The notes under the pieces: generated by a model | Seen by the model: only the letters and a program-made list of their open reading frames with translations | The model's database searches: none | Told to the model about the DNA's origin: nothing | Made by a program: the position numbers and the translations under genes | Part shown: piece by piece, positions 1-64,000 of the stretch | Layout of the letters: each line of letters opens with the position of its first letter | How positions within the stretch are numbered: position 1 is the first letter of the stretch | Origin: Bacteroidota bacterium | Lineage (GTDB): Bacteria; Bacteroidota; Rhodothermia; JANXDC01 | Length of the DNA stretch: 64,000 nt | Direction of reading: 5' to 3' | Assembly (NCBI GenBank): GCA_025998875.1 | Contig: AP024675.1 | Coordinates: 947,589-1,011,588 of the forward strand

Positions 1-2
1 CG

Positions 3-971
3 ATCCGGGCCTATCGGGCCGACATCGATGCGTTGCCGGTCGCCGATGCCAAACAGGTGCCCTACGCTTCTTCCAGGCCCGGCGTGGCCCATCTGTGCGG
101 ACACGACGCCCACACCGCCATTGCGCTCGGTGTGGTGCGGTATCTGCTCGAGCACAACGACTGGACCGGCACGGTACGCGTGCTCTTCCAGCCGGCCGAG
201 GAGCCCACGCCCAGCGGCGCCCCGGAAATGGTGCGGGCAGGAGTTATGGAGGGGGTAGAGGCGATCTATGCCGTGCATGTGGATCCCGCTCTGCCCGTGG
301 GGGTTTTCGGCTTTCGGGCCGGTCCCCTGAGCGCGGCCACTGACAGCGTGCGTCTTCTGCTGCGCGGTCCTCGTACCGTGCATTCGGCTCGTCCCCATGA
401 AGCACCCGATCCGGTGTGGGCGGCCGTGCAGATCGCCCAGCTCTGGTATGGGTTTTCGGGGCGTGTGCACGATGCGCGCCAGCCGGCCGTATGGGCGCTT
501 ACGTACCTGCAGGCGGGTTCGGCCCTGAACGTGGTCCCGGATCGGGTCGAGCTTGGGGGCACCTTGCGCACCACAGATCCGGTGGCCCGAGAGCATTGGC
601 ATACGATGATGCGGGAAAGCGCCCGGGCGCTGGCCGCCACCTTCGGACTGGACTGTGAGCTGCACGTGGCGCGTGGCGCCCCCCCTGTGTGGAATGATCC
701 GCGGCTGATTGCACATGCCCGTCAACTGGCCCTTGCGCTCTTCGGACCGGAGGCGATAGCCGAACTGGAACAGCCCAGCATGGGAGGGGAAGATTTCTCC
801 GTTTACCTGGAATATGCTCCGGGTGCTATGGTTCGAGTCGGAACCCGCTCCGGTCCGGAGACGGGTTTCGAGCTGCACGACAGCCGCTTCGATATCGATG
901 AAGGCGCCCTTCCCCTGGCCGTTTGCCTGATGGGTGAGGTATTGCGCCGCTGGCCCCCTGAAGCCCCATGA
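3..971 (+). CDS. M20-family amidohydrolase, 5' end outside window
   Basis: The C-terminal ~322 residues of a zinc-dependent M20D-type amidohydrolase or aminoacylase (N-acyl-amino-acid or hippurate hydrolase group), which cleaves N-acyl amino acids to the free amino acid and a carboxylate. The reading frame is already open at the window edge. It shows RADIDALP near the start, CGHDAHTA, the metal-binding and catalytic stretch FQPAEEP, and GGEDFSVY near the C-terminus, all family landmarks. The central dimerisation domain lies between FQPAEEP and GGEDF. No signal peptide can be judged because the start is missing. The stop overlaps the next gene's start as ATGA, so the two are probably co-translated. 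The exact substrate cannot be told from sequence. Confidence 0.9.
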   Translation: MRAYRADIDALPVADAKQVPYASSRPGVAHLCGHDAHTAIALGVVRYLLEHNDWTGTVRVLFQPAEEPTPSGAPEMVRAGVMEGVEAIYAVHVDPALPVGVFGFRAGPLSAATDSVRLLLRGPRTVHSARPHEAPDPVWAAVQIAQLWYGFSGRVHDARQPAVWALTYLQAGSALNVVPDRVELGGTLRTTDPVAREHWHTMMRESARALAATFGLDCELHVARGAPPVWNDPRLIAHARQLALALFGPEAIAELEQPSMGGEDFSVYLEYAPGAMVRVGTRSGPETGFELHDSRFDIDEGALPLAVCLMGEVLRRWPPEAP

Positions 972-2815
972 GGATGGGTCTGTTGGTGAGTTTTTGGGTG
1001 GCCTGGGCTCCGGCCCTCCTCAGCGCCCAGGTTGTTGGAGACAATTTCGAGGACGGGGATTTTCTGCACAATCCCCCCTGGATGGGTTCAGTGGACCGCT
1101 TCGTCGTGGTGCGCGAGGAGGCGGGATATCGGCTCCGCACTCGGGGCCAGAATCGGGCCGATACGATACAGCTTCTGCTGCGCTCCCCGATCGCCTATGG
1201 GCGCTGGTCCTGCTGGATACGCATCTCGGGGGTAAACCTGAGCACGGCAAATGGTCTTCGATGGTATCTGCTGGCCGATCGGGCCGATCTCAAGGGCCCC
1301 GTGCGGGGGTATTACGTGCAAATCGGCACCACCAACTCCGACGATGTGCGGCTGATCCGGCAAGATGGAGATCGGCGCATCGAACTGCTGCGCACCCCAG
1401 CTCTGGGGACGGGTACAGAACACCTGTTTCTGTTCCACGTCGAGCGTCGTCTCAATGGCACCTGGTACCTGGAGGTCAACGGCATCCGCTATGGCCCGGT
1501 CCAGGATACCCTGATCGGATACAGCCGCTATCTCGGTTTCTGGGTCAAACATAGCGCCACGGCGGGATCGGCCTATGCCTTTGACGATCTGGAAGCCGTC
1601 TGGGGAGATGGGCCGGATCCAGACCGGCGCCCTTTCGCTGTGATCGGTGCTCAGGTCATGGCGCCGGATGTATTTCGCCTGCGGTACAGCCACCCGCTGG
1701 ATTCGGCCTCGGCGACGCGCAGGGGCGCCTATCGCATCGATCCGGGCTCGCTCGAGCCTCTGGAGGTGTGGCTCGAAGAAGATCCCCGAGACGTCTTGTT
1801 GCGCCTGCCCCTGCAGTTGCGCAGTGGGCTCTCTTATCGGGTGCGTATCAGCGGGGTGCGAGACTGGACCGGTCGCACCCTGGAGGAAGGGGAAGCGGAA
1901 CTACGATACTGGGATCCCAACGATGCCCATCCGGGCCTGTTGCGCATCACAGAGATCCTCTATGATCCCCTCCCGGGGGGCGCCGAATACATCGAGCTGT
2001 ACCATACGGGAGATCGCCCCCTGCTGCTAAGCGGATGGAGCTGGCATCGTCGTCCGGATAGTCGGGGGAAGGTCGTCGCTTATCCGATCAGCCCTGAACC
2101 GGTTGTGCTGGAGCCCGGGCGTTTCCTTGTGCTCACCACCGATACGGCGACTCACTGGGAAGAAAGCCGTCTGGTGCGCCTGTTTGGCAAACCCGATCCC
2201 CGGCAGGCCGTGTTCCTGATCAGGCCGGGGCTCAATCTGGGATTATCCGACGAGGGGGATGCCGTTGTCATTCGGCGTCCGGATGGCACCCTGATCGATA
2301 GCGTTTACTACCGGCCCGAATGGCACCACCCGGCCGTTTACGATCCCCGGGGTCGGTCTCTGGAACGACGTGATCTGTCCCGTCCCTCGATAGATCCGTC
2401 CAACTGGACCACGAGCGCCGATCCGATGGGGGGTACGCCGGGAAGACCCAACAGCGTGCGCCCGCCGGAGGCGAGCGAGGGGGGGAGATTTCTCTGGATA
2501 GAGCCCAATCCGTTTTCTCCGGACGGGGATAGCTGGCAGGAAGAAGCCCTTATCCGATATCGTTTGCGGCGGGATGAGCCCGCCTTCGTGCGCGTGCGCA
2601 TTTTTGACCAGCGGGGGCGCCTGGTGCGCGAGCTCGTCCCGGCCGGCACCTATGCCCCAGCGGAAGGGTATTGGGTATGGGACGGCTATGCCGAAGGGCG
2701 CCGCCCCTTGGCTACCGGACCGTATATTGTGTTGCTGGAGGCCACGTATGGGGATCCGGTGCGCACGGAGACCCATCGAGCCCTTGTTGTGCTGGTGCGC
2801 GGAAGGGGAAACTGA
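968..2815 (+). CDS. Secreted lamin-tail-domain protein with C-terminal FlgD-like module
   Basis: A 615-residue exported protein. Residues 1-20 form a signal peptide (hydrophobic core, cleavage near LSAQ). A laminin-G/concanavalin-like region follows at about 25-220, then an Ig-like segment at about 225-320. A lamin-tail domain covers about 325-470 (LRITEILYDPLPGGAEYIEL is its typical opening). The last ~100 residues resemble a FlgD-type Ig or T9SS-associated tail (IEPNPFSPDGD, then VWDGYAEGRRPLATGPYIV). Such domain sets are common on Bacteroidota surface proteins, and the role is probably cell-surface or matrix binding. The start overlaps the upstream stop (ATGA), and the downstream murI begins 5 nt after the stop, so three unrelated functions share a transcript. 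Domain names rest on motif recognition only; the specific function is unknown. Confidence 0.75.
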   Translation: MRMGLLVSFWVAWAPALLSAQVVGDNFEDGDFLHNPPWMGSVDRFVVVREEAGYRLRTRGQNRADTIQLLLRSPIAYGRWSCWIRISGVNLSTANGLRWYLLADRADLKGPVRGYYVQIGTTNSDDVRLIRQDGDRRIELLRTPALGTGTEHLFLFHVERRLNGTWYLEVNGIRYGPVQDTLIGYSRYLGFWVKHSATAGSAYAFDDLEAVWGDGPDPDRRPFAVIGAQVMAPDVFRLRYSHPLDSASATRRGAYRIDPGSLEPLEVWLEEDPRDVLLRLPLQLRSGLSYRVRISGVRDWTGRTLEEGEAELRYWDPNDAHPGLLRITEILYDPLPGGAEYIELYHTGDRPLLLSGWSWHRRPDSRGKVVAYPISPEPVVLEPGRFLVLTTDTATHWEESRLVRLFGKPDPRQAVFLIRPGLNLGLSDEGDAVVIRRPDGTLIDSVYYRPEWHHPAVYDPRGRSLERRDLSRPSIDPSNWTTSADPMGGTPGRPNSVRPPEASEGGRFLWIEPNPFSPDGDSWQEEALIRYRLRRDEPAFVRVRIFDQRGRLVRELVPAGTYAPAEGYWVWDGYAEGRRPLATGPYIVLLEATYGDPVRTETHRALVVLVRGRGN

Positions 2816-2820
2816 GCGGT

Positions 2821-3627
2821 ATGCAGCTACATGCGGCAAGTCCCATCGGGGTTTTCGATTCCGGTATAGGAGGGCTGACCGTCTTTCGGGCACTCATGGA
2901 ACGTTTGCCCTTCGAACACCTCATATATTTCGGCGACACGGCCCGGGTGCCCTACGGGGTCAAATCCGTTGAGGCGATCGCGCATTACGCCACCCAGATC
3001 ACCGAATTTCTGCTTGCTCGCGGAGTGAAATTGCTCGTTATCGCCTGCAATACGATCGCGGCCGTGGCGTATCAGGTGGTGGACGATCTCTCTCCGGTGC
3101 CCGTGCTGGATGTCATCGAAGCGGGGGCCCGCATGGCCGTGGCGAGCACGAGATCCAAACGGGTGGCCGTCATCGGCACTCCTGCGACGGTCAACAGCAA
3201 CGCCTATGCCCGCGCCATTCATGCGCTGGATCCAGAGGTGCGTATCTTCTCACAGGCTTGCCCCCTTTTCGTGCCCTTGGTTGAGGAGGGATGGGTGGAC
3301 CATCCCGTTACCCGTATGGTCGCCCAGGAGTATCTGCGCCCTGTGCTTGCTGAGCAAGTCGACACCCTGGTGCTGGGGTGCACACACTATCCCCTGCTCA
3401 AAGGGCTTCTGCAGGATGTGGCCGGCCCCGAAGTGCGCCTGATCGACTCGGCCGAAGCCGTGGCCGAGCGCACGGCCGCGTTGCTCAACGAGATGCGGTT
3501 GCTCAACCCTTCCCGCCAGGCGCCTCGGTATACGTTTTACGTCACGGACGTGCCCCTGCGTTTTCGTACGCTGGGGGAGCGTTTTCTGGGTCGAGCCCTG
3601 CCCAACGTGCATGTGGTGCGGTGGTAG
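2821..3627 (+). CDS. murI: Glutamate racemase
   Basis: Converts L-glutamate to D-glutamate for peptidoglycan in the cytoplasm, by a cofactor-independent two-base mechanism. It has 268 residues, the usual length. The N-terminal motif GVFDSGIGGLTV is at 10-21. The catalytic cysteines are C76 in ACNT and C187 in GCTHYPLL, and DTARVPYG is at 39-46. The ATG at 2821 was chosen because it has a GGAAGGGG ribosome site about 10 nt upstream and leaves the family's N-terminus intact; the longer frame starting upstream would add 50 unrelated residues. It lies 5 nt after the lamin-tail gene and is probably expressed from the same transcript. Confidence 0.97.
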   Translation: MQLHAASPIGVFDSGIGGLTVFRALMERLPFEHLIYFGDTARVPYGVKSVEAIAHYATQITEFLLARGVKLLVIACNTIAAVAYQVVDDLSPVPVLDVIEAGARMAVASTRSKRVAVIGTPATVNSNAYARAIHALDPEVRIFSQACPLFVPLVEEGWVDHPVTRMVAQEYLRPVLAEQVDTLVLGCTHYPLLKGLLQDVAGPEVRLIDSAEAVAERTAALLNEMRLLNPSRQAPRYTFYVTDVPLRFRTLGERFLGRALPNVHVVRW

Positions 3628-3650
3628 GGGAGGGCAGGAACCGGAGATCG

Positions 3651-3667
3651 GGATAAACGATTTATCC
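3651..3667. repeat. Perfect 7-bp inverted repeat between murI and the dioxygenase gene
   Basis: GGATAAA and TTTATCC flank a 3-nt CGA centre. There is no T-run on either side, so it is a poor intrinsic terminator. Its place 27 nt before a ring-cleaving dioxygenase start makes an operator possible. No regulator gene lies next to it. Confidence 0.4.
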
Positions 3668-3693
3668 GAGCACAAGACTGGCCGAGGTTTGCT

Positions 3694-4647
3694 ATGCGGG
3701 GCGTGTTGGGATTGCATCATGTAACGGCCATTTCGGGTCCGGCCCAGGAGAACGTGGATTTTTACGCGGGCATTCTGGGCATGCGCCTGGTCAAGCGCAG
3801 CGTAAATCAGGATGACCCGGGCACGTATCATCTCTTCTATGCCGATGCGGAGGGGCACCCGGGTACGGAGCTCACCTTCTTCCCCTGGGCGGAAATGCCC
3901 CCCGGGCGTTCCGGAACGGGTATGGCTGTCGAGGTGTCTCTGGCCGTTCCTCTCGGCAGTCTATCGTACTGGCAGGGGCGCCTGGGCCGCTACGGGGTCG
4001 CTTTCGGGCCGGAGGAGCGCCGTTTCGGAGAACGGACGCTACCCGTTGTGGACCCCCATGGTCTTCGGCTGGCACTTGTGGAGACTCCGGAGGCCGAAGA
4101 GCGCCCCTTCAGCCCCTGGCTGGAAAGCTCGGTGCCCCCGGAGTATCAGATTCGCGGGCTACACGCGGTGCGTCTGTGCGTGCGCAATTTGGGGCCCACC
4201 GAAGCTCTGCTCTCCGAGGGCCTGGGATTGTTCCGGGTCGGTGTGGAGGGGAGGTGGGTGCGTTTTCAGGCTCCGGATCTGGGCCGGGGCTACCTGGATG
4301 TTGAGGTTTGCGCTGAGCTGTCGCCCGGCCGCCAGGGGGTCGGAACCATCCATCATCTGGCCTGGCGCGTATCCGATGAGGCGCATCAGGAAGAGATCCG
4401 GTCCCATTTGCTTGTGCTGGGGCTTTACCCCACGCCTCCGATTGATCGTTTCTGGTTTCGCTCCGTGTATTTTCGGGAGCCCGGAGGGGTGCTCTTTGAA
4501 CTCGCCACCGATGGGCCGGGCTTTGCCATTGATGAGGATCCGGATCATCTGGGGGAACGGCTCATTCTGCCTCCCTGGCTGGAGCCCCGTCGGGGGTGGA
4601 TTGAGGCCATTCTGCCCTCGCTGCGCTATCCTCCCGTGAGCTCGTAA
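3694..4647 (+). CDS. Ring-cleaving dioxygenase, VOC/glyoxalase superfamily (MhqO-like)
   Basis: A 317-residue protein with two vicinal-oxygen-chelate modules (about 5-135 and 150-290). The opening LHHVTAISG followed by NVDFYAGILGMRLVKRSVNQ is typical of MhqO/MhqA-type extradiol dioxygenases that handle hydroquinones or other aromatics. Metal ligands are likely His8 or His9 in the first module, the His in TIHHLAWRV, and the Glu in YFREPGGVLFELATD. It is cytoplasmic, with no signal peptide. An AGGAGG-like site in the 14-nt gap before the next gene suggests co-transcription with the molybdopterin protein. The exact aromatic substrate is not readable from the sequence. Confidence 0.85.
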   Translation: MRGVLGLHHVTAISGPAQENVDFYAGILGMRLVKRSVNQDDPGTYHLFYADAEGHPGTELTFFPWAEMPPGRSGTGMAVEVSLAVPLGSLSYWQGRLGRYGVAFGPEERRFGERTLPVVDPHGLRLALVETPEAEERPFSPWLESSVPPEYQIRGLHAVRLCVRNLGPTEALLSEGLGLFRVGVEGRWVRFQAPDLGRGYLDVEVCAELSPGRQGVGTIHHLAWRVSDEAHQEEIRSHLLVLGLYPTPPIDRFWFRSVYFREPGGVLFELATDGPGFAIDEDPDHLGERLILPPWLEPRRGWIEAILPSLRYPPVSS

Positions 4648-4661
4648 AAAGGAGGCGGCTT

Positions 4662-5321
4662 ATGCGCGTGCCTCGTCTGGAAAGCCCCAATCTGCGCCGC
4701 CCCATGCCTCCCGGGCAGCGGTATATCGATACTTTTCCTATCTACGACATCACCCCGCAGCGACCCCGGTTCGATCCGGCCACATACCGGTTTCGTATCT
4801 GGGGCGCCTGCGAGGCGCCGTTGGAGCTTTCCTGGCAGGAGCTAGAGGCCCTTCCCCGCCTGGAGGTCGTGGCCGATTTTCACTGTGTGACGACGTGGTC
4901 CAAGCGGGCGCTGGTCTGGGAGGGGATTCCCGTGCGGATCCTGCTGGAGCGCGTCCGCCCACACCCGGAAGCCGTACAGGCGATGGCGCATTGCCTGGAG
5001 GGGTATACGACGAACGTGCCCCTGTCTTATCTATGGGAGGAGGATGTGCTGCTGGCCGATAAGCTCAACGGGGCTCCCCTGAGTCCGGAACACGGCGCCC
5101 CCTTGCGGCTGGTGGTGCCCCGGCTGTATGCGTGGAAGAGCGCCAAGTACCTCTGTGGGCTAGAGCTGCAGACGGATTTTCTGCCTGGTTTCTGGGAGGA
5201 GCGGGGCTATCACTTGATCGGAGACCCATGGGAAGAACAGCGCTACTGGGAGCCCCTTGAGCGGGTGCGCACCTGGTGGCGACGCGTGCGCCGGGTGGGG
5301 GTGGAGCGAACAAGCCCCTAG
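4662..5321 (+). CDS. Molybdopterin-dependent sulfite-oxidase-like oxidoreductase
   Basis: A 219-residue single-domain protein of the sulfite oxidase/YuiH-like group. The Mo-coordinating cysteine is in DFHCVTTWS (about residue 70), followed by WEGIPV, then ADKLNGAPLSPEHGAPLRLVVP and YAWKSAKYL, the usual pterin-pocket stretches. It lacks the C-terminal dimerisation domain of full sulfite oxidases and any Tat signal, so a cytoplasmic enzyme is most likely. AAAAGGAGG lies just upstream of the ATG. Its stop (CTAG) is shared tail-to-tail with the DUF58 gene on the other strand. The natural substrate of this subgroup is unknown to me. Confidence 0.85.
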   Translation: MRVPRLESPNLRRPMPPGQRYIDTFPIYDITPQRPRFDPATYRFRIWGACEAPLELSWQELEALPRLEVVADFHCVTTWSKRALVWEGIPVRILLERVRPHPEAVQAMAHCLEGYTTNVPLSYLWEEDVLLADKLNGAPLSPEHGAPLRLVVPRLYAWKSAKYLCGLELQTDFLPGFWEERGYHLIGDPWEEQRYWEPLERVRTWWRRVRRVGVERTSP

Positions 5322-6244
5322 AAAAGCTTGCTTCGCCTCCCCAGATAGTGCAGAAGCGCCACGTCATAGGGGGTGGCCGTATCCAGCTCTACGAAATCTA
5401 TGCGGTTTTCCCGACACCGGCGTCGAAAGGTGTCCATAAACCGCCGCACGGCCTCCTGATAGGCGCCCCGAAGGGCGCCCGGGTGTACAGGTAAGGTTTC
5501 CCCTGTTTCAACGTCCTCCAGGATGACGGGCTGATTGGGTAGTTCCAGTTTCCGCTCTGCGGCCTCTTCGAGAATGTGAAAGAGAATGACCTCGTGTTTG
5601 CGATACCGCAGATGCCGCAGCGCGGCCAGCAGGGCCTCCGGATCTTCCTCAAGCAGGTCCGTGAGCACGATAACCAAGCTGCGGCGTCGAAGGCGTTCGG
5701 CCACCTCATGCAGGGCGGCGGCGGCGTTGGTGCGGCGCCGCTCCGAGGAAGATGCATCGGCCAGAAGCGCCTCCAGCTGGCGCAGCAGCACCCGGCGGTA
5801 GGCCGGCGCAGAGCGGGCAGGAAACCAGGACCGGATGGCTTCATCGAAGATCACCAGCCCCACCGCATCGCGCTGCAGGAGCATCAGATACTGGAGCGCG
5901 GCGGCCAGATGGGCTGCGTAGGCGAGTTTGGAGAAGTCAGCCCGGAACCGGTAGCGCATAGAGCTGCTTGTGTCCAGCAGCATGTAGGCCCGTACGTTGG
6001 TTTCCTCGAGGTATTGCTTGACGTAGAAACGATCCGATTTGCCGTAGACCTTCCAGTCCACGTAGCGCAGCTCATCGCCGGGATGATAGGCCCGGTGTTC
6101 GGCAAACTCCACAGAAAAGCCGTGATAGGGGCTACGATGCAGACCGGTGATGAAGCCCTCGACGATAAGCCGCGCCCGAAGCTCGAAGTTTTTAATGCGG
6201 CTTATCAGGCGCGGATCCAGAAGAGTGCGGGTTTCACGGGACAT
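5318..6244 (-). CDS. DUF58 domain protein (vWA-like fold)
   Basis: A 308-residue cytoplasmic protein of the DUF58 family. The family signature is the stretch AEHRAYHPGDELRYVDWKVY near residues 50-68. A MIDAS-like DTSSSM follows at about 94, within a von Willebrand A-type fold continuing to about 270. DUF58 proteins usually sit beside a MoxR AAA+ ATPase and act in chaperone or metal-insertion systems; no MoxR gene is visible here. The start at 6244 overlaps the TPR lipoprotein stop by 11 nt; a longer frame to 6373 would add a Cys-rich shadow of the other gene and is rejected. It is transcribed after the DUF885 and TPR genes. Confidence 0.85.
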   Translation of the reverse strand: MSRETRTLLDPRLISRIKNFELRARLIVEGFITGLHRSPYHGFSVEFAEHRAYHPGDELRYVDWKVYGKSDRFYVKQYLEETNVRAYMLLDTSSSMRYRFRADFSKLAYAAHLAAALQYLMLLQRDAVGLVIFDEAIRSWFPARSAPAYRRVLLRQLEALLADASSSERRRTNAAAALHEVAERLRRRSLVIVLTDLLEEDPEALLAALRHLRYRKHEVILFHILEEAAERKLELPNQPVILEDVETGETLPVHPGALRGAYQEAVRRFMDTFRRRCRENRIDFVELDTATPYDVALLHYLGRRSKLF

Positions 6245-6773
6245 AGCCGGTGGAATCTGCCAGACCCGGGATATGCTCAAGCAGGCTGTCGAGGGGTTTG
6301 CCGAGCATGCGCAGCTCGAAGCGCACGCTGGAGGCGAGTTCGCTTTCCGGATAGCGACGCAGAAAGGACTCATACGCCCGTCGGGCCCGCAGCGTGTCTC
6401 CGAGTGCGTTGTGAGAGAGGTAGCCGATCATAAAGAGCGCATTCTCCGCCTGTGGGGAGTGAGGATAGCGCTGCAGCAGACGCTCATGCAGGTAGATGGC
6501 TTCCTCTGCGCGGTCAAGCATGCCCCCGTAGAGCTGAGCGGCCAGAAAGAGCAATTCCGGAGCCCGTTCGTGCTCCGGGTAGCGTTCCACGAAGCGCAGG
6601 GCCTCCGTGGCCAGCGAATCGGCCAACCGGTTGTCCTCCGGCCTTTCGGTAAGCCTCGTGCGCAGGACTTCGATGCGCTCCAGCTGCTGTTCCGCGCCCC
6701 GGCAACCGATCAGCCCCACCGCTATGCCCAGCATCACCAGAGGCCGAATGGGAAATCGCATCCGCATAAACAT
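6234..6773 (-). CDS. TPR-containing lipoprotein (BamD/YfgM-like)
   Basis: A 179-residue predicted lipoprotein. The start used gives a short signal peptide ending in the lipobox LIGC (Cys24). Other in-frame ATGs lie 6 and 12 nt downstream, and none has a clear ribosome site. The mature part is helical with at least two tetratricopeptide-type repeats (AEEAIYLHERLLQRYP and TLRARRAYESFLRRYPES), typical of protein-protein adaptors at the inner face of the outer membrane. It is shorter than BamD (~240 aa), so a BamD role is uncertain. It sits between a DUF885 gene (38 nt upstream) and the DUF58 gene (11-nt overlap), probably as one operon. Confidence 0.7.
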   Translation of the reverse strand: MFMRMRFPIRPLVMLGIAVGLIGCRGAEQQLERIEVLRTRLTERPEDNRLADSLATEALRFVERYPEHERAPELLFLAAQLYGGMLDRAEEAIYLHERLLQRYPHSPQAENALFMIGYLSHNALGDTLRARRAYESFLRRYPESELASSVRFELRMLGKPLDSLLEHIPGLADSTGYVP

Positions 6774-6811
6774 ATCCAAAGCTACGACATGGCCCGATGC
6801 AGGGCAACCCG

Positions 6812-8548
6812 TCAGCCGGAGGCTTTTCGGGCCGAGATCCATTCCATAACCCGCTCCTCCAGGGTGGACAACGGGATGCTCCCGGCGCGCAAGACCACGT
6901 CGTGGAAATCGCGCACGTCAAAACGACTGCCCAGCTCCGTTTCGGCTCGGTGCCGGAGCCGAAGGATCGTGAGTTCGCCGATCTTATAGGCCAGGGCCTG
7001 TCCGGGCCAGGCGATATAGCGATCGACCTCGGTCTGGATCTCGTGTCGGGACAGGGCGGTGTGTTCAGCCAGAAAGGCGATAGCCTCCTCCCGGGTCCAG
7101 CCCATGGCGTGCAGTCCGGTGTCGACTACAAGCCGGCAGGCGCGCCACATCTCGTAGGTGAGCCGTCCGAACTCCCGGTAGGGATCCGTATAGAAGCCCA
7201 CCTCCTTGCCCAGACGTTCGGCATAGAGCGCCCATCCCTCCCCGAAGGCGGAAAAGCTTACAGAGCGCACAAAGGGATGCAGGTTTTCCAGTTCCTGCCG
7301 GATGGCGTATTGCAGGTGATGGCCCGGAACGGCCTCATGCAGCGTGAGCGCCTCCAGCACGTACAGCGGGCGACCGTCGAGCGGATACGGATTAACCCAG
7401 TAATATCCCGCCTCTGTGCCATCGGGTGGGGCGGGTATGTAGCGTCCCCCCGTGTAGCGTGGGGCCAGATATTCGGGTACGGGCGCGATCCCATAGGGTA
7501 GCCGGGGCAAGGAGCGGACGTGAAAGAGCCGGGGCAGGCGGCCATCCATCTGTTTGGCGATCCAGGCCGCTTCTTTGAGGAGCTCCTCAGGGCTGCGGGC
7601 ATAGAATCGGGGATCGGTGCGCAGAAACTCCAGAAACTCCGCCAACGTCCCCCTGAAGCCCGTGCTCCGCATGAGCGAGTCCATCGCTGCTCGGATGCGT
7701 CGCACTTCCTGCAGACCGATACGGTGCACCTCTTCCGGACTCAGGGCCAGCGTGGTGTAGTAGCGCACCAGGTGTTCGTAGTACTCTCGACCACCGGGTA
7801 CGGCTGAAATACCGATCGTTTTGCGTGCACCGGGCCGGTACTCGCGGGTGAAAAACTCCAGGAACAGGCGGTATCCATACTGCACCGAATCCCGGATCAC
7901 CCGGCGGGCCTCTTCCTGCAGGAGGGATCTCCGTTCTACCGGCACGGAGGGGGGGAAGCGGCGGAAGGGTGCAAAGAAAACCGTCTCTTCCGGGTCCGGG
8001 CGCAGGTGTCCTTCGATGGTAATCTCATAGCCTGTGAGGATGGCCTCCGGAAGGGTCCATCCTGTCCGGAGGCCTTCGCGCATTAGCGCGATATGCTGCC
8101 GTACCCAGTCCGGAAAGGCGCGCAAACGGGCCAGGTAGTTCTGGTAATCCTGCTCGTTGCGAAATGGCATCCAGCTGGGTAGTCGGGCAAAGGCGATATG
8201 AAAACCGTCGTCGGAGGTGATCGGGATGCGGTAGGCGCCGAACCGGTATTCGGCCCGTTCGTTTTCCAGCCAGTGCCGCAGTACGTCGTAGCTGATGCGA
8301 TCCTGCGGGGCGAGTCGCGGGCGGTCAATTCGCTGTAGCCGGTTCCAGAAGTGCTCGATCTGGTGATGGCGGCGGGCAACATCCTCCGGTCTTCGTCCCG
8401 GTAGCCGATCCGCCCCTTCGGAGAGCCCCTGATAGGTGGCCAGCAGCGGATCTTCTCGCAATCGAAACGCCCAGACAGCGTCCAGCAGGGCTCGCAGCGA
8501 ATCTGTCTCTGCCTGCAGGCCCAGGCAGGCGATGAGTACCCACCACAT
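6812..8548 (-). CDS. DUF885 family protein, predicted secreted metallopeptidase
   Basis: A 578-residue protein of the DUF885 family, whose members are believed to be zinc peptidases or related hydrolases. The hallmark HEAVPGHHLQYA lies at about residue 400, followed by SFSAFGEGWALYAERLG, also family-typical. The first ~14 residues (MWWVLIACLGLQA) look like a short signal peptide, so a periplasmic or surface location is likely. The ATG at 8548 has AAGGAG nine nt upstream; a start 63 nt further out would place charged residues before the signal and is rejected. It is the first gene of a leftward operon with the TPR lipoprotein and DUF58 genes. The substrate is unknown. Confidence 0.85.
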   Translation of the reverse strand: MWWVLIACLGLQAETDSLRALLDAVWAFRLREDPLLATYQGLSEGADRLPGRRPEDVARRHHQIEHFWNRLQRIDRPRLAPQDRISYDVLRHWLENERAEYRFGAYRIPITSDDGFHIAFARLPSWMPFRNEQDYQNYLARLRAFPDWVRQHIALMREGLRTGWTLPEAILTGYEITIEGHLRPDPEETVFFAPFRRFPPSVPVERRSLLQEEARRVIRDSVQYGYRLFLEFFTREYRPGARKTIGISAVPGGREYYEHLVRYYTTLALSPEEVHRIGLQEVRRIRAAMDSLMRSTGFRGTLAEFLEFLRTDPRFYARSPEELLKEAAWIAKQMDGRLPRLFHVRSLPRLPYGIAPVPEYLAPRYTGGRYIPAPPDGTEAGYYWVNPYPLDGRPLYVLEALTLHEAVPGHHLQYAIRQELENLHPFVRSVSFSAFGEGWALYAERLGKEVGFYTDPYREFGRLTYEMWRACRLVVDTGLHAMGWTREEAIAFLAEHTALSRHEIQTEVDRYIAWPGQALAYKIGELTILRLRHRAETELGSRFDVRDFHDVVLRAGSIPLSTLEERVMEWISARKASG

Positions 8549-8600
8549 GGTCACAAGCTCCTTGTGCGGCAATGGAAAAATCCGTTCTTTGTGCTTAGCA

Positions 8601-8620
8601 GGCAACCCCATTCGGTTGCC
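8601..8620. repeat. Inverted repeat GGCAACC / GGTTGCC over the speD -33 element
   Basis: A perfect 7-bp repeat with a 6-nt spacer. The right arm contains the TTG of the predicted speD promoter. Because the repeat is symmetric, the left arm places a TTG on the other strand facing the DUF885 gene. A near-copy with the same GCAACC/GGTTGC core stands at 58829-58849. It could be an operator or simply two back-to-back -33 elements. Confidence 0.5.
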
Positions 8621-8647
8621 CTTTAGGAACGGGTTTTCGTATACTTG
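8616..8647 (+). promoter_or_regulatory. Predicted promoter for speD-speE
   Basis: TTG at 8616-8618, a 21-nt gap, then TATACTTG at 8640-8647 (7 of 8 matches to... the TAnnTTTG box with one substitution). The spacing equals that of the three tRNA promoters in this window. Transcription would start near 8653 and leave a leader of about 275 nt. Confidence 0.55.
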
Positions 8648-8928
8648 CGGCGCCTGCCGAACGGGGTCGGCTATTTTTCAGGGGAGCCTGTCCGTTCGTG
8701 TCTGGCATGCCGACCTCGAAGCATGGAGGCGGTGCAGCGCTAGCGGCTGGTGGATCGGTTTTAGGGGATGTGAGCCAAGCGTTTCATCTCTGAACGTCTT
8801 CCGGCATCCCCCCTACCCTTCGTCCACCGGTCCGCGGTTGTATGGGTGATAGCTCCCCTGCGGGGCTATCAAAACATGCAATTTTAGACCCCGTCCGCAG
8901 GGCGGGGGGTGCGGAAAGGAGGGTAGCG

Positions 8929-9321
8929 ATGCAGGCTCTCGGAAGACAGATCCTGGTCGAGTTTTACCAGTGCGACCCGGAGGTGCTGAACGACGAGGCC
9001 CGAATTCGCGATATTCTCATCGAAGGGGTGCGCCGTTCAAAGGCCACGATCGTGACGGATTCCTTCCATTCTTTCAGTCCCCATGGGGTAAGCGGGGTCG
9101 TCGTGATAGCCGAGTCGCACGTGGCCATACATACGTGGCCGGAGTATGGCTATGCGGCAGTGGATATCTTCACCTGCGGGGAGACCATCGATCCGTGGGT
9201 GATCCAGCGGTATTTGCAGGAGCAGTTTCGCTCCCGGAACGTCTCCAGTATGGAGCTTAAACGGGGACTGTTTCCGGAGCCCGTGCGGCATAAGCCGGCT
9301 GAGGTGGTTCAGGCGGGCTAA
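8929..9321 (+). CDS. speD: S-adenosylmethionine decarboxylase proenzyme
   Basis: A 130-residue class 1B prokaryotic AdoMetDC that makes decarboxylated SAM, the aminopropyl donor for polyamines. The proenzyme self-cleaves between E62 and S63 in AESHVAIHTWPE; S63 becomes the pyruvoyl group. H68 and C83 complete the active site, at the same numbers as in the Thermotoga enzyme. The ATG at 8929 is preceded by AAAGGAGGG and matches the family N-terminus; a frame reaching back to 8842 would add 29 unrelated residues. It is followed 80 nt later by speE, so the two form the polyamine operon. A long leader precedes the gene. Confidence 0.96.
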   Translation: MQALGRQILVEFYQCDPEVLNDEARIRDILIEGVRRSKATIVTDSFHSFSPHGVSGVVVIAESHVAIHTWPEYGYAAVDIFTCGETIDPWVIQRYLQEQFRSRNVSSMELKRGLFPEPVRHKPAEVVQAG

Positions 9322-9401
9322 TCCCGGATCGTTCGGGCGAGGTTCGGGGGGCGGTTTGATCCGCCCCTTTGATGTTTTCGGAGTCCTGGGTGAGGAGAGC
9401 G

Positions 9402-10280
9402 ATGAGCACAGCCAAGTTCTACCAGATCCAGTTTACGGAATACTGGGAAGGGCGCACCGGGCAGACCTTCGGCGTAGAGGACCTGCTCTTCAGTCGGCGC
9501 AGTCCATACCAGCACGTGCAGGTCTGGCAGACAGACGCCTTTGGCCGGATTCTGACCCTGGACGGGCTGGTTATGATCACCGAGCGCGATGAGTTCGTCT
9601 ATCATGAGATGATCGTCCATCCGGCGCTGTGCCTGCTGAAAAACCCCAAACGGGTGCTCGTTGTGGGCGGTGGGGATGGGGGTACGGTTCGGGAAATTCT
9701 GCGCTATCCCGACGTAGAGGGGGTGGATCTGGTGGAAATCGACTCTGTCGTTATCGAGGCGGCTCGGTGTTTCTTCCCGGAAGTGGCTTCCGCCTTCGAT
9801 GATCCGCGCCTGCACGTGCATGTGGCCGACGGGGTGCAGTTCGTGCAAAGCGCCCCGGCGGGATACTACGATGTGGTCATCGTCGACTCCACCGATCCCG
9901 TGGGGATCGCAGAGGGGCTTTTCGGGGAGGATTTCTACGTCCAGGTGGCTCGTATTCTGACCGCCGAGGGGGTGCTGGTGGCTCAGACCGAGTCGCCCTT
10001 TGATCGGCTATTTCAGCAGACCATCCAGGCGGCGCACGGTTTTCTGCGCCGTCTGTTTCCCATCGTAACCATGTATCTGGCCTTCATTCCCTCGTACCCG
10101 ACAGGCATGTGGTCCTTTACGCTGGCCAGCCGGATCTATCATCCGGTCCGGGATTTTGATCCCGAGCGCGCCCGAGCGCGCATCGCCCCTTTTCAGGAGA
10201 TGTTGCGCTATTATAACCCGGAGGTGCATGTGGCCGCTTTTGCGCTGCCCAACTTCGTGCGGCAGCAGCTGGAGGGCTAA
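9402..10280 (+). CDS. speE: Spermidine synthase (polyamine aminopropyltransferase)
   Basis: A 292-residue enzyme that transfers the aminopropyl group of decarboxylated SAM to putrescine or a related acceptor. It has the N-terminal beta domain (about 1-60) and a Rossmann methyltransferase-like domain with GGGDGG at 89-94, an acidic ribose contact EID at 112-114, and the catalytic loop VDSTDP at 161-166. The ATG at 9402 has GAGGAGAG upstream. It sits directly behind speD. No putrescine- or agmatine-producing gene lies in the window, so the acceptor (putrescine, or agmatine as in Thermus) is open. The stop shares CTAA with the convergent epimerase gene. Confidence 0.95.
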   Translation: MSTAKFYQIQFTEYWEGRTGQTFGVEDLLFSRRSPYQHVQVWQTDAFGRILTLDGLVMITERDEFVYHEMIVHPALCLLKNPKRVLVVGGGDGGTVREILRYPDVEGVDLVEIDSVVIEAARCFFPEVASAFDDPRLHVHVADGVQFVQSAPAGYYDVVIVDSTDPVGIAEGLFGEDFYVQVARILTAEGVLVAQTESPFDRLFQQTIQAAHGFLRRLFPIVTMYLAFIPSYPTGMWSFTLASRIYHPVRDFDPERARARIAPFQEMLRYYNPEVHVAAFALPNFVRQQLEG

Positions 10281-11248
10281 AGCCACCCATGGGCCCGGTA
10301 CCAGGCGATGGTCTCCGGGATACCTTGCTCGATGGGGATTTCCTGTCGATATCCGAGCAGACGCATGGCCTTTTCCGAAGAGCAGGTCCAGCGGGCCACC
10401 AGTTCACGCGCCTTTTCCCGGTTCAGGGGTGGATAGGTGCCCAGCAGGCGTCCGACGTGCTCCACCACGGCGCCTATCGGCACCACGAGATTGCGGGGCA
10501 CGGGCACGATCAGCGCCCAGCGGCCCAGGGCGCGCAGGGTGACGGCGACCAGCTCGCGCCAGCTGTAAAAGCGTTCGCTGGAGATGAAAAATACCTCCCG
10601 AAGCCCCTCGGGCCGCACAGCGGCCAGGTAGATGCCGCGTACCAGATCGCGAACATGTACCAGGCTGAGTTCCGGTTCGCGCCCGGAGCCCACGATCGCC
10701 ACAAGCCCTCTGGCCGCGGTCCGGAAAAACGTGTAGATATCCCGCTCCCTTGGCCCATATACGGCCGGGGGGCGTACGATCGTAAAGGGTAGATCGGAGA
10801 AGCGTTCCTGGACGCGCTCCTCCATGAGCGCCTTGCTCCGCCCGTAGGCGCTGATAGGGCGCAGGGGACTTGTCTCGGTAACCGGTCCGTTCGGGCTGGG
10901 ACCTACCGCAGCCTGGCTGCTTACGAGGAGCACTCGCCGGATCCGGGATCCGTGATGGCGGGCCAGTTCCAAGAGGCGTTCAGTGGCCTCCACGTTGGCC
11001 CGATACAGGGACTCCCAGTCCGGAGCGCGCGTCAATCCGGCCACATGGAAGACGTATTCGGCCTCGCTCAGGCCCTCCCGGAGCGCCCTCTCATCGAGAC
11101 CATCTCCGTAGAGGAAGCGTACGGGGAGTCCACGCAGCCAGCGGGGCTCCCGCCGTACCAGGCAATAGACCTCAAAGCCGTGCTGCAGCAGGTATTCCAC
11201 CAGATGGCTGCCGATAAATCCCGTTCCTCCGGTCACAAAGGCGCGCAT
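10277..11248 (-). CDS. NAD-dependent epimerase/dehydratase family protein (extended SDR)
   Basis: A 323-residue extended short-chain dehydrogenase. GGTGFIG at 7-13 binds NAD(P). The active-site pair is Y135-K139 in SAYGRSKAL, with SSQAAVGPS before it. This group includes dihydroflavonol-reductase-like and nucleoside-diphosphate-sugar epimerases; the C-terminal part does not settle the substrate. The ATG at 11248 has GGAGG 6 nt upstream. A perfect TATCTTTG box (reverse strand, 11271-11278) lies just before it. Transcribed leftwards, away from the CoA-binding-protein operon, and ending tail-to-tail with speE. Confidence 0.85.
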   Translation of the reverse strand: MRAFVTGGTGFIGSHLVEYLLQHGFEVYCLVRREPRWLRGLPVRFLYGDGLDERALREGLSEAEYVFHVAGLTRAPDWESLYRANVEATERLLELARHHGSRIRRVLLVSSQAAVGPSPNGPVTETSPLRPISAYGRSKALMEERVQERFSDLPFTIVRPPAVYGPRERDIYTFFRTAARGLVAIVGSGREPELSLVHVRDLVRGIYLAAVRPEGLREVFFISSERFYSWRELVAVTLRALGRWALIVPVPRNLVVPIGAVVEHVGRLLGTYPPLNREKARELVARWTCSSEKAMRLLGYRQEIPIEQGIPETIAWYRAHGWL

Positions 11249-11270
11249 GCCCGCCTCCACGTTGAGCGGC

Positions 11271-11278
11271 CAAAGATA
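11271..11278 (-). promoter_or_regulatory. Predicted -7 box for the epimerase gene
   Basis: TATCTTTG on the reverse strand, a full match to the Bacteroidota TAnnTTTG element, 23 nt before the ATG at 11248. I did not find a TTG at the 21-nt spacing seen elsewhere, so the -33 half is unassigned. Confidence 0.4.
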
Positions 11279-11286
11279 GCACCAAG

Positions 11287-11318
11287 TTGGCAAAAGCCTG
11301 ATCTGCCCCCTATTTTCC
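11287..11318 (+). promoter_or_regulatory. Predicted promoter for the 11.3-16.8 kb operon
   Basis: TTG at 11287-11289, a 21-nt gap, then TATTTTCC at 11311-11318 (6 of 8 to TAnnTTTG). The start site would fall about 18 nt before the ATG of the CoA-binding-protein gene. The TTG is itself the right arm of CCAA-G-TTGG. Confidence 0.45.
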
Positions 11319-11342
11319 GCTTCCGACCCATGCTCGGATCCT

Positions 11343-11756
11343 ATGACCGATTTGTTCGATATTTTAGCGCGGGCGCGGCGTATTGCCATTGTAGGTGCCT
11401 CTGTGCATGCCCATCGCCCCAGCCATCAGATCATGCGCTATCTTATGGAGCAGGGATACGAGGTAATTCCGGTTAATCCCTGCTATCCGGAAGTGCTCGG
11501 GATCCCCGCTTACCCTTCGGTGCGGCATCTGCCCGTGGAGGTGGATATCGTCAACGTGTTTCGTCGTCCCGAGGCCGTGGAGGCCGTGGTGGATGATGTC
11601 TTGGCCTCCGGTCAGCAGCCCGTGATCTGGACTCAGCTGGGGGCCCACAGCGAGCTCGCACAGCGGAAGGCGGAACGAGCCCGGCTGCGGTATATTCCCG
11701 AGGTGTGCATCATGGTCGTGCATCGACAGTGGCGGCAATGGCGGTGCGGCTTATAA
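11343..11756 (+). CDS. CoA-binding domain protein
   Basis: A 137-residue single-domain Rossmann protein of the CoA-binding family (COG1832 type), related to the nucleotide-binding domain of succinyl-CoA synthetase alpha. IAIVGAS at about 14-20 forms the phosphate loop. EVIPVNP and the QPVIWTQLGA stretch are family landmarks. Members bind CoA or regulate acyl metabolism; the role here is unproven. First gene of a rightward run, with the HAD gene starting inside its last 19 nt. Confidence 0.88.
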   Translation: MTDLFDILARARRIAIVGASVHAHRPSHQIMRYLMEQGYEVIPVNPCYPEVLGIPAYPSVRHLPVEVDIVNVFRRPEAVEAVVDDVLASGQQPVIWTQLGAHSELAQRKAERARLRYIPEVCIMVVHRQWRQWRCGL

Positions 11757-12478
11757 CGATCGACTTCTGGAACACCATGGTGGACCCCCATGTCGGGGGC
11801 GAGAAGCGCAAAGAGCTGCGTTTTGCCCAGCTGGAGCGGGTTCTCCGGCAGGCGGGGCGTCGGATGGAGCTCGAAGAGCTGGAGGCGGTCTATCAGCAGG
11901 CGCGGCTCTGGTTTGAGGGATCCTGGCAGGAGGCGCGCTATACCCCGCCTGTCGAATTGCTCGTCCGGCGGATCTGGGAAGAACTGGACGTGGAGGTTGC
12001 CGAAGAAGCCCATCGGGAGACGGTGCGCGTCTTCGAAGAGGGGCTCCTGCAGGCTCCCCCCGCCTTCGCCCCGGGTCTGAAGGAGGGACTGGCGGAGTTG
12101 GCCCAGCGCTATGCGCTCTGCATCGTCTCCGATACCATGTTTTCCCCTGGACGGGTTATCCGCCAGTTGCTCGAAGAGGCCGGGCTGATTGGATTTTTTC
12201 AGCATTTCGTCTTTTCCGATGAGACCGGATATGCCAAACCCGATCCACGAGCTTTTCTGAACGCCCTGCGCGCCTTCGGGGTCGAGCCCAGAGAGGCCGT
12301 GCATATCGGAGATCTGCAGCGCACGGATGTGGAGGGCGCTCAGGCGCTCGGGATGCGGGCCGTTTTATACGTGGGCCTCAATCGCCGGGATCTAGAAGGA
12401 CATACGGCCGATGCTGTGGCCGAGGACTGGCTTCAGATCCCGCCGCTTGTAGAACAGCTAGATCGGGGGGATCCCTGA
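11738..12478 (+). CDS. HAD-superfamily hydrolase
   Basis: A 246-residue haloacid-dehalogenase-type hydrolase, probably a phosphatase. Motif I is DFWNTM at about 8-13 with the nucleophile Asp first; Trp replaces the usual second Asp, as in several FDxW subfamilies. Motif II is the SD of VSDTMF, motif III the Lys of YAKPDP, and motif IV is HIGDLQRTDVEGA. A helical cap of about 100 residues lies between motifs I and II. The ATG at 11738 sits 19 nt inside the upstream gene, indicating translational coupling. An upstream start at 11705 would add 11 residues not seen in the family. The substrate is unknown. Confidence 0.85.
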   Translation: MAVRLITIDFWNTMVDPHVGGEKRKELRFAQLERVLRQAGRRMELEELEAVYQQARLWFEGSWQEARYTPPVELLVRRIWEELDVEVAEEAHRETVRVFEEGLLQAPPAFAPGLKEGLAELAQRYALCIVSDTMFSPGRVIRQLLEEAGLIGFFQHFVFSDETGYAKPDPRAFLNALRAFGVEPREAVHIGDLQRTDVEGAQALGMRAVLYVGLNRRDLEGHTADAVAEDWLQIPPLVEQLDRGDP

Positions 12479-12481
12479 ACG

Positions 12482-13249
12482 ATGGGGCATCATGTGCTCA
12501 TCAGCGGAGCCTCTTCGGGTATCGGAGCGGCTACCGCCCATCTGGCCGCTGAGCGAGGATGGGCGCTTTCCATCGGCGCCCGCCGCCTGGAGAGGCTGCA
12601 GGCCCTGGCCCGGGAAATCCAGAAGAGCTACGGGGTTTCTGTCTACGCCGCACCCCTGGATGTGCGGCATGCGGATTCCGTACGAAATTTTGTCCAGGGC
12701 GCTATGGCCCACAACGGGGTTCCGACGGTGCTCGTCAACAATGCTGGACTTGCCCTGGGTCTGCGCCCCCTGCTGGATACGCCCGAAGCAGATTATCAGA
12801 CGATGTTTCAGACGAACGTAGAAGGGGTCATCCGGCTCACCCAGGCCGTTGTGCCGCATATGCTTCAGGCCGGCCGGGGACATGTGATCATGCTCGGGTC
12901 CATTGCGGGCTGGGAGGCCTACGAGGGGGGCAGTGTATACTGTGCCACGAAGTTCGCCCTGCGGGCGCTGACACAGAGTTTGCGCCAGGAGCTGCTCGGC
13001 ACGCCGATTCGGCTGACCAGCATCGATCCCGGCATGGTGGAAACGGAGTTCAGCCTGGTTCGCTTTCGGGGAGATCAGGAGCGGGCCCGGAAGGTCTATG
13101 AGGGGCTCACGCCCCTGCGCCCCGAAGATGTGGCGCAGGCCATCCTCTGGGCCGTAGAGCAACCGGAGCATGTCAACGTGGATGTGATCATCCTCAAGCC
13201 GCGTGATCAGGCCTCGGTCTTCAAGGTGCATCGTCGTGTCCAGGGCTGA
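12482..13249 (+). CDS. Short-chain dehydrogenase/reductase (YdfG-like)
   Basis: A 255-residue classical SDR. The cofactor loop GASSGIG is at 9-15, NNAG at 86-89, catalytic S140 in LGSIAGWEAY and the Y153-x3-K157 pair in YCATK. The chain resembles YdfG-type NADP-dependent 3-hydroxy acid or serine dehydrogenases. It starts 3 nt after the HAD stop. The PHP gene begins within its 3' end, which places it in the same translationally coupled operon. The physiological substrate cannot be assigned from the sequence. Confidence 0.88.
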   Translation: MGHHVLISGASSGIGAATAHLAAERGWALSIGARRLERLQALAREIQKSYGVSVYAAPLDVRHADSVRNFVQGAMAHNGVPTVLVNNAGLALGLRPLLDTPEADYQTMFQTNVEGVIRLTQAVVPHMLQAGRGHVIMLGSIAGWEAYEGGSVYCATKFALRALTQSLRQELLGTPIRLTSIDPGMVETEFSLVRFRGDQERARKVYEGLTPLRPEDVAQAILWAVEQPEHVNVDVIILKPRDQASVFKVHRRVQG

Positions 13250-14093
13250 ACGCGCAGACCTGCACCTGCACAGCAACTACTCGGACGGCCGTCTGGGTCC
13301 TTGTGATCTGATGGGGCAGGCCGCAGAAGCCGCCCTGGGTGTGGTGGCGGTGGTGGATCATGACACGGTCGAGGGCCTCTTTGAGGCCGCGGAGGCGGCC
13401 AGGGAAAAGGGATTGGAGCTCATACCGGGCCTGGAGCTGAGCGCCCACTGGGGGGATCGGGAGCTGCATGTGTTGGGCTACGGTATAGACCCCGGCGATG
13501 CGGGCCTTCGGCGCGCGCTCGGTCTGTTGCAGCAGGCGCGCCTGGAACGGGTGCGGGAGATCCTAAGGCGCCTGCGGGAGGTCGGGATCTTGCTGTCCCT
13601 GGACCGGGTGCTGGAGGTGGCCGGCTCCGGTACCGTGGGGCGTCCCCATGTGGCGCGCGTACTCGTTGAGGCCGGATGGGCTCGTTCCGTGCGCGAGGCC
13701 TTTGTCCGCTATCTGGGGGCTCATGGACCGGCCGCCGCGCCGCGCGTGGGATTTCCCGTTGAGGAGGCCGTACGTCTGATCCGAGGGGCTGGAGGGGTGG
13801 CCGTGATCGCCCATCCGGGCCGTGCTCTGGCCGGCGCACCCATGGAGGCGCTCCTTCGTTTTGGGGTCGATGGGATTGAGACCGTTCACCCGAGCCATGA
13901 CTGGCGCCTGACGGCCTACTACGAGGTCCTGGCCCGCCGCGCTGGACTGCTCACCACCGGCGGATCCGATTACCACGGAAGAGCGGAAGAGGCGCTTCTG
14001 CTCGGCACAGTTACCGTTTCCGGTGTCGTGGTGGAGCGCCTGCTTGCTCGGATTCGTCAACAGCGGGAGAGGAAAAATGCCCGTCGTGCATGA
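13236..14093 (+). CDS. PHP-domain phosphoesterase (RNase AM/Rnm-like)
   Basis: A 285-residue metal-dependent phosphoesterase with a polymerase-and-histidinol-phosphatase domain. The metal ligands are visible in order: DLHLHSNYSDG, VDHDT, GLELSAHW, VIAHPGR, and GGSDYHG at the end. The internal insertion around GRPHVARVLVEAGWA is typical of the group that includes 3',5'-nucleotide phosphatase and the Rnm exonuclease acting on short RNAs. The GTG at 13236 was chosen: it has AAGGTG upstream and the family begins close to RADLHLHS. An ATG at 13203 is possible and would add 11 residues. It overlaps the genes on both sides (14 and 17 nt). Confidence 0.87.
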   Translation: MSRAERADLHLHSNYSDGRLGPCDLMGQAAEAALGVVAVVDHDTVEGLFEAAEAAREKGLELIPGLELSAHWGDRELHVLGYGIDPGDAGLRRALGLLQQARLERVREILRRLREVGILLSLDRVLEVAGSGTVGRPHVARVLVEAGWARSVREAFVRYLGAHGPAAAPRVGFPVEEAVRLIRGAGGVAVIAHPGRALAGAPMEALLRFGVDGIETVHPSHDWRLTAYYEVLARRAGLLTTGGSDYHGRAEEALLLGTVTVSGVVVERLLARIRQQRERKNARRA

Positions 14094-14544
14094 GGTTCCG
14101 CTCAGCGCCCGGGAGTTGCGGCTGGGTATTGCAATCAGCCGCTGGAACGAGCTCGTAACCGGCAAGCTACTTCAGGGGGCCCTGGAAGCGCTGCGCCGCC
14201 ACGGGGCAGATCCGGATCGGATCGAGGTGGCCTGGTGTCCGGGAGCCTTCGAGCTGCCCTTGCTGGTGCGCCGCATGGCGGAGACAGGTCGTTTCGATGC
14301 GCTCATCGCCCTGGGGGCCGTGATCCGGGGGGAAACCCCCCATTTCGAATACGTGGCCTCGGCGGCCACGCAAGGTCTGGCCCGCACAATGCTGGAGCTG
14401 AACATCCCCGTGGGCTTTGGGCTCCTGACAACCGATACCCTCGAGCAGGCCCTTGAGCGGGCCGGAGGTAAGGCGGGAAACAAGGGGGCCGAGGCCGCCC
14501 TGGCTGCGGTGGAGATGGCTCACTTGCTCACCCGACTGAGATGA
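14077..14544 (+). CDS. ribH: 6,7-dimethyl-8-ribityllumazine synthase
   Basis: Condenses 5-amino-6-ribitylaminouracil with dihydroxybutanone phosphate, the penultimate riboflavin step. It has 155 residues, the usual length, and the family assembles into pentamers or icosahedral shells. Landmarks are SRWNE at 21-25, GAFELP at 56-61, GAVIRGETPHFEYV at 80-93 with the catalytic H89, and NKGAEAA near the C-terminus. The ATG at 14077 has GGGAGAGG upstream. It begins 17 nt inside the PHP gene, and its own stop overlaps the next start as ATGA. No other rib gene lies in the window. Confidence 0.96.
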   Translation: MPVVHEVPLSARELRLGIAISRWNELVTGKLLQGALEALRRHGADPDRIEVAWCPGAFELPLLVRRMAETGRFDALIALGAVIRGETPHFEYVASAATQGLARTMLELNIPVGFGLLTTDTLEQALERAGGKAGNKGAEAALAAVEMAHLLTRLR

Positions 14545-16829
14545 GACGGATCGGCTCGCTGCTCGGTTTTCTGCTCTGTGCCCTGCTCCCCCTTCAGGCC
14601 CAGCCCGGCCGCTGGCAGGCCTATACCGCCATGCGGCAGGTAAACACGCTCACCGCATCCCGTTCGACCCTCTGGGCCGGCACCACGGGCGGACTTTTCG
14701 CCTACGAGCTCGCTACCGGCGAGGTGCGCCGTTTTACGCGGGTGGAGGGTATGAGCGGCATCGAGATCTCCGCCCTGCTCTATGATGAGCGCCGAAATAG
14801 GCTCTGGGTGGGTTATCCCAACGGGGTGCTCGATGTCTGGGACGAAACCCAACAGCGATGGCGGACCATCCTGGATATCGCGCGCAGTACCCAGTTTACC
14901 CAGCGGGGTGTGCGCTCCTTTTTCGTTTACGGGGATACCCTCTATGTGGCCACGGATTTTGGCATCGTGCTGCTGGATTCGCAGGGACGGGTGCGCGATT
15001 CCTACACGCGCCTGGGGACGCTCAACCCCGGTACCCCGGTATGGTCCGTGCTTATCGCAGCCGGCCGGATCTGGGCGGCTACGGATTTCGGTGTGGCCTC
15101 CGCCCCCCTTGCGGCCCCCAACCTGAAAGCCCCCGAATTCTGGGAGCTACACGGAAGCGGCTGTGGGCTTCCCTCGGGGCGTATTTATGCCCTTGCCGAC
15201 TACGAGAACACCGTTTATGCGGCCACCTCCGGCGGGCTTGCCCGATACGACGGAAGCTGTTGGCGTCTTCTGCCCCTCCTGCGGGAGCCCGTGGTGGCCC
15301 TCTCCAGGCAGGTGGATTATCTCTTCGTCCTCACCCCTTCGGCCGTAGCCCGGCTCGATCCCGCTCTGGCCGTGAGCCGTTTTCCCCTCTCTCCGGGCGA
15401 GCCGCGCGCCCTTTGGGCGCAGAGTCCCACGATCTGGTGGGTGGGCGATTTCCAGCGAGGTCTTTGCCGTTACGAAGGGGGCCAGCTCCGCTGGCAGTTC
15501 ATCCCCGAGGGGCCCTATAGCAACCTGATCAGCCAGCTTTCCTGGAGCCCCCGGGGCCTGCTGTGGGCGGCCTCCAGTCAGCTGGACCGGCCCGGAAGCG
15601 GCTTTTATCGCTTCGATGGGACCCGGTGGACGAACTTCCATCCCGATCTCCTGCCCGAGCTGGCCGGCATCTTCGATGTACCCGCCGTGCTGGCCGATCC
15701 CGATGGCGGGGTGTGGGCAGGAACCTGGGGGCGGGGGATTGTGCGCGTAGAGCCGGATGGTACCCTGCGGCGTTTTGACCGCCGAAGCGGCCTCATCGGC
15801 ATCCCCGGATCCGAAGACTATGTGGTCGTCCCCGCCCTGAGTCGGGATCCCCGGGGACGGATATGGGCGGTGAGCTTTCTGTCGAGCTATCCCCTTTTCG
15901 TCTACGAAAACGGCCGCTGGACTGGCCTGCCGCGCCACAGCCAGGCCCCGGGCAATGCGACATACTTTACCGTGTATGCGGACTCCTCGGGCCTGCTCTG
16001 GATTGGCCTGCGGGCTTCGGATGACAAGAATGTGGGCATGGGGCTGCTGGTGCTCGATACGCGAGACACCCCGGAAAACCCGGCCGATGATCGGGCGCTC
16101 TACCTGCGGGCCGAGCGGGGAGCGGGAAACCTGCCGGATCGCAAGGTGAATGCGATCGTGCAGGACCGAAGGGGCATGATCTGGATCGGCACGGCACGGG
16201 GCCTGGCCTACTATCCCTTCCCCGGGTTGCTTATCGAGGGATCAACGGCCGAACGGGAAGCGCAGTGGCCCGTCTCGGCCGATACCGGCCAGGGACGGCG
16301 CAGCTACCTGTTGCGCGAGCTGAGCGTGAACGCTATCGCCATCGATGGCGCCAATCGCAAATGGATCGGCTCTCCGGATGGGCTGTGGGTGACGGATGAG
16401 GCCGTCTCCCGGGTGCTGGCGCATTACACCACGGAAAACAGCCCCCTGTTGTCCAACAACATACTCGGACTGGCCTACCGGCCCGATACGGGAGAGCTGT
16501 TTGTGGCCACCTCGGCAGGCCTGGTCAGTATCATGACCGACGTGCTCGGGCCGGAGCCCGAACTGCGCACGCTGCGGATCTTCCCCAACCCCGTTCGCCT
16601 GCAGGGGCCCCGACCCATTTACATCCGGGGACTGACCGAGGAGACCCGAATCAAAATTCTCTCCATCGAGGGCCATCTGGTCCGGGAACTGTATGTCCGG
16701 GGAGGACAGGCCATCTGGGATGGCCGGGATACCGAGGGTCGGCTTGTGCCTTCAGGGGTATACCTGATCACGGCCGTCGATCTGGCCACGCGACGTTCCG
16801 CAGTGGGCAAGGTGCTCATCATCCGCTGA
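14541..16829 (+). CDS. PorZ-like two-propeller protein with type IX sorting tail
   Basis: A 762-residue exported protein, close to the ~776 residues of Porphyromonas PorZ. After a signal peptide (about 1-20, ending LQAQ) comes GRWQAYTAMRQVNTL and LWAGTTGGLFAYEL, the characteristic opening of PorZ-type beta-propellers. WVGYPNG, WIGLRASD, WIGTARGLAYY and similar blades follow through about 670. The last ~85 residues (FPNPVRLQG to the end) form a type A T9SS sorting domain. PorZ belongs to the outer-membrane attachment complex that ligates cargo to lipopolysaccharide. The alternative is a generic two-component-regulator-propeller surface protein. It is the last gene of a coupled run that starts at 11343. 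Confidence 0.7.
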   Translation: MRRIGSLLGFLLCALLPLQAQPGRWQAYTAMRQVNTLTASRSTLWAGTTGGLFAYELATGEVRRFTRVEGMSGIEISALLYDERRNRLWVGYPNGVLDVWDETQQRWRTILDIARSTQFTQRGVRSFFVYGDTLYVATDFGIVLLDSQGRVRDSYTRLGTLNPGTPVWSVLIAAGRIWAATDFGVASAPLAAPNLKAPEFWELHGSGCGLPSGRIYALADYENTVYAATSGGLARYDGSCWRLLPLLREPVVALSRQVDYLFVLTPSAVARLDPALAVSRFPLSPGEPRALWAQSPTIWWVGDFQRGLCRYEGGQLRWQFIPEGPYSNLISQLSWSPRGLLWAASSQLDRPGSGFYRFDGTRWTNFHPDLLPELAGIFDVPAVLADPDGGVWAGTWGRGIVRVEPDGTLRRFDRRSGLIGIPGSEDYVVVPALSRDPRGRIWAVSFLSSYPLFVYENGRWTGLPRHSQAPGNATYFTVYADSSGLLWIGLRASDDKNVGMGLLVLDTRDTPENPADDRALYLRAERGAGNLPDRKVNAIVQDRRGMIWIGTARGLAYYPFPGLLIEGSTAEREAQWPVSADTGQGRRSYLLRELSVNAIAIDGANRKWIGSPDGLWVTDEAVSRVLAHYTTENSPLLSNNILGLAYRPDTGELFVATSAGLVSIMTDVLGPEPELRTLRIFPNPVRLQGPRPIYIRGLTEETRIKILSIEGHLVRELYVRGGQAIWDGRDTEGRLVPSGVYLITAVDLATRRSAVGKVLIIR

Positions 16830-16912
16830 GGTTACGGTTTCTTAACCGCCTTTTCATCTCCTGCTAACATGGCCTCCCGAGCTTGCGATGACATAACCAG
16901 GGGAGGCCGCTC

Positions 16913-19660
16913 ATGGCAGGGCGCTATCTGTTCTTGCTTTTCGGACTCTTGGTGCATGGTCTGCTATACGCCCAGTCCCGGGGGGTGATCACGGGCACCG
17001 TGCGGGATGCGGGGACGGGGGAGGCGCTTATCGGGGCCACCGTGATCCTGCACGGGAGCGCGCAGGGGACCACGACGGACCTGCAGGGACGATTCCGCCT
17101 GGAGCTCGCCCCCGGTCGCTACACGCTGCTTTTCCGATATGTGGGCTACCAGCCCCTGCGGATAGAGGATGTAGAGGTGCTTGCCGGCAGAACCGTGGAG
17201 CTGGCCGTCTCGCTCCGATCCGAAGCGCTTCAGCTTGGTGAGCTTACCGTCGAGGCGGAGGCCGTGCGCAACACGGAGGCGGCCCTCATCGCCTTGCAGC
17301 GCCGGGCGCCTGCTATTGGGGATGCTATAGCGGCCGAACAGATCCGCCGGGCTCCGGATCCCACCTCGGCCGACGCCCTGCGCCGTATAACCGGGGTTTC
17401 CGTCCTGGGAGGAAGATACCTCTACGTGCGCGGCACCCCGGAGCGCTACTCGGTGGCCCTGCTCAACGGCACCCCACTGGTCGGCACGGAACCGGACCGA
17501 CGTAGCTTCGCCTTCGATCTTATCCCGGCCGAACTGCTCGACAACACGGTCATCCAGAAATCTTTTACGCCCGATCAGCCCGGGGATTTCTCCGGCGGTG
17601 TGGTGCGGATGGAGACGATCGATTTCCCGTCTAGTCGCATCGTGCGCCTGAGCGGATCTGGGTCCTGGAACCCGGCCACCACGGGGCGCCTTTTCTGGAC
17701 CTATCCGGGCAGCCGGTTCTGGGGTCTCGACGATGGCCGACGTCGCCTGCCCACCGGATTTCCGGAGGATGTCGGTCAGCTGTCCATCTCCGAACGACAC
17801 CAGCTGGCCCAGCAATTGCCTGCGATATGGACTCCCCGATCCGAACGCGCGCCGGCCAACCTGCATCTGGGCCTCTCTATCGCGGATGACGCCCGTCTGT
17901 TGGGCGGAGGCCTGGGCTTCCTGATCGGTGCCTCCTACCGGAACGGATACATGATCGAGGACCTCATCCGGCGCGAGTATGAGGCCTCCGGGGATCTGCG
18001 CTTCGATTACCGGGGCCAGCGCCACGCCTTTTCCGTGCTCTGGGGGGGACTGTTCAACCTGAACCTGCGCCTCAGTAGCGCGCACCGGTTGAGCTGGCGC
18101 AATACGTACACCCGCTCGGCGGAAGATGAGGTCATCCGGCTCGAGGGGGTCCAGTACACCGACGCGGGCAAGGAGCAACAACAGACCGCCCTGCGCTTCA
18201 TTAGCCGGGGTCTTTACAGCGGACAGCTCGAGGGGATGCATTTTCTGCCCTTGCTCGGCAGGCTGGAGCTCAACTGGGCGATCCGCTACAGCCGTTCCGA
18301 TCGGGAGGAGCCCGACTACCGGCGATACATGTACGCACGCGAGATGGGCTCCACGGACCCCTACGCCGCCGTGCTGGGCTTTCAGGCCAATCTGAAAAAT
18401 GGAGGGCGCTTCTATTCCGAGATGCGGGAAAGCGGGCGTGGGTTTTCGATCGAGGCCCGAAAGCCCCTGGGTGCGGCGATGCGCCTGAGCGGTGGGGTTG
18501 GGGGGGAAGATCGTGCGCGCACTTTTAGGTCCCGGCTCATCGGGGTGATCATAAACGCCCCTGGAAACGGTTTTACGGACTTTCGACTGCTCTATCTCGG
18601 GCCCGATTCCCTGTTTCGGCCGGAGCATTTCCGCCGTAACGGGCTGGCTCTCGATGAGTACCGCAACGGCACCAACCGCTACCGGGCCGGCTCGATCCTC
18701 CGCTACGGTTACGGCATGCTGGACTGGCCCATTGCTCTGCCGGCTGGAGGCCGGCTCCGCCTGCTCGGGGGGGTGCGCCTGGAAGAGGCCGATATCTGGG
18801 TTCGAACGCGGGATTTTTCCGACCAGCGGGATGTGCATATCCGACAACGGCAGCTCGATCTGCTCCCGGCGCTCAACCTCACCTATAGCCCCTCGGAGCG
18901 TCTGAACGTGCGTCTGGCCTGGAGCCAGACGGTCAATCGGCCTGAGCTGCGGGAGCTGGCTCCCTTTACGTACTTCGACTTTCAGACACAGACCTCCGTG
19001 CGCGGCGACTCTTCCCTGCGCCGGGCGTTGGTGCGCAACTGGGATCTGCGCGCAGAGTACTATCCGGGGGTGGGGGAGCTTCTGGCGGTGGGGCTGTTTT
19101 ACAAACAGCTGCGCCATCCCATCGAGCAGGTGATCATCTCCGGAAGCGCGCTGGGCTCGGAGCGCACCTTTGCCAACGCAGAACGCGCCGAAAACGGCGG
19201 GCTGGAAGTGGACCTGCGTATGCATCTGCGGCGCCTGCTCGGGCCTCTCGGGGGGCCGCTTCGGCTACAGCTCAATTATGCCTGGATCCGCTCCCGGGTT
19301 TTCGTGCCGGGCAGCGAGACGACCATCGCCCGAAGGGGCCGCCCCCTGCAGGGCCAGTCTCCCTACGTGTTGAATGGGGCTCTGTTCTATGAACGCGGCC
19401 CGCTCCATGTGAACCTGCTCTATAACCGCATCGGCAGTCGAATCGTCGAGGTCGCCACCGCCTACGAGGAAGATGTGCGCGAAGAACCGCGCCATCAGGT
19501 GGATCTATCGGTGAGCTGGCGCCTGCTCCGCTCCCTGAGCCTTCGCCTGAGCGTGCGGGATGTGTTGGCCCATGAGCAACGTTTCACCCAGGCGGGCAAG
19601 CTGGTCCGTCAGAACAGCCGTGCCCCCGTCTGGTCGCTGGGCATCAGCTGGCAGCCCTAA
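16913..19660 (+). CDS. TonB-dependent outer-membrane receptor
   Basis: A 915-residue receptor importing an unknown ligand across the outer membrane with energy from TonB. Residues 1-20 are a signal peptide. About 24-110 form a carboxypeptidase-regulatory-like domain (GVITGTVRDAGTGEALIGAT). The plug covers about 125-250 (ADALRRITGVSVLGGRYLYV; QPGDFSGGVVRMET). The rest is a 22-strand barrel ending ...LGISWQP. GGGGAGG lies 8 nt upstream of the ATG. There is no SusD partner; a beta-helix surface protein follows after 83 nt, a pairing seen in several Bacteroidota and likely functional. Ligand type (metal chelate, peptide or glycan) is not evident. Confidence 0.9.
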   Translation: MAGRYLFLLFGLLVHGLLYAQSRGVITGTVRDAGTGEALIGATVILHGSAQGTTTDLQGRFRLELAPGRYTLLFRYVGYQPLRIEDVEVLAGRTVELAVSLRSEALQLGELTVEAEAVRNTEAALIALQRRAPAIGDAIAAEQIRRAPDPTSADALRRITGVSVLGGRYLYVRGTPERYSVALLNGTPLVGTEPDRRSFAFDLIPAELLDNTVIQKSFTPDQPGDFSGGVVRMETIDFPSSRIVRLSGSGSWNPATTGRLFWTYPGSRFWGLDDGRRRLPTGFPEDVGQLSISERHQLAQQLPAIWTPRSERAPANLHLGLSIADDARLLGGGLGFLIGASYRNGYMIEDLIRREYEASGDLRFDYRGQRHAFSVLWGGLFNLNLRLSSAHRLSWRNTYTRSAEDEVIRLEGVQYTDAGKEQQQTALRFISRGLYSGQLEGMHFLPLLGRLELNWAIRYSRSDREEPDYRRYMYAREMGSTDPYAAVLGFQANLKNGGRFYSEMRESGRGFSIEARKPLGAAMRLSGGVGGEDRARTFRSRLIGVIINAPGNGFTDFRLLYLGPDSLFRPEHFRRNGLALDEYRNGTNRYRAGSILRYGYGMLDWPIALPAGGRLRLLGGVRLEEADIWVRTRDFSDQRDVHIRQRQLDLLPALNLTYSPSERLNVRLAWSQTVNRPELRELAPFTYFDFQTQTSVRGDSSLRRALVRNWDLRAEYYPGVGELLAVGLFYKQLRHPIEQVIISGSALGSERTFANAERAENGGLEVDLRMHLRRLLGPLGGPLRLQLNYAWIRSRVFVPGSETTIARRGRPLQGQSPYVLNGALFYERGPLHVNLLYNRIGSRIVEVATAYEEDVREEPRHQVDLSVSWRLLRSLSLRLSVRDVLAHEQRFTQAGKLVRQNSRAPVWSLGISWQP

Positions 19661-19743
19661 CGGAACGATAACCTCCGCCTCATATTCTCTTTACCTGCGC
19701 AGACCAACTTGGGCCTGTCCGAATTGGCGAGGAGGAAAAAGCG

Positions 19744-21381
19744 ATGCCAGGTGCTGTACTGCTCGGTCTTCTGCTCTGCCTGTTCGTCTCCGAATCCAGG
19801 GCTCAGCTGGCTCCGGTAGACAGCGTGCTTGAGGGGCGTATCGGGCGCGATCTGCGTCTGCAATCCGGCAAGCGCTATCTGCTTCGGGGTTTTGTCCAGG
19901 TGGATCCGCCGGCTGTGCTGCGCATCGAGCCCGGTGTGATAATCTTCGGGGAGAAGGCCACCAAGGGCACGCTCATTATCAACCGGGGAGCCCGGATCAT
20001 CGCAGAGGGCACCCCGGATCGTCCGATCGTCTTCACCAGCCAGCAACCTCCGGGGCAGCGCGGCCCGGGAGACTGGGGGGGGCTTATCATCGCCGGCCGG
20101 GCTCCGATCAACATACCCGGCGGTACGGCCGAAATCGAAGGGGGTACAGGCACCATCTACGGGGGTGGATCGAATCCGGACCCGGATGATGACTCCGGGA
20201 TCCTGCGCTATGTGCGCATCGAATTCCCCGGAATCGCCTTTCTGCCCGACAACGAGATCAACGGGCTCACGCTCGCCGGAGTGGGCCGGCGTACAACGAT
20301 CGAGTATGTGCAGGTGAGCTATTCTGGCGATGATTCCTTTGAGTTCTTCGGGGGCACCGTCAACGCCCGCTACCTGATCAGCTACCATGGCGTGGATGAC
20401 GATTTCGACACGGACTTCGGCTATCAGGGACGGGTGCAGTTCGCCCTCGGGGTCCGGAATCCAAATATCGCCGATATTGGAGGCTCAAACGGGTTTGAAT
20501 CCGACAACGACGGCACGGGCACCACGAACCAGCCCCGCACGGCGCCCGTCTTTTCGAACGTGACCTTGATCGGTCCGGCCGCCACGGCGCAGACGCAGAT
20601 CAATCCCAACTTCCGGCGCGGTATGCACATCCGCCGTTCTTCCCTGCTTTCGGCCTATAATTCGATCATAATGGGATGGCCGGATGGAATTCTGCTCGAT
20701 GGGAGCACGACCACGACGGCCGCCCGGGATGGAGAGCTGGAGCTGCGCAATATCTTTTTGGCCGGCATCCGCAACACGCCTCCGGTGAAGACCGCAAACC
20801 CGCCGGCGGGGTTTGATGGGGCGGCCTGGTTTCAGAACGCCGCCTGGAATAACCGCATCCTAAGCGCCACGGCCGATGTGGGGCTTCGAAACCCGTATCC
20901 CGGCGACCCGGCCCAGTTCGACCCCCGACCCCGACCCGATAGCCCGGTGGCCGTGGGGGCCAGCTTCGTGTGGGCTAAACTCCAGGACAGTTTTTTCCGT
21001 CAGGTAGGGTATGCCGGCGCTTTCGGGCCGGAAGAGCGGTGGGATCTGCCCTGGGCCAACTACGATCCCCAGAACACGGATTATAGCCGCGTGGGCACGG
21101 CCGTGGAGTCCGAAGCGGTTTCCCCCCTTCATCTCTGGGTGTATCCTAATCCGTCCATCGGACCTGTGCGTGTGGGCTGCTACCTGCCGGAGGCGACCTC
21201 GGTTCGGGCGGCCGTATACGATATGCTCGGCCGGCAGGTGGCCGTGCTGGCCGAGGGTCGGCTCGCCTCCGGGGTGCGGGAATGGGTCTGGCATCCAGAA
21301 GGGATCCCGGCCGGGGTGTATCTGCTCCGGTTGCAGGTGGGCGATCGGCTCATCACCCGACCCCTTGTGCGCACCCGATGA
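19744..21381 (+). CDS. Secreted beta-helix-like surface protein with type IX sorting tail
   Basis: A 545-residue exported protein. The signal peptide covers about 1-20. A right-handed beta-helix or parallel-strand fold is suggested by repeated short strands such as LRIEPGVIIFGEKATKG, WGGLIIAGRAPIN, IEYVQVSYSGDDSFEFFGG. The C-terminal ~80 residues (VYPNPSIGPVRVGCYL... GIPAGVYLLRLQVG) are a type A T9SS sorting signal, so the protein is probably anchored on the surface. GAGGAGG precedes the ATG. This family typically sits beside a TonB receptor, as here, but I know of no assigned function. It may capture the ligand, as SusD does for SusC; that is inference. Confidence 0.8.
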   Translation: MPGAVLLGLLLCLFVSESRAQLAPVDSVLEGRIGRDLRLQSGKRYLLRGFVQVDPPAVLRIEPGVIIFGEKATKGTLIINRGARIIAEGTPDRPIVFTSQQPPGQRGPGDWGGLIIAGRAPINIPGGTAEIEGGTGTIYGGGSNPDPDDDSGILRYVRIEFPGIAFLPDNEINGLTLAGVGRRTTIEYVQVSYSGDDSFEFFGGTVNARYLISYHGVDDDFDTDFGYQGRVQFALGVRNPNIADIGGSNGFESDNDGTGTTNQPRTAPVFSNVTLIGPAATAQTQINPNFRRGMHIRRSSLLSAYNSIIMGWPDGILLDGSTTTTAARDGELELRNIFLAGIRNTPPVKTANPPAGFDGAAWFQNAAWNNRILSATADVGLRNPYPGDPAQFDPRPRPDSPVAVGASFVWAKLQDSFFRQVGYAGAFGPEERWDLPWANYDPQNTDYSRVGTAVESEAVSPLHLWVYPNPSIGPVRVGCYLPEATSVRAAVYDMLGRQVAVLAEGRLASGVREWVWHPEGIPAGVYLLRLQVGDRLITRPLVRTR

Positions 21382-21388
21382 AAACCGT

Positions 21389-22378
21389 TCAACGCCTCTT
21401 CTCGGGCTGATCCTCCGGGAGGGGAGGCTCAGCCCGAGGGGAGGGCTCCTCTAGGATCCGGCGGGCAAGCCGATACGGGGATTCCCCCCTCCTGTGGGCC
21501 GCTTCTGCAAGCAGGGCCTCCAGACGGGCTCGCCGCTCGGGGGTCCAGAACCGTCGCTCCCACTCCGCGGCGATATAGCGTTCTACGCGGTGCAGGAGCC
21601 GCCTTCTGCGGCCCTCCTCCCATAGGCCTTCGGCTTCCAGGAAGGCGCGATGCCGGTTGAGGGCCTCCAGCACCGCCTCAATGCCCTCGCCTCCTGTGGC
21701 CACGGTTCGCAGCAGCGGAGGGGTCCAGCGGGCCGGTGGACGCAGCTGCAGAGCGGTTTTCAGGGCGCGCTCCAGGGCGTCGATTTCCGGATGGTCGGCT
21801 TTGTTCAGGATGAACAGGTCGGCGATCTCCATGAGGCCGGCTTTCATGGCCTGAACGGTGTCTCCCGAGCCCGGCACGAGCACTACCGCGACGCTGTCGG
21901 CCGCCTGGCGCACGTCCAGCTCCGACTGGCCGACGCCGACCGTCTCGATGAGCACCAGATCGAATCCGGCCGCATCCAACACATCGGCCAGCTCTTCGGT
22001 TCGCGCTGTAAGCCCTCCCTGGCGACCGCGGGTGGCCAGGCTGCGGATGAATACGCCCTCGTCGAGAAAATGGGGCTCCATCCGGATGCGATCTCCCAAC
22101 AGGGCGCCCCCCGTAAAGGGGCTTGTAGGATCGACGGCGAGTATGCCTACGCGCAAGCCCCGCGATCGAAGGGCTCCTGTGAGAGCGGCCACCAGGGTGC
22201 TCTTCCCTGCCCCCGGCGGTCCGGTCAGGCCGATGCGCCAGGCGCGCCCCGTATGGGGATAGAGGGCTTCGAGCAACTCAATGGCGCCGGGCTGTTCATT
22301 TTCCACCCACGTCATGGCCCGGGCGATGGCGCGTCGGTCTCCGGACAGAATGCGCTGAAGAATTTCCCCTGTGGACAT
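21389..22378 (-). CDS. meaB: Methylmalonyl-CoA mutase-associated GTPase
   Basis: A 329-residue G3E-family P-loop GTPase that protects and reloads the adenosylcobalamin-dependent mutase. Walker A GPPGAGKS is at 53-60. AVDPTSPFTGGALLGDRIRM (81-100) and VGVGQSE are MeaB-specific signatures, and NKAD is the guanine-recognition motif. The ATG at 22378 begins MSTGEILQRI, matching the family N-terminus; longer upstream extension is a shadow of ychF. Only a weak ribosome site is visible. The mutase itself is not in the window, so its presence elsewhere in the genome is expected. It is divergent from ychF. Confidence 0.93.
   Translation of the reverse strand: MSTGEILQRILSGDRRAIARAMTWVENEQPGAIELLEALYPHTGRAWRIGLTGPPGAGKSTLVAALTGALRSRGLRVGILAVDPTSPFTGGALLGDRIRMEPHFLDEGVFIRSLATRGRQGGLTARTEELADVLDAAGFDLVLIETVGVGQSELDVRQAADSVAVVLVPGSGDTVQAMKAGLMEIADLFILNKADHPEIDALERALKTALQLRPPARWTPPLLRTVATGGEGIEAVLEALNRHRAFLEAEGLWEEGRRRRLLHRVERYIAAEWERRFWTPERRARLEALLAEAAHRRGESPYRLARRILEEPSPRAEPPLPEDQPEKRR
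21401..21438. repeat. 10-bp inverted repeat at the convergent end of two genes
   Basis: CTCGGGCTGA pairs with TCAGCCCGAG across an 18-nt loop that itself can fold (CCTCC/GGAGG). It lies at the 3' end of meaB (coding) just after the stop of the beta-helix gene. No T-run follows on either strand, so it is at most a weak or factor-assisted terminator for the rightward transcript. Confidence 0.35.
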
Positions 22379-22386
22379 GGCGGAGT

Positions 22387-22418
22387 TGAAGATAGGGGCC
22401 TGCAGGGGCTGGGGGCAA
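22387..22418 (-). promoter_or_regulatory. Possible promoter for meaB
   Basis: On the reverse strand, TTG (22416-22418), 21 nt, then TATCTTCA (22387-22394), 6 of 8 to TAnnTTTG. It would start transcription almost at the ATG, giving a nearly leaderless message, so confidence is low. Confidence 0.25.
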
Positions 22419-22474
22419 TCTTCCCGCCGATACAAGAGCCTTGCCCGGACTGGCGCCCGGCTTCCGGGGGCGTC

Positions 22475-22502
22475 TTGAAACTCGTCGGGGGTCGTATCTT
22501 TG
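22475..22502 (+). promoter_or_regulatory. Predicted promoter for ychF
   Basis: TATCTTTG at 22495-22502 is a full match to TAnnTTTG. The nearest TTG is 17 nt upstream (22475-22477), shorter than the 21 nt seen at other promoters. The start site would be about 17 nt before the ATG at 22526. Confidence 0.5.
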
Positions 22503-22525
22503 CCGGGTTCGGCAGAGAGGAAACA

Positions 22526-23620
22526 ATGTCGTTGCGTTGCGGAATTGTCGGGCTGCCCAACGTGGGCAAATCCACCCTGTTTAACGCCCTGAGCGCGGCG
22601 GGAGCCGAGGCGGCCAACTACCCGTTCTGCACCATTGAACCCAATGTGGGCGTGGTTCCCGTGCCCGATGAGCGGCTGAAACGCCTGGCCGAACTGGTGC
22701 GCCCGGCCCGGGTTACCCCGGCCACGGTGGAGATCGTCGATATCGCCGGTCTGGTGCGGGGGGCCTCCCGGGGAGAAGGGCTGGGGAACCAGTTTCTGGC
22801 CCATATCCGGGAGGTGGACGCCATTTTGCACGTGGTTCGCTGCTTCGAGGACCCGAACGTCGTCCATGTGGAGGGCCGCATCGATCCCCGGGCGGATATC
22901 GAGACCGTTCACACCGAGCTTGTGCTCAAGGATCTGGAGACCGTAGAGCGCCGGCTGGAACGTGTGGGCAAGGCCGCTCGTGTGGGGGACAAGCGGGCCA
23001 GACCGGAACTGGAGCTGCTGGAGCGGCTGCGCGCCCATCTGGATGCCGGTAGCCCGGTCCGAACCTTTCCAGCTACGGGGGAGGAAAAGGCCCTGCTCGA
23101 GCCGCTGTTTCTGCTTACGGCCAAGCCCGTGCTCTATGTGGCCAACGTGGCCGAGTCTGATCTTCCCAATGGGGGACCTCTGGTGGAAGTCGTCCGGGAG
23201 ATAGCCGCTCAGGAGGGCGCCGAAGTGCTGGTGATCTGCGCCGAGCTAGAGGCCCAGATCGCTCGGCTGCCCGAATCGGAACGCGCGCTTTTTCTGCAGG
23301 CCATGGGGCTTCGGGAATCCGGACTGGACCGGCTCGTTCGCGCCGCCTACGGCCTGCTGGGGCTGATTACGTTTTTCACCGTTGGGCCCCGGGAGGTGCG
23401 AGCGTGGACCATAACGCGGGGTACGAGGGCGCAACAGGCAGCCGGCCGGATTCATTCCGATATGGAGCGCGGGTTCATCCGGGCCGAGGTGATGCGTTTT
23501 GAGGATTACGATCGGCTCGGCTCTGAACAGGCCGTTCGAGAAGCGGGGCTGCTGCGTATCGAAGGACGCGATTACGAGGTGCAGGACGGGGATATCCTCT
23601 ACATCCGCTTCAACGTCTGA
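22526..23620 (+). CDS. ychF: Ribosome-binding ATPase YchF/OLA1
   Basis: A 364-residue Obg-family protein that hydrolyses ATP rather than GTP and binds the 70S ribosome. The P-loop GLPNVGKST is at 9-17, [10 protein letters not shown] follows, and [17 protein letters not shown] is the switch II region. NVAESDLP replaces the usual NKxD motif, which explains the ATP preference. The C-terminal TGS domain starts near [17 protein letters not shown]. The ATG at 22526 has AGAGGAAA just upstream. A reading frame open far upstream (to 21650) is a shadow of meaB. Confidence 0.96.
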
Positions 23621-23678
23621 GGATCTGGCCCGAAAAGGGCACAGGGTGTTTATTTTCTGCCGGGTTTGCGGAGGCAAA

Positions 23679-24335
23679 ATGCTTATGCCCGGACGATGGC
23701 TCAGTGCGGAAGAAGAGGCGCGCATTCGGCAGCGCGTCTCGGAGATCGAACAGGAGACCGGCAGTGAGATCGTGCCCTATGTGGTGGGGATCAGCGATCC
23801 GTATCCGGAAGCCCCCTGGCGGGGATTTGTGCTCTTTTCTGTGCTCGGGTTGTTTGTGCTCTCCCTGATCACCCTGGGCCAGTCGTGGGCGATCGGTCCT
23901 ACGATCACGGAGGTGATTCTGGTGAGCTTACTTTCTGGCCTTCTGGGGGCTTTCCTGGGCCGGTATGTGCCTCCGCTGAGGCGCTGGCTTGTGGGTCGGG
24001 CTCTGCTGGATCGTCGGGTGCATCAGCGGGCTCTGCAGGCTTTTCTGGAGGAAGAGGTTTTCGCCACCCCGAATCGAACGGGGGTGCTCATTTTCATTTC
24101 CCTTTTTGAACGGCGGCTTGAGGTCTTGCCCGATAAAACACTGGCTCAGCAGGTGCCCACAGAGGCCTGGCGGTCGATAGTGCTCGATGTGGTGGAGGGT
24201 ATACGCCGGCGTAAGCCAGCTGAAGGCCTGTTGCGGGCCATGGAAGATTGCCGTCAGGTTGTGCTCCGCTATGCCTCCAATCTTCCAGAAGGCGGGGATG
24301 CCCTCTCCGATGAGGTGCGGATCCGTCCGGAGTAG
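23679..24335 (+). CDS. TPM-domain membrane protein
   Basis: A 218-residue inner-membrane protein of the TPM (YgcG/Psb32-like) family. The N-terminal part (LSAEEEARIRQRVSEIEQET, then EIVPYVVGI) is the first half of the domain. Two transmembrane segments lie at about 50-72 and 80-105. The second half follows (NRTGVLIFISLFERRLEVLPDK). Standard TPM proteins have the domain before the helices, so here the membrane hairpin is inserted in the domain. The ATG at 23679 has CGGAGG upstream. It starts 58 nt after ychF and ends 3 nt from lipA on the other strand. Function unknown. Confidence 0.75.
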   Translation: MLMPGRWLSAEEEARIRQRVSEIEQETGSEIVPYVVGISDPYPEAPWRGFVLFSVLGLFVLSLITLGQSWAIGPTITEVILVSLLSGLLGAFLGRYVPPLRRWLVGRALLDRRVHQRALQAFLEEEVFATPNRTGVLIFISLFERRLEVLPDKTLAQQVPTEAWRSIVLDVVEGIRRRKPAEGLLRAMEDCRQVVLRYASNLPEGGDALSDEVRIRPE

Positions 24336-24338
24336 CCT

Positions 24339-25220
24339 TTATCGAGCTACGTGGCGCTCGGCATGGTAGCTGGAGCGCACCAGGGGACCGGATTCCACGT
24401 GCCGAAAGCCGCGCCTGAGCCCCTCTTCCCGGTAGCGGGCAAAGACGTCCGGATGTACGTATTCCACCACAGGCAAATGCAGGCGGGTCGGTTGCAAGTA
24501 CTGGCCGATGGTGAGGATGTCGCATCCCACAGCGCGCAGGTCATCCATTACCTCAAGCACTTCCTCGAACGTTTCCCCCAAGCCCACCATGATCCCGCTT
24601 TTGGTAACCAGCCCGGCCTCTTTGGCCCGGCGCAGCAATTCCAGGCTGCGCTCATAACGGGCCTGGGGACGGACAGTGGGATAGAGGCGGGGCACGGTTT
24701 CCGTGTTGTGGTTCAGGATATCGGGCCGCTCATCGAGTACCAGCTGCAGGGCTTCCCAGTTGCCCTTGAAGTCCGGGATGAGCACCTCGACGGTGGTGTC
24801 GGGGTTAAGGCGTCGGATCTCCCGTATGGTCATGGCGAAAACGGACGCCCCTCCGTCGCGCAGCTCATCCCGATTGACGCTGGTCACAACGGCATGTTTA
24901 AGCCCCATGAGGCGTACGGCTTCGGCCACCCGGTACGGTTCTTCGAGATCCAGCTCTGTGGGGCGGCCCGTGATCACGGCACAGAAGCCACAGGAGCGTG
25001 TGCAGATGTTGCCCAGGATCATGAACGTAGCCGTGCCCGCACCCCAGCATTCCCCGATGTTCGGACAGCGGGCCGATTCGCATACCGTGTGCAGCCGATG
25101 CCGATCGATGATCTCCCGCACCCGGGCGTATTGCCCCCCGTAGGGAAGCTTGACGCGCAGCCATTCCGGGCGTCGCGGCCGCGACTCGGAAGCATCGATG
25201 ACGGGCAGGGTAAAATCCAT
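24339..25220 (-). CDS. lipA: Lipoyl synthase
   Basis: A 293-residue radical-SAM enzyme that inserts two sulfurs into octanoyl groups on lipoyl domains. The auxiliary cluster cysteines are C47, C52 and C58. The radical-SAM cluster cysteines are C73, C77 and C80 in CTRSCGFC. The C-terminal RSSYHAE supplies the serine ligand. The ATG at 25220 has AAGGAG upstream and begins MDFTLPVID; the longer frame into the msrC gene is rejected. No lipB or lipoate-dependent dehydrogenase gene is nearby. It lies 59 nt downstream of msrC on the same strand and may share its transcript. Confidence 0.96.
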
Positions 25221-25279
25221 GACGCGCTCCTTATCCTTCCCGGTGTCGGTAAAACCCCAACCTGCCGTATCGCGTTCCG

Positions 25280-25780
25280 TCACCAATTCGAGGGCCAGTC
25301 CGTAGCCCCGATCAGGATCTGCACCAGCGCCTCCAGCCCCTGTCGATCGGTTTCCTCAAAGCGCTCCAGCACCGGGGCATCCACGTCTAGGACGCCCAGC
25401 AGGCGATCGCCGAGCAGCATGGGGATGACGATCTCCGATCGGGAGGCGCTGTCACAAGCGATATGTCCGGGAAAGGCGTCCACATCGGGCACGACCACGC
25501 TCTGACGCCGTGCCGCGGCCGTTCCGCAGACGCCGCGCCCGATTGGAATGCGCACGCAGGCCGGTTTGCCCTGAAAGGGGCCGAGCACCAGCTCTCCGTT
25601 TCGGTACAGGTAAAAACCCACCCAGTTGATGTCGGGCAGGGTCCACCAGAGCAGGGCCGCCGTGTTGGCTAGATTTGCCAGCCAGTCCCGCTCTCCTTCG
25701 AGCAGGGCCTCCAACGCCCGGGCAAGCTCCCGGTATCGGCCCGCTTTGTCCGTAGTGGTAAGGGCGGGGATGGGATGCAT
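25280..25780 (-). CDS. msrC: Free methionine-(R)-sulfoxide reductase (GAF type)
   Basis: A 166-residue single GAF-domain protein that reduces free Met-R-sulfoxide. The three cysteines C75, C85 and C109 have the same spacing (10 and 24) as C84, C94 and C118 of the E. coli enzyme. [20 protein letters not shown] and [10 protein letters not shown] are family landmarks. The ATG at 25780 follows TGGAGGG; an upstream extension to 25900 overlaps mutS and is not believed. Divergent from mutS with a 67-nt shared promoter region. A generic GAF protein is the alternative, but the cysteine pattern argues for the reductase. Confidence 0.9.
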
Positions 25781-25806
25781 ATCATGCCCTCCAGGTAGCA
25801 AGCGCC

Positions 25807-25829
25807 CGTAAAGATAGGCTAACTTTACG
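25807..25829. promoter_or_regulatory. Palindromic divergent promoter region of msrC and mutS
   Basis: CGTAAAG and CTTTACG flank a 9-nt centre. The forward -7 candidate TAACTTTA (25820-25827) and the reverse TATCTTTA (25809-25816), each 7 of 8 to TAnnTTTG, lie in opposite arms. On the reverse strand a TTG stands 22 nt upstream. The forward side lacks a TTG at the standard spacing. Confidence 0.45.
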
Positions 25830-25847
25830 GCAAACGGACAAGGCGCC

Positions 25848-28541
25848 ATGCAGCAGCCCGTGGTCGATACCCCCTTGATGCGCCAGTACTGGAGCATCAA
25901 GCAACGCTATCCGGGCGCGATCCTTTTGTTTCGGATCGGGGATTTTTACGAGACCTTCGGAGAGGATGCCGAGATCGCCTCACGCGTGCTGGGGATCGTG
26001 CTTACCCGGCGAGCCAATGGGGCGGCGGCCGATGTCCCCCTGGCCGGCTTTCCCTATCACGCCCTGGATACCTATCTGCCCAAGCTGGTGCGCGCTGGCT
26101 ACCGGGTGGCCATCTGTGAACAGCTGGAGGATCCCAGGCTGGCCCGCAAGGTGGTCAAGCGCGATGTGGTGGAGATCGTCACCCCCGGGGTCACCTTCAG
26201 TGAGCGTATTTTGGACCACCGGCGCAGCCATTACCTCGTAGCTGTGCACTTCGGCGAACGCCGCATTGGGTTGGCCTTTCTGGATGTCTCCACGGGCGAG
26301 TTTGCTCTGACCGAATGCGAGACGGAGCGGCAGCTCGTAGAGCAACTGGAGACGCTACAGCCGGCCGAACTGCTGGCCGACCGCAGGCATCGGGATCGCG
26401 TGCGCGCCCTGGGTGTGTCGGCCCCCGTGACCTGGCTTGAGGACTGGGTCTGGGGGTTTGCATACGCCTATCAGGTGCTCACCCGCCATTTTGGCACGCG
26501 TACGCTCAAGGGGTTCGGGGTGGAAGCCTATCAGGAGGGCATCGTCGCCGCCGGCGCCGCCCTGCATTACGCCCAGGAGACCCAGAGGGGGCACCTGGGA
26601 CACGTGCGCAAGCTCGTCGCCCAGCAAGAGGGCGAGTACATGGTGCTCGATCCGGCCACGCAGCGCAACCTGGAGCTGATCGCCCCCCTGCAGGAGGGGG
26701 GGCGCGGAGAGGGTACGCTCGTCTCCATTCTGGACCAGACTCGGACGGCCATGGGGGCGCGCTTGTTGCGCCAGTGGCTCTTGCGTCCGCTGTTGCGCCG
26801 GGAGCGCATCGAAAGTCGCCTGGAGGCCGTAGAGGAACTGCTCCGCCACCGTCGCCGGCGCGAAGCGATTCGCGAGGTGCTGGCCGAGGTGGTCGATCTG
26901 GAGCGGGTCCTCGGACGGGTCTGCACAAACCGGGCCGGTCCCCGGGATCTAGCCCAGATCCGGGATACACTGGCTCTGATACCCCGCATTCGAGATCTGC
27001 TCGAGGGGTTCTCCTCCGGTCTGCTCCGAACTGTACAGGAGGAGCTCGATCCCTGCTCGGAACTGCGGGCACATATCGCAAGGGCGCTGGTTCCCAATCC
27101 GCCGGCCACGCTCGCCGAAGGCGGCGTGATCCAGGAGGGATATCATAAGGAACTCGACGAGCTGCGCCTGCTTGTGCGGGATATCTCCTCCTGGATGGAG
27201 CGTTTTCGCGCCGAAGAGGCGGCCCGAACGGGAATCCCTTCCCTCAAGGTGGGGTATAACCGCGTATTTGGCTACTACATCGAGGTCACGAACGCCCATC
27301 GGCACAAGGTTCCCGCTGATTACATCCGCAAGCAAACCCTTACGGGCGCGGAGCGCTACATTACCCCCGCGCTCAAGGAGCAGGAGGAAAAGATCCTCAC
27401 CGCCCAGGAGCGGATGCTGGCCCTGGAGGCGGAACTGTTTCAGGCGCTTCGGCTTTCGGTGGCCGAGCAGGCCGAACCCCTGCAGCGCAACGCCCGCTTG
27501 ATCGCCCTGCTCGATGTGCTGGCCAATCTGGCCGAAATCGCCGAGCGCTATGGATATGTGCGCCCCACGGTGGATGATTCCACGGTGCTCGACATCCGAC
27601 AGGGGCGGCATCCCGTACTGGAGCGCCTTCTGCCTCCGGGACAGGCCTACGTGCCCAACGACGTGTACCTGTCGACCGAGGAGGCGCAGATCCTCATCAT
27701 CACGGGCCCCAACATGGCGGGCAAATCGGCCCTATTGCGGCAGACGGGGCTCATCGTCTTATTGGCTCAGATCGGCTCCTTCGTGCCCGCTGCTTCGGCC
27801 CGTATCGGTGTGGTAGATAAGATCTTTACCCGCGTGGGGGCCTCAGATAATCTGGCCGCCGGAGAGAGCACGTTTCTGGTCGAAATGCACGAGGCCGCCC
27901 ACATCCTGCATAACGCCACCCCTCGTTCGCTCATTCTTCTGGATGAAATCGGTCGGGGCACGAGTACCTTTGACGGGCTCTCGATCGCCTGGGCGATCGC
28001 CGAGTACCTGCATGAGACCCCCGAGGTGGCCGCGCGCACCCTTTTTGCCACCCACTACCATGAGCTGGCCGAGCTGGCTGAACGCTACGAGCGCATTCGC
28101 AACTACCACCTGCTCGTGCAGGAACAGAACGGCAAGATCGTTTTTCTGCATCGCCTGGTGCCGGGTAGTACGGATCACAGCTACGGTATCCACGTAGCCG
28201 AGATGGCCGGTGTGCCTGCCGCCGTGGTGGCCCGCGCCCGTGAGATCCTGGCCTATCTGGAAAGCAAGGAACTGGAACTCGAGGAGTTGCTTCGCCGCGG
28301 CGAGGGGTCGCTTCCGAGGCCCAGAACGACCCTCAGTCGATCGGAGGTGCGCCGCCGGCTCCGGGGACTGGATCCCCCACTCGAGGGGGTGCAGCTGTCC
28401 CTCTTCGCTCCCGATCCCCTCTGGGAGGAGATCCGGCGTGAGCTGGAGGCCATCGATCCGGCCCGTCTTACCCCCATAGAGGCGCTGCTGCGCCTTGCGG
28501 CCTGGAAGGAGCGCCTCTGCGGGGGAGGGGAAAGCAAATAG
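25848..28541 (+). CDS. mutS: DNA mismatch repair protein MutS
   Basis: An 897-residue MutS that recognises mismatches and small loops as a dimer. The mismatch-binding F33-Y34-E35 is in GDFYETF (31-37). The connector, lever and clamp follow. ABC-type ATPase motifs are GPNMAGKSAL around 620 and DEIGRGTSTFDGLSIAWA around 700. The C-terminal helix-turn-helix dimerisation segment is present (GVPAAVVARAREILAYLE), then a variable tail. The ATG at 25848 follows AAGGCG. No mutL is in the window. Its stop codon is inside the terminator-like hairpin of tRNA-Pro. Confidence 0.97.
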   Translation: MQQPVVDTPLMRQYWSIKQRYPGAILLFRIGDFYETFGEDAEIASRVLGIVLTRRANGAAADVPLAGFPYHALDTYLPKLVRAGYRVAICEQLEDPRLARKVVKRDVVEIVTPGVTFSERILDHRRSHYLVAVHFGERRIGLAFLDVSTGEFALTECETERQLVEQLETLQPAELLADRRHRDRVRALGVSAPVTWLEDWVWGFAYAYQVLTRHFGTRTLKGFGVEAYQEGIVAAGAALHYAQETQRGHLGHVRKLVAQQEGEYMVLDPATQRNLELIAPLQEGGRGEGTLVSILDQTRTAMGARLLRQWLLRPLLRRERIESRLEAVEELLRHRRRREAIREVLAEVVDLERVLGRVCTNRAGPRDLAQIRDTLALIPRIRDLLEGFSSGLLRTVQEELDPCSELRAHIARALVPNPPATLAEGGVIQEGYHKELDELRLLVRDISSWMERFRAEEAARTGIPSLKVGYNRVFGYYIEVTNAHRHKVPADYIRKQTLTGAERYITPALKEQEEKILTAQERMLALEAELFQALRLSVAEQAEPLQRNARLIALLDVLANLAEIAERYGYVRPTVDDSTVLDIRQGRHPVLERLLPPGQAYVPNDVYLSTEEAQILIITGPNMAGKSALLRQTGLIVLLAQIGSFVPAASARIGVVDKIFTRVGASDNLAAGESTFLVEMHEAAHILHNATPRSLILLDEIGRGTSTFDGLSIAWAIAEYLHETPEVAARTLFATHYHELAELAERYERIRNYHLLVQEQNGKIVFLHRLVPGSTDHSYGIHVAEMAGVPAAVVARAREILAYLESKELELEELLRRGEGSLPRPRTTLSRSEVRRRLRGLDPPLEGVQLSLFAPDPLWEEIRRELEAIDPARLTPIEALLRLAAWKERLCGGGESK

Positions 28542-28563
28542 CCCTGACCACAGGGTCAGGGCT
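28540..28563 (-). terminator. Hairpin after tRNA-Pro, overlapping the mutS stop
   Basis: AGCCCTGACC and GGTCAGGGCT form a perfect 10-bp stem with a 4-nt loop. On the reverse strand it is followed by ATTTGCTTT, a weak T-rich run, just after the tRNA 3' end. It may also slow the rightward mutS transcript. The first bases of the stem are the last bases of the mutS stop codon. Confidence 0.5.
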
Positions 28564-28567
28564 ACGT

Positions 28568-28643
<76 letters not shown>

Positions 28644-28652
28644 AACGGAGGA

Positions 28653-28684
28653 CAAAAATAGCAGGCCTGAACTTTTGCTGTCAA
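28653..28684 (-). promoter_or_regulatory. Promoter of tRNA-Pro
   Basis: On the reverse strand, TTG (28682-28684), 21 nt, then TATTTTTG (28653-28660), a full match to TAnnTTTG, 10 nt from the tRNA 5' end. The TTG overlaps the ATG of the divergent quinone-oxidoreductase-like gene. Confidence 0.7.
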
Positions 28685-29700
28685 TGCGCGCTGTCGTCGT
28701 CTCGCGATACGGTGGACCGGAGCGGCTAACGGTCGCCGACTGGCCGGAGCGTGAGCCGGGCTCGGGGGAATTGCGCGTGCGCGTGCGGGCGGCGGGGGTA
28801 AATTTTGCCGACGTATTGGCCCGAAAGGGCCTCTATCTGGGCGCCCCTCGGCCGCCGTTCGTGCCGGGTTTTGAACTGGCCGGCGAGGTCGAGGCCGTCG
28901 GGCCCGAAGTAGCCGATATGCGGGGAAGGCGCGTGCTTGCGCTCGTTCCCTTCGGGGCACAGGCCGAGCAGGTTGTGGTTCGCGCCGATTACGTCTTCCC
29001 GATCCCGGAAGAGATGCCCTTCGAGGAAGCCGCCGCGTTGCCGGTAAACTACCTCACGGCCTACTATGCCCTGGTGGAAATGGCCGCGCTGCGGGAGGGA
29101 GAATCTGTGCTCGTGCATATGGCCGCCGGTGGGGTGGGCCTGGCAGCCCTGCAGATCGCCCGTACCGTGCCCGGCGTGGAGCTCTTCGGCACAGCTTCCC
29201 CGAGCAAGCATGAGCTGTTGCGGCAATACGGGTGCCATCCCATCGACTACCGAAGTCGCGATTATGAGCAGGAGGTAAGGCAGCTAACCCGGGCAAGGGG
29301 GGTGCATGTGATCCTGGACCCTCTGGGAGGACGAGATACGGCGAAGAACTACCGTCTGCTGCGCCCCACGGGCAGGCTCATCCTCTACGGGGTAACGCGT
29401 CTTTCCCGTGGGCCCCGACGCAACGTGCTGGCCGCGCTGTGGGAATACCTGCGCATGCCCCGTTTTCATCCCCTCCGACTGATGTGGGAAAGTCGGGCCG
29501 TAATCGGACTGCACCTGGGCCGGCTCTGGAGCGAGCGGGAACGCCTGCGTCGGGCCATGGAGACGTTGCTGGTCTGGTATCGGGAGGGCCGGATTCGTCC
29601 TGTCTTGGACCGGGTGTATCCCTTCTCGGAGGCGGCTTCCGCCCACCGGCGCATCGAGGCGCGGGAAAACGTGGGTAAGATCGTTCTGGTGCCGGGATGA
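28684..29700 (+). CDS. Zinc-binding-dehydrogenase-family quinone oxidoreductase (VAT1-like MDR)
   Basis: A 338-residue medium-chain dehydrogenase/reductase of the NADPH:quinone oxidoreductase (VAT1/QOR) branch. GVNFADVLARKG and PFVPGFELAGEVEAVG are typical openings. The Rossmann motif is AAGGVGLAALQIA at about 145-157. The zinc ligands of alcohol dehydrogenases are absent, as expected for QOR types. The chosen ATG at 28684 begins MRAVVVSRYGG; a TTG 9 nt upstream would add MLS. No strong ribosome site is visible. The gene ends with ATGA overlap into the methyltransferase gene. Confidence 0.85.
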   Translation: MRAVVVSRYGGPERLTVADWPEREPGSGELRVRVRAAGVNFADVLARKGLYLGAPRPPFVPGFELAGEVEAVGPEVADMRGRRVLALVPFGAQAEQVVVRADYVFPIPEEMPFEEAAALPVNYLTAYYALVEMAALREGESVLVHMAAGGVGLAALQIARTVPGVELFGTASPSKHELLRQYGCHPIDYRSRDYEQEVRQLTRARGVHVILDPLGGRDTAKNYRLLRPTGRLILYGVTRLSRGPRRNVLAALWEYLRMPRFHPLRLMWESRAVIGLHLGRLWSERERLRRAMETLLVWYREGRIRPVLDRVYPFSEAASAHRRIEARENVGKIVLVPG

Positions 29701-30692
29701 GCGATACGGATTGGCGTAAGTTGCTTGCCCCCCTACCTGAGCTTTTTCTCGATCGTCTGCAGCAGCTCTGGGGCGAGGAAGCCCCCCGATGGGCCTGTGC
29801 GCTGTGGCAGAGGCCGCACGTTGGCTTTCGTATCAACCCGCTGCTGGCCCCTTCGGAACAGGAGGTGCTGGCAGAGCTGGAGGGTGCGGGGATCAGCGTC
29901 TTTGCCGTTCCCTGGCTTGCCGGCGCTTATCGGGTTTCGCCGACAGATCGAGATGCGCTACTGGCCTCCGAGCCCTACAGGAAAGGGTGGCTGTACGTGC
30001 AGAACCTCTCGAGCATGTTGCCCGTTGAGGCTCTGGACCCGGAGCCCGAAGACCGGGTGCTTGATCTCTGCGCCGCACCCGGGGGAAAAACACTGCAGCT
30101 AGCCGCGCGTGTGCGCAGTCCCGCCCAGGTGCTGGCTGTGGAGAAGGTGCGCGCACGCTACTACAAGCTTCGGGCCAACCTGATGCGATTCGGGGCCTCA
30201 CAGGTGCGCACCCGCTGTATGGACGGTCGGGTTGCGGGGCGCCTCTGGCCAGGGGCCTTTGCGCGTGTGCTCGTTGATGCGCCCTGCTCCAGCGAGGCGC
30301 GTTTCCGTCCGGAGGATCCGGAAACGTATCGATACTGGAGCCTGCCGAAGGTACATGCTTGGGCCCGACTCGGCGCAGCGCTTCTAGAGTCCGGTCTGCA
30401 GGCCCTCCAGCCCGGGGGACGGTTGGTATTTGCCACCTGTACGTTTGCCCCCGAGGAGAACGAGGCCGTGCTGGCCGCCGTGCTGGAGCGCCAGGGCCCG
30501 GTCGTAGAGCTCGAGCCGATTTCCTGGCCGTTCCCCAATCAGCAGCCCGGACTCCTCTCCTGGAGGGGGCGCCGTTTCCCGGAAGCGGTGCGGCTGGCCA
30601 CGCGCGTGCTGCCCACACCGGAGATGGAGGGCTTTTTTGTGGCCGTTTTGCGCAAGCGCGCCCCTGTGGGCCGGAAAAAGGGCAGGCGTTAA
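29697..30692 (+). CDS. RsmB/NOP-family RNA m5C methyltransferase (short form)
   Basis: A 331-residue SAM-dependent cytosine-C5 methyltransferase acting on rRNA or tRNA. The SAM motif LDLCAAPGGKTLQLA is at 122-136. Catalytic cysteines are C248 in TCTF (nucleophile) and C197 in DAPCSSE. It lacks the N-terminal NusB-like RNA-binding domain of true RsmB; the first ~100 residues hold the usual N1-like region only. A second, longer family member is at 43667. It overlaps the upstream gene by ATGA and shares its stop tetranucleotide (TTAA) with the flippase gene. Which nucleotide it modifies is not determinable. Confidence 0.88.
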   Translation: MSDTDWRKLLAPLPELFLDRLQQLWGEEAPRWACALWQRPHVGFRINPLLAPSEQEVLAELEGAGISVFAVPWLAGAYRVSPTDRDALLASEPYRKGWLYVQNLSSMLPVEALDPEPEDRVLDLCAAPGGKTLQLAARVRSPAQVLAVEKVRARYYKLRANLMRFGASQVRTRCMDGRVAGRLWPGAFARVLVDAPCSSEARFRPEDPETYRYWSLPKVHAWARLGAALLESGLQALQPGGRLVFATCTFAPEENEAVLAAVLERQGPVVELEPISWPFPNQQPGLLSWRGRRFPEAVRLATRVLPTPEMEGFFVAVLRKRAPVGRKKGRR

Positions 30693-32101
30693 GTGCCAGA
30701 TTCACGAGACCCCAAAGGGCGCATCCACCCCAGTAGCCAGGCGCCCAGGGTCCAGAGAAGAACCAACAGGAGCCGGAAGAGGGCATCTGCTATCAGAGAG
30801 GAAAACTGCCATTCCGTTCCCGCCCAGGCGAGCAATCCGGTCCAGATCCCTGTGCCCAGCAGCCGTCCTCCCAGAAGCCGGATCCGAACCAGGGGACGAG
30901 CTGCCCGGTACGTCCAGATCAAAAGCCCCGCGTAGGCCACGAGCGTGCTCACAGCCGCCCCCATGGGGCCCCAGAGGGGCACAAGCAAGAAGTTCAGCCC
31001 CACATTGAGCGCGGCGCTTGCGGCCAGGGCAAGGGAAACAATGCGAGAGCGAAGCGCTTCCAGCAACACGGCAGACCAGATCAGGCTCAGGCCGAAGGCG
31101 GCAAATCCCAGCCCGATCCAGGGCACAAGGGGTAGGGCGGCCCGGTAGGCCGCATCCGAGCCCATCAGGGTGAGCACCCAGGGCGAAAAGACGGAGGTGA
31201 CAAGCACGAGCGCTCCCAGAAGAAGCACGGATCCGGAGTAGACGGTCTGGGTGATGCGGGGGCGTTCTTCCCGGGGCAGGCGGTACAAGAGGGGGATCCA
31301 GGCCAGTTGCAGGGGTTGGGCCCCGAGCATGTTCACCACGCCCCCGAATCGGGCGGCTAATACGTAAAGACCCACCTCGAACTCCGGGCGCAAGGCGACC
31401 AGCACGTAGCGATCCGCCGCGTTGAGCGCCAGGCTGCCCAGCGCGCCGGCTACGAGCGGCAGGCTGAAGCGAAGCAGCCGACCTGTCCAGGTACGATCCA
31501 GAGCCGGCCAACCCCAGGGCCAGCGCCCACAGGTCAGGGCCCAGGCCACAAGCAGGCTCAGCGCGCTGGAAGCGGTATAGGAAGCGACCACGCCGGTAAG
31601 CCCCATGCGGAAGATGGCCAGGGTCAGGTAGCTCAACCCCACCAGGGTGATGAGCTTCAGGGCCAGAAGACCGGTGTACAGCCGGGCGCGACCTTCAAAG
31701 CGCAGCGCGCCCAGGATGAGGCCGAGCAATATTTCGAAGGCCACGAACAGGCACAGAAGCGCCCAGACGGGATCCCCGGTGAGCTCTACCAGCCCGGCCG
31801 CTCCCCCCAGGAGCAGGAGCGCGATCCCGATGCTCAAGGTCCAGGCTGTTCGGGCTACGATTCGACGTGCGGTCTCCTCGGCGGCGAAGCGTAGCAGGCC
31901 GGCTGAGAGCTGCAGTCCGAGCAGTACGATGCCCATCTGCGCCGTGACCTCCAGTACGCCCCACCGGCCATAGTCGGAGACGGCCAGATAGCGGCTGTTC
32001 GTATACAGGGGGAGCAGGAGCAACCCGCCGGCCTTGGCCAGCAGGTTGGCTGTTGCATACCAGACACCCTGTCCGGTCAAGCTACGGATGGGGCCGCGCA
32101 C
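30689..32101 (-). CDS. Oligosaccharide flippase family membrane protein (RfbX/MOP type)
   Basis: A 470-residue protein with about 12 hydrophobic segments, of the MOP superfamily that moves lipid-linked oligosaccharides across the inner membrane. The pattern LTGQGVWYATANLLAKAGGL near the start and paired helices throughout are typical of Wzx-like flippases. The GTG at 32101 was chosen: TGGAG lies about 8 nt upstream and the protein then opens VRGPIRSLTGQG. An ATG at 32182 would sit deep in the neighbouring glycosyltransferase. The 20-nt overlap with that gene points to a shared surface-polysaccharide role. The substrate is unknown. Confidence 0.83.
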   Translation of the reverse strand: MRGPIRSLTGQGVWYATANLLAKAGGLLLLPLYTNSRYLAVSDYGRWGVLEVTAQMGIVLLGLQLSAGLLRFAAEETARRIVARTAWTLSIGIALLLLGGAAGLVELTGDPVWALLCLFVAFEILLGLILGALRFEGRARLYTGLLALKLITLVGLSYLTLAIFRMGLTGVVASYTASSALSLLVAWALTCGRWPWGWPALDRTWTGRLLRFSLPLVAGALGSLALNAADRYVLVALRPEFEVGLYVLAARFGGVVNMLGAQPLQLAWIPLLYRLPREERPRITQTVYSGSVLLLGALVLVTSVFSPWVLTLMGSDAAYRAALPLVPWIGLGFAAFGLSLIWSAVLLEALRSRIVSLALAASAALNVGLNFLLVPLWGPMGAAVSTLVAYAGLLIWTYRAARPLVRIRLLGGRLLGTGIWTGLLAWAGTEWQFSSLIADALFRLLLVLLWTLGAWLLGWMRPLGSRESGT

Positions 32102-33167
32102 GGAGGGACTCCAGGGTTTCCAGCAGCGCCCTTTTGCGCTGGGCCAGGCTGTAGCGGCTTTTGATCCGTTCCCGGAAGGCAAGCCGTCTGTCGCCTTCGC
32201 TCTGCAGGCATTGCCGGATGGCCCGGGCGATCTCCCGGGGGTCGGGCCGAAAGACCAGCTGGCCCAGGCCTTCGATCACCTCCGGCATTCCCCCCACAGG
32301 GCTTCCTACGGGAGCGCAGCCGCAGAGCATGGCCTCGCAGACCACGTTGGGCAATCCTTCGGAGCGAGAAAGCTGGGCGTATACGGCGGTCTGCCCATAC
32401 AGGGCGGAGAGCTCTTCCCGCCTCCGGGGGGGGTCCAGGTGCAGGTTGTTCGGGGGATGCCAGCGAGCCCGAATCTCCGCGGCCACAGCGGGGGATACCC
32501 CCACGACGTGAACCGGAATGTCGGGCAGGAGGCGGGCCGCCTCGATGAGCAGATCGATCCCCTTGATGAGGGCCGTGCGCAGGCTGGAGATAAGCCCCAC
32601 GGAGAGCACGGAGGCGGGGCGAGACAGAGGACCCATGGGCCACCGATCCGGATCGTACCCCGTGGGAATGACCCGGAAGGGGGTCTTCAGGTCCGGCACA
32701 TACGCCCGCAGGCCTGTGGGCAGGACATCCGGCCAGGCCGCAAACGGGTTCTGCCCTTCGATCAGAGAGGCGGTGACGGGAAGGAGCAGCGAGGCATTGC
32801 GTACCACGAAGCGTCCCAGGGGGGCGCGCCAGCGGCTGCTGTAGACCCCGTAATGAAGCGCCGGGATGGCCTGCGCATCGGACCCCCCGATAACGACCAC
32901 GACCGGAACACGCCACATCCGGGCCAGGGCTACGGGGAGCACCATGTGGTAATCGGCAAACCAGCCGAAGACAAACCGGGCCCGAGGGAGCTTTCGCAGT
33001 AGCCAGAAAAGCTGTCTGCTCCAGGAGCGAAGGAGCTTGGTCGGGCTTTTGGGCGCGCCGAAGGCCAGCGTATGTACCCGGTAGGCCTCCGCAAGCAGGC
33101 GCTCATCATCCTCCACAAAAGCCGACCGATGCTGGTATATGAACAGCAGCTGGTCTGGACTCGACAT
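32082..33167 (-). CDS. Glycosyltransferase, GT4-like
   Basis: A 361-residue cytoplasmic GT-B glycosyltransferase. The N-terminal half holds FVFGWFADYH and VVVVIGGSDAQ. The C-terminal half has VLSVGLISSLRTALIKGIDL, then the donor-binding region SRSEGLPNVVCEAMLCGCAPVG (family E-x7-E pattern), typical of family 4. Substrate and linkage are not readable. Together with the downstream flippase (20-nt overlap) it probably belongs to exopolysaccharide, LPS or glycan assembly; no polymerase or other sugar genes are next to it in the window. Confidence 0.86.
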   Translation of the reverse strand: MSSPDQLLFIYQHRSAFVEDDERLLAEAYRVHTLAFGAPKSPTKLLRSWSRQLFWLLRKLPRARFVFGWFADYHMVLPVALARMWRVPVVVVIGGSDAQAIPALHYGVYSSRWRAPLGRFVVRNASLLLPVTASLIEGQNPFAAWPDVLPTGLRAYVPDLKTPFRVIPTGYDPDRWPMGPLSRPASVLSVGLISSLRTALIKGIDLLIEAARLLPDIPVHVVGVSPAVAAEIRARWHPPNNLHLDPPRRREELSALYGQTAVYAQLSRSEGLPNVVCEAMLCGCAPVGSPVGGMPEVIEGLGQLVFRPDPREIARAIRQCLQSEGDRRLAFRERIKSRYSLAQRKRALLETLESLRARPHP

Positions 33168-33185
33168 ACGGGCGAGGGCCTGTTC

Positions 33186-34172
33186 TTAGGCCACGGCGTT
33201 CGCAGGCAGGGAAAGAAAGCGGTGCGCGTAGCGACACAGGTCATCCAGGGCCACATTGCCCCCGCAGAGGATGAGCACCACGTGATCCCCGGGCCCGAAG
33301 CGATCCCGGAGCCGCTCCAGGGCGGCCAGCGTGCAGGAGGCCGCCGGTTCCGTGAGCACCTTGGCTCGTTCCAGAAGCCAGCGCATAGCTTCTACGGCCT
33401 CGGCATCCCGGACGACCGTGACGGATTCTAGGTATCGGCGCGCGGCCTCTAGAGCGCGCTCGCTTACGGCCGGGGCGCCCAGCGTTTTGGCGATCGAAGT
33501 GATGGCCGGCAGCTCCACCACGTGTCCGGCGCGCAGCGCCTGGGCCATGCTGTCGGCTCCTTCGGTTTCAACCCCCCATATGCGCACCTGGGGACGGAGG
33601 GTTTTAATGGCCGTGGCCACCCCGGTCATGAGCCCACCCCCGCCAATGCTGATGAAGACGTCGGTCATTTGAGGCACCTCTTCAAGCAGTTCCAGCCCCA
33701 GGGTGCCCTGACCGGCCATGACCCAGCGATCATCGAAGGGATGCACGTATACCCAGCCCTCGGCACGGTACTGTTCGGCCCGCGCGAAGGCGTCTGCGAT
33801 CGTTGGGGTCAGCTCTACCTCGGCTCCGTAGCTGCGGGTGGCCTCCAGGTAATTGTGGGGGGTGTTGCTGGGCATGAGGATGCGGGCGCGGATGCCCAGC
33901 ATCCGTGCGGCGTAGGCCACAGCCTGTGCATGGTTGCCCCCGCTGGTGGCCACCACGCCCCGGGCGCGTTCGGCCTCCGAGAGCAACAGCATCCGATTAA
34001 AGGCGCCCCGCACCTTGAAGGCGCCCGTTTTCTGAAAGAGCTCCAGTTTCAGATACACGTTTGTGCCGAAACGATCCGATAAGCCCTGATTGCGCTGGAC
34101 CGGCGTTCGGTGCACAAACGGCGCAATACGCGCCCGTGCCTGTTGGATGTCCTCCAGTGTCGGCAGATCCAT
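33186..34172 (-). CDS. Threonine/serine dehydratase-type PLP enzyme
   Basis: A 328-residue fold-type II PLP enzyme. K53 in TGAFKVRGAFN forms the Schiff base, SGGNHAQAVA binds the substrate carboxylate, and GGGGLMTG holds the PLP phosphate. It lacks the C-terminal regulatory ACT-like domain of biosynthetic IlvA, so a catabolic threonine ammonia-lyase or serine racemase/dehydratase is likely. The ATG at 34172 has AGGAGA 10 nt upstream, inside the 3' end of the dipeptidase gene. It follows that gene with a 1-nt gap, so the two are co-transcribed. Confidence 0.87.
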   Translation of the reverse strand: MDLPTLEDIQQARARIAPFVHRTPVQRNQGLSDRFGTNVYLKLELFQKTGAFKVRGAFNRMLLLSEAERARGVVATSGGNHAQAVAYAARMLGIRARILMPSNTPHNYLEATRSYGAEVELTPTIADAFARAEQYRAEGWVYVHPFDDRWVMAGQGTLGLELLEEVPQMTDVFISIGGGGLMTGVATAIKTLRPQVRIWGVETEGADSMAQALRAGHVVELPAITSIAKTLGAPAVSERALEAARRYLESVTVVRDAEAVEAMRWLLERAKVLTEPAASCTLAALERLRDRFGPGDHVVLILCGGNVALDDLCRYAHRFLSLPANAVA

Positions 34173-34173
34173 C

Positions 34174-35532
34174 TTATTGGTTCTCCTGTTGCAACTGACG
34201 AGCCACGGTTTCTGCCAGACGCATGACGCGGAGCACATTGCCCCCCCAGAACTTGTAGATCTCCTCCTCCGTCCAGCCCCGTTTGAGCAGGCCGTAGGTG
34301 ATCCAGGGAAGCCGGGTTACGTCCTCCAGTCCCCGGGGCAGGCTGGGCACCCCGTCGAAATCCGTGCCCCATCCCACATGATCGACCCCCGCCACCCGGC
34401 GTACGTGTTCGATATGATCGAGCACGTCTTCTATGCTCGGCTCCCCGATACCCCGCTCCCGCTTGAGCTCGCGCAGGGCCACCCACATGCGGCTGAAGTT
34501 CCCCCCGTAGCGGGTGCGAACACGCTCTTCGACCGCGCGCCAGAACTCAGCCGTGTAGCTGGGGTTGACGAAATCCGCCCCGATGTTGATCATCACCACC
34601 CCGCCATTGCGGGCGATGGCCCGAAGTTGCTCATCGGAAAGGTTGCGCGGGATATGCGTCAGCGCCCGGCAGGAAGAGTGCGAGGCGATGACGGGCGCCC
34701 GGGTGACGGCCATCACGTCGAAGAAAGCGGAATCGGAGATGTGGGATACATCGATGAGCATCCCGAGTCGGTTCATCTCCCGTATCATCTGGCGGCCCAG
34801 TTCGTTCAATCCCCCCCATCGGGCCGTATCCTGCGAAGAGTCACACCAGTCATTCGTGTTCGTATGCGTGAGGGTCACGTACCGGACACCCCTTCGGTAG
34901 AAGGAGCGCAACGTATCGAGGCTGTTTTCCAGGGCATGCCCTCCCTCCAGACCCATAAGCGCAGCGATTTTGCCCTCCCGCACGATGCGGATCACCTCAT
35001 CCGAAGAGGTGGCCAGCTCCACGAAGTCCGGGTAGCGCCGGATCTGAGCCAGCACGGAGTCGATGAGCCGATGCGCCCGCCGGGCCGAAGCCCCGGGTGT
35101 GCGGGCATAGTCGGCCGCTACCCAGATGGAGAGAAACGGGGCGTCCTGTCCCCCTTCGCGCAGGCGGGGCAGATCGGTATGCACCTGAGGAGCACGGTAG
35201 CGATAGCCCCAGTCATAGCCTCGCCGCACCGGCGATGTGTTCGGACGGTCGCCGAAATACGACCCGAAAGCCCCCACGAGGTCTTCCCCGCCGTCGACCA
35301 TGAGCGTAGGGCTGTCCTGATGGCCATCGAAGATGATGGCTCGGTAATGGATTTCCAGCGCCCGACGCCACAGCGGATCGGCGGCCATCAGGCTGTCGGC
35401 TCGGGGATGAAGGATAGGCGCAGGGATGGAAAGCACGAGCGTTGTGTCCGGATCCGCCATCCGGGTATTCGGTCTCCCCTCGGCGCAGCCCCAGGAGGAG
35501 GAAAGGCCCAAAAGGCAAAACCACCACAGCAT
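34174..35532 (-). CDS. M19 membrane (renal-type) dipeptidase, exported
   Basis: A 452-residue zinc dipeptidase. The first metal ligands are in FDGHQD (H-x-D), the bridging Glu in GLEGGHAL, then histidines in ASHSSCRALTHIPRN and the Asp in WGTDFDGV. The N-terminus is a short hydrophobic stretch ending SSWGC at Cys16; Trp at the -2 position makes a standard lipobox doubtful, so either a lipoprotein or a normal secreted form is possible. GGAAGGAG precedes the ATG. First gene of a leftward operon with the dehydratase. The role is probably processing of D-containing or other dipeptides in the periplasm. Confidence 0.88.
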   Translation of the reverse strand: MLWWFCLLGLSSSWGCAEGRPNTRMADPDTTLVLSIPAPILHPRADSLMAADPLWRRALEIHYRAIIFDGHQDSPTLMVDGGEDLVGAFGSYFGDRPNTSPVRRGYDWGYRYRAPQVHTDLPRLREGGQDAPFLSIWVAADYARTPGASARRAHRLIDSVLAQIRRYPDFVELATSSDEVIRIVREGKIAALMGLEGGHALENSLDTLRSFYRRGVRYVTLTHTNTNDWCDSSQDTARWGGLNELGRQMIREMNRLGMLIDVSHISDSAFFDVMAVTRAPVIASHSSCRALTHIPRNLSDEQLRAIARNGGVVMINIGADFVNPSYTAEFWRAVEERVRTRYGGNFSRMWVALRELKRERGIGEPSIEDVLDHIEHVRRVAGVDHVGWGTDFDGVPSLPRGLEDVTRLPWITYGLLKRGWTEEEIYKFWGGNVLRVMRLAETVARQLQQENQ

Positions 35533-36013
35533 GGGAAACTCCTTCCGCTATGTGCGAGACAAAGGGCCCGAAATCGCGCCCGCTGAATGTTCCGATACAG
35601 CGGGAACACCTTTTGACCGCGCTCCGGAGTCTGAAGTTTACGTAACCGGTTTCCTTCGGGCAAGCGCACAGGGGACCCGATATGGGCGGGTTGGGAATCC
35701 GGTCTTTTTCGGACCCCCTGAGGGTCGGGGTTCGCTCTGCTGTGGCTCCATGTGGGCAAGTTCACGTATGTTTAGGGGTCCTGCCGGATACCGTCGGCTA
35801 TAACGCCACGGGGAACAGGCCGATCACATGCGGGCTTGTTTCAGGACGATTTGAGAGAAAAAAGGCGGCCTCATCTACACCCCCCTTCTTTAGCGGTGAG
35901 GTATGCCCGGCATGCAGAGCGCCGTAAGCTTTCGGATTCTTTTGCTTCCCGTTACAGCACCGGCTGCTTGTGTGTGCCCTGATGAGGCCACAGTTCGGAG
36001 GAGCTGACCCCCG
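35533..36013. other. 481-nt gap between divergent dipeptidase and histidine kinase genes
   Basis: No gene with coding character was seen. It contains an inverted repeat CCCGCTG/CAGCGGG (35579-35585 with 35598-35604) and a near-consensus -7 box TATGTTTA (35767-35774, forward) without a TTG at 21 nt, about 240 nt before the kinase ATG. The end GGAGGAGC just before 36014 is the kinase ribosome site. The long possible leader of the kinase holds no RNA motif I recognise. Confidence 0.5.
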
Positions 36014-38386
36014 ATGGATGTGGATCGTCTGCAACGCCAGCATGGGGCGCTGCTTGCGATAGCCCGACTTTCGGTCCAGGACTGGCCCGAAAGCCTATGG
36101 GTTCTTCTGGAGCTCGTCGCTCGCGTGCTCGAGGTGGACCGGTGCGGGTTCTGGATCCGGGATACGGAAGCGGATCGGCTCCGCAGTGTGGCTCTCTTTG
36201 ACAGGGCGCTGGGAGGAAGACAGGAGGGCCTCCAGGAAGAGCTCATCGCCTCTCAGCATCCGCACTACTTCCAGGCTCTGGAAGAGGGCATAGCCATCGA
36301 CGCCTCAGATGCCTGGGAGGATCCGCGTACCCGGAGCTTCTTGGAAGGCTACCTGAAACCCCTCGGTATCCGAGCCATGCTGGACGTGCCCGTACGCCGG
36401 GCGGGGGCTGTGGTGGGCGTGCTCTGCTCGGAGCATCGGGCTGGGCCCAGAGTCTGGCACCTGGACGAGGTCCGTTTCGCCGCCGCGGCGGCTGAGCGGA
36501 TTGTGCTCATGCTCGAAGCGCGCGATCGCTACGAGCTGGCCGACCGCCTTGCGCAGTTCATGGCCAACGCCTCGGACCTGATCTGTCAGCTTGATCTCAA
36601 AGGGCGCTTGCTGTATGTCAACGAGGCGGTGCTGCGCCTGGGAGGTTACCGGGCGGAGGAGCTCCTGGGCCGTTCTGTTCTCGATCTGTTTGCTCCTGAG
36701 CATCGCCGGGAGGTTCGCAGAGAAAGCATCCGGAACCTCAAGCTCGGTCGGTCTTCCTGGTATGGCGAGCACCTCCTGCTGTGCAGGGACGGCCAAAAAC
36801 GGTGGGTGGGTTTTACGGTTGCCCTCCATCGAGAGGGGGATCGGCCGGCGGGATTCGACGTCATCGGTCGAGACCTCACCGAGCGCAAGCGCATGGAAGA
36901 AGCCCTGCAGGCCAGCGAGCGCCGCTACCGTATGCTGTTTGATGCCGTGGGTGAGGCGATTCTCATCTCCGATCCCGAAGGCCGCTACATAGAGGTCAAC
37001 CGTCAGGCTGAACAGCTTACCGGCTATAGCCGCCAGGAGCTGCTCCAGATGACCGTGGGGGACTTGGTCGAAGGGGATCGTGAGGAGCTCAACCGAGGCT
37101 ATCGGGAGCATTTCTACCCCCTGCTGGTGCGGGAAAAGCGCTTTCATGCCTCTGACCGTCAGATGCGCCGCAAGAGCGGGGAGGTCTTTGATTACGAGGT
37201 CACGGCCGTGCTGCTGGAAGACGGCAACATCATGGCGCTGGTGCGGGATGTAAGCGAGCGCAGGCGCATAGAGAAAGCCCTTCGTGAGGCAAAAGAGCAG
37301 GCCGAAGTGGCCAGCCGGATCAAGTCCCATTTTCTTGCCATGATTTCGCATGAGCTTCGCACCCCGCTGCATACCATTGTGGGGTATCATGACCTCATCC
37401 GCGAGGCGCTGGGTCCCCATATTACGCCCGAGGTAGGGGCATTTTTTAAGGCCATTGAGCAGGGTGCGCAACGCCTCCTGCACCTGGTCCATGAGCTTAT
37501 CGATATGGCCCGCATTGAGGCCGGAGATCTGGAGCTCCTCATGCAGCCGCAGCCCGCCCTCGGGCTTGTCCGACAGGCCTTTGAGGCCCTGGCCCCCAAA
37601 GCCCATCAGAAGGGGCTCCTCTATGAGCTGGAGGTGAGCGATCCGGACCTCGAGGTCCGGGTGGACGGGGAGCGCCTCGTGCAGGTGTTGCTGAACCTGA
37701 TCGAAAACGCCATCAAGTTTACCCCCTCCGGAGCGGTTCGGGTGCGGCTGTTTCGAGAGGGTTCAGAGGTCGTCATTTCGGTCTCGGATACGGGGGTGGG
37801 AATCGATCCCGACCATTTCGAGCGGCTCTTTGAGCCGTTTCGTCAGGCCCGTGAGGGGTACAATCGCCCCTTTGAAGGGGCGGGACTGGGGTTGGCCATC
37901 AGCTATCGGCTCGTGCGGGCCATGGGCGGCCGGCTGTGCGGGCAGAGCCATCCGGGGCGAGGGACGACGTTTTTCGTGCGCCTGCCCGAGGCCTCGCGGG
38001 GAGATCGTCCGAATCGAGCCTGGCGTCCGACAACATACCGGGCGCTCGTGCTGGAGCCGGATCCGGAGGAGCGCCGGTATCTGGAGGCCGTCCTGCGTCG
38101 GGCGGGCTTTGTGGGAGAATATCACGAGGATCCGGAGCGCCTCTGGGGCGCCCTGCAGGCCCGCAGATATGATGTGGTGCTGCTCGAGCTACCCGCCCAT
38201 AAGCCGGATGTCGGTTGTGAGCTGGCCCGGCGCATCCGCGATATGGGGTTTCAGGGTCGCCTGGTGGGCCTGACAGCCCATCTTGAGGATTGCCTCCCGG
38301 CGCGGTGGGAAGAGGTCGGGGGAGATGCGCTTCTGGTTCGTCCGTATCGGCCCCGTCAGCTTCTGGAGTGGCTCAAGTCCCGGTGA
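36014..38386 (+). CDS. GAF-PAS-PAS hybrid histidine kinase with degenerate receiver
   Basis: A 790-residue soluble sensor kinase. A GAF domain covers about 10-170. PAS1 is about 178-297 and PAS2 about 300-420. The HisKA helix pair has the phospho-acceptor H446 in SHELRTPLH. The HATPase domain (about 545-660) has N565 in ENAIKF, DTGVGI at 592-597 and GLGLAIS at 624-630. The last ~115 residues are a receiver fold in which the phosphorylated Asp is Glu (E725 in VVLLELP) and the conserved Lys is Arg (R776 in VRPYRP); the switch Thr (GLTAH) is kept. No transmembrane segment, so a cytoplasmic signal is sensed. No response regulator gene lies next to it. AGGAGC precedes the ATG. Confidence 0.9.
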
Positions 38387-38435
38387 GGGCTTCAGGTGTA
38401 TATTCACGTCGGCTTATGGAACGGACGAGGGCGAT

Positions 38436-38978
38436 ATGAACCTGCGTGCCACCACCGTGCTCGCTGTACGTCATGGGGGCCGTGTGGCCATGGGGGGCGA
38501 TGGTCAGGCCACGCTGGGCCAGATTGTACTCAAACACACGGTGCAGAAGGTGCGCCCGCTCTATGGCGGCAGGATTCTGGCCGGATTTGCCGGCTCGACA
38601 GCCGACGGCCTCACCTTGTTTGATCGGCTCGAGGATAAGCTCCAGATGTACGGGGGCAATTTGCCGCGAGCGGCCGTGGAGCTGGCGCGCGACTGGCGTC
38701 TGGACCGGGCTCTCCGGCGCCTGGAGGCCATGCTGATCGTGGCCACCTTGGAACAGATGCTGCTTATCTCCGGCTCCGGCGATCTGGTAGAGCCCGACGA
38801 TGGCATTCTGGCCATTGGAAGCGGGGCTGGATATGCGCTGGCCGCAGCGCGGGCGCTGAAGCTCGAGGCTCCGCATCTGGATGCACGGACCATTGTGGAG
38901 CGCGCCCTGCATATTGCGGCCGACATCTGCATCTATACCAATCACGAGATCCGGGTTCTGGAACTGCCGGCCTCCTAG
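38436..38978 (+). CDS. hslV: ATP-dependent protease peptidase subunit HslV
   Basis: A 180-residue threonine peptidase forming a double hexamer with HslU as unfoldase. The catalytic Thr is the first T of ATTVLAVR, exposed after removal of a five-residue propeptide (MNLRA), as in other bacteria with extended N-termini. [18 protein letters not shown] and [15 protein letters not shown] are conserved. The ATG at 38436 was chosen from the family N-terminus; a frame beginning at 38283 is the tail of the kinase gene in another frame. It is 49 nt after the kinase and 37 nt before hslU. Confidence 0.96.
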
Positions 38979-39015
38979 TGTTGTAGTCGAACAGGAGTAG
39001 AGCGAAGGGTCTTCT

Positions 39016-40380
39016 ATGCCGCTCGAGTCCCTCACCCCGAGCCAGATTGTAGCCGAGCTGGACAAGTATATCGTCGGCCAGCAGGAGGCCAAGCGCGCGG
39101 TGGCCATCGCGCTACGCAACCGATGGAGGCGCCTTAATGCGCCCCCGGAGTTGCGTGAGGAGATCGTGCCGAACAACATCATCATGATCGGCCCCACGGG
39201 GGTGGGCAAGACGGAGATCGCCCGGCGGCTGGCTAGGCTTGCTGGAGCCCCGTTCGTTAAGGTAGAGGCCACCCGATTTACCGAGGTGGGCTACGTGGGC
39301 CGGGACGTGGAGAGTATGGTGCGCGATCTGGTCGAGGTGGCCGTCAATATGGTCAAGGCCGAGCGCCAGCGAGAGGTGCAAGCCCAGGCCCTGGAGCTGG
39401 CCGAGGAGCGCCTGCTCGATGTGCTGGTGCCCCCGGCCAGCGTGGGCTTTGCCCTCTCTTCGGAATCTCCTCCGGCCGACTGGGAGGCTCGGGATCGAGC
39501 CCGAGCGCGTTTCCGGGAAAAGCTCAAAGCCGGGGAGCTGGAAGATCGCCTCGTGGAGATCGAGGTCAGCAGCGACCAGGGGCCCGTGATGCAGATCTTC
39601 GGGCCCATGGGGATCGAAGAGCTGGGGATCAATCTTCAGGAAATGCTGGGCAACCTGGGGCGTCGTCGCAAGAAACGACGGGTGCCCATCTCCGAGGCCC
39701 GGCAGCTGCTGGCTCAGGAGGAGGCGCAGAAGCTCATCGATATGGATGCCGTCATTCAGGAGGCGCTCGAGCGCGCGCAGAACACGGGCATCATTTTTAT
39801 CGACGAAATCGACAAAATCGCCTCTCCCGGTGGGGCGCCCCGCGGGGCAGGTCCGGATGTGAGTCGGGAAGGGGTGCAGCGAGACCTGCTCCCCATCGTG
39901 GAAGGTTCAAACGTGATGACCAAGTACGGCATGGTGAAAACCGACCACATTCTCTTTATCGCCTCCGGAGCCTTCCACAGCGTCAAACCCAGCGACCTTA
40001 TCCCCGAGCTGCAGGGGCGCTTCCCGATCCGGGTGGAGCTCAAACCACTCGGGGAGGAAGACTTCTACAAGATCCTCACCCTGCCGCAGAACGCCCTGCC
40101 CAAGCAGTATGCGGCCCTGCTGGCGGCCGAGGGGGTGGAGCTGGAATTTACTGACGAGGCGCTCTGGGAGATCGCCCGAACGGCTGCACGGGTGAACGAG
40201 CAGGTAGAGAACATCGGCGCCCGCCGCCTGCACACCATTCTCACTACCGTGCTGGAAGAGGTGCTCTTCGACGTGCCCGATCGCCTTCCCCAGAGGCGCC
40301 TGGTGATCGATGTAGAGCACGTCCGGCGCACCCTTGGGCGCGTGCTGGAGAGCCGCGATCTGAGCCGGTATATCCTTTAG
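39016..40380 (+). CDS. hslU: HslU ATPase subunit of the HslUV protease
   Basis: A 454-residue AAA+ unfoldase, normal length. [16 protein letters not shown] is the family opening. Walker A GPTGVGKT is at 59-66. The intermediate I domain spans roughly 110-240. Walker B FIDEIDKI lies around 260. The C-terminal tail ends DLSRYIL, the residues that insert into HslV pockets and activate it. Cytoplasmic. It follows hslV by 37 nt in the same operon. The TTAG at its end is shared with the convergent DUF3467 gene. Confidence 0.97.
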
Positions 40381-40694
40381 GCCTCTGGCATCGGGCCCCG
40401 GAAAACGCCCGACCAGTCCGGTCCGAGGCCGGGCTCGCGAATCGGTCCGTATTGCCGCTCGTAGAGCTGGATGTTTTCCTGCAGGGCGGCCAGAAGCCGT
40501 TTGGCATGATCCGGGGTGAGGATGATGCGCGCCTTGACGCGTCCCTGGGGCATGCCGGGCATGAGCCGGATGAAGTCGATAACGAATTCGGAGGGCGAGT
40601 GCGTGATCATGGCCAGGTTGGCGTACGTGCCCTCGGCCACTTCTGGGCTGATCTCCAGGCTCAACTCCTGATGAGGGTGCGGGTTTTCGGACAT
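40377..40694 (-). CDS. DUF3467 family protein
   Basis: A 105-residue soluble protein. [19 protein letters not shown] and the later [12 protein letters not shown] are the recognisable core of DUF3467, a small family of unknown function widespread in Bacteroidota and related phyla. No signal peptide or membrane segment. AAAGGAGAG lies before the ATG. It is 35 nt from the cystathionine beta-synthase stop on the same strand and may be co-transcribed with it. Its stop shares TTAG with hslU. Confidence 0.8.
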
Positions 40695-40729
40695 GGTCAG
40701 CTCTCCTTTGTGGAAGCAGTCGCCTCTGG

Positions 40730-42097
40730 CTACCGTACCACGGCAGCCAGTAGATCGGTCTGGGTCAAAATCGCATACGAGCCATCGTCCATCCTGATGA
40801 GCACAGCCGGCGCCCCGTGCTGCAACTGCTCGGCCACTTCGGAAATGGAGGCCGATGGGGAAAGGACCGGAAACGGCGGATCCATGTATTCGAGCACGGG
40901 CCGGGTGCGTGCCTCCGGATGCTCGAGCAGCAGGCGCAACAGGCCCGATTCCGTTACACTGCCCAGCAGGTTTCCTTCCTCATCGAGCACGGGCAGCTGA
41001 GAGATCCCGTGTGCGCTCATGTAAGCGACCACCTCGGCCACGCTCTGGCCGGGATGGGCCAGGAGCAGGTCTTGCCGGGGGCGCACGCTGAGCAAGTCGG
41101 CCGCAGTCAGCTCGATGGCGGGACGCAGAAAGCCGTGGCTACGCATCCAGGCGTCGTTATAGATCTTGCTCAGGTACCGGTTGCCCCCATCGGGCAGGAG
41201 CACCACCATAAGGGCGTTCTCGTCCAGTTGGCGGGCTATCTTCAGCGCGCCGGCCATAGCCGAGCCGCTGGATCCGCCCACGAAAAGCCCCTCCAGGCGG
41301 GCCAGCTGGCGGGCGGTGAGGAAAGCCTCTTGATCATCCACCTGCACGACCTCGTCGACCAGAGAAAAGTCCATGTTGGCCGGCAGGATATCTTCGCCGA
41401 TTCCCTCGGTCAGATACGGGCGCACCTGGGAGGGGTCCAGTTGACCCGTGCGAAAATAGTGATAATACAGCGATCCGACGGGGTCAACCCCGATGATCTG
41501 AATGTTCGGGTTGCGCTCTTTGAGGAATCGGGCCACCCCGCTGATTGTTCCCCCCGTGCCCATGCCCGCCACGAAGTGGGTGATTCGCCCTTCGGTCTGT
41601 TCCCAGATCTCCGGCCCGGTACTCTCGTAGTGCGCCTGCGCGTTGGCGGGATTGTCGTACTGGTTCGGATAGTAGGCGTTGGGGATCTCCTGGCTAAGGC
41701 GCCGCGCCACCGAGTAGTATGATCGGGGGTCCTCGGGGGGCACGTTCGTGGGGCAGACCACTACCTCCGCGCCCAGAGCGCGCAGGGCGTCGATCTTCTC
41801 CTGGCTCTGTTTGTCGGTGATGGTAAAGACGCATCGGTAGCCCTTTACCGCGGCTACCAGCGCCAGCCCCATGCCCGTGTTGCCCGAGGTGCCCTCTACG
41901 ATCGTGCCTCCGGGTTTGAGCAGGTCACGCCGTTCCGCCTCCTCGATCATACGCAAGGCAATACGGTCTTTGACGCTGCCTCCGGGGTTGAGGTATTCAA
42001 CCTTGGCCAGGATGGTGGGCTTAAGGCCGGCCGTGATCCGGTGCAGTTGCACCATAGGGGTACGGCCGACGGCTTCCAGAATGGAGCGGTACCACAT
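40730..42097 (-). CDS. Cystathionine beta-synthase with C-terminal CBS domains
   Basis: A 455-residue PLP enzyme that condenses serine with homocysteine (or makes cysteine from O-acetylserine-type donors). K43 in GGSVKDRIA binds PLP. EGTSGNTGMGLA holds the cofactor, and GMGTGGTISG grips the phosphate. The C-terminal ~120 residues form a Bateman pair of CBS domains (about 335-450), which in the eukaryotic enzyme bind SAM and regulate it. The ATG at 42097 begins MWYRSILEAVGRTPMVQL. Length and domain order match bacterial CBS. The gene is divergent from nothing close; a 137-nt gap separates it from the phosphohexomutase. Confidence 0.92.
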   Translation of the reverse strand: MWYRSILEAVGRTPMVQLHRITAGLKPTILAKVEYLNPGGSVKDRIALRMIEEAERRDLLKPGGTIVEGTSGNTGMGLALVAAVKGYRCVFTITDKQSQEKIDALRALGAEVVVCPTNVPPEDPRSYYSVARRLSQEIPNAYYPNQYDNPANAQAHYESTGPEIWEQTEGRITHFVAGMGTGGTISGVARFLKERNPNIQIIGVDPVGSLYYHYFRTGQLDPSQVRPYLTEGIGEDILPANMDFSLVDEVVQVDDQEAFLTARQLARLEGLFVGGSSGSAMAGALKIARQLDENALMVVLLPDGGNRYLSKIYNDAWMRSHGFLRPAIELTAADLLSVRPRQDLLLAHPGQSVAEVVAYMSAHGISQLPVLDEEGNLLGSVTESGLLRLLLEHPEARTRPVLEYMDPPFPVLSPSASISEVAEQLQHGAPAVLIRMDDGSYAILTQTDLLAAVVR

Positions 42098-42234
42098 TGA
42101 TGCAATCTCCTCTGCTGATCAGCCCCCCAGGCCCATCTGCATGGTCCCGGCTCCGGCTTCTCATCTTGCGAAGCTGTCCCGGGCGCCGGAACAGGAGTCA
42201 GGTGCGGAGACAATGCCCGCCCGCTCCGAGATAT

Positions 42235-43653
42235 TTATGGCGCCACGGGCAGGTCTTCGAGCAGACCTGCGCCGGCCTCGACCAGTTCCCGAGCGCGTTC
42301 CAGCGAGCTGGCTTCGCTGTAGAAACGCAACACGGGCTCGGTGCCGGAGGCCCGGATGAGCAACCAGCTGCCGTCCTCGAGCAGATGCTTGTAGCCGTCT
42401 AGATCCTGTACGGCGATGACGCGCTGGCCGGCGAGCATGCGCAGTCCCTCCTGTCGGATGCGCTCCAGAAGGGCGGCTTTCTGGGCCTCTGTGGTGTGCA
42501 CGTCGATGCGCTGATTGTAGAGCGGGCCGAAGTCACGTTGCAGCTCGTCGATGAGCACGCTCAGGGGTCTGCGCAGGCGGGCGAGCATCTCCAGAATGGT
42601 GAGCCCGATGAAGAGCCCGTCCCGTTCCGGTATGTGGCCTTTGATGGCCAGGCCGCCGGATTCCTCCCCGCCCACAAGCACGTCGCCCTCCAGAAAATGG
42701 CGCACCACGTATTTGAAACCGATCGGGGTTGTATGAACCCGTAGCCCGTATCGGCTTCCCATGCGGTCAAGCATGTGGGTGACGGAAAAGGTTTTCACGA
42801 TATCGCCGCGCAGCCCGCGTTCTTCGTAGAGGTAACGCACAAGCAGCGCCAGGATTTTGTGCGAGTCCACGAAACGGCCCTTTTCGTCTACGAGCGCGAT
42901 CCGGTCTGCGTCCCCGTCGGTGGCCAGGCCCAGATCATAGCCTTCCTGTCGCACAAGACGGCACAGTTCCACGAGGTGCTTTTCGATCGGCTCCGGGGCC
43001 TGCCGATCGAAGCCCGGATTGTAGGTGGCCCGTATTTCCCGCACCATGGGGCCCAGGAGCCGGCGCAAGGCGCCCTGACCGGCTCCATACATGGCGTCAT
43101 AGAGTACCCGCAGTCCGCTTCTCTGGATCTCCTCCAGGTTGACGCGCTGGCGTAGCAGCTCAAGGAACTGCTCTCGTATCGGAGAGAGCCGTATGCGCGT
43201 TCGGAGGCGTTCCGGGTCCGGCAGCGCTTCCGGGGGTTCGGGCGGGATACGGGATTCTATGGCGGATATGGTCTCCGGAAGGGCCGGCCCGCCGAAGGAG
43301 GCTTTGAGCTTGTATCCGTTGTATTCGGGGGGATTATGGCTGGCCGTGATCATCACGCCCAGCGCGGCCCCGTAATGCTGTGTGGCCCAGGAGAGGGCCG
43401 GGGTGGGCAGAAAATCATCAGAGAGCACGACGGGAATGTCCTGCGAGGCCAGCACGAGGGCCACATGACGGGCAAAACGGTCGCTCAAAAAACGCGTGTC
43501 ATAGCCCACGACCACCCCATGAGAGGCCAGGCCTTGCTCCTGGAGCCAGCGCGCCGTGCCCAGGGCGAGGCGGCCCACGTTGTCAAATGTGTACTCGGCG
43601 GCCATAACAGCCCGCCATCCATCGGTGCCAAAACGGATCACAGCCGGACGCAT
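42235..43653 (-). CDS. Phosphoglucomutase/phosphomannomutase
   Basis: A 472-residue alpha-D-phosphohexomutase that interconverts hexose 1- and 6-phosphates. The phosphoserine S105 is in ITASHNPPEYNGYK. The metal loop is DGDADR, the sugar-binding loop is GEESGG and the phosphate site is RASGTEP near the C-terminus. FGTDGWRAVM is the family opening. The ATG at 43653 has GAGGAGG upstream; an extension to 43818 is a shadow of the methyltransferase gene. Glucose versus mannose (or glucosamine) preference is not clear. It sits 13 nt downstream of the RsmB-like gene on the same strand. Confidence 0.92.
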   Translation of the reverse strand: MRPAVIRFGTDGWRAVMAAEYTFDNVGRLALGTARWLQEQGLASHGVVVGYDTRFLSDRFARHVALVLASQDIPVVLSDDFLPTPALSWATQHYGAALGVMITASHNPPEYNGYKLKASFGGPALPETISAIESRIPPEPPEALPDPERLRTRIRLSPIREQFLELLRQRVNLEEIQRSGLRVLYDAMYGAGQGALRRLLGPMVREIRATYNPGFDRQAPEPIEKHLVELCRLVRQEGYDLGLATDGDADRIALVDEKGRFVDSHKILALLVRYLYEERGLRGDIVKTFSVTHMLDRMGSRYGLRVHTTPIGFKYVVRHFLEGDVLVGGEESGGLAIKGHIPERDGLFIGLTILEMLARLRRPLSVLIDELQRDFGPLYNQRIDVHTTEAQKAALLERIRQEGLRMLAGQRVIAVQDLDGYKHLLEDGSWLLIRASGTEPVLRFYSEASSLERARELVEAGAGLLEDLPVAP

Positions 43654-43666
43654 GGTTCCTCCTCGC

Positions 43667-44971
43667 TCAGGGTTCGTAACGAAATACGGCTCCGAAGAAG
43701 CCGTCGGTTCCATGTCGGTGGGGATAGAGGCGAAGAAATTCGTCCTCCAGCGGCAGGGAGATGCCCTGCCGTTCCAGAATCGGGCCTGCGGGCTCCAGAT
43801 GAAAGTCGGGGTGCTCATCCAGAAAGGCCGCCACCACCTCTTCGTTTTCCTGCGGCAACAGAGAACAGGTGGCGTAGACCATGCGACCTCCGGCTTTGAG
43901 CAGCGGGGCGTAGGCGTCCAGAATGCGCAGCTGTTGCTCCACGAGGGCCTGAACTTTCTCAGGGGTAACCTTCCAGGCCGTATCCGGGTTGCGCCGCATC
44001 ACCCCCGTACCGGAGCAGGGGGCGTCGACGAGCACCACATCGATTTTTCCATAGAGCCTGCGGACCTCCTTGGCCCGATTGTGCGGGATCCGGTGGGCGC
44101 GGATGTTGTGCACGCCGGCGCGCCGCGCCCGGGGTCGGAGCTGTTCCAGGCGGATTGTATAGATGTCGAAGGCGTAGAGCATGCCTTTGTTCTCCATCAT
44201 GCAGGCCAGGTGCAGGGTCTTTCCCCCTCCTCCGGCGCATCCGTCGACCACTTTCATGCCCGGCCTGGCTTCCGTAAGGTACGAGATAAGCTGGCTGCCT
44301 TCATCCTGTACCTCATAGAGGCCTTCCTGAAAGGAGGCGGTCTGAAAGACGCTGATGCGTTTTTCAAAGATCAGGCCCACCGGGCTGTAAGGGGTCGGAT
44401 AGGTGCGCCAGCCCTCGGTCCGGATGCGCTCCTGCACTTCCTGACGCGTGGCTTTGAGCGTGTTGACGCGCACACACAGGGGAGCGGCCCGGTTGAGGCC
44501 CTGGCACAGCGCCTCGGTTTCTTCCGGTCCGTATCGATCCAGCCACAGACGCACCATCCAGTCCGGAAAGGAATACTTCAAGCCCAGCGCCTGGGCCGGA
44601 TCCTGCGGAGGGGCGACCTGCCGGGCCCAGAGAAGCGCTTCTCGAATCCGATGCTCCTCCTCGGCCGTCCAAGGCAGATCCAGCCGCTCCGGGTCCTCAA
44701 AAGCGGCCAGATACAGGAGCACCCACTCATGGGGGCCTGGTTCATGCCACCAGCGCGAGGCGGCAAATTCCAGCCAGCGCCGGTTGCGCAGCATGCCATA
44801 TACGGTTTCGGCGATGAACCGGCGATCTCGCTTCCCCAGTTCGGGATGGGCTTTGAAGAAGGCCTCCATCTCCCGATCCGCCGGATACCGGGATCGGATG
44901 ATCTGCTGGTACAATGCCGCCGAGGCAGCCACCCAGTACGGACGGATCAGACGCTTGCCCTCTACCATCAT
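43667..44971 (-). CDS. RsmB-like RNA m5C methyltransferase with N-terminal NusB-like domain
   Basis: A 434-residue SAM-dependent cytosine-C5 methyltransferase. The first ~110 residues (ELGKRDRRFIAETVYGMLRN) are NusB-like, as in E. coli RsmB. The catalytic domain has VDGCAGGGGKTLHLA for SAM, VDAPCSGTG with the first active-site Cys, and ATCSLLPQENE with the nucleophile. It acts probably on 16S rRNA C967 or an analogue. The ATG at 44971 (with another ATG at 44968) opens MMVEGKRLIRPYW; the start further upstream adds unrelated residues. A second short family member is at 29697. Confidence 0.9.
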   Translation of the reverse strand: MMVEGKRLIRPYWVAASAALYQQIIRSRYPADREMEAFFKAHPELGKRDRRFIAETVYGMLRNRRWLEFAASRWWHEPGPHEWVLLYLAAFEDPERLDLPWTAEEEHRIREALLWARQVAPPQDPAQALGLKYSFPDWMVRLWLDRYGPEETEALCQGLNRAAPLCVRVNTLKATRQEVQERIRTEGWRTYPTPYSPVGLIFEKRISVFQTASFQEGLYEVQDEGSQLISYLTEARPGMKVVDGCAGGGGKTLHLACMMENKGMLYAFDIYTIRLEQLRPRARRAGVHNIRAHRIPHNRAKEVRRLYGKIDVVLVDAPCSGTGVMRRNPDTAWKVTPEKVQALVEQQLRILDAYAPLLKAGGRMVYATCSLLPQENEEVVAAFLDEHPDFHLEPAGPILERQGISLPLEDEFLRLYPHRHGTDGFFGAVFRYEP

Positions 44972-45041
44972 TTGCCCTGATCGAGGTGACTTCTCTCCGG
45001 CCGGCCATACGCCCTTTGACAGGCGCAGGTTCCATGCCCCC

Positions 45042-45773
45042 TCATCGGGGATAATACCGGCCCCGAAGACGCCACCCGATCGCGATCCAGAGGCCGAAGA
45101 CAAATCCCCCGATGTGCGCCCAGTATGCCACCCCGCCCAGCTCTTCGGTCCGCAGACTACCCCATCCGGCCTGAAACTGCATATAGAGCCAGATCCCGAT
45201 AAGCAGTATGGCGGGCACGCGGATCGGGATCAAATACGCTACCAGGAGCCGGATCCGGTTCAAGGGGAAGAACACGAAATAGGCGGCCATCAGCCCCGAT
45301 ATGGCCCCCGAAGCGCCCAAAACAGGCACCGGGCTTTCCGGATCGATGCCCCATTGCACCAGCAGACCGGCTATCCCACAGGCCAGATAGAAGATCCCGT
45401 AACGTATCCTGCCCAGGGCAAATTCGATGTTGTCTCCGAAAATCCACAGAAACAGCAAATTGCCCAGCAGATGCCACAGGTCTCCGTGCAGGAAAAGCGC
45501 CGTAATCAGGGTCAGTGCGATGGGCCTCGGACCCGCATGCTGGGGAAGTTCCAGTTCCTGGCCCGAGACCGGATCGGTGATCAGGATGGGCTTGCGCAGA
45601 TCGACGCCGTGCGTAAGCTCATAGGGAATAAAGCTGTACCCGTAGATGATCTCCTCATGAGGCAGTTGCAGGAGCAGGAAGACGGCCCCATTGAGAAGCA
45701 TGAGCGTCCATGTGAGCCAGGGTCGGCCGTGGCGCCGCCGAGGGTGATCTTCGTCTCCGACGGGAAAAAGCAT
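45042..45773 (-). CDS. Rhomboid family intramembrane serine protease
   Basis: A 243-residue inner-membrane protease with about six transmembrane helices. The catalytic dyad is S156 in GASGAISG and H220 in WAHIGGFVFG. HLLGNLLFLW (101-110) carries the conserved HxxxN element. An insertion of about 45 residues between the first two helices (about 45-85) matches the typical L1 loop. The ATG at 45773 has GGGAGGGG about 13 nt upstream; a TTG 21 nt earlier is less likely. Substrate and partner unknown. Confidence 0.9.
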   Translation of the reverse strand: MLFPVGDEDHPRRRHGRPWLTWTLMLLNGAVFLLLQLPHEEIIYGYSFIPYELTHGVDLRKPILITDPVSGQELELPQHAGPRPIALTLITALFLHGDLWHLLGNLLFLWIFGDNIEFALGRIRYGIFYLACGIAGLLVQWGIDPESPVPVLGASGAISGLMAAYFVFFPLNRIRLLVAYLIPIRVPAILLIGIWLYMQFQAGWGSLRTEELGGVAYWAHIGGFVFGLWIAIGWRLRGRYYPR

Positions 45774-45830
45774 GCAGCAAAAAACCCCTCCCAAGAGGGC
45801 AAGATACGGGAGGGTGCGGTAAAGAAAAAA

Positions 45831-45856
45831 GCCCTTTTCGGTGCGCCGAAAAGGGC
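45831..45856 (-). terminator. Rho-independent terminator after tRNA-Met
   Basis: GCCCTTTTCGG and CCGAAAAGGGC form a perfect 11-bp stem with the loop TGCG. On the reverse strand it is followed directly by TTTTTTCTTT. It lies 8 nt after the tRNA 3' end. Confidence 0.88.
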
Positions 45857-45864
45857 TTCCCTCG

Positions 45865-45938
45865 TAGCGGGGGAGGGAATCGAACCCTCGACCTTCGGGT
45901 TATGAATCCGACGCTCTAACCGACTGAGCTACCCCGCC
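45865..45938 (-). tRNA. tRNA-Met (anticodon CAT)
   Basis: A 74-nt cloverleaf on the reverse strand. Acceptor GGCGGGG pairs with CCCCGCT (first pair G·U) and the discriminator is A. The anticodon stem TCGGA/CCCGA, with an A·C last pair, holds TTCATAA, so the anticodon is CAT. The T arm is GAGGG-TTCGATT-CCCTC. The first pair and D arm fit an elongator tRNA-Met rather than an initiator; a lysidine-modified tRNA-Ile cannot be fully excluded. No CCA is encoded. Confidence 0.93.
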
Positions 45939-45947
45939 CCTGTGGCA

Positions 45948-45979
45948 CAAATATAGATCGGTCGAGCGTTCGCCTGCAA
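45948..45979 (-). promoter_or_regulatory. Promoter of tRNA-Met
   Basis: On the reverse strand, TTG (45977-45979), 21 nt, TATATTTG (45948-45955), a full TAnnTTTG match. It ends 9 nt from the tRNA 5' end, so the transcript has almost no leader. The TTG lies just past the end of htpX. Confidence 0.72.
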
Positions 45980-46828
45980 TTACTGACCCCTCATGGCCAT
46001 GGCTTCCAGGCGCCGTATCCGTTCGGCCGTCGGGGGATGCGTCGAAAAAAGGCTCATGATGCCGCCGGCCATCCCGCCGAAGGGGCTTACCTGAAACAGG
46101 TGTGCTGTAGCCGGGCTGGCATCCATGGGCATAGCCTGGGCGCCGGCTTCGAGCTTGCGCAGCGCGCTGGCCAGCGCAAGCGGATCGCCGCAGATCTTGG
46201 CCCCATCGGCGTCTGCGGCGAATTCGCGGGCTCGGGAGATGGCCATCTGAATCAACAGGGCGGCGATCGGGGCCAGAATCAGCATGAGCAGGCCCGCAAC
46301 CACATTACCCCCTCGCTCATCACTCCGGCCCAGAGGTAGCCAGTAGGCCATCTGGGCCAGGTACGTAATGGCCCCCGCGATGGTGGCGGCGATAGTGCCC
46401 GTCAGGATGTCGTAGTTGCGAATGTGAGCCAGCTCATGGGCGATCACCCCCTCAAGCTCCCGTTTGTTGAGCATACGCACGATTCCGTTCGTGACGGCCA
46501 CGGCCGCATGCCTGGGATTTCGCCCCGTGGCGAAGGCATTGGGTTGCTCGGAGGGGATGACGTACAGCTTGGGCATGGGGATACCCGCCCGCTGGGCCAG
46601 GCGTTCAACCATGTCCCAGAGCTCCGGGGCCTCTTCACGCCGGATAGGCCGGGCGCCATATGTATAGAGGATGATTTTGTCCGAAAACCAATAGCCGAAA
46701 AAGTTCAGTCCCAGCGCCATTAGAAAGGCGATCGTCATGCCCGTCTGGCCACCTATGAGCTGCCCGACGAGTAGGAAGAGCGCGATCAGAAGCGCCATTA
46801 AAAACGTGGTGCGCAACAGGTTGCTCAT
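45980..46828 (-). CDS. htpX: Membrane-bound zinc metalloprotease HtpX
   Basis: A 282-residue M48-family protease of inner-membrane quality control. Two transmembrane segments lie at about 8-26 and 30-48, then the zinc motif H131-E132-LA-H135, with the third ligand in REFAADADG around residue 205. The pattern [17 protein letters not shown] and [14 protein letters not shown] is typical of HtpX. TCAGGGGG lies just before the ATG. Length equals E. coli HtpX. It ends about 40 nt upstream of tRNA-Met, whose promoter starts right at its stop. Confidence 0.94.
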
Positions 46829-46883
46829 ACGTCCCCCTGACTTCGCTTGGCGAGTTTCTAAACGCTCCTGATGCGTGCAGGTT

Positions 46884-48050
46884 TCAGCGCACGATGCGGA
46901 TCTCCACAGGCGCCTGCTGTCCCTCCAGGAGTTGAATTTCCCGCGCGGCGGCCGGCGAGAGGACCAGGATCACCCCGGCAGGCGTGTTCCGGGGGGGGCG
47001 GTCGTTGACCTTGACGAAGACGGAGCGCTGATTCCAGCGGTTTGTCACCATGAGCACAGTGCCGAAGGGCAGGGTGGGATGGGCGCAGGTGAATTTGAGC
47101 GGGTCGTACAGTTCCCCGCTGGCCGTGGGGCCGTTCATCTCCACCCCATAGACCGTGGCCGGTCCGCTTTCGTACAGATGGCTCCAGTCCGCAGCGGGCG
47201 GTGGAGCGGTGGGACGAACCGAGAGCGTCTCCGGGGGTGACTGCGCCGCCGGGGTCGGTTCCGAGGTCGGTTCGGCCGGGCTTTCGGAACGATAGACGAC
47301 CAGAATATCCCCGGGACGAAGGGAGTCCGACCGTAGTCCGTTGGCCTGCCGGAGCGCCTCCACACTCATGCCGAACTGCTGAGCGATCCGGTAGAGGGTA
47401 TCTCCGGGCCGTACCGTATAGGTTTGCCAGGATCGGGCAGGCGTAGCCCGCGTGGTCTCCGCGGCGGGGATATGTAGCCGCTGGCCGGGACGCAGGGTCG
47501 GGTCGGAAAGCGCGTTGCTCTCCTGCAGCTGCTCGGGAGATATCCCGTAGCGTCGGGCGATGCTGTAGAGGGTTTCCCCGGGTTGGACTATGTGGTATCG
47601 TTCCGCGCCGGTTTCCGGGGAGCCAGGTTCGCTCGTCGGGATGGAGGCGGGGGAACGCACTCGCAGCTGCTGGCCAACGCGCAGGCGGTCATCGGTCAGC
47701 CCGTTCCAGCTCCGTATTTCCTGCACACGGACTCCATAGCGCTGGGCGATACGAAACAGCGTTTCTCCGGGCTGCACCACATGCACAAGGAATGCCCCGC
47801 TATCGGGCGCGCTTGTCTCTTCCGCCTTCGGTGGACGGATACGCAGACGCTGGCCGACCCGGATCTGGTTGGTGCTCAGCTGGTTCCAGCGTCGCAAGTC
47901 CTGAACGGAAACCCCGTAGCGCTGGGCGATGCGAAAAAGGGTTTCTCCCCGCTGCACTACGTGGTATTCTGTGGCGCTTTGCGCCTGTACCTGGTCTTCG
48001 GAAGGCCATCCTCCGTGCATCAGCAGCAGCAAGAGCATCCATCTGATCAT
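46884..48050 (-). CDS. Secreted protein with four LysM repeats and an RlpA-like domain
   Basis: A 388-residue exported protein that binds peptidoglycan. The signal peptide covers about 1-24. LysM repeats are at about 28-72, 89-132, 151-194 and 209-253, each opening V-Q-x-G-[ED]-T-L. A proline-rich linker follows (254-290). The C-terminal RlpA-like double-psi beta-barrel (about 298-388) keeps H324 in CAHPTLPFG and D350 in VNDRPP, matching the catalytic His and Asp of lytic transglycosylase RlpA. So it may cut stem-poor glycan strands at division. GGAGG lies before the ATG. It overlaps the TPR gene by ATGA. Confidence 0.85.
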
Positions 48051-48376
48051 GAGTCTGCCTCCTGCTGAAATTCCTCCCAGGCCGCCTGCAGTTCGCTTAA
48101 CGCGTGGGCATCTCCCAGGCCTCGAGCCACGGCCAGCCCCTCCTGGTAGGTGCGCGCAGCCTCTGCGAGCAGGCCCAGCTCCCGGTAAAGGCGAGCCAGG
48201 TGATAGTAGGCGCCCACATAGTCCGGCCACCGGGCCAGCAGCGCTTCGAAGGTTCGGCGTGCCTCTTCCCTGTGGCCCGCTTTCCATAGTTCCATGGCTA
48301 GGGCGTAGTGGGTAAACGGATCCGCCGGATCCTGTTGCAGGAAGGCCCGAAGTCGGGCGATGCGATCAGCGCTCAT
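48047..48376 (-). CDS. Small TPR protein
   Basis: A 109-residue soluble protein made almost entirely of two to three tetratricopeptide repeats (DPFTHYALAMELWKAGHREEARRTFEALL; YVGAYYHLARLYRELGLLAEAARTYQ is abbreviated here). It is probably an adaptor. Both ends overlap neighbours by 4 nt (ATGA), between the YD-repeat lipoprotein and the LysM protein, so the three are one operon. No signal peptide. Confidence 0.75.
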   Translation of the reverse strand: MSADRIARLRAFLQQDPADPFTHYALAMELWKAGHREEARRTFEALLARWPDYVGAYYHLARLYRELGLLAEAARTYQEGLAVARGLGDAHALSELQAAWEEFQQEADS

Positions 48377-49431
48377 CGATATCGCTGGTAGACCTCTTCT
48401 ACGTAAAAGGGGCGACGCTCCAGCTCCCGTTTCCCGGGGTTGGTTAGCAGGGCCTGGTTGTCGAAAAAGTAGATGTAGTGGCGTATGCGAAACTCATCCT
48501 CCCGCCCATAGGCATGCCGCTCCTCCATAACGGGCAGCTCGCGAACAGGCAGAACCCCGGACCGCAGGATGCGCGAGTGTTGGCGCTGGCGGATCAGATT
48601 ACCATGGCGGTCGTAGACGGCCTCCAGGCGAACCTCTACGACCGCCTCCGCTGGACGGTAGACCTGGACCAGGCCCACTCCCTGACGAGCAGGGCGGCTG
48701 TAGGATCGTTCCCAGAGCCGCCGCCCTGTTGCGTCGTAGCGCGCCTCGAAGAAGGGTTCCTGTTCTCCCTCCAGGCGGATGCGCTCCGTGTAGCCCTTCG
48801 CATCGTAGGTGCGCTCCCGGACCACGGGGCCAATATTTTCCTCAAAAGCCCAGATCCGGATCCAGCGCCCCTGCTCATCGAGTTCCATACGGATCGGGGA
48901 GATGGACTCGGAGGCGGATTCGACCTGTTGGGCGAGGCTCCCGGTTCGGTCATAAAAAAAGCCGGTGTGCCGTATGTGGGCGGGGTCTTCGGAGCCGGAG
49001 CGCAGGCCGATGAAGAGTTCTTCGAAGAGCCGACTCAGGGCGCTATCGGGGAGCTGGTGACGGAGGCTATCATGTACAGCGGGGGGCAGGGCGCGGTACC
49101 AGGTTTCCGCCCGACGTCGTAGGGGGCGGCCCAATGAGTCGTAGCTATACGTGTAGCGCGTCCACTTCAGGTCGTAGCCGGTTCCCAGGGGCTGAGCATA
49201 GCCCATGTCGGCCTCTTCGATGGGATCGCCCTGTTCGTTGTTGCGAAACCATTGCCGGCGCACGATACGGTATCGGCCCGGCTCCAGTTCAGCCCAGTAG
49301 ATACGCTCCACGATGCGGTAGTCCTCGGTGATCCAGCGTTCCCTGTAGCGGGGCTCCTCTGAGGAGGAGCATCCCCCGAGGCCGATCAGCAGAGCGAACA
49401 GAAGCCCTATGGGACGCGATCGGGAATACAT
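48373..49431 (-). CDS. Lipoprotein with YD-like repeats
   Basis: A 352-residue predicted lipoprotein. The signal ends in the lipobox GLGGC with Cys21. The mature chain carries at least six copies of a YD-like unit of the form Y-D-x-x-G-x-x-x-x (YDSLGRPLRR, YDRTGSLAQQ, LDEQGRWIRI, YDAKGYTERI, YDATGRRLWE, YDRHGNLIRQ), the pattern seen in RHS and wall-associated beta-structures, but without a toxin or core cap. It is probably a surface or outer-membrane protein of unknown function. First gene of the operon that includes a TPR protein and a LysM/RlpA protein. Confidence 0.65.
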   Translation of the reverse strand: MYSRSRPIGLLFALLIGLGGCSSSEEPRYRERWITEDYRIVERIYWAELEPGRYRIVRRQWFRNNEQGDPIEEADMGYAQPLGTGYDLKWTRYTYSYDSLGRPLRRRAETWYRALPPAVHDSLRHQLPDSALSRLFEELFIGLRSGSEDPAHIRHTGFFYDRTGSLAQQVESASESISPIRMELDEQGRWIRIWAFEENIGPVVRERTYDAKGYTERIRLEGEQEPFFEARYDATGRRLWERSYSRPARQGVGLVQVYRPAEAVVEVRLEAVYDRHGNLIRQRQHSRILRSGVLPVRELPVMEERHAYGREDEFRIRHYIYFFDNQALLTNPGKRELERRPFYVEEVYQRYR

Positions 49432-49502
49432 GGCATGTTTTCACGATAAAATGCAAACTTCTTCGCCAGAAGGGCAAAACCCCAAACGGAAGGAAGGAAT
49501 CT

Positions 49503-50351
49503 ATGCACGGCGACAGGGGCCGCAGGCCCTTTCCCCTTTATGGTTGGTTCGGCTTGGCGCTTATCCTGCTCTTCTGGGCTCTGAACTGGGGGCTTGAGGG
49601 TCCACGCACCCACTGGGGGTTTTTCCCGCTCTGGCTGGGGTTTTCGCTCCTGATGGATGCCTGGACCTGGAAGCGCGCAGGCAATTCCCTGCTCAGGCGC
49701 AGCGCACGTCGGTACGTGGGGTTGTTTCTCGTCTCCGCCCCGGCCTGGTGGCTTTTTGAGTTCTTCAACCTGCGCACACGCAACTGGACCTATGTGGGGC
49801 GGGAGCTGTTTTCCGATTGGGAATACGCCTTCTGGGCCACGCTGAGCTTTTCTACGGTGATGCCCGCTGTCTTTGGGGCGGCCGAATGGGTGAGTACATG
49901 GCCCGGGATGGCCCGATTTCGATCAGGCCCGCGCTTGAGGCCGGATCGCCGGTTCTGTGTCGGGATGTGGCTCTGCGGGGTGGCGATGATGGTGGCCCTC
50001 TGGCTGTGGCCCCGATACGCCTTTTCCCTCCTGTGGGGCGCGATCTATTGTCTGCTGGAGCCGATCAACGTGCTGTGGGGCCGTCCGTCGCTGCTGGGAT
50101 ACACCGCTCAAGGAGACTGGCGGCCCGTGATCGCGCTCGGACTGGGAGCGCTGCTGTGTGGGTTTTTCTGGGAGCTGTGGAACTGGCGGGCATATCCGAA
50201 GTGGGTCTACAACGTCCCCTTTGTGGATCGGCCCCGGATATTCGAAATGCCCCTGCTGGGATATTTGGGCTATCCTCCCTTTGCCTGGGAGCTGTTTGCC
50301 CTCTACCATATCGTGGCCGGAAGGGTACGTTATCTGCGGCTTGCGCGTTGA
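49503..50351 (+). CDS. Tryptophan-rich multi-pass membrane protein, unknown function
   Basis: A 282-residue protein with about seven hydrophobic segments. It contains 25 tryptophans (about 9%), mostly at segment edges. The C-terminal part has WELWNWRAYPKWVYNVPF and YLGYPPFAWELF, which look like a conserved core, though I recognise no family. GGAAGGAAGG precedes the ATG. It is divergent from the YD-repeat lipoprotein gene and ends 1 nt from the HMCES-type gene. Confidence 0.7.
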   Translation: MHGDRGRRPFPLYGWFGLALILLFWALNWGLEGPRTHWGFFPLWLGFSLLMDAWTWKRAGNSLLRRSARRYVGLFLVSAPAWWLFEFFNLRTRNWTYVGRELFSDWEYAFWATLSFSTVMPAVFGAAEWVSTWPGMARFRSGPRLRPDRRFCVGMWLCGVAMMVALWLWPRYAFSLLWGAIYCLLEPINVLWGRPSLLGYTAQGDWRPVIALGLGALLCGFFWELWNWRAYPKWVYNVPFVDRPRIFEMPLLGYLGYPPFAWELFALYHIVAGRVRYLRLAR

Positions 50352-50352
50352 T

Positions 50353-51027
50353 TCAGGTGTTCAGGGGGTCGATCAGCCCCGGTTCGTCCACGCGGGGATC
50401 GTTTACCCGCATGGAGACAGCATATACCTCCAGGGCCTCCGGAGCGGGTGGGGAAAGATGTCCCAGCACGCTTCTGGCCTCCTGCGGCGGGGCCAGGAGC
50501 CACTGCTCCCAGCTCTCCGGGGGCAGGATGAGCGGCATGCGTGCATGAATCAGGCGCACCGGGGGGATCGCCTCCATGGTCAGGATGGCGCCTGTCAGTT
50601 CGCTCTCTCCCTTAGGATCGTGCCCCTCCTCCCACAGGCCGGCCATCGCAAAGACGCCGCCGTCTCGAAAACGGATATAATAGGGCTGCGCCCTTCCGCG
50701 CCCGGATCGGTGCCATTCGTAGAAGCCATCGGCCCAGATGAGGCAGCGCCTCCTCAGAAAAGCGCGGCGAAAGGCGGGCTTCTCGAAAACGGTTTCCCGC
50801 CGTGCGTTGATGAACCGCTTGCTTGTCGCCGGACCAGAGGCCCAGGGGGGCGTCAGCCCCCACCGCACCGGAAGCCACCGCAACCGGCCCTCAGCGGCGG
50901 CAGTGACCCAGATGAGCTGCCCGGGGGCGATGTTGTATCGGGGCTGGAAGGGTTCCGGAATTGGAAGCCCTCGCAGAAACGGAACCGCCTCCACCGGGTT
51001 GCGCGTTAGCGTAAAGCGACCGCACAC
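50353..51027 (-). CDS. HMCES/YedK-type abasic-site protein (SRAP family)
   Basis: A 224-residue SRAP-domain protein that forms a covalent crosslink with abasic sites in single-stranded DNA. The reactive Cys must be residue 2 after removal of the initiator Met. The sequence begins (V)CGRFTL, so the GTG at 51027 is the start, with GGGGAGA 7 nt upstream. NIAPGQ, FINARRET, DGFYEWH and IHARMPLIL (with the catalytic His) are family landmarks. A start further upstream would bury the cysteine. It is divergent from the DUF2461 gene. Confidence 0.93.
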   Translation of the reverse strand: MCGRFTLTRNPVEAVPFLRGLPIPEPFQPRYNIAPGQLIWVTAAAEGRLRWLPVRWGLTPPWASGPATSKRFINARRETVFEKPAFRRAFLRRRCLIWADGFYEWHRSGRGRAQPYYIRFRDGGVFAMAGLWEEGHDPKGESELTGAILTMEAIPPVRLIHARMPLILPPESWEQWLLAPPQEARSVLGHLSPPAPEALEVYAVSMRVNDPRVDEPGLIDPLNT

Positions 51028-51075
51028 AGGATGCTCTCCCCTCTGCGGGTGATGATTAAGGTAGGCGAACGGCCG

Positions 51076-51789
51076 ATGGACTTCAATCCGTTTCTGGACC
51101 GATTCTCTCCGGCACATGAACCCGATTTCCCCGGTTTCCCGGAAGGGCTTTTTCGTTTCCTGCAAGAGCTCAAGGCGCACAACGATCGGGGCTGGTTTGC
51201 CGAGCATCGGGCAGAATACGAGCGCTATTACCGGCAACCCGCTATGAGCTTCTGTGCGGCTTTCGCCTCCCGGCTGAGGCAGGCGAGTATCCCGCTTGTT
51301 TCCGATCCCCGGCGTTCTCCGTTTCGGATTTATCGGGATGTTCGTTTTTCGGCCAACAAGGATCCCTACAAGACCCATCTGGGGCTATACTTTCCCGTCC
51401 TCTGGGAGGAGGAGGTCGGTCTGTACCTGCATCTGGAGCCCGGAAATTCCTTCCTCGCCGCGGGAAGCTGGAGCTTGGATTCTGAATGGGTGCGTCGGCT
51501 GCGCCGATTGCTGGCGGAACGATATTCGGAGCTGGAGGCGATCGTGGGGGAGGTGGCCTTCAAGGCCCGTTTCCAGATTCGCGGGGAGCGCCTGCGTCGG
51601 CCCCCTCCGGAATACGGAAGCGCACATCCGGCACGGGAATGGTTGTTGCATAGACAGCTCTATGCGCAGGCCGCAATCCAGGAGCGGGAGGCGTGTCGAC
51701 CCGAGATACTTGACCGCCTGTTGGAGGATGCTCAGCGGCTGTGGCCGTTACTGGAGTTGCTCGCCCCTCGAGAGGGTTCCGTTGCATAG
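51076..51789 (+). CDS. DUF2461 family protein
   Basis: A 237-residue soluble protein of DUF2461. The first half has LFRFLQELKAHNDRGWF and the family-typical RIYRDVRFSANKDPYKTHLG; the second half has PGNSFLAAGSWS-like and RPPPEYGSAHPAREWL. The family is common in Bacteroidota, without a defined role that I know. The ATG at 51076 has AAGGTAGG upstream; one at 51052 would add 8 residues. It is divergent from the HMCES-type gene. Confidence 0.82.
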   Translation: MDFNPFLDRFSPAHEPDFPGFPEGLFRFLQELKAHNDRGWFAEHRAEYERYYRQPAMSFCAAFASRLRQASIPLVSDPRRSPFRIYRDVRFSANKDPYKTHLGLYFPVLWEEEVGLYLHLEPGNSFLAAGSWSLDSEWVRRLRRLLAERYSELEAIVGEVAFKARFQIRGERLRRPPPEYGSAHPAREWLLHRQLYAQAAIQEREACRPEILDRLLEDAQRLWPLLELLAPREGSVA

Positions 51790-51817
51790 GGGCCGATGTT
51801 GCGCGTAGTTTGTAGCC

Positions 51818-52105
51818 GTGCCTGCACGTTCGAACATATCGCGCCCTGCACCTCCTCGCTATCGGCTGGAAATCCTGCCCGTGGTCAAGCCCTATCACTG
51901 GCGGGCCCGGAACCGGCTGGAAAAGGGGCAGCTGGTCTACTACGGTCCGGCACCGCAGTACTACGGCATCGGGGAGGTGATCAATTTTATGGGCCCCTAC
52001 GTGATCGTGGATTTTCGGGGCACCGGCCTCATGGGGGTGCACAAGGAGGCCCTCGAGCCCCAGTATCTCATCCCCATCGCCCCCCATCTGCTTCGCGAGC
52101 TCTGA
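51818..52105 (+). CDS. Small conserved-looking protein, unknown function
   Basis: A 95-residue basic protein with no signal or membrane segment. It starts with GTG because an in-frame stop lies 10 nt upstream and no ATG comes before residue 58. The middle (KGQLVYYGPAPQYYGIGEV, VIVDFRGTGLMGVH) has the alternating strand pattern of small SH3-like nucleic-acid-binding domains. I do not recognise the family. No ribosome site is clear. It stands alone between the DUF2461 gene (28 nt) and pdxB (about 96 nt). Confidence 0.6.
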   Translation: MPARSNISRPAPPRYRLEILPVVKPYHWRARNRLEKGQLVYYGPAPQYYGIGEVINFMGPYVIVDFRGTGLMGVHKEALEPQYLIPIAPHLLREL

Positions 52106-52201
52106 GTCGATCTTTTGACCCTCCGGGCGGGACGTTCCGTTTCGGCCGAGGGAGGATCCGCCTCGGCCGGTTTCTGGCGAAGGCGGGGCGGGTCTACATT
52201 T

Positions 52202-53365
52202 ATGGCTCATGGGGCCGGGAAAGCCGTGCGCATCGTGGCCGATGAGAATATCCCGCTTGTTCGGGAGGCATTCGCCCAACTGGGCGAGGTCTACACCTAT
52301 CCCGGACGGCAAATCGGTCCGGAGCAAGTGCGGCAGGCCGATGTGCTTCTGGTGCGTTCTGTTGTGCGGGTGGATCGGCACCTGCTTTCGGGTAGCCGGG
52401 TTCGCCTGGTGGGCAGCGCCACGGTCGGGGTCGATCATATCGATGCGCGCTACCTGCGCAAGGCCGGGATCGCCTTCGTGCACACGCCGGAGGCGAGCAC
52501 GCAGGCCGTGGCCGAATACGTGCTGGCCGCTGTGCTCAAGCTGGCCCGTTTGCTGGGCCGGTGGCCCGAGCGATGGAGCGTGGGGATCATCGGATGCGGC
52601 CGTATTGGAGAGCGCCTGGCCCGCTGGTTTTCCGAGCTGGGACTGGAGGTGTTGCGCTGCGACCCCCCGCGGGCCGAACGGGGCGAGGCGGGTTTCGTTC
52701 CCCTACAGGAAGCCCTGCAGGCGCAGATCGTCACCCTACATGTGCCCCTGTACAGGGGACGACGACATGCCACCTGGCATCTGCTCAACGCACGTCGGAT
52801 GCGCCTGTTGCGTCCGGATGTGTGGTTGCTGAACACCAGTCGGGGCGCGGTCATCGATAATCGCGCCCTGCGAAGGTGGGTCATGAACCACCCCAGCGCG
52901 CAGCTCGTGCTCGATGTATGGGAAGGGGAACCCTGTATCGATACGGCGTTGTTGGGCCGGGTTCGCCTGGGTACCCCGCACATCGCCGGCTACAGCTTGG
53001 AGGCCCGGGTGCGGGCCACCGAAGCGCTATATCGGGCGGTCTGCAGATATTTCGGGCGGCCCCCTTCCTGGAGGGCGGATCCCTACCTGCCCCCCGCGGG
53101 GAAGATCATGATTTCTGCGCGGGCGTCCTTCTGGGAGGGACTGGCCGAACTGGTACACGCCGTTTACGATCCGGAGCGAGACGATCGGGCTCTGCGGTAT
53201 GCGAGGCATTTGCCCGAAGCCGAGCGCGGTCCTTATTTCGATCGGCTGCGTCGGGACTATCCGCTACGACGGGAATTTTCCGCCTACCGGGCTTCTGTGC
53301 CCTCGGAGCTGATCTCGATAGCGCGCCTGCTGGGTTTCCATGAGGTAGAGGAGGCAGGAAGATGA
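52202..53365 (+). CDS. pdxB: Erythronate-4-phosphate dehydrogenase
   Basis: A 387-residue D-2-hydroxyacid-type NAD dehydrogenase for pyridoxal 5'-phosphate synthesis. ADENIPLVREAF is the family opening; the Rossmann loop is IIGCGRIGERLA; catalytic Arg is in LNTSRGAVIDN, the Glu in WEGEP and the His in GTPHIAGYS; the C-terminal dimerisation domain starts near RADPYLPPAGK. Residues before 9 (MAHGAGKA) are unlike the family, which begins at the VRI of GTG 52226, so the true start may be 24 nt downstream. A TACATTTA box overlaps 52195-52202. It overlaps the next gene by 4 nt. Confidence 0.92.
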   Translation: MAHGAGKAVRIVADENIPLVREAFAQLGEVYTYPGRQIGPEQVRQADVLLVRSVVRVDRHLLSGSRVRLVGSATVGVDHIDARYLRKAGIAFVHTPEASTQAVAEYVLAAVLKLARLLGRWPERWSVGIIGCGRIGERLARWFSELGLEVLRCDPPRAERGEAGFVPLQEALQAQIVTLHVPLYRGRRHATWHLLNARRMRLLRPDVWLLNTSRGAVIDNRALRRWVMNHPSAQLVLDVWEGEPCIDTALLGRVRLGTPHIAGYSLEARVRATEALYRAVCRYFGRPPSWRADPYLPPAGKIMISARASFWEGLAELVHAVYDPERDDRALRYARHLPEAERGPYFDRLRRDYPLRREFSAYRASVPSELISIARLLGFHEVEEAGR

Positions 53366-54126
53366 CGCCGCTGCTCCTGTGGACGTGTTGGGGCCTTTTT
53401 GCGCTTGACTCCCTGGATGCCCACGCTCTTTTCCGATCCGCGCGCTGGACAGAATGGCGCGCCCTTCTGGAGCGGGATCTGCCATACGCTTATCTGGTGC
53501 AGACGCGCACAGAACAGCTTGCCTCCGATGGCTCCGTGCTGGCTTGGCAGGAGCGCCTTGTGCGGCGTTTTTATGAAGCGGGCAAACCGCGCTATGAGGT
53601 GCTGAGCGAACACACCGAAGGGGTTTTTGACTGGGGCGTCCCGGGCGGCAGCGGGGGGGCTCCCTCTTCGCGGGGCGAGGACAGAGGAGGTGGCCCCATC
53701 TCGCTGGGGTGGCGCCCCCCTTCCGCTCAAGAAGGCATCATCCGCCTGCGCGATGAAGCCGAATACCTGTTCCGCTTCCTCGGCACAGAGCGCGTGGGGG
53801 AAATCCAGGCGCAGGTTGTGGAGGCTACGCTCAGGCCCAATCGGGCCAAAAGACAGGAGCTCAAGCGGGTTCGGCTCTACCTGGAGCCGGATACACGCCG
53901 CATAGTGAAGCTGGAGATGCGCCTGGAACGCCGAAGCCTGCTGCTGGATGTGGACCTGGATCTACAGGCCGAGCTGGGGCGTGGGCCGGGCGGGGTCTGG
54001 TTGCCCGCGCAGACGGTGTCCCATATCCGCTACAAAATCCCCTTCCGGCACGCCCGGTTCTTGCGTATCACCGCCCGATATCGGGATTATGTGCCGGTTG
54101 CCGCTGAGCAGTTGCCGGTAAAGTGA
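53362..54126 (+). CDS. Secreted protein of unknown function, LolA-like strand pattern
   Basis: A 254-residue protein with a short hydrophobic N-terminus (about 1-20) and a beta-rich mature chain (RFYEAGKPRYEVL, KRVRLYLEPDTRRIVKLEMRL, LLLDVDLDLQAEL). The alternating strands and ending (RITARYRDY) recall periplasmic lipoprotein carriers of the LolA type, but I cannot confirm this. A glycine-rich insert near residues 92-113 interrupts it. It overlaps pdxB (ATGA) and precedes the solute-binding lipoprotein gene, so the three are probably co-transcribed. Confidence 0.6.
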   Translation: MTPLLLWTCWGLFALDSLDAHALFRSARWTEWRALLERDLPYAYLVQTRTEQLASDGSVLAWQERLVRRFYEAGKPRYEVLSEHTEGVFDWGVPGGSGGAPSSRGEDRGGGPISLGWRPPSAQEGIIRLRDEAEYLFRFLGTERVGEIQAQVVEATLRPNRAKRQELKRVRLYLEPDTRRIVKLEMRLERRSLLLDVDLDLQAELGRGPGGVWLPAQTVSHIRYKIPFRHARFLRITARYRDYVPVAAEQLPVK

Positions 54127-54134
54127 GGGGGGTC

Positions 54135-55178
54135 ATGATGCACCGATGGAGTTGGCCGATATGGCTTCTGGTCCTCATGGGCTGCCATCGCTCTCCGGAG
54201 CGCATCGTGTTGCTCGTATACTCTCCTCACGGGAAAGACCAGCTCAGCTACTATGAGGAGGCTTTCGAACGCCTCTATCCCCAGGTGGATGTGCAGTGGC
54301 TGGATATGAGTTCTCAGGCCGTATATGACCGAATTGCCACCGAGCGCGCCAATCCGCAGGCCAGTCTGTGGTGGGGTGGGCCGAGCTGGCTTTTTGAACA
54401 GGCCGCCGAGGAAGGGCTTCTGGAGGCGTATCGACCCACGTGGGCTGAGGCGATCGCTCCCGAATATCGGGATCCGGAATTTCGATGGGTGGGCACGTAT
54501 CTGACGCCGGAGGTTATCGTCTACAACCGGGAGAAGATCCGGCGCGAAGAGGCGCCCGGGGACTGGGATGCCCTGCTGGATCCCCGCTGGCGCGGCAAGA
54601 TTGTGTTGCGCTATCCCCCTGTATCCGGCACCATGCAGGCGATCCTGGGCGCACTCGTGCTCCGTCAGCCCACGGTCCGCGAGGGTTTTCTGTGGCTGGC
54701 CCGCCTCGATGAACAGACCCGCACCTACGCCGCCGATCCGACTCAGCTGTACGTGCTTCTGGCCCGGGGCGAGACCCCGATTACGTTGTGGAACCTGACC
54801 GATGTCGTCTTGCAGGCGGAGCGATATGGCTTTCCTTTTGATTTCGTTGTGCCCCGCAGCGGAGCTCCTGTTCTCGTAGATGGGATTGCCCTTGTGCGGG
54901 GAGGGCCGAATATGGAGTGGGCGCGGCGTTTCTATGAATTTGTGACCTCTCGCGAGGCGCTTCTGGAGCAGAGTCGGCTTTTCTATCGCATTCCCGCGCG
55001 TCGGGATATCAAGCCCGAAGAGTTCCCCGACTGGGTGCCCGAAGAGCTCAGGCCCATGCCCGTGGACTGGAGCCGGTTGCGGCGCCTGCGTCAGGCGTGG
55101 ATGGCCTACTGGGATGAACATATCCGGGGCCGGGGTGGCCGTTACCTGGCCAATCCCGGCCCGCCGCCCCCGGAGTGA
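54135..55178 (+). CDS. Solute-binding lipoprotein, iron/2-aminoethylphosphonate-type
   Basis: A 347-residue periplasmic-binding-protein-like lipoprotein. The lipobox is VLMGC with Cys17. The lobes are recognisable: LVYSPHG at the start of the first, [15 protein letters not shown], then [15 protein letters not shown] typical of type 2 binding proteins such as the AfuA/FbpA or sulfate/spermidine groups. No permease or ATPase gene is adjacent, so either the transporter lies elsewhere or the protein is a stand-alone sensor. An ATG at 54135 follows GAGGGGG; a GTG at 54123 and an ATG at 54138 are alternatives. Ligand unknown. Confidence 0.8.
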
Positions 55179-55239
55179 CGGCACGCAATGTGCGGAGGCC
55201 GTACCGGTAGATGGAGTCGGAAAAACTGTCAGAGGGTGT

Positions 55240-56181
55240 ATGCCGGTTGGAGTGCTGGAAGACTACTACGCCATTCTGGGCGTGCCGGAGACAGCTACCG
55301 AGGAGGAGATCAAAAAGGCCTACCGCAAGCTCGCCCTCCAGTACCACCCGGATCGCAATCCGGGTGATAAAGAGGCCGAGGAGAAGTTCAAAAAGATCAA
55401 CGAAGCCTATTCCGTGCTCTCCGACCCGGAGAAGCGTCGCGAATACGACGCGTTGCGCAAGAATCCGTTCGGCTTTTCCGGAGCCACGGGGGGGGCGGGT
55501 GGCCCTCGGTGGTTCTATCAGGATCCTCAGGGCGGTTTTCATTTCCGTTTCGAAGGCTCTCCGGGGTGGAATATCTCCCTCGATGACCTGCTGCGCGATC
55601 TGTTCGGGGCCGGCTTCGGGGGGTTCGAGGAAACCCTGGGAGATATGGGCAGGCGCGCTCGGCGACGGCCAGGCCGGGATGTGCATGTAGAGATCCGAAT
55701 CCCCTTCCGCATGGCGCTTGAGGGGGGACCGACCGTGGTGCGTCTGCCCTCCGGAGAATCGGTGCGCATTACCATTCCCCGGGGCGCTCGAGATGGTATG
55801 CGGGTGCGCTACCGGGGCCGGGGGCCGATGGGGCCTGACGGGGTGCCGGGGGATCTGTACGTGACCTTTCATGTGGAGCCCGATCCCCACTTCCGACGCG
55901 AAGGCGATGACCTGCACACGGAGGTGCGCATCAACGCCGTCCAGGCCATGCTGGGCACCAGCGTCACGATTTCGGATCCGTACGGGCAGAGCGTGCGGCT
56001 TCGGCTCCCGCCGGGCACCCAGCCCGGTACCGTGTTGCGCGTGCGCGGCCATGGGGTGCAAACCGATCGGGGCCGGGGTGACCTGTATGTGACCGTGCGG
56101 GTGGAGGTCCCGCGCACCCTTTCCGAAGCCCAACGTGAGGAACTGCGTCGGTGGGCTCAGCGCGCCGGAATCAATCTGTAG
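55240..56181 (+). CDS. cbpA: DnaJ-type co-chaperone without zinc finger (CbpA-like)
   Basis: A 313-residue J-protein. The J domain covers 6-75 with HPD at 36-38 for DnaK activation. A Gly/Phe-rich linker (about 80-135, [12 protein letters not shown]) follows, then two beta-barrel substrate domains (about 140-300) with [10 protein letters not shown] and [13 protein letters not shown]. The CxxCxGxG zinc modules of DnaJ are absent, which defines the CbpA subtype. The ATG at 55240 was chosen for the family N-terminus; a frame open to 55114 adds 42 unrelated residues. It is followed by aspS. Confidence 0.9.
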
Positions 56182-56242
56182 GTTTTCTCCAATCCCGTCT
56201 GGGGCCGTATATTGCCGCGCTGGAGAGGCGAGCCTTTGCTCT

Positions 56243-58045
56243 ATGCGCCACGGCTATCGTACCCATACCTGCGGAGAATTGCGCCCCGAACACATCGGCC
56301 AGGAGGTCGTGCTCCAGGGCTGGGTGCAGACGCGCCGGGACCTGGGTGGGGTGATCTTTGTGGATCTGCGGGATCGTTACGGGATCACCCAGATCGTCTT
56401 CTCCCCCCAGGACAGCCCGGAAGCCCATGCACTGGCCGATCGGCTGCGATCGGAATACGTCATCTCCGTCCGAGGGCAGGTTGCCGCCCGCCCTCCGGAG
56501 ACGATCAATCCCCGCATCCCGACGGGGCAGATCGAGGTGCGCGTCCGCGATCTGGAGATCCTCAGCCGCGCCGAGACCCCGCCATTCGAAATAGAAGACG
56601 AGCTGCGTGCCTCCGAAGACCTCCGTCTGCGTTATCGGTATCTGGATCTGCGTCGTCCCCGCATGCAACGCATGCTGGGCATCCGGCATGAGGCCGCGCT
56701 GATCACGCGCCTGTATTTCAGTCAGCGGGGGTTCTGGGAGATCGAGACCCCTATGCTGACCAAAAGCACGCCGGAGGGCGCGCGCGACTATCTGGTGCCC
56801 AGCCGGCTACATCCGGGAAAGTTCTACGCCCTCCCCCAGTCTCCCCAGCTCTACAAACAGCTGCTTATGCTGGCGGGGATGGACCGGTATTTCCAGATCG
56901 TGCGTTGCTTCCGGGATGAGGACCTGCGCGCGGATCGGCAGCCGGAGTTTACCCAGATCGATGTGGAGATGTCCTTTGCCACCCGGGAGCTCATCTGGGA
57001 GCTCATCGAGGGGCTTATGGCCGAGCTCTGGTCTCGCATCCGAGGCCAGGAGCTGGCGCGCCCCTTTCCCCGATTGACCTACGAAGAGGCCATCCGGCGC
57101 TACGGCTCGGACAAACCCGACCTCAGGCCGGGGATGCCCATTGTGGACCTGTCCGCTATCGCGCTGGAGAGCCCATTTCGTCTCTTCCGACAGACCGTGG
57201 AGAGCGGAGGCAAGGTGGCCGGGATCGCCGTGCCCGGCGGCGCCGCACTCGGGCGGGCCTATATGGATCGGCTCACCGAATACGTGCGCCGGGAGCTGGG
57301 CGCAGGCGGGCTCGTATACATCCGTCATCTCTCCGATGGAGGGGTGCAGTGTTCCGTCAAAACCGAAGTGCTTCCCGAGGACTTCGTGCGCCGCATGGTC
57401 CAGGCCATGGCCCTGCATCCCGGCGATCTGGGGCTGTTGCTGGCCGGCCCGGTTCCGCACCTGTACCGGCAGCTGGGCGCCCTGCGCCTGCACATGGCGC
57501 AGGCCTGCGAGCTCTATCCCCGCCAGGAGACCTATGCCTTTCTCTGGGTGGTGGATTTCCCTCTGCTGGAATGGGACGAAGAGGAGCGCCGCTGGGTTGC
57601 TGTACACCATCCCTTCACCGCGCCTCATCCGGAAGATGAACCCCTCCTGGAGAGCGATCCGGTCCGGGTCCGGGCGCAGGCCTACGATCTGGTCCTCAAC
57701 GGATACGAGCTGGGCGGAGGGTCCATTCGGATCCACAGCCCGGAGTTGCAACGACGTCTCTTCCGCCTACTGGGTATTCCGGATGAGGAAGCAGAGCGCA
57801 AGTTTGGTTTCCTCTTGCAGGCCTTTCGCTACGGCGCCCCACCCCACGGGGGGATCGCGTTGGGCTTCGACCGACTGGTAATGTTGCTCACCGGGGCCTC
57901 GAATCTGCGCGAAGTGATCGCCTTCCCGAAAACGCAAAGCGCCCAGGAGCTCATGATCGGCTCTCCTGATGTGGTCGATCCCCGGCAGTTAGAGGAGCTG
58001 CATATCCGTACCGTGTTGCCCAGAACCCAGACCGTGGGCCCATAG
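56243..58045 (+). CDS. aspS: Aspartyl-tRNA synthetase, bacterial type
   Basis: A 600-residue class IIb synthetase. The N-terminal OB anticodon-binding domain covers about 1-105. Motif 2 is RCFRDEDLRADRQPEFTQ, motif 3 ends GIALGFDRLVMLL, and the bacterial GAD-type insertion domain lies between about 290 and 420. KSTPEGARDYLVP is the flipping loop. The length fits bacterial AspRS; whether it also charges tRNA-Asn cannot be settled here. The ATG at 56243 was selected from the family start. The J-protein gene lies upstream and tRNA-Lys follows after 95 nt. Confidence 0.96.
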   Translation: MRHGYRTHTCGELRPEHIGQEVVLQGWVQTRRDLGGVIFVDLRDRYGITQIVFSPQDSPEAHALADRLRSEYVISVRGQVAARPPETINPRIPTGQIEVRVRDLEILSRAETPPFEIEDELRASEDLRLRYRYLDLRRPRMQRMLGIRHEAALITRLYFSQRGFWEIETPMLTKSTPEGARDYLVPSRLHPGKFYALPQSPQLYKQLLMLAGMDRYFQIVRCFRDEDLRADRQPEFTQIDVEMSFATRELIWELIEGLMAELWSRIRGQELARPFPRLTYEEAIRRYGSDKPDLRPGMPIVDLSAIALESPFRLFRQTVESGGKVAGIAVPGGAALGRAYMDRLTEYVRRELGAGGLVYIRHLSDGGVQCSVKTEVLPEDFVRRMVQAMALHPGDLGLLLAGPVPHLYRQLGALRLHMAQACELYPRQETYAFLWVVDFPLLEWDEEERRWVAVHHPFTAPHPEDEPLLESDPVRVRAQAYDLVLNGYELGGGSIRIHSPELQRRLFRLLGIPDEEAERKFGFLLQAFRYGAPPHGGIALGFDRLVMLLTGASNLREVIAFPKTQSAQELMIGSPDVVDPRQLEELHIRTVLPRTQTVGP

Positions 58046-58050
58046 AGGCC

Positions 58051-58082
58051 TTGTATGGGTGCCCTTTCCGCCCCTATATTTG
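58051..58082 (+). promoter_or_regulatory. Promoter of tRNA-Lys/tRNA-Leu
   Basis: TTG (58051-58053), 21 nt, TATATTTG (58075-58082), a full match to TAnnTTTG, 58 nt before the tRNA-Lys 5' end. The transcript probably covers both tRNAs up to the hairpin at 58313. Confidence 0.72.
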
Positions 58083-58140
58083 AGTTCCGCAACCGGATGG
58101 CGGGAAACGGGCCAGGCAGAAAACGCGTTTATAGGTCCGG

Positions 58141-58213
58141 GAACCCGTAGCTCAGCTGGTAGAGCAACGGCCTTTTAAGCCGTGGGTCGCAGGTTCGAAT
58201 CCTGCCGGGTTCA
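58141..58213 (+). tRNA. tRNA-Lys (anticodon TTT)
   Basis: A 73-nt cloverleaf. Acceptor GAACCCG pairs with CGGGTTC, discriminator A. The anticodon stem ACGGC/GCCGT holds CTTTTAA, so the anticodon is TTT. The T arm is GCAGG-TTCGAAT-CCTGC. No CCA is encoded. It is the first of two tRNAs read together, 12 nt before tRNA-Leu. Confidence 0.96.
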
Positions 58214-58225
58214 CCGAAAGAACGT

Positions 58226-58309
58226 GCCCAGGTGGTGGAACTGGTAGACACGCCATCTTGAGGGGGTGGTGGCCGCAAGGCCGTGCGAGTTCGAGTCTCG
58301 CCCTGGGCA
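58226..58309 (+). tRNA. tRNA-Leu (anticodon GAG)
   Basis: An 84-nt cloverleaf with a long variable arm. Acceptor GCCCAGG pairs with CCTGGGC, discriminator A. The anticodon stem CCATC/GGTGG (one T·G pair) holds TTGAGGG, so the anticodon is GAG (codon CTC). The variable arm GGCC-GCAA-GGCC fits a class II tRNA. The T arm is GCGAG-TTCGAGT-CTCGC. No CCA is encoded. Confidence 0.95.
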
Positions 58310-58312
58310 CTG

Positions 58313-58342
58313 AAAAGGGGCGTCTGGGAAGACGCCCCTTTT
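58313..58342. terminator. Bidirectional terminator hairpin after tRNA-Leu and DoxX
   Basis: AAAAGGGGCGTCT pairs with AGACGCCCCTTTT across a GGGA loop. The run TTTTGCATTT on the forward strand and TTTT on the reverse make it usable for the tRNA transcript and for the DoxX gene, which ends 25 nt away on the other strand. Confidence 0.75.
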
Positions 58343-58366
58343 GCATTTCGCGCAAAGGTCCTGTTG

Positions 58367-58771
58367 TTAAAACCGCAGAAAATTGAGGCTGAAGGCCCAG
58401 TCATTGTGGGTCAGCAGCATGAGCGCGGCGCCCAGCAGGGCCAGGTTTTTATAAAAGTTGCTCTGCTCAACCAGGCGCAGACCGGGGTCTTCGATGTTCC
58501 AGAAGGCGTGTATCTTGAAGGTCACCGGGATCAGGAAGACCATGATCAGCACAAGGCCAAATTGCGGCACAATGCCAAACGTAACCGAAAGGCCCCCGAG
58601 CAGGAGCATTCCCCCTGTGGCGCTGACGGCGAACGTGGCCGCGGGCACCCCGCGAGAGGCGGCATATTCGACGAGGGTGGCCTGATTGGTGAAATGGTTG
58701 ATCCCGTTGATCACAAAAAACCCCCCGAAGAGTACCCGCCCGATGAGGAACAACAGCTCCATAAACGTCAT
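58367..58771 (-). CDS. DoxX-family membrane protein
   Basis: A 134-residue inner-membrane protein with four transmembrane segments (about 5-24, 43-65, 68-88, 108-128). FLIGRVLFGGFFVINGINHF is the family's opening and NFYKNLALLGAALML the later one. DoxX proteins take part in thiol or quinone redox chemistry in some bacteria; the role here is unknown. GAGGAGG lies 7 nt before the ATG at 58771. A longer frame to 59011 is a shadow of the next gene. Divergent from the exonuclease operon. Confidence 0.86.
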   Translation of the reverse strand: MTFMELLFLIGRVLFGGFFVINGINHFTNQATLVEYAASRGVPAATFAVSATGGMLLLGGLSVTFGIVPQFGLVLIMVFLIPVTFKIHAFWNIEDPGLRLVEQSNFYKNLALLGAALMLLTHNDWAFSLNFLRF

Positions 58772-58828
58772 GACGATCACCTCCTCTGCTGCACAGACAG
58801 TGACGAAATAACAAAGGCGCATCAGAAA

Positions 58829-58849
58829 AGCAACCTCTTCTCGGTTGCT
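58829..58849. repeat. Inverted repeat AGCAACC / GGTTGCT over the exonuclease -33 element
   Basis: A perfect 7-bp repeat with a 7-nt spacer. The right arm contains the TTG of the predicted exonuclease-operon promoter; on the other strand the left arm gives a TTG 20 nt from TATTTCGT, pointing at the DoxX gene. The core is identical to the repeat at 8601-8620 upstream of speD. Confidence 0.5.
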
Positions 58850-58875
58850 CGCCGGGTCGGAGGGGAGATAATTTG
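58845..58875 (+). promoter_or_regulatory. Predicted promoter for the exonuclease-ATPase operon
   Basis: TTG at 58845-58847, 21 nt, then TAATTTG at 58869-58875 (the -7 box one base shorter than TAnnTTTG). The start site would be about 15 nt before the ATG at 58896. Confidence 0.45.
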
Positions 58876-58895
58876 TTTGAAAAGGCGGGCTTTCG

Positions 58896-60023
58896 ATGCG
58901 CATACTGCACACAGCCGACTGGCATCTGCGGGCCGAAAGCCCGGATCGTCTCCGGGTGCTGGAGGTCTTGCGCGATGTGCTGGACAGGGAATCCGTAGAT
59001 GTGCTCCTCATAGCGGGGGACCTTTTCGACAGCCCGCAGGCCGCCCATCGCTTGCGGCCGGATCTGCGTCGCTACTTCGAGTCCCTGCAGCGACCCGTGT
59101 TGCTGATCCCCGGCAACCACGATGAGGAGGCCTTTCTGGAAGGGATAGACCTGGGGCAGAATGTACGGCTGCTCGGCACGGAGCCGGTCGAGCTCGAGGG
59201 GGTGCTGTTTGATGGGTTGTGGTTCCGCCGCAGCCAGCGCGCCGTGCGCGAGCTGGATCGGATTCAGGCCCGCTGGTCGGGTGACGCTCCTGTGGTGCTG
59301 CTGGCGCATGTGAGCTTCTATCAGCGCACCCCCCGATGGCATAATCGGGATCTGGTGGAGCACGAAGGACTTGCGCCCGGACAGGATTGCCCGTTGCTGG
59401 CCGAAGATCTGGCGGATCGAGAGATCGCCTATCTGGCCCTTGGTCACTGGCACCAGTATGCGGCCACCCGCGCGGGCCTAATTCCGGTGGTCTACCCCGG
59501 CACGCCCGTACCCCTGGGCGAGAGCGAGCTTGGACCCCGGTATGTGGTGCTTCTGGAGCCGACCCCCTCGGGTCCTTTCTCGTTTCGTCCGCTTCCCCTG
59601 CAGGGGGTGCCGGAGATCCGATCCGTGCGCCGGTTCATCTGGGGAGACGAGGCGCCTGCGCTTGAGCAGCTGGAGCAGCTGCTGGCGGGGGGAGAGCCCC
59701 ATGTGCGGCTACGGGTGCGCCTGGAGGGATATCTGTCCGGTTCCGAAAAGGCTTTTCGCGCCCGCTTGGAGGCCCTCAGGGGTGCTTACGCAGATCGATG
59801 GGCCGAGGTCATGATCGATTTCACTCCCAGGCAGGTTCCGGATTCCCTCTGGCCCGTACTGCGGGCGTTGCAGGAGCTGTCCCCTCCCGCAGCCCTGGGT
59901 CCGAGCTGGTGGCAGGCCTATCTGGAAGAGCCCCTCTGGCGCTGGGTGGAGGAGCTATCCGGGGAGTCGATCCATCGTCGGGCGCTGCAGTACCTGGTCA
60001 ATGCGCTTCTGGAGCAGGCATGA
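58896..60023 (+). CDS. SbcD/YhaO-like metallophosphoesterase
   Basis: A 375-residue calcineurin-type nuclease. Metal ligands: D8 and H10 in ADWHLR, D42 in GDLFDSP, N74-H75-D76 in PGNHDEE, histidines in LAHVSFY and LGHWHQYA. It lacks the usual capping domain length of SbcD but keeps an accessory region (about 230-370). Paired with the next gene through ATGA, matching the SbcD-SbcC and Bacillus YhaO-YhaN layouts. The likely job is DNA-end or RNA-strand processing at the membrane; the exact substrate is not known. Confidence 0.86.
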   Translation: MRILHTADWHLRAESPDRLRVLEVLRDVLDRESVDVLLIAGDLFDSPQAAHRLRPDLRRYFESLQRPVLLIPGNHDEEAFLEGIDLGQNVRLLGTEPVELEGVLFDGLWFRRSQRAVRELDRIQARWSGDAPVVLLAHVSFYQRTPRWHNRDLVEHEGLAPGQDCPLLAEDLADREIAYLALGHWHQYAATRAGLIPVVYPGTPVPLGESELGPRYVVLLEPTPSGPFSFRPLPLQGVPEIRSVRRFIWGDEAPALEQLEQLLAGGEPHVRLRVRLEGYLSGSEKAFRARLEALRGAYADRWAEVMIDFTPRQVPDSLWPVLRALQELSPPAALGPSWWQAYLEEPLWRWVEELSGESIHRRALQYLVNALLEQA

Positions 60024-62422
60024 TCCGCATTCGCCGTATCCAGATCGAATCCTGTGGCCCGGTGCGGGATCTGGACTGGCGTCCTGGCTCCATAGAGCTC
60101 ATCTACGACCGCAACGAGGAGGGAAAGACCGCCCTGGTCGATGCGATTCTACACTGCCTTTTCCCTCGACCCGCTCAGCTTTTCGGAGAAGGAACGGGGC
60201 GCTTTCCCGACGTGAAGGCCGAGCTCGAGGTTCTGGTGCGCGATCGTCTGTTGCGGTTGCGCGCCGATCAGGGGGGGCATCTGCTCAGGGCGCTTGGCTG
60301 GACCCAGCCCCGGCTGGGCAGGTTGTTTGTAGTGCGTTCCGGACTTTTGGAGCTGGCCCGGGAGGAAAAAGATTTCCAGCCCCTGCTCGAAGAGTTGCTC
60401 CGACACGCCATGGGCCCGCTGGCAACCCTGAGCCAGGTGCGGGCCCGGGTGATACGAGACGCCAGACTGACCCCGAAACTGGACTGGCTTGATCGCGAAG
60501 AGGCTCCGCTCAAAAGCCGTGTGCGCGAGCTTCTGGCTCGTCTGAAAACCTGGGAGGAGCTGATCGGGCGGATGCCGGAGCTGGAGGTTGCCGAGCGGGA
60601 ACAGGAAGGCCTCCTGCGAGAGCTCCAGAGCGCCCGTCGGGAACGCCAGGAGGTCCTGAATCGATGGCAGAGCCTGGAGGCCGCGCTTCGGGCCACCCGG
60701 GTGCGCAGGGCCTGGGAACTGTACCGCAAGTACAGGTTGCTTCTGGCCCAGCTCCAGCAGCAGGAGCGCTATCGGAGGGAAGATGTATCCCGATGGGCGC
60801 ATCTGGAAGCGGAATGGGCGCGTTGGCGCACGATCGAGGAGGAGGCGCTTCAGTACCGGGAACAGGAAAAACGGCTGGCCGAGCTCGAATCCCTGTGGCG
60901 GATTCGCGAGGCGGAATGGGAAAACCGGAGAATTGCCCTCCAGGAACGGGAACGGGCGGATCGCGAAACGCTCCTGGAGCTTGAAAGCCGGATTCGCCTC
61001 TGGGAGGAAGCCCGCAGAGCGACGCAAAAACGCCATCAGAGGGTGATCTGGCTGGGGCCCGTTGCCCTGTTCGGGATAGTCGGCGGGGGCATTCTGGCCG
61101 CGCTGGGGTTGGGGGGATCCGGACCCCTGCTTGTCGGGCTCGGCGTGGGCCTGCTGCTGCTCGGGGTAGCGGGATGGGGCTATTGGATGCGGTTGCGGGC
61201 CCGGCTTGGCGCCCTGGAGGAGGAGCGCCGCCGATGGATGCTGGAGTTGGAGCGCCGGGGAGCCCCGAAGGGGCTCGAAGACCCCCTGCGGGCCTGGGAG
61301 GCGATCCGGGAACAGCTTCAGGAGCAATGGCGGGCTCTCTGGGACGAGCTGGAAGCCGAACGCGAACAGCTGCGCGCCCAGCAGGAGCGGGAGCGGGCCC
61401 GATTGGCGGCCAGCGAGGAGAGCCTGCGCCGCCGCCTTGATGAATGGATCGCCGATCCAGAAGAGCTGCTGGCCCGGGTGCGCGCGCGTCGCGAGGCGGT
61501 TCAGGCTGAGCTGGAACGATTGCGGCTGCAGACGGGGCTTGCCGATCGGGAGAGGCTCGAAGAACGCGTCCGGCAGAGAGAGCAACTGGAACTCGAACTG
61601 CGCGCGCTCACCGGTCGCTGGGAAGCGCTCACCGGCGTTTCGATCATGGAGGCCGAGGACTGGCTGGCGCGCCATCCCGAACCGGAAGCGGTCGATCCCC
61701 TAGCCGAAGATCCGGAACAAGAACAGGCCCGCCTGAGGGCGGCCCTCCGGGAAATCGAGTCCCGGGTACTGACTCTGGAAGAAAGCCTGCGGGAGGCGGA
61801 GCGACGCCGGGAGGCCATAGCCCTGGCCTTACGAGAGCACCGCATCTCCAGTCCGGCTGAGCTCTACGCCCGATGGGAGGAAGATCGGGCCACGCTGCTG
61901 GACCTCATCGAAAGCCGGCTGGCGGGTATCTGGGCCGTCCAGGCCCTGGAGCGGCTGGAGAAAGATCAGCAGCGGCGGGTCGACTGGCTGCTGCATAACG
62001 GGGGCGAGCAGGCGGCAGTGGAGATATTCCGAGCCCTCAATGAGCGCTATCGGGATTTGCGATACGACCCGCGTTCGCGCGCCTTTGTGGCCATTCGGGA
62101 AGACGGACTGGCCATATCCGAGTTTCAGCTTTCCGACGGGGCCAGAAAGCAGCTCCTCCTCGCCCTTCGGATAGCGTTTCTGGAGCAGCTCCTGCGCGGA
62201 GAGGCCGCCTTTCTTGTGCTCGATGATCCGTTTATCACCTACGACGACGAGGGGCGCAAAGAGCGAGCGGTGCGCTGGCTCGGAACCATGGTCGACCGGG
62301 GCTGGCAGGTGCTGTATCTGACCACCGATCGCACCACGCGCGAGCTCTTCGAGGCGCATCTGGGTGTGCGCCCCCTTCGTATCCAGGAGCTGCTCCGCAG
62401 TCACCCGTCCGGTGCGGGATGA
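60020..62422 (+). CDS. YhaN-like ATPase with coiled coils and an inserted membrane segment
   Basis: An 800-residue SMC/SbcC/RecF-type ATPase. The P-loop is degenerate (DRNEEGKT at 30-37, Asp for the first Gly). Two coiled-coil arms flank a hydrophobic region of about 338-397 (LFGIVGGGILAALGLGG-type segments) that can form two transmembrane helices instead of an SbcC zinc hook; no CxxC hook is present. The signature LSDGARKQ lies near 704 and Walker B AFLVLDDP near 730. This matches Bacillus YhaN, so a membrane-tethered nuclease complex with the upstream metallophosphoesterase is likely. It starts in ATGA with that gene. Conditions of use are unknown. Confidence 0.84.
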   Translation: MIRIRRIQIESCGPVRDLDWRPGSIELIYDRNEEGKTALVDAILHCLFPRPAQLFGEGTGRFPDVKAELEVLVRDRLLRLRADQGGHLLRALGWTQPRLGRLFVVRSGLLELAREEKDFQPLLEELLRHAMGPLATLSQVRARVIRDARLTPKLDWLDREEAPLKSRVRELLARLKTWEELIGRMPELEVAEREQEGLLRELQSARRERQEVLNRWQSLEAALRATRVRRAWELYRKYRLLLAQLQQQERYRREDVSRWAHLEAEWARWRTIEEEALQYREQEKRLAELESLWRIREAEWENRRIALQERERADRETLLELESRIRLWEEARRATQKRHQRVIWLGPVALFGIVGGGILAALGLGGSGPLLVGLGVGLLLLGVAGWGYWMRLRARLGALEEERRRWMLELERRGAPKGLEDPLRAWEAIREQLQEQWRALWDELEAEREQLRAQQERERARLAASEESLRRRLDEWIADPEELLARVRARREAVQAELERLRLQTGLADRERLEERVRQREQLELELRALTGRWEALTGVSIMEAEDWLARHPEPEAVDPLAEDPEQEQARLRAALREIESRVLTLEESLREAERRREAIALALREHRISSPAELYARWEEDRATLLDLIESRLAGIWAVQALERLEKDQQRRVDWLLHNGGEQAAVEIFRALNERYRDLRYDPRSRAFVAIREDGLAISEFQLSDGARKQLLLALRIAFLEQLLRGEAAFLVLDDPFITYDDEGRKERAVRWLGTMVDRGWQVLYLTTDRTTRELFEAHLGVRPLRIQELLRSHPSGAG

Positions 62423-62477
62423 CATTCGGAACCGACGAGCTCATCTAAAATAACACAACACAGTCGAGGAGGCGGCC

Positions 62478-62675
62478 ATGACGTGCAACGTGGGCAAGGT
62501 GGACCGGGTTATCCGCATCGTGCTGGGGTTGGTGTTGCTGAGCCTGTTCTTCGTGGGCCCCAAAACCCCGTGGGGGCTTCTGGGGCTGGTCCTGCTCGGG
62601 ACGGCTTTTGTGCGCTTCTGTCCGATATATCGCCTGCTCGGACTCTCTACGTGCCAGCCCACCGGGGCCCGCTAA
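62478..62675 (+). CDS. DUF2892 (YgaP-type) membrane protein
   Basis: A 65-residue inner-membrane protein with two hydrophobic segments (about 10-28 and 31-49). CNVGKVDRVIRIVLGLVLL at the start and FCPIYRLLGLSTC near the end, with two cysteines in the latter, are typical. The family often accompanies rhodanese or sulfur-related functions; here it stands alone. CGAGGAGG precedes the ATG. Its stop shares CTAA with the purine nucleoside phosphorylase gene. Confidence 0.85.
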   Translation: MTCNVGKVDRVIRIVLGLVLLSLFFVGPKTPWGLLGLVLLGTAFVRFCPIYRLLGLSTCQPTGAR

Positions 62676-63499
62676 GCCGGGGGGTCGGAGACGGAACGCA
62701 GAAAGCGACGCAGCAGTCGGGATAGCTTTTCCCGCACAGCGCGACCCTGGGCGACGACTTCCTCGTGCTTGAGGGGATGGGGGCTCAAGCCGGCGGCTAG
62801 GTTGGTGATCGTCGAAAGGCCCACGACGCGTAGCCCGTAGTGGTGCGCCTGAACGGCCTCCGGCACGGTGGACATCCCCACCGCGTCGGCGCCCATGCGG
62901 CGAAACATCCGGATCTCGGCCGGGGTCTCGTAAGAAGGGCCCTGTGTCCATAGATACGTTCCTTCGCGCAGGGGAATGCCCTCCCGCAGAGCGGCCGAAA
63001 AGAGCGCTTCGCTCCACGCCGTATCGTAGGGAGAGCCTGCGGCCCGTCTGTAAGGACGCGATTCGATTCCCCGCAGGGGATTGGCGAACCCGAAGGCGAT
63101 GTGGTCCCGGATGAGCATCAGATCCCCGGGGTGGAAGAGCGGGTTGATGCCTCCCGCGGCGTTGGTCAGGATCAGGTTCCGCACCCCGAGCGCATGGAGC
63201 AGGTGGACGGGGTAGACGACTTCCTGGATCGAGTATCCCTCATAGAAGTGCACACGTCCCTGTACGAAGAGCACAGGTATACCCTCCAGATGCCCCCAGC
63301 TCAGCAGCCCCGCATGCCCTTCCACAGTGGAGGCGGGGTAGCCCGGGAGCATATGGGTGGGGATGCGCCACTGCGGATGGGCCGCTTCGACAAGTTCTCC
63401 AAGTCCGGATCCCAGCACGATGGCCGTCTCCGGCTGCAGGGGTATGCGGGTGCGCAGCCAGTCGGCAGCGCGCCGGGCCTGTGCGTATACCGGGTTCAT
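62672..63499 (-). CDS. Purine nucleoside phosphorylase (trimeric PNP-I type)
   Basis: A 275-residue enzyme for purine nucleoside salvage in the cytoplasm. IVLGSGLGELVEA at about 27-39 and STVEGHAGLLSWG with the phosphate-binding His, NAAGGINPLFHPGDLMLI and the Glu in GPSYETPAEI and STVPEAVQA are the family motifs. Inosine/guanosine preference is expected from the NAAGG and Asn-in-STITNLA pocket but cannot be tested here. It is divergent from the HPr gene and convergent with DUF2892. Confidence 0.93.
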   Translation of the reverse strand: MNPVYAQARRAADWLRTRIPLQPETAIVLGSGLGELVEAAHPQWRIPTHMLPGYPASTVEGHAGLLSWGHLEGIPVLFVQGRVHFYEGYSIQEVVYPVHLLHALGVRNLILTNAAGGINPLFHPGDLMLIRDHIAFGFANPLRGIESRPYRRAAGSPYDTAWSEALFSAALREGIPLREGTYLWTQGPSYETPAEIRMFRRMGADAVGMSTVPEAVQAHHYGLRVVGLSTITNLAAGLSPHPLKHEEVVAQGRAVREKLSRLLRRFLRSVSDPPA

Positions 63500-63525
63500 G
63501 GCCGAGAGGCTCTGCGGAAAGTCCG

Positions 63526-63557
63526 TTGCATGGCTTGGAGGACGAACCCTATTATGG
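63526..63557 (+). promoter_or_regulatory. Predicted promoter for ptsH-ptsI
   Basis: TTG (63526-63528), 21 nt, TATTATGG (63550-63557), 6 of 8 to TAnnTTTG. A start site about 16 nt before the HPr ATG follows. Confidence 0.45.
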
Positions 63558-63579
63558 AATCGGTCAAAGCGGTCCGAAG

Positions 63580-63846
63580 ATGAAGATTCTAGAGGTGGAA
63601 GTCAAAAACCGGGCGGGCCTGCATACTCGGCCGGCGGCGCTTCTGGTGAAAACCGCCTCGAAGTTTAAATCCGACATCACCCTGCTCAAAGACGGGTTTG
63701 CGGTAAACGCCAAAAGCATCATTGGGGTTATGACCCTTGCCGCCGAACCGGGATGCCGGCTCACCCTGCAGATCGAAGGGCCGGACGAGGAGGAGGCAGC
63801 CCAGACGCTGGGGGCGCTCTTTGCAAGTGGTTTCGGGGAAGAATGA
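63580..63846 (+). CDS. ptsH: Phosphocarrier protein HPr
   Basis: An 88-residue PTS phosphocarrier. The active-site His15 is in GLHTRPA at 13-19 and the regulatory Ser46 in AKSIIGVM. It accepts phosphate from enzyme I (next gene) and passes it to EIIA proteins or regulators. The ATG at 63580 has a weak ribosome site; a frame open to 63481 would add 33 unrelated residues. It overlaps ptsI by ATGA. No EII gene is in the window, so a regulatory or partial PTS is possible. Confidence 0.95.
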   Translation: MKILEVEVKNRAGLHTRPAALLVKTASKFKSDITLLKDGFAVNAKSIIGVMTLAAEPGCRLTLQIEGPDEEEAAQTLGALFASGFGEE

Positions 63847-64000
63847 GCATGCGCAAGGGCGGTGAAATACGGTTGCGCGGTATTCCCGGCTCGCCCGGTA
63901 TCGCCATCGGTCGGGCTTTTCTGTTCGAGCGCACCCGACCGCGCATTCCGCATCGACACCTGGCTCCGGAGGAGGTCGAGGGGGAGATCGTCCGCTTCCG
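63843..64000 (+). CDS. ptsI: PTS enzyme I (phosphoenolpyruvate-protein phosphotransferase), 3' end outside window
   Basis: The first 52 residues only. IRLRGIPGSPGIAIGRAFLF is the characteristic N-terminal start of enzyme I, which takes phosphate from phosphoenolpyruvate and gives it to HPr. The ATG at 63843 overlaps the ptsH stop. The catalytic His and the C-terminal PEP domain lie beyond the window. Confidence 0.9.
   Translation, partial: MSMRKGGEIRLRGIPGSPGIAIGRAFLFERTRPRIPHRHLAPEEVEGEIVRF

Follow-up and report, generated by a model that had tools for sequence, protein, structure and literature searches.

A conserved structured RNA of about 190 nt lies directly before speD (positions 8737-8928 of the window, that is, of the whole 64,000-nt stretch of DNA analysed here); its existence is nearly certain, and we found no earlier description of it. 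Comparative sequence evidence suggests that this leader is probably a new class of translational riboswitch, which would exert feedback on AdoMet decarboxylase and polyamine synthesis. The features of the locus are listed in Table 1.

Table 1. Predicted features of the speD-speE locus and its leader, in window positions.
Feature	Position	Strand	Remarks
Bacteroidota-type promoter	8616-8647	+	TTG (8616-8618), 21 nt, TATACTTG (8640-8647)
GCGCUAGCGG single strand	8737-8746	+	5′ of P1; 9 of 10 positions invariant in 17 loci
P1, 5′ strand	8747-8754	+	partner 8823-8830; long-range closing helix
P2	8764-8770 with 8805-8812	+	C8808 bulged; encloses P3
P3	8777-8785 with 8792-8800	+	peripheral; inside P2
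Anti-Shine-Dalgarno CUACCCUUC	8813-8821	+	between P2 and P1 3′ strand; 9/9 against 8918-8926
P1, 3′ strand	8823-8830	+	partner 8747-8754
Joining strand P1-P4	8831-8837	+	RCUGCGG in most relatives, UCCGCGG in the window
P4	8838-8844 with 8875-8881	+	variable tip hairpin 8848-8870
P5	8889-8907	+	GC-rich hairpin
GGGGGUGC	8905-8912	+	invariant in 17 loci; overlaps P5 3′ strand in the window
Extended Shine-Dalgarno GGAGGGUAG	8918-8926	+	target of the anti-Shine-Dalgarno
speD	8929-9321	+	AdoMet decarboxylase proenzyme, 130 aa
speE	9402-10280	+	polyamine aminopropyltransferase

Relatives were gathered by a SpeD search and their upstream DNA was compared, which revealed the blocks GCGCTAGCGGCTG, CTTCCGGC, CTACCCTTC, CAGGnCTGCGGTTG, GGGGGTGC and GGAGGGTAG-ATG common to the oriented sequences. 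Because MAFFT, applied to 12 leaders, misaligned P2, we built a covariance model from three sequences to realign the rest. This model recovered the other ten leaders with E values of 4e-11 to 4e-19, and about thirty further speD loci yielded nothing convincing; in Balneolales, Cloacimonadota and other Rhodothermia, the leader of speD lacks the motif. A second model of 12 sequences was run against 245 genomes of the class, 394 of the phylum, and the order and family of HRbin21. Ten of the 245 genomes carry the leader, as do all six genomes examined in the HRbin21 family, which is Kapabacteria-like (this name and Rhodothermia are used as labelled in the database records). Altogether, 17 distinct leaders come from the window's genus, Rhodothermus, one further family of Rhodothermia and one Kapabacteria-like family. 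All 17 directly precede speD-speE, and no credible match was found anywhere else in the genomes searched. A second match in the window's own genome (E 0.06) was rejected, as it falls in protein-coding sequence that resembles pyruvate phosphate dikinase by eye. The leader-bearing loci form one SpeD clade (support 86/89) that spans two classes, and on this phylogenetic pattern the operon may have passed from one lineage to another along with its leader. One locus, L003 (JANWVM010000008.1), is labelled as the cyanobacterium Gloeomargarita; because its SpeD and leader group with the window's genus, this contig is probably misbinned. It also contains a borderline adenosylcobalamin riboswitch (384-527, minus strand), which scores 49.4 bits, just under the cut-off of 50.

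SpeD and SpeE were identified with the NCBIfam models TIGR03330 (151 bits) and TIGR00417 (295 bits), respectively, and speE lies downstream of speD in all 17 loci (partly covered in L003). Because the upstream neighbour, which encodes a protein of approximately 580 residues for which NCBIfam gave no match at E 0.001, runs in the opposite direction (6812-8548, minus strand), the leader region is a divergent intergenic region. The promoter named in the original prediction is present there, and a consensus scan returned the same position as the single sigma-70-like site in the scanned region. In 11 of the 17 loci, a TAnnYTTG box, the Bacteroidota-type −7 box, precedes the speD ATG by about 260-330 nt (259-289 nt in the window and seven relatives, 331-333 nt in three Rhodothermus loci); it was not seen in the other six. 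Its position is kept in L082, a member of the sister genus, as well as in L003 and several Kapabacteria-like loci. Because this box is conserved so far upstream, the long leader proposed originally no longer rests on inspection by eye alone and gains comparative sequence support. In the predicted transcript-start region ahead of the conserved fold, the window (8653-8736) and loci L003, L001 and L124-L126 contain a hairpin specific to the lineage, in many cases with a U-rich run behind it, such as GGUGC...GGUGCUGUUUGUC in Kapabacteria-like loci.

The leader folds better than its dinucleotide shuffles (z = −2.9). The three foldable stretches that the original prediction had described are parts of the conserved fold, with 8764-8811 corresponding to P2 and P3 (the latter missing in L088 and L125), 8848-8870 to the tip of P4 and 8888-8910 to P5. 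That hunch was a good one; P1, P4 proper and the anti-Shine-Dalgarno strand facing the ribosome site were absent from the description, and the decisive elements, P1 and the anti-Shine-Dalgarno, are among these. Aligning the speD leaders of relatives, as had been proposed, yielded a conserved fold with covariation in 17 loci. In this alignment, which was fitted to the covariance model and hence leans towards the structure and whose homologues form one SpeD clade, 96.4% of paired cells can pair compared to 38-52% when the partners are slid by one to three columns, and both sides change in 20 of 37 pairs (P1 5/8, P2 6/7, P4 4/7, P5 2/7) compared to at most seven in the slid controls. Because kinship among the sequences inflates such counts, we used a phylogeny-aware null in a simplified R-scape-like test, in which substitutions are re-dropped on the tree and pairs are scored by an APC-corrected G-test with a cut-off of E < 0.05. 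Nine of the 37 pairs covaried significantly (three in P1, five in P2 and one in P4), with a background of 29 significant among the 14,706 pairs that do not belong to the structure; in P5, the top pair fell narrowly short (E 0.065). On this evidence, the predicted helices P1, P2 and P4 can be taken as established and P5 as supported.

Across the 17 loci, 48 columns are invariant, 30 of which are unpaired, and they cluster at 8737-8746, 8813-8821, 8830-8837 and 8905-8912. The leader shows features expected of riboswitches, namely, a conserved structure, covarying helices and conserved unpaired bases. The number of invariant unpaired bases exceeds the needs of a mere stability element, which bears on the reading of the leader as an RNA thermometer or a plain, ligand-free mRNA-stability or folding element of thermophiles. 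A hot-spring or thermophilic origin does apply to Rhodothermus and to several MAG sources, and GC-rich stems and a pairable Shine-Dalgarno sequence would suit such an element, but a thermometer does not need invariant loops, yet the 30 unpaired positions are kept across two classes, and the RNA is tied to a single operon; we consider this reading improbable. The main rival is a protein-binding leader, by which a trans-acting RNA-binding regulator, or SpeD or SpeE itself, would control translation in the manner of ribosomal-protein leaders, where translation is controlled by protein binding. Association with one operon and a large, conserved multi-helix fold would fit autoregulation equally well. 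However, neither SpeD nor SpeE is known to bind RNA, and the invariant unpaired bases, 30 in all, gather around P1, a pattern more characteristic of ligand-binding pockets; we regard a protein as the effector as rather unlikely.

The anti-Shine-Dalgarno and Shine-Dalgarno strands are complementary at all nine positions in the window (one G-U pair included) and in 15 of the 17 loci in total, with 8/9 in L002 and 7/9 in L126. A duplex scan gave the anti-Shine-Dalgarno, or the adjoining 3′ strand of P2, as the best or near-best partner of the ribosome site; by chance, 2-12% of shuffled leaders contain a 9/9 match to the Shine-Dalgarno at some point along their length. The anti-Shine-Dalgarno abuts the 3′ strand of P1, with 0-2 nt between its end and that strand, and this arrangement would be that of an H-type pseudoknot. 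The anti-Shine-Dalgarno and Shine-Dalgarno strands are both nearly invariant and their changes are one-sided, so that there is almost no covariation signal; only this constancy and the one-sided changes support the predicted pairing. The 3′ strand of P2 could also pair with GGGGGUGC (8/8 in 14 of the 17 loci), and a switch could possibly adopt this pairing as its alternative state; we keep it as a mere possibility because matches between C-rich and G-rich strands arise easily.

In the riboswitch that we favour, P1 and P2 would present the single strand CUACCCUUC, which would pair with GGAGGGUAG, the ribosome site some 100 nt further downstream, and the resulting pseudoknot, with P1 stacked on the Shine-Dalgarno helix, would hide the ribosome site. 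A pathway metabolite, for which a polyamine (e.g., spermidine or spermine), AdoMet, decarboxylated AdoMet and methylthioadenosine are candidates, would be bound at the invariant bases surrounding P1 and would stabilize the pseudoknot, so that synthesis of AdoMet decarboxylase would be switched off when this metabolite is plentiful. We infer a small molecule as the signal, as well as its identity and an effect by which binding would turn speD off. Under transcription attenuation, the leader would instead decide whether transcription terminates or reads through, and access to the ribosome site would not be the controlled step. Terminator-like sites do occur at 8656-8671 (five pairs, near the leader start) and at 9346-9369 (nine pairs), but the interval from the conserved fold to the speD ATG contains no terminator with a T run, and the first site precedes the fold and has no T run after it in the sister L082. 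With only five pairs, this first site was rejected as a terminator, and we assign attenuation a low probability. The second hairpin lies between speD and speE, and in Rhodothermus loci (e.g., L083 and L084) the corresponding gap likewise contains a hairpin, then T-rich sequence; given these intergenic hairpins, speE may be partly uncoupled from speD.

The earlier statement that the leader contains no known riboswitch motif agrees with Rfam 15, which returned only chance matches in the leaders of the window and eight relatives at gathering and permissive thresholds and hence no family. SAM-family models left the leader unmatched even at E ≤ 10 in the window and E ≤ 0.5 in the eight relatives, and the SAM-II/III/IV/V/VI, SAH, SAM-SAH and preQ1 models of Rfam 15 likewise found no match in it. 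In SAM-II, SAM-V and preQ1-II riboswitches, the ribosome site lies within the second stem of an H-type pseudoknot. The speD leader probably works in a similar way, whereas the aptamers of these classes are much smaller, differ in sequence and have no Rfam match here. The odc1 motif of alpha-proteobacteria is similar in being a structured leader of a polyamine gene that contains a pseudoknot and sequesters the ribosome site, but it comprises one long hairpin, belongs to ornithine decarboxylase and has an obligatory conserved upstream ORF of 11 residues (PMC8632094); no conserved upstream peptide overlaps the main start in the speD leader. Control of speD through a leader peptide from a short upstream ORF, as in eukaryotic AdoMet decarboxylase mRNAs, appears very improbable indeed. 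Short ATG frames exist in the leaders, and a 56-codon frame from −95 is common to the Rhodothermus group, but start, frame and peptide are not shared across lineages, loops of variable length separate the conserved segments, and a comparison of the upstream ORFs between lineages found no common peptide.

The only spermidine riboswitch that we found described in the literature is a variant of SAM-I, known from 13 examples that precede polyamine-synthesis genes, speD and speE among them (PMC10853860). It resembles the speD leader as a cis-regulatory RNA before polyamine genes with proposed pathway feedback, and it differs in its four-stem SAM-I aptamer and in acting by transcription termination where tested, whereas the speD leader has no SAM-I match in Rfam, another layout and a candidate pseudoknot at the ribosome site. 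We found no account of the speD leader in the main texts of openly available RNA-motif papers, one of which treats other polyamine genes only, nor of a Rhodothermus riboswitch among the titles listed. Of the original proposal of a regulatory RNA that senses SAM or polyamines, the new RNA itself is upheld by conservation, covariation and exclusive linkage to speD-speE, while sensing of SAM or a polyamine is suggested by that linkage, which points to AdoMet and polyamine metabolism, with SAM-family models, including the parent of the published spermidine class, unmatched. Because speD-speE is the single gene context, the ligand cannot be triangulated. Aminopropyltransferases of Rhodothermus marinus produce spermidine, spermine and thermospermine (PMC11107197), which makes several polyamines candidate ligands. 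Tentatively, and with somewhat less than even confidence, we propose that the leader is an independent, non-SAM-I class selective for a polyamine (spermidine, spermine or thermospermine) or for decarboxylated AdoMet, acting through a pseudoknot that would hide the ribosome site.

Selective sensing of polyamines by RNA is disputed, as earlier claims were judged unconvincing and a single rare class, derived from SAM-I, has been reported (PMC10853860). Being unrelated and tied to AdoMet decarboxylase in two bacterial classes, the speD leader would add a second case that is independent of the first, in the form of a defined RNA of about 190 nt that is testable at the bench and comes from bacteria with enzymes for the synthesis of spermidine, spermine and thermospermine (R. 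marinus, PMC11107197).
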